Of a DNA stretch of 7,499 bases, positions 1-7,499 are shown in pieces. The number at the start of each line of letters is the position of its first letter. The first letter of the stretch is position 1. The notes under the pieces were generated by a model. It was not told the origin of the DNA. It searched no databases and worked only from the letters and a program-made list of their open reading frames with translations. This DNA is from Microbacteriaceae bacterium (GTDB lineage Bacteria; Actinomycetota; Actinomycetes; Actinomycetales; Microbacteriaceae), in assembly GCA_947486475.1 (NCBI GenBank), contig CANKTR010000044.1, forward strand, positions 1-7,499. The letters are read 5' to 3'. The translations under genes were made by a program, and so were the position numbers.

Positions 1-611
1 CATCCATCGACTTTCCGAAACCACTCGTACTGATTCGACTCATCGTTGGGCTGTATCTCTTCGGGTTGGGAATCGCCTTTCAGATTCGCGCGACGCTCGG
101 ACTCGCACCGTGGGATGTCTTCGGGCAAGGCCTCGCGAACATCACGGGGCTGAGCTTTGGGCTCGCAACCGTGCTCGCGAGCGCCATGATCTTGTTGTTG
201 TGGATCCCACTCAAGCAAAAACCCGGGCTCGGTACCATCTTTAATGCGCTCCTCATCGGACCTTTTATCGATCTGTCGCTTGGGTTCGTTCCGTCAGCGG
301 CCGATTGGGGGATTGTCGGTCAGATTGGGTGGTACGTGCTCGGCATGTCCATCATCGCTCTGGGAACGGGAATCTACATCGGCGCACGGCTCGGGCCGGG
401 GCCGCGCGACGGTCTGATGACGGGGTCCGTGAAGAAGTTCGGCAAACCCGTGTGGATTGTCCGCACGGTGCTCGAGGGTGGGGCAACGCTCATCGGGTTA
501 GCGCTGGGCGGTCCGGCCGGGCTCGGCACCCTGTTGTTCGTTATCGGAATCGGACCAATGGTCCAGGTGTCGATGCGGGCCTTCGGGCTGGTCGACAAGG
601 GCGGAAAATGA
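1..611 (+). CDS. YczE/YitT-like integral membrane protein, 5'-truncated by the window edge
   Basis: The reading frame is open from position 3, so the true start lies to the left; 202 codons are visible, ending in TGA at 609-611. The protein is very hydrophobic, with about five membrane segments. It carries two signatures I associate with the YczE/YyaS/YitT family: a GLAPWDVF stretch near visible residues 33-40 just after the first helix, and GPGPRDGLMTG at visible residues 131-141. A TTG at 66 is an unlikely start because the residues before it already read as the first helix. The family's role is not well established; a transport or regulatory role is sometimes suggested, so no function is assigned. 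Its stop overlaps the next start as ATGA, which suggests co-transcription and coupled translation with the NUDIX gene. Only the first few residues seem to be missing, judged from relatives. Confidence 0.85.
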   Translation, partial: SIDFPKPLVLIRLIVGLYLFGLGIAFQIRATLGLAPWDVFGQGLANITGLSFGLATVLASAMILLLWIPLKQKPGLGTIFNALLIGPFIDLSLGFVPSAADWGIVGQIGWYVLGMSIIALGTGIYIGARLGPGPRDGLMTGSVKKFGKPVWIVRTVLEGGATLIGLALGGPAGLGTLLFVIGIGPMVQVSMRAFGLVDKGGK

Positions 612-1084
612 ACCATCCCGAGGGCAGGACACACGTTCTGCACCGAGAAACCGCCCGAATCGTGCTGCACGACGGTCGGGGCAAATTCCTGCTTATGCAC
701 ACGAGGTTCGACCACCGAGTGGGCTTGCCTCCGCGCTGGATTACGCCCGGTGGCGGAATTGACGACGGCGAGACGCCGCTCGAGGCCGCGGTTCGGGAAT
801 TGCGCGAGGAGACCGGATTGGTCGTGGAACCCAACGCACTGGGCGAGTTGCTCGAGGCAGTGGACGGGTACTGGGATTGGCCGGACGGGAAATACTTTCA
901 CTCGTATGTTGATCATTTCTTTGCGCTTCGAGTTGACGAATTCGAACTGGATCGTTCCGGTTGGATGGAATCCGAGCACCACGACGTCATCGACATTCGC
1001 TGGTGGACACTCGAAGAAATCCGCGCAGAATCGCCGTTCATCGGTCCCGAGCGGTTAATCGAGGTCCTGGAGCGCGTTTCCTAA
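608..1084 (+). CDS. NUDIX hydrolase
   Basis: A 158-residue single-domain NUDIX protein. The complete Nudix box G-x5-E-x7-R-E-U-x-E-E-x-G-U is visible at residues 49-71, with catalytic and metal-binding REL-REE at 63-68. Family members hydrolyse a nucleoside diphosphate linked to another group (NDP-X) using Mg2+; the substrate cannot be read from sequence. A Pro/Trp-rich stretch precedes the box (PPRWITPGG), and an aromatic, His-rich region follows (YWDWPDGKYFHSYVDHFF). The start is the ATG at 608, which overlaps the upstream stop (ATGA) and has an AAGG-type ribosome-binding site 7 bases upstream. The frame stays open further upstream, but that part lies inside the membrane-protein gene and does not resemble a NUDIX domain. 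The length is normal for the family. No signal peptide is seen, so it is likely cytoplasmic. Confidence 0.9.
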   Translation: MNHPEGRTHVLHRETARIVLHDGRGKFLLMHTRFDHRVGLPPRWITPGGGIDDGETPLEAAVRELREETGLVVEPNALGELLEAVDGYWDWPDGKYFHSYVDHFFALRVDEFELDRSGWMESEHHDVIDIRWWTLEEIRAESPFIGPERLIEVLERVS

Positions 1085-1113
1085 CGGTTGCGGGCAATTC
1101 CGCTCCAGTCGCT

Positions 1114-1141
1114 TTATCCGATAATGTACATTATGTCAGAA
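1114..1141 (+). other. dif: Candidate dif site (XerC/XerD recombination site, chromosome terminus)
   Basis: This 28-base element lies in the convergent gap between the NUDIX gene and trpD. It reads as an 11-base left arm (TTATCCGATAA, 1114-1124), a 6-base centre (TGTACA, 1125-1130) and an 11-base right arm (TTATGTCAGAA, 1131-1141). The core ATAATGTACATTAT (1121-1134) is a perfect 14-bp palindrome. The same stretch of E. coli dif is ATAATGTATATTATGT, so 15 of those 16 bases agree. From memory, predicted actinobacterial dif sites share CCGATAAT, two variable bases, then ACATTATGTCA, which fits exactly at 1118-1136. A dif site is where XerC and XerD resolve chromosome dimers at division. Its uniqueness in the genome cannot be checked here. 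Confidence 0.72.
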
Positions 1142-1162
1142 AGCCTGAATTTCGCCTAAATC

Positions 1163-1176
1163 GGGCCGTTTGGCCC
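1163..1176 (-). terminator. Weak candidate terminator hairpin for trpD
   Basis: On the minus strand, 7 bases past the trpD stop, GGGCC-AAAC-GGCCC forms a 5-bp all-GC stem with a 4-base loop. The downstream tail is GATTTA, so the U-tract is poor. The stem is short but in the right place between two convergent genes; it may have no function. Confidence 0.35.
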
Positions 1177-1183
1177 CACTTCC

Positions 1184-2230
1184 CTAGTTGGTGGCGACGA
1201 CCCAGGCGTCGAGTTTCGCGCTCGCCGCGCCGGAATTAATCGAGTGCGTTGCAACCTCGACGGCCTCGGTCATGCGCTCGACAAACGATCGATCGCGTTC
1301 GGCTGGGTTCTTAGACAACCGATGTGCGACGATTCCCGCTGCCGAGTTCAACACGATGATGTCGCGGGCGGCGTTTTTCTCCCCCGCGAGAACCTTTCGA
1401 GCCAACGCCGCGTTCTCGTCCGGTGTCCCCCCACGAATCTCGTCAATCGTGGAATAGGCGAAACCCACCTCGCGCGGATCAAAATCGTGTTCGGTGATGC
1501 TTCCGCGACTGACCTCGAACACCTTCGAGTGTCCCGTCGTCGTGATCTTGTCGGTTCCGTCTTCGCCTCGATACACGAGTGCCGTCGCGCCACGCTGTTG
1601 GAAAAGTCCGACCGCGAGCGGGATTCGGGCTGGGTTCGACATCCCGAGCGCATTGGCTTCCGGTCGAGCTGGGTTACAGAGCGGTCCGAGAACGTTGAAA
1701 ACCGTCGGAATTGCCAACTCCTGGCGGACCGGGCCGGCGTTCCGGAATCCGGGGTGAAACACCATCGCGTTGATGTACGTCACGCCGATTTCGGCGAAAA
1801 CACGAGCGACACGCTCGGGCTCGAGTGAGATGTTGATACCCAGCGACGTCAGCACATCATTTGCACCCGACTTTGAGCTCGCGGCCCTGTTTCCGTGCTT
1901 GATGACGGGTACTCCAGCCGCGGACACGACAATCGCGGCGATGGACGAGACGTTGATGACCCCGATCGGGTCTCCTCCCGAGCCCACGATATCGACGGCG
2001 TCGGTCGAGATATCGAGCGGAAGCGCGGAGGACAGGATGGCGTCCCGAAAGCCGACGACCTCGTCGACGGACTCCCCCTTGGCGCTGAGAGCAACGAGAA
2101 ATGCGGCCAGTCGAGCGTCGCTCACGTCACCGTTCATGATGTCGGTCATTGCCCGGGACGCCTCGGCCACCGCAAGCGAGCGACCCTCGAGCAGGTCGCT
2201 GAGAAGGGTGGTCCAGTCGTCGTTCGGCAC
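1184..2230 (-). CDS. trpD: Anthranilate phosphoribosyltransferase
   Basis: A 348-residue TrpD, the usual family length. It transfers phosphoribose from PRPP to anthranilate in the second step committed to tryptophan, in the cytoplasm. The helical N-terminal domain covers about residues 1-70. The PRPP-binding glycine loop is GSGGD (83-87), followed by INVSS (92-96). KHGNRAASSKSG (111-122) is the family signature, and the PVRQEL and FNVLGPLCNPARP segments (about 167-190) follow. The late acidic metal motif, usually DGxDE, reads DGTDK here (224-228), so Lys228 stands where Glu is expected. The start is GTG (2228-2230). No well-spaced ribosome-binding site precedes it, but a -10 box is placed so that transcription would begin at the G of GTG. 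No other trp genes are adjacent; the lone divergent trpD beside ctaE matches the M. tuberculosis arrangement. Confidence 0.95.
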   Translation of the reverse strand: MPNDDWTTLLSDLLEGRSLAVAEASRAMTDIMNGDVSDARLAAFLVALSAKGESVDEVVGFRDAILSSALPLDISTDAVDIVGSGGDPIGVINVSSIAAIVVSAAGVPVIKHGNRAASSKSGANDVLTSLGINISLEPERVARVFAEIGVTYINAMVFHPGFRNAGPVRQELAIPTVFNVLGPLCNPARPEANALGMSNPARIPLAVGLFQQRGATALVYRGEDGTDKITTTGHSKVFEVSRGSITEHDFDPREVGFAYSTIDEIRGGTPDENAALARKVLAGEKNAARDIIVLNSAAGIVAHRLSKNPAERDRSFVERMTEAVEVATHSINSGAASAKLDAWVVATN

Positions 2231-2242
2231 TCCCCTAGCCTA
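2230..2242 (-). promoter_or_regulatory. trpD promoter, probably giving a leaderless mRNA
   Basis: On the minus strand TAGGCT (2242 down to 2237) fits the actinobacterial -10 pattern TAnnnT. Six bases (AGGGGA) separate it from the GTG start codon, so the expected +1 is the G of GTG at 2230. AGGGGA touches the start codon and could not work as a Shine-Dalgarno. No good -35 hexamer is seen at 17-base spacing (only a T-rich AATTTT). Confidence 0.55.
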
Positions 2243-2253
2243 GCGTTCACGAT

Positions 2254-2284
2254 GCGCGCAAAATTGATGAAAGGCGCGCAAAAT
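2254..2284. repeat. 11-bp direct repeat, 20-bp period, candidate operator
   Basis: GCGCGCAAAAT occurs at 2254-2264 and again at 2274-2284, identical and 20 bp apart, about two helical turns and so on the same face of the DNA. The left copy lies where the -35 region of trpD should be. The pair lies about 60-90 bp upstream of the ctaE start, a typical activator position. No regulator is identified. Confidence 0.5.
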
Positions 2285-2331
2285 ACGTGCCAAAACACCC
2301 CTATATGGTCGGCTGGACAGCGGAAGTTGGG

Positions 2332-2345
2332 CATAATAGAGGATG
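2332..2345 (+). promoter_or_regulatory. ctaE-qcrCAB promoter -10 region, leaderless or nearly so
   Basis: CATAAT (2332-2337) matches five of six bases of TATAAT. It is followed by 7 bases and then the GTG start of ctaE at 2345. The AGAGGA just before the GTG ends 1 base away, too close for a Shine-Dalgarno, so transcription probably starts at or one base before the start codon. TGGACA (2314-2319) resembles a -35 box, but the 12-base spacer is too short. A second AT-rich box, TATATG (2302-2307), could give a short leader instead. Confidence 0.5.
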
Positions 2346-2968
2346 TGACTAGCGCCTCGATAACCAGACCGCAATCGGTCGTGAATCGGCCCAACGCGGT
2401 GGCCGTCGGGACAATCGTGTGGCTCGCGAGCGAAGTGATGTTCTTCGCCGGGCTGTTCGCGATTTACTTTTCGCTTCGATCGATGGCCCCCGAGATTTGG
2501 GCAGTCCAAACCGAGAAGTTGAGTATCCCCTTCTCGACGCTCAACACCACAATTCTCGTGCTCTCGTCGGTGACGTGCCAGATGGGCGTCTTCGCGGCGG
2601 AGCGTCTGCAACCTCGCCGCACCGGCTGGGCCCCGACAAAGTGGGGCGTTGTCGAATGGTTCTGGCTCACCTACGCGATGGGCGCATTCTTCGTTGTCGG
2701 TCAGGTGTACGAATACGCGATGCTCACAAGTGAATGGGTCATGCTCAACAGCGACGCCTACGGCTCAGCGTTCTATCTCACCACTGGGTTCCACGGTCTG
2801 CACGTGACCGTCGGACTCATTGCCTTCCTGCTCATGATCGGCCGAATTCAAGCCCTCAAGGTTTTCACACACCGCGACGCCATGTCGATGGTCGCCGTGT
2901 CGTACTACTGGCACTTCGTCGATGCGGTGTGGATCGGCCTCTTCCTCGTCATCTACGTCCTGAAATAA
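2345..2968 (+). CDS. ctaE: Cytochrome c oxidase (aa3) subunit III
   Basis: A 207-residue membrane protein with about five hydrophobic segments, matching the short actinobacterial subunit III. Subunit III binds no redox centre; it supports the proton-pumping catalytic subunit I. Visible family marks are NRPNAVAVGTIVWL (14-27) and SEVMFFAG (29-36), whose Glu30 corresponds to the conserved subunit III glutamate; then SSVTCQMGVFAAE, FYLTTGFHGLHVTVGL and the C-terminal SYYWHFVDAVWIGLF. The GTG at 2345 was chosen because family similarity begins just after it and a -10 box ends 7 bases upstream. An in-frame ATG at 2267 would add 26 residues that look unlike the family and would run through the promoter region. 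It is first gene of ctaE-qcrC-qcrA-qcrB; qcrC starts 12 bases after its stop. Confidence 0.95.
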   Translation: MTSASITRPQSVVNRPNAVAVGTIVWLASEVMFFAGLFAIYFSLRSMAPEIWAVQTEKLSIPFSTLNTTILVLSSVTCQMGVFAAERLQPRRTGWAPTKWGVVEWFWLTYAMGAFFVVGQVYEYAMLTSEWVMLNSDAYGSAFYLTTGFHGLHVTVGLIAFLLMIGRIQALKVFTHRDAMSMVAVSYYWHFVDAVWIGLFLVIYVLK

Positions 2969-2980
2969 CGAAAGAACCCC

Positions 2981-3766
2981 ATGCCCCGAAACCTCAACCG
3001 AAAAGGCCGTCGCCACCCGCTCTCGTCGCTTGTCCTCATTCTTGTTGGACTGTTCGTGTTGGGCGCGGCGTATGCAGCCGTGACGGGAACAGCCACTGCT
3101 GCGGATGCGCCCGTTTCGGCAACGCAGATTGAGGATGGAAAGAAACTCTTCGCCTCGAACTGCGCATCGTGTCACGGACTCAGCGCGGCAGGTTCGGCGG
3201 CCGGTCCGTCCTTGATTGGCTCGGGTGCGTTGTCGGTCGAGTTCCAGGTCGGCTCTGGACGCATGCCGATGTCGGGAAGCGGGCCGCAGGCCGAGAAAAA
3301 GCCCGTTCAGTTCACTCAGCCCGAAATTGACGCGATGGCAGCGTGGGTTGCGAGCCTGGCTCCCGGCCCCGCTGTGCCGGAGGCCTCAACACTCACTGGT
3401 GGCGACGCATCCAACGGAGCCGCACTGTTCCGCGTCAACTGCGCAATGTGCCACAACGTCGCGGGTGCTGGTGGTGCTCTGACCGAGGGCAAGTGGGCTC
3501 CCAATCTGAAGAACATCGACCCTGTCCACGTCTACGCGGCGATGGTCACAGGCCCGCAGAACATGCCGGTGTTCTCGGACATGAACATCACCGCAGAAGA
3601 AAAGAACGACATCATCGCGTACCTGAAATTCCTGGACGAGAACCCCTCGGTCGGCGGGATGGACCTCGGATCCCTCGGTCCGGTGTCAGAAGGTCTCTTC
3701 GTCTGGATTTTTGCGCTCGGCGGACTCGTTGCCATCACCATTTGGTTGAGCGCCAAGTCGAACTAG
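2981..3766 (+). CDS. qcrC: Diheme cytochrome c subunit of the cytochrome bcc complex
   Basis: A 261-residue protein with an uncleaved-looking N-terminal anchor (about 14-34), two cytochrome c domains and a C-terminal membrane helix (about 238-256). The heme-binding motifs are CASCH (61-65) and CAMCH (154-158). Likely axial methionines lie in GRMPM (Met95) and QNMPVF (Met195). In actinobacteria this subunit receives electrons from the Rieske protein and passes them directly to the aa3 oxidase, because there is no soluble cytochrome c; the heme domains face outside. The length is normal. The start is the ATG at 2981; the upstream AAAGAA is only a weak ribosome-binding site, so translation may depend partly on coupling to ctaE, which ends 12 bases before. 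Confidence 0.97.
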   Translation: MPRNLNRKGRRHPLSSLVLILVGLFVLGAAYAAVTGTATAADAPVSATQIEDGKKLFASNCASCHGLSAAGSAAGPSLIGSGALSVEFQVGSGRMPMSGSGPQAEKKPVQFTQPEIDAMAAWVASLAPGPAVPEASTLTGGDASNGAALFRVNCAMCHNVAGAGGALTEGKWAPNLKNIDPVHVYAAMVTGPQNMPVFSDMNITAEEKNDIIAYLKFLDENPSVGGMDLGSLGPVSEGLFVWIFALGGLVAITIWLSAKSN

Positions 3767-3787
3767 GGTTAAAGAAAGGTTCATCCC

Positions 3788-4819
3788 ATGGCTGACAAGA
3801 AGTCTGACGTCGTCACGAGCGCAGGCAGCGCGGTGTCACGTCCCGACCGTCTGCAGAATCCAGGGTTCGAACCTGAGCACACGCGCGTTCACGATGAATC
3901 GCCCGATCGGGCGCGCGGAGCGGAACGCGGAATTTCGTTGTTGTTCGCGCTTTCCGGAATCCTCAGCGCGTCAGCGTTTGCACTTAACTTCATTTTTCCC
4001 ATCGTTCCCGGCGACCTCCTGTCGACCCGCTACAACAACATGTTTGTCGGGCTGGCAATCGCCGCCGGGCTGCTGTGTCTCGGCGTCGGCGCCGTCCACT
4101 GGGCCAAGGCTCTGATGCACGGTCACGAGCTCATCGAAGAACGTCACGGAACGCGCGGCAACGACGCTACTCGCGCTCGTGCCGTTGAAATCTTTCAGGA
4201 AGCGAACAAGGAATCGGGTTGGACCCGGCGTCGCCTCTTGCGCAACTCGCTGATCGGGGCTTTCGTGGCGTTGCCGATTCCCGCCGTAGCCCTGTTCCGT
4301 GACCTCGCCCCCGCTGGCACCCCCGAAGAAAAGCTCGCACACACGATTTGGGAAAAGGGTGTCCGTTTGACGCGCGACCCGAACGGTGTGCCCATCAAGG
4401 CCAGTGATGTCACGATCGGTTCGGCGTTCCACGTCATCCCCGAGAACCTTTTAGAACTCGAAGAGGGCTTCCTCGACGAAAAGGCGAAAGCGGCCGTTCT
4501 TCTGATGCGCCTGCCCCTCGACGCCCTCAACGAAACCGAAGACCGCAAGAGCTGGTCGTACGACGGAATCGTTGCGTATTCAAAGATTTGCACCCACGTG
4601 GGCTGCCCGGTGGCGCTGTACGAACAGCAAACCCACAACCTGCTCTGCCCGTGCCACCAGTCGCAGTTTGATGTATCGAACCACTGTGCCGTGATCTTCG
4701 GACCCGCGGCACGCCCACTCCCTCAGTTGCCGATCACGATAGACTCAGAGGGATACTTGGTCGCCCAGAGCGACTTCCTAGAACCAGTTGGACCTAGCTA
4801 TTGGGAGCGTAAACGATGA
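3788..4819 (+). CDS. qcrA: Rieske iron-sulfur subunit of the cytochrome bcc complex
   Basis: A 343-residue protein with a charged N-terminus, membrane segments at about 49-70, 84-106 and 154-174, and a C-terminal Rieske domain. Box 1 is CTHVGC (268-273) and box 2 is CPCHQS (287-292). By homology Cys268, His270, Cys287 and His290 hold the 2Fe-2S cluster, and Cys273-Cys289 form the disulfide. TRRRLLR (146-152) just before the third helix is a twin-arginine motif. In Streptomyces the first two helices are inserted by Sec and the third by Tat, so the folded cluster domain is moved across the membrane; the same is inferred here. A good ribosome-binding site (GAAAGG, 3774-3779) lies 8 bases before the ATG. 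The stop overlaps the qcrB start as ATGA, implying coupled translation. Confidence 0.97.
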   Translation: MADKKSDVVTSAGSAVSRPDRLQNPGFEPEHTRVHDESPDRARGAERGISLLFALSGILSASAFALNFIFPIVPGDLLSTRYNNMFVGLAIAAGLLCLGVGAVHWAKALMHGHELIEERHGTRGNDATRARAVEIFQEANKESGWTRRRLLRNSLIGAFVALPIPAVALFRDLAPAGTPEEKLAHTIWEKGVRLTRDPNGVPIKASDVTIGSAFHVIPENLLELEEGFLDEKAKAAVLLMRLPLDALNETEDRKSWSYDGIVAYSKICTHVGCPVALYEQQTHNLLCPCHQSQFDVSNHCAVIFGPAARPLPQLPITIDSEGYLVAQSDFLEPVGPSYWERKR

Positions 4820-6432
4820 GCGTTGCTACACAAAAAAAGAGCTCGACACCGACATCAAGCGGTGCGGGCATGAAGTTTGTCGGTGGTGCGGCTAATTACA
4901 TTGACGAACGAACCAGCATTTCCGGTGCCGTCAAATTCCTCGGTCGCAAGATCTTCCCCGACCACTGGTCGTTCATGCTCGGCGAAATCTCGTTGTACTC
5001 GTTCGTCGTCATTCTGTTGTCAGGGACATTCCTGACCTTCTTCTACGACCCGTCGATGGTCGAGGTTCACTACGACGGCTCTTATGTTCCTCTCAAGGGA
5101 ATCGAGATGTCTGCGGCGTATTCCTCGACGTTGAACATCACGTTCGACATCCGAGGCGGCCTACTGATGCGCCAGGTACACCACTGGGCCGCATTGCTGT
5201 TCGTTGCGGCCATCGGACTCCACATGTTGCGCGTCTTCTTCACGGGCGCGTTCCGCAAGCCTCGTGAAATCAACTGGGTAATCGGATTCGTTCTCTTCAT
5301 CCTCGCGATGGCCGAAGGATTCACCGGCTACTCATTGCCCGACGACCTGCTCTCGGGTAACGGACTTCGAATAATTGACGGAATGATCAAGGCCATCCCA
5401 GGAATCGGAACCTGGATTTCCTACCTGCTGTTCGGTGGAGAATTCCCAGGAAACGACGTCATCCCGCGTTTGTATGTCCTGCACATCATGCTGTTGCCCG
5501 CTCTTGTCATCGCGCTGATCGCGATTCACATGGTGTTGCTCATCATCAACAAGCACACGCAATTCGCCGGACCGGGTCGCACGAACGACAACGTCGTAGG
5601 GTCGCCCATCCTTCCCGTCTTCGCCGCGAAGGCCGGTGGATTCTTCTTCCTCGTCTTCGGAATCATCATGTTGATTGCGTCGCTCTTCACAATCAACCCG
5701 ATTTGGAACTATGGTCCGTATGACCCCTCCCCCGTATCGGCCGGTACACAGCCGGACTGGTACATCGGATTCGCGGATGGAATGCTTCGGCTAATGCCGT
5801 CCGGCTGGGAATTTGTCGTCGACGGATACACGTGGTCACTGAACCTCTTAGTTCCAATCGTCGTGCTCATGTTGTTCATCGTCATCGTCATGGTCTACCC
5901 CTTCATCGAGGCGTGGGTCACGGGCGACAAGCGCGAGCACCACATCGCCGAGCGTCCACGCAACCAACCCACCCGCACCGCGATTGGCGCTGCGGGAGTC
6001 ACCTTTTACGCGGTCCTGTGGGCCGGAGCGGCGTCCGACCTCATCGCAACGCACTTCCGCACCACGATCGAGGGCGTTATTCTCACGCTCCAGATCATGC
6101 TCTTCGTTGCTCCCGTTGCCGCGTTCTGGATGGCCAAAAAGATTGCACTCGCTCTTCAGCGAAAAGACCGCGAACTGGTTCTGCACGGATACGAGTCGAG
6201 CCGCATTGTCCGTCTGCCCGGCGGGGAATATCGCGAGATTCACACTCCGCTCTCCGAGTTTGAGCAGTGGAAACTTGTGTCGTTCGACGAATATGCCCCG
6301 GAGCAACTGCGACCGAACGCTCGTGGAAAGATCACCATCGGTGCTCGCGTGCGGTCGTCGGTCTCACGTTTCTACTTTGAAGACCGCATTGCCCCGGTCA
6401 CCACGAGGGAACTCGAGTCACAAGAGCACTAG
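4816..6432 (+). CDS. qcrB: Cytochrome b subunit of the cytochrome bcc complex
   Basis: A 538-residue polytopic protein with about eight or nine membrane segments and a soluble C-terminal tail of about 100 residues, as usual for actinobacteria. The two b hemes are expected on His122/His136 (QVHHWAALLFVAAIGLHM) and His223/His238 (LHIMLLPALVIALIAIHM). The first pair is separated by 13 residues and the second by 14, a b6f-like spacing also present in mycobacterial QcrB. The quinol-oxidation-site motif, PEWY in bc1 complexes, reads PDWY (313-316). The protein oxidises menaquinol and splits its electrons between the Rieske cluster and the b hemes. The start is the ATG at 4816 inside the qcrA stop, with GGGAG 8 bases upstream. 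It is last gene of the operon; a strong terminator follows 11 bases after the stop. Confidence 0.97.
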   Translation: MSVATQKKSSTPTSSGAGMKFVGGAANYIDERTSISGAVKFLGRKIFPDHWSFMLGEISLYSFVVILLSGTFLTFFYDPSMVEVHYDGSYVPLKGIEMSAAYSSTLNITFDIRGGLLMRQVHHWAALLFVAAIGLHMLRVFFTGAFRKPREINWVIGFVLFILAMAEGFTGYSLPDDLLSGNGLRIIDGMIKAIPGIGTWISYLLFGGEFPGNDVIPRLYVLHIMLLPALVIALIAIHMVLLIINKHTQFAGPGRTNDNVVGSPILPVFAAKAGGFFFLVFGIIMLIASLFTINPIWNYGPYDPSPVSAGTQPDWYIGFADGMLRLMPSGWEFVVDGYTWSLNLLVPIVVLMLFIVIVMVYPFIEAWVTGDKREHHIAERPRNQPTRTAIGAAGVTFYAVLWAGAASDLIATHFRTTIEGVILTLQIMLFVAPVAAFWMAKKIALALQRKDRELVLHGYESSRIVRLPGGEYREIHTPLSEFEQWKLVSFDEYAPEQLRPNARGKITIGARVRSSVSRFYFEDRIAPVTTRELESQEH

Positions 6433-6443
6433 TCTATCCAATT

Positions 6444-6478
6444 CAGATGGGGTCTCGCCGAAAGCGAGGCCCCATCTG
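6444..6478 (+). terminator. Rho-independent terminator after qcrB
   Basis: The arms at 6444-6458 and 6464-6478 pair over 15 bp (one G-T wobble at 6453/6469) around a CGAAA loop, followed by TTT at 6479-6481. The U-tract is short, as is common in actinobacteria. On the minus strand the same stem lies 30 bases past the stop of the 94-residue gene and may end that transcript too, though no T-run follows on that side. Confidence 0.9.
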
Positions 6479-6507
6479 TTTAAGGTTCGAGCCGCGGTGA
6501 GGTCAGG

Positions 6508-6792
6508 TCAGCGCGAAAACGCATTGACGATTGCCATCACTATGACGAGGATAATGAATCCGGTTGCGAGACAGCTAAAGCCCGACAGGATTGACGACAC
6601 GCATCCCCCACCCTGCTTGCCGACGACGTTAATAACGAGGTTGGTGTTAGGCGGTAGTTCGAAGGACACCGGATTACCCGGGGTGGGATCGACGTATTTG
6701 ACGTCGGGCTCGTCGGTCGTGCCGTCGGCGCCGGCGTTCGCGCCGGTTTCGGAATCTTCAGGTTCGGGAAGTGGTCCGCGAGGTCTAGTCAC
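6508..6792 (-). CDS. Unrecognised small single-span membrane protein (94 residues)
   Basis: I do not recognise a family. Residues 1-38 are rich in Pro, Gly, Asp and Glu and look disordered. Residues 39-63 (NPVSFELPPNTNLVINVVGKQGGG) could form a short beta-rich segment. Residues about 72-92 are a strongly hydrophobic membrane helix, and the protein ends NAFSR. Cys64 and Cys74 lie just before and at the start of the helix. Support for it being real: a GTG start at 6790-6792 with a -10 box TAGTGT exactly 6 bases upstream, typical codon use, and a position directly after ctaF. M. tuberculosis also has small membrane-protein genes (Rv2197c, mmpS3) between qcrB and ctaF, but no clear similarity is visible. 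A role in assembling the bcc-aa3 supercomplex is possible from position only. Confidence 0.7.
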   Translation of the reverse strand: MTRPRGPLPEPEDSETGANAGADGTTDEPDVKYVDPTPGNPVSFELPPNTNLVINVVGKQGGGCVSSILSGFSCLATGFIILVIVMAIVNAFSR

Positions 6793-6804
6793 ATCTCAAC
6801 ACTA
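6792..6804 (-). promoter_or_regulatory. Promoter of the 94-residue gene, probably leaderless
   Basis: On the minus strand TAGTGT (6804 down to 6799) fits TAnnnT, and exactly six bases (TGAGAT) separate it from GTG at 6792-6790. No Shine-Dalgarno at normal spacing is present. The layout is the same as at trpD. The -35 region is not recognisable. The box lies in the 71-base gap after ctaF, so this gene may be transcribed both alone and by read-through from ctaF. Confidence 0.5.
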
Positions 6805-6863
6805 TGCGACCGTCCCGACATGAAATATGCAGCTAACGCCACGAACGGCGCCGCGACTAGCCT

Positions 6864-7283
6864 TTAGCGGCGGTACGCTCCGCGGACCGGCTCGAAGAAC
6901 CATCCGATGAAGGTGATGAGAACGAGTCCGAGCGAGAATAAGGCAAGCCAAACTCCCACGCTCATGGCCAGCATCGCCAAACCACCGGCGGCTCCGGCGA
7001 ACACCGGCCACCACGACCACGGGAGGTAGAAACCCATTTCGGTGTCTCCGTCATCGACGTCGGCCACGAGGTTGTCTTCCGGAAGAATTCCTCCCGCCTG
7101 ACGGCGCAGGTTGATGTACAGGAAGCCGCCGAGAAGCAGGAACATGACCATCGTCAACGGAATCGCTAGCGTTCCAACCCATTCGATTGGCGACCCCGCG
7201 AAGTAGTTCCAGGTCGGATAGACGACCGAGAAAAAGAGGAAAAAGACCGCGAGCCAAAGGAAAAGCTTGGTGTTGAGAGGCAT
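6864..7283 (-). CDS. ctaF: Cytochrome c oxidase subunit IV (actinobacterial type)
   Basis: A 139-residue protein with four membrane segments (about 7-24, 35-57, 92-108 and 110-130) and an acidic loop (about 68-82). The residues YLPWSWWPVFAG (86-97) are typical of the actinobacteria-specific subunit IV of the aa3 oxidase. The subunit has no redox centre; it is a structural part of the oxidase within the bcc-aa3 supercomplex. The ATG at 7283-7281 has a perfect AGGAGG ribosome-binding site (7296 down to 7291) 7 bases upstream, and that site overlaps the ctaD stop codon. The gap to ctaD is 11 bases, so the two genes are almost certainly in one operon and translationally coupled. The length is normal for the family. 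Confidence 0.95.
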   Translation of the reverse strand: MPLNTKLFLWLAVFFLFFSVVYPTWNYFAGSPIEWVGTLAIPLTMVMFLLLGGFLYINLRRQAGGILPEDNLVADVDDGDTEMGFYLPWSWWPVFAGAAGGLAMLAMSVGVWLALFSLGLVLITFIGWFFEPVRGAYRR

Positions 7284-7294
7284 TCTTCGCCCTC

Positions 7295-7499
7295 CTACTT
7301 ATCCGAATATCCAGGTGGCGCGACCTCGGGGTGATTAAGGTCAAACGCGGGAGCTTCCGAACGAATCCGAGGAATCGAGGTGAAGTTGTGGCGAGGCGGT
7401 GGGCTGGATGTCGCCCATTCGAGCGAACGACCATAGCCCCAGGGGTCGTTGACACCGACCATGGGTGCGTTTCGCTTGGTCCACCAGACATTGAACAGG
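7295..7499 (-). CDS. ctaD: Cytochrome c oxidase subunit I, C-terminal end only
   Basis: The last 67 codons of a minus-strand gene that continues past the right edge; the stop is TAG (7297 down to 7295). The visible protein begins [12 protein letters not shown], contains [18 protein letters not shown] and [19 protein letters not shown], and ends [12 protein letters not shown]. This is the characteristic C-terminus of bacterial aa3 subunit I, just after the last membrane helix. Subunit I holds heme a and the heme a3-CuB centre that reduces oxygen; the histidine ligands lie outside the window. ctaF follows 11 bases downstream, and its ribosome-binding site overlaps this stop codon. Confidence 0.93.

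What the first reader, a model, noticed from the sequence alone, without database searches (positions are those of the whole stretch)
1114..1141. Candidate dif site, possibly marking the replication terminus
A 14-bp perfect palindrome flanked by bases that match the dif layout (11-base arms, 6-base centre) lies in a convergent non-coding gap. Of the 16 bases ATAATGTACATTATGT, 15 agree with E. coli dif. Base composition gives weak support: hand counts on the + strand give 70 G to 45 C over 301-480, but 45 G to 66 C over three lines inside qcrB (5281-5340, 5701-5760, 5941-6000), the direction expected if skew flips near here. The skew sample is small and mixed with coding bias. If right, trpD and the respiratory genes sit at the chromosome terminus, with qcrCAB read against the fork.
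Basis: partly seen in the sequence, partly recalled or inferred. Interest (0 to 1): 0.75.

Follow-up and report, generated by a model that had tools for sequence, protein, structure and literature searches.

The report
Chromosome dimer-resolution (dif) site, Microbacteriaceae
This short palindrome is almost certainly the ordinary dif site, the spot at the far end of the chromosome where Xer recombinases cut joined daughter chromosomes apart; it is real and well placed, but of a well-known kind.

Summary
Window 1114-1141 has the 11-6-11 dif layout; 15 of 16 core bases match E. coli dif and 20 of 28 match the published Frankia dif. It lies in a 99-bp gap between convergent genes.

The window's own genome is not held, so its place there is inferred from relatives. 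The nearest held genome has one copy. In the family, 181 of 299 genomes match with at most 2 mismatches, 179 of them once. Where dif and dnaA share a contig, they lie 0.40-0.50 of the chromosome apart in 32 of 32 genomes scored.

Polar words RGGGGAG point to the site from both sides: 302 to 9 over 55 loci, 4 to 0 in the window. Such words are already in print for corynebacteria. GC skew is weak support.

In 39 of 39 family genomes scored, qcrB is transcribed away from dif, so against the fork; in 29 it lies within 24 kb. I found no report of this, but inherited gene order explains it.

Verdict: a real dif site, a new member of a known kind; low interest.

The parts
1114..1141 (+). dif site, 28 bp (11-6-11)
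   Evidence: 15/16 core bases of E. coli dif, 20/28 of Frankia alni dif; single copy in the nearest genome held; one close match in each of the 6 congeneric genomes sampled
1114..1124 (+). left arm, presumed XerC-binding half-site (assignment of arms recalled from E. coli)
   Evidence: TTATCCGATAA; CCGATAA is the same in the 13 sequences, which were picked with at most 2 mismatches
1125..1130 (+). central 6 bp (TGTACA), where strand exchange is expected
   Evidence: differs among congeners (TGCACA, TATACA, TACACA) while the inner arms stay
1131..1141 (+). right arm, presumed XerD-binding half-site (assignment recalled)
   Evidence: TTATGTCAGAA; TTATGTCA is the same in the 13 sequences, picked with at most 2 mismatches
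1379..1385 (-). polar word GGGGGAG pointing to dif (AIMS/KOPS-like), in trpD; also fits both published corynebacterial octamers
2072..2078 (-). polar word GGGGGAG pointing to dif, in trpD
2230..2236 (-). polar word AGGGGAG pointing to dif, overlapping the first base of the trpD open frame; it may instead be part of a ribosome-binding sequence, so it is weak evidence
5727..5733 (-). polar word GGGGGAG pointing to dif, antisense in qcrB; also fits the published octamer (T/C)GGGGGAG
6604..6611 (-). published octamer G(A/T/C)GGGGGA pointing to dif
611..1084 (+). Nudix hydrolase gene, ends 29 bp before dif
   Evidence: Pfam PF00293, 77.9 bits
1184..2230 (-). trpD (anthranilate phosphoribosyltransferase), ends 42 bp after dif
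   Evidence: Pfam PF00591 and PF02885; the name trpD is recalled from family and context
2369..6432 (+). ctaE-qcrC-qcrA-qcrB, transcribed away from dif (start of ctaE not determined)
   Evidence: Pfam COX3, cytochrome c, QcrA_N/Rieske, cytochrome b; near dif in relatives

Best explanation
It is the chromosomal dif site of a small-genome Microbacteriaceae bacterium. After an odd number of crossovers between sister chromosomes, the two circles are joined into a dimer. FtsK at the division septum pumps DNA, steered by polar words that point to the terminus (here RGGGGAG), until two dif copies meet. Two Xer tyrosine recombinases bound to the two arms then exchange strands at the 6-bp centre and free the two chromosomes. 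Shown here: the sequence, its conservation, single copy and position in relatives, the polarity switch at the site, and Xer and FtsK-gamma genes in congeners. Inferred: that the proteins bind and recombine this site, and that RGGGGAG steers FtsK in these bacteria.
For: Sequence match to published dif sites. One copy with up to 3 mismatches in the nearest genome, which is 83% complete. In the family, 181 of 299 sampled genomes match the 21-mer with at most 2 mismatches; no row shows a match of the reversed control pattern, and only G046 and G110 show two matches (my reading of the table). The 6 genomes of the genus in that sample have one each. An exact 21-mer scan of genome contigs gave 55 stretches, one match each; apart from L015, titled only 'uncultured bacterium', the titles name actinobacteria. 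dif-dnaA separation is 0.404-0.495 of the chromosome in 32 of 32 genomes of the family where I had both on one contig, and 0.456-0.498 in 23 of 24 of other families, the exception being 0.282. RGGGGAG points to dif 71:2, 148:6 and 176:7 within about 200 kb in G068, G182 and G236, 302:9 over the 55 exact loci (47 of 54 loci that have the word show none pointing away), and 4:0 in the window. In G182 the switch lies between 483 bp left and 178 bp right of dif; in G236 between 514 bp left and 60 bp right. Flanks diverge while the site stays. XerD model over cut-off in 6 of 6 congeners, with a second Xer paralogue in 6 of 6; FtsK-gamma in 5 of 6.
Against: The window's own genome is not held, so copy number and position there are not tested. 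118 of 299 family genomes show no match at 2 mismatches, and 209 of 345 class genomes none with the free-centre pattern; more diverged dif sites would explain this, but I did not look for them. Cumulative GC skew peaks 82 kb (G182) and 87 kb (G068) from dif, and in G236 skew is negative on both sides. The XerC model TIGR02224 is over its cut-off in 0 of 6 congeners, though also in only 2 of 14 control genomes. FtsK-gamma was not found in the draft G232. RGGGGAG was chosen after seeing the data: it came up in G236 and was widened.
Confidence: 0.97

Rival explanations
1. A palindromic operator bound by a transcription factor that controls trpD or the qcr genes.
For: It is a short perfect palindrome near genes.
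Against: Both flanking genes end here, so no promoter is expected, and the simple sigma-70-type scan of 1040-1240 found none. The same 21-mer occurs in 55 stretches across actinobacteria, and only 8 of those 55 loci hold a relative of the window's genes near it.
Confidence: 0.01
2. A bidirectional transcription terminator between the convergent genes.
For: It sits in a convergent gap and the predicted RNA has a small hairpin there.
Against: No terminator-like site at 1040-1240; the fold of 1085-1183 is no better than shuffles (z -0.57); Rfam at gathering scores found nothing in the window.
Confidence: 0.01
3. A dif-like attachment site carried by an integrated phage or plasmid that uses the host Xer proteins, rather than the chromosome's own site.
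For: Such elements exist (recalled), and one relative, G110, carries a second variant on another contig.
Against: No integrase or other mobile-element family among the 9 window proteins scanned, 2 of which have no Pfam match; the same arrangement recurs in congeners with one copy per genome.
Confidence: 0.01

Closest known systems
Actinobacterial dif (Frankia alni dif, CACGCCGATAATGCACATTATGTCAAGT, as given in PMC3025954, passages)
   Same: 28-bp 11-6-11 layout; CCGATAATG(C/T)ACATTATGTCA shared
   Different: Outer arm bases and one central base (20 of 28 identical); a predicted site, the paper says that none was experimentally confirmed in Actinobacteria
E. coli dif
   Same: 15 of 16 core bases; same layout
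   Different: Outer arms (18 of 28 identical)
Architecture imparting sequences of corynebacteria, G(A/T/C)GGGGGA and (T/C)GGGGGAG (PMC2830990, passages; it cites Hendrickson and Lawrence 2006, not read)
   Same: The polar words found here around dif are the same family and change strand at dif
   Different: Here seen in Microbacteriaceae and other actinobacteria; the pooled set also includes AGGGGAG (89:0)
KOPS (GGGNAGGG) of E. coli and FtsK (as given in PMC13342612, passages)
   Same: Polarity switch at dif
   Different: GGGNAGGG itself is hardly polar here: 11:14 in G182, 51:35 in G236, 15:13 in G068

Membership tests
chromosomal dif site | 28 bp with two 11-bp arms and 6-bp centre resembling known dif | tested here: met
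chromosomal dif site | one copy per chromosome | tested here: met
   in the nearest genome, 83% complete, and in the 6 congeners sampled; own genome not held
chromosomal dif site | lies opposite the origin | tested here: met
   in relatives only: 32 of 32 scored in the family, 23 of 24 in other families; own genome not held
chromosomal dif site | GC-skew switch at the site | tested here: inconclusive
   G068 20-kb samples agree: 8 of 9 negative to the right, 10 of 11 positive to the left; cumulative maximum off by 82 and 87 kb in two genomes, not near dif in G236
chromosomal dif site | polar FtsK-type words switch strand at the site | tested here: met
   that they act on FtsK is not tested
chromosomal dif site | XerC and XerD encoded | tested here: inconclusive
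   XerD model over cut-off in 6 of 6 congeners, second Xer paralogue in 6 of 6; XerC model over cut-off in 0 of 6, best score per genome 300-319 bits against 335
chromosomal dif site | FtsK with gamma domain encoded | tested here: met
   5 of 6 congeners; not found in the draft G232
chromosomal dif site | binding and recombination by XerC/XerD | not testable with these tools
   needs protein

The most novel reading that the evidence does not exclude
The side-by-side placing of dif and the trpD-ctaE-qcrCAB block, with the respiratory operon always transcribed away from dif and so against the incoming fork, is maintained by selection (last-replicated, lowest copy number, head-on), not merely inherited.
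Probability: 0.12. Interest if true: 0.5.

Novelty: new member of a known kind. Interest (0 to 1): 0.22.

Why it matters
It fixes the likely terminus of this chromosome to within a few kilobases and shows that a dif site could be picked out of raw sequence. It also places a core respiratory operon at the terminus, read against the fork, in the family genomes scored, which could serve to study head-on transcription of an important operon.

Tried and rejected
GC skew as the main proof: rejected, because it is weak in these genomes; a cumulative T-minus-A curve did little better, peaking 11 kb, 83 kb and 105 kb from dif in G182, G068 and G236. E. coli KOPS GGGNAGGG: rejected as the local polar word. 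Terminator, RNA family and promoter were looked for and not found. For the dif-qcrCAB neighbourhood I saw no report in the listings of four searches of the held papers; these were listings, and most subscription papers are not held.

Rows dropped and choices: the 40 family genomes were picked by me from the 299 (6 congeners, plus genomes whose match lay on a first or long contig). One search used 39 of the 40: G001 was dropped because dif and qcrB lie on different contigs. For dif-dnaA it used 32 of 39, since 7 had them on different contigs. One search used 31 of the 39 for recA and qcrB: those 7 and G069 were left out, G069 by my own omission. The 40 genomes of other families were also picked by me; one search used 30 of them: 8 have dif and qcrB on different contigs; G416 and G453 share a contig but I left them out. 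Chromosome lengths are mostly the rounded assembly sizes of the search tables, and positions were typed by hand from the tables. Only the best qcrB match per genome was used.

Full report
What is there. Bases 1114-1141 read TTATCCGATAATGTACATTATGTCAGAA. The inner 14 bases are a perfect palindrome, and the layout is that of dif: an 11-base arm, a 6-base centre and an 11-base arm. It matches E. coli dif at 18 of 28 positions (15 of 16 in the core), B. subtilis at 17 and Frankia alni at 20 (the published sites were seen as passages of PMC3025954). With up to 3 mismatches, 1 of 200 shuffled windows gave a match to the free-centre pattern; an E. coli-based pattern at 3 mismatches did not find the site. 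The site lies in the 99-bp gap between the end of a Nudix gene (1084) and the end of trpD (1184).

Relatives. The window's genome is not held. The nearest one, G001, shares 40% of sampled 31-mers and has one match with up to 3 mismatches, identical over the 21-mer. In a sample of its family 181 of 299 genomes have a match with at most 2 mismatches; by my reading of the table 179 of these have one match, G046 and G110 two, and no row shows a match of the reversed control pattern. The six genomes of the genus in that sample have one each; the inner arms hold, while the centre and the outermost bases differ. The 2-mismatch rule favours conserved arms, so this last point is illustrative only. In a sample of the class, 136 of 345 genomes match a pattern with a free centre. 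An exact scan of genome contigs gave 55 stretches, one match each; apart from L015, titled only 'uncultured bacterium', the titles name actinobacteria such as Microbacterium, Corynebacterium, Actinomyces, Bifidobacterium and Cellulomonas.

Position. Where I had dif and dnaA on one contig, their separation is 0.404-0.495 of the chromosome in 32 of 32 genomes of the family (19 of these are single-contig) and 0.456-0.498 in 23 of 24 of other families, with one at 0.282. Lengths are mostly rounded sizes.

Skew. In the congener G068, 20-kb samples are C-rich to the right of dif (8 of 9) and G-rich to the left (10 of 11) as far as dnaA. But the cumulative maximum over about 400 kb is 87 kb from dif in G068 and 82 kb in G182, and in G236 skew is negative on both sides.

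Polar words. Counting 8-mers that point to dif on both sides brought up CGGGGGAG in G236 (108:2). It was then found in the other sets. In 55 pooled loci GGGGGAG is the most polar (213:9) of 3242 7-mer pairs with at least 50 counts. RGGGGAG, a widening made, is 302:9 in those loci, 71:2 in G068, 148:6 in G182 and 176:7 in G236; in G182 and G236 the nearest properly pointing words bracket dif within 0.7 kb, and the nearest wrong ones are 31 kb or more away. The window has four, all right of the site and pointing to it, none away; its 1.1 kb left of the site has none. One of the four, 2230-2236, overlaps the start of trpD and may be a ribosome-binding sequence. The published octamers occur on the minus strand at 1379, 1380, 5727 and 6604 and not on the plus strand. 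Other arrangements of the same bases are less polar (GGGAGGG 63:17, GAGGGGG 49:20, GGGGAGG 81:15). This is not new: passages of PMC2830990, PMC3350403 and PMC3219685 use the octamers G(A/T/C)GGGGGA and (T/C)GGGGGAG to place dif in corynebacteria, the first citing Hendrickson and Lawrence 2006 (not read) for them.

Machinery. The six congeners each have two Xer-type genes (the second is cut by a contig end in G001); one passes the XerD cut-off in all six, neither passes the XerC cut-off. The second gene scores higher with the XerC model than with the XerD model in six of six (e.g. G132, 312.9 against 267.1 bits), which suggests, without proof, that it is XerC. FtsK-gamma is found in five of six.

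Neighbourhood. qcrB lies within 24 kb of dif, on the same side and strand relative to dif, in 29 of 39 family genomes scored; 2 more lie on that side at 53 and 84 kb, and 8 lie on the other side at 140-303 kb in inverted orientation. In all 39, therefore, qcrB is transcribed away from dif, against a fork that ends there. In 31 genomes scored for both, qcrB is transcribed away in 31 and within 25 kb in 21; recA is transcribed toward dif in 31 and never within 25 kb. In other families qcrB is 39 kb to 2.6 Mb away and transcribed away from dif in 23 of 30. With a tblastn of the window's genes, trpD ends 66-1568 bp after dif in the six congeners and 0.35-5 kb after it in four further family genomes, followed by ctaE and qcr genes; of the 55 exact-dif loci, most of them 8 kb long, 8 have any hit, among them Micrococcus lylae (L049) with trpD at 2.4 kb. 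Symmetric inversions that cross the terminus keep a gene's direction relative to the fork, and inverted DNA is reported to be lacking near the terminus in Actinobacteria among other groups (PMC5993296, passages), so inheritance explains this without selection on the operon.

Conclusion. The finding is correct and ordinary: a dif site. The one part of which I saw no report is the conserved dif-trpD-ctaE-qcrCAB neighbourhood (listings), and its simplest cause is conserved gene order.

Noticed in passing
window 1184-6432; L233-L241, L088, L049: dif, trpD, ctaE and qcr genes stand together in the Microbacteriaceae loci looked at and in Micrococcus lylae, with qcrB transcribed away from dif in 39 of 39 family genomes scored.
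   Followed up: partly
G110:C2:38789-38809 and G046 (family scan): Two of 181 genomes with a match have a second dif-like site; in G110 it is on another contig with a different centre, perhaps a plasmid with its own dif.
   Followed up: no
G578: Three dif-pattern matches in one genome of another family, on three contigs, two of them identical.
   Followed up: no
G345: dif lies only 0.282 of the chromosome from dnaA in a single-contig genome, against 0.456-0.498 in the 23 others of other families: a lopsided chromosome, an assembly error or a chance match.
   Followed up: no
   Followed up: no
window 3-611: Open frame at the window start with no Pfam match, with relatives left of dif in the congeners.
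   Followed up: partly
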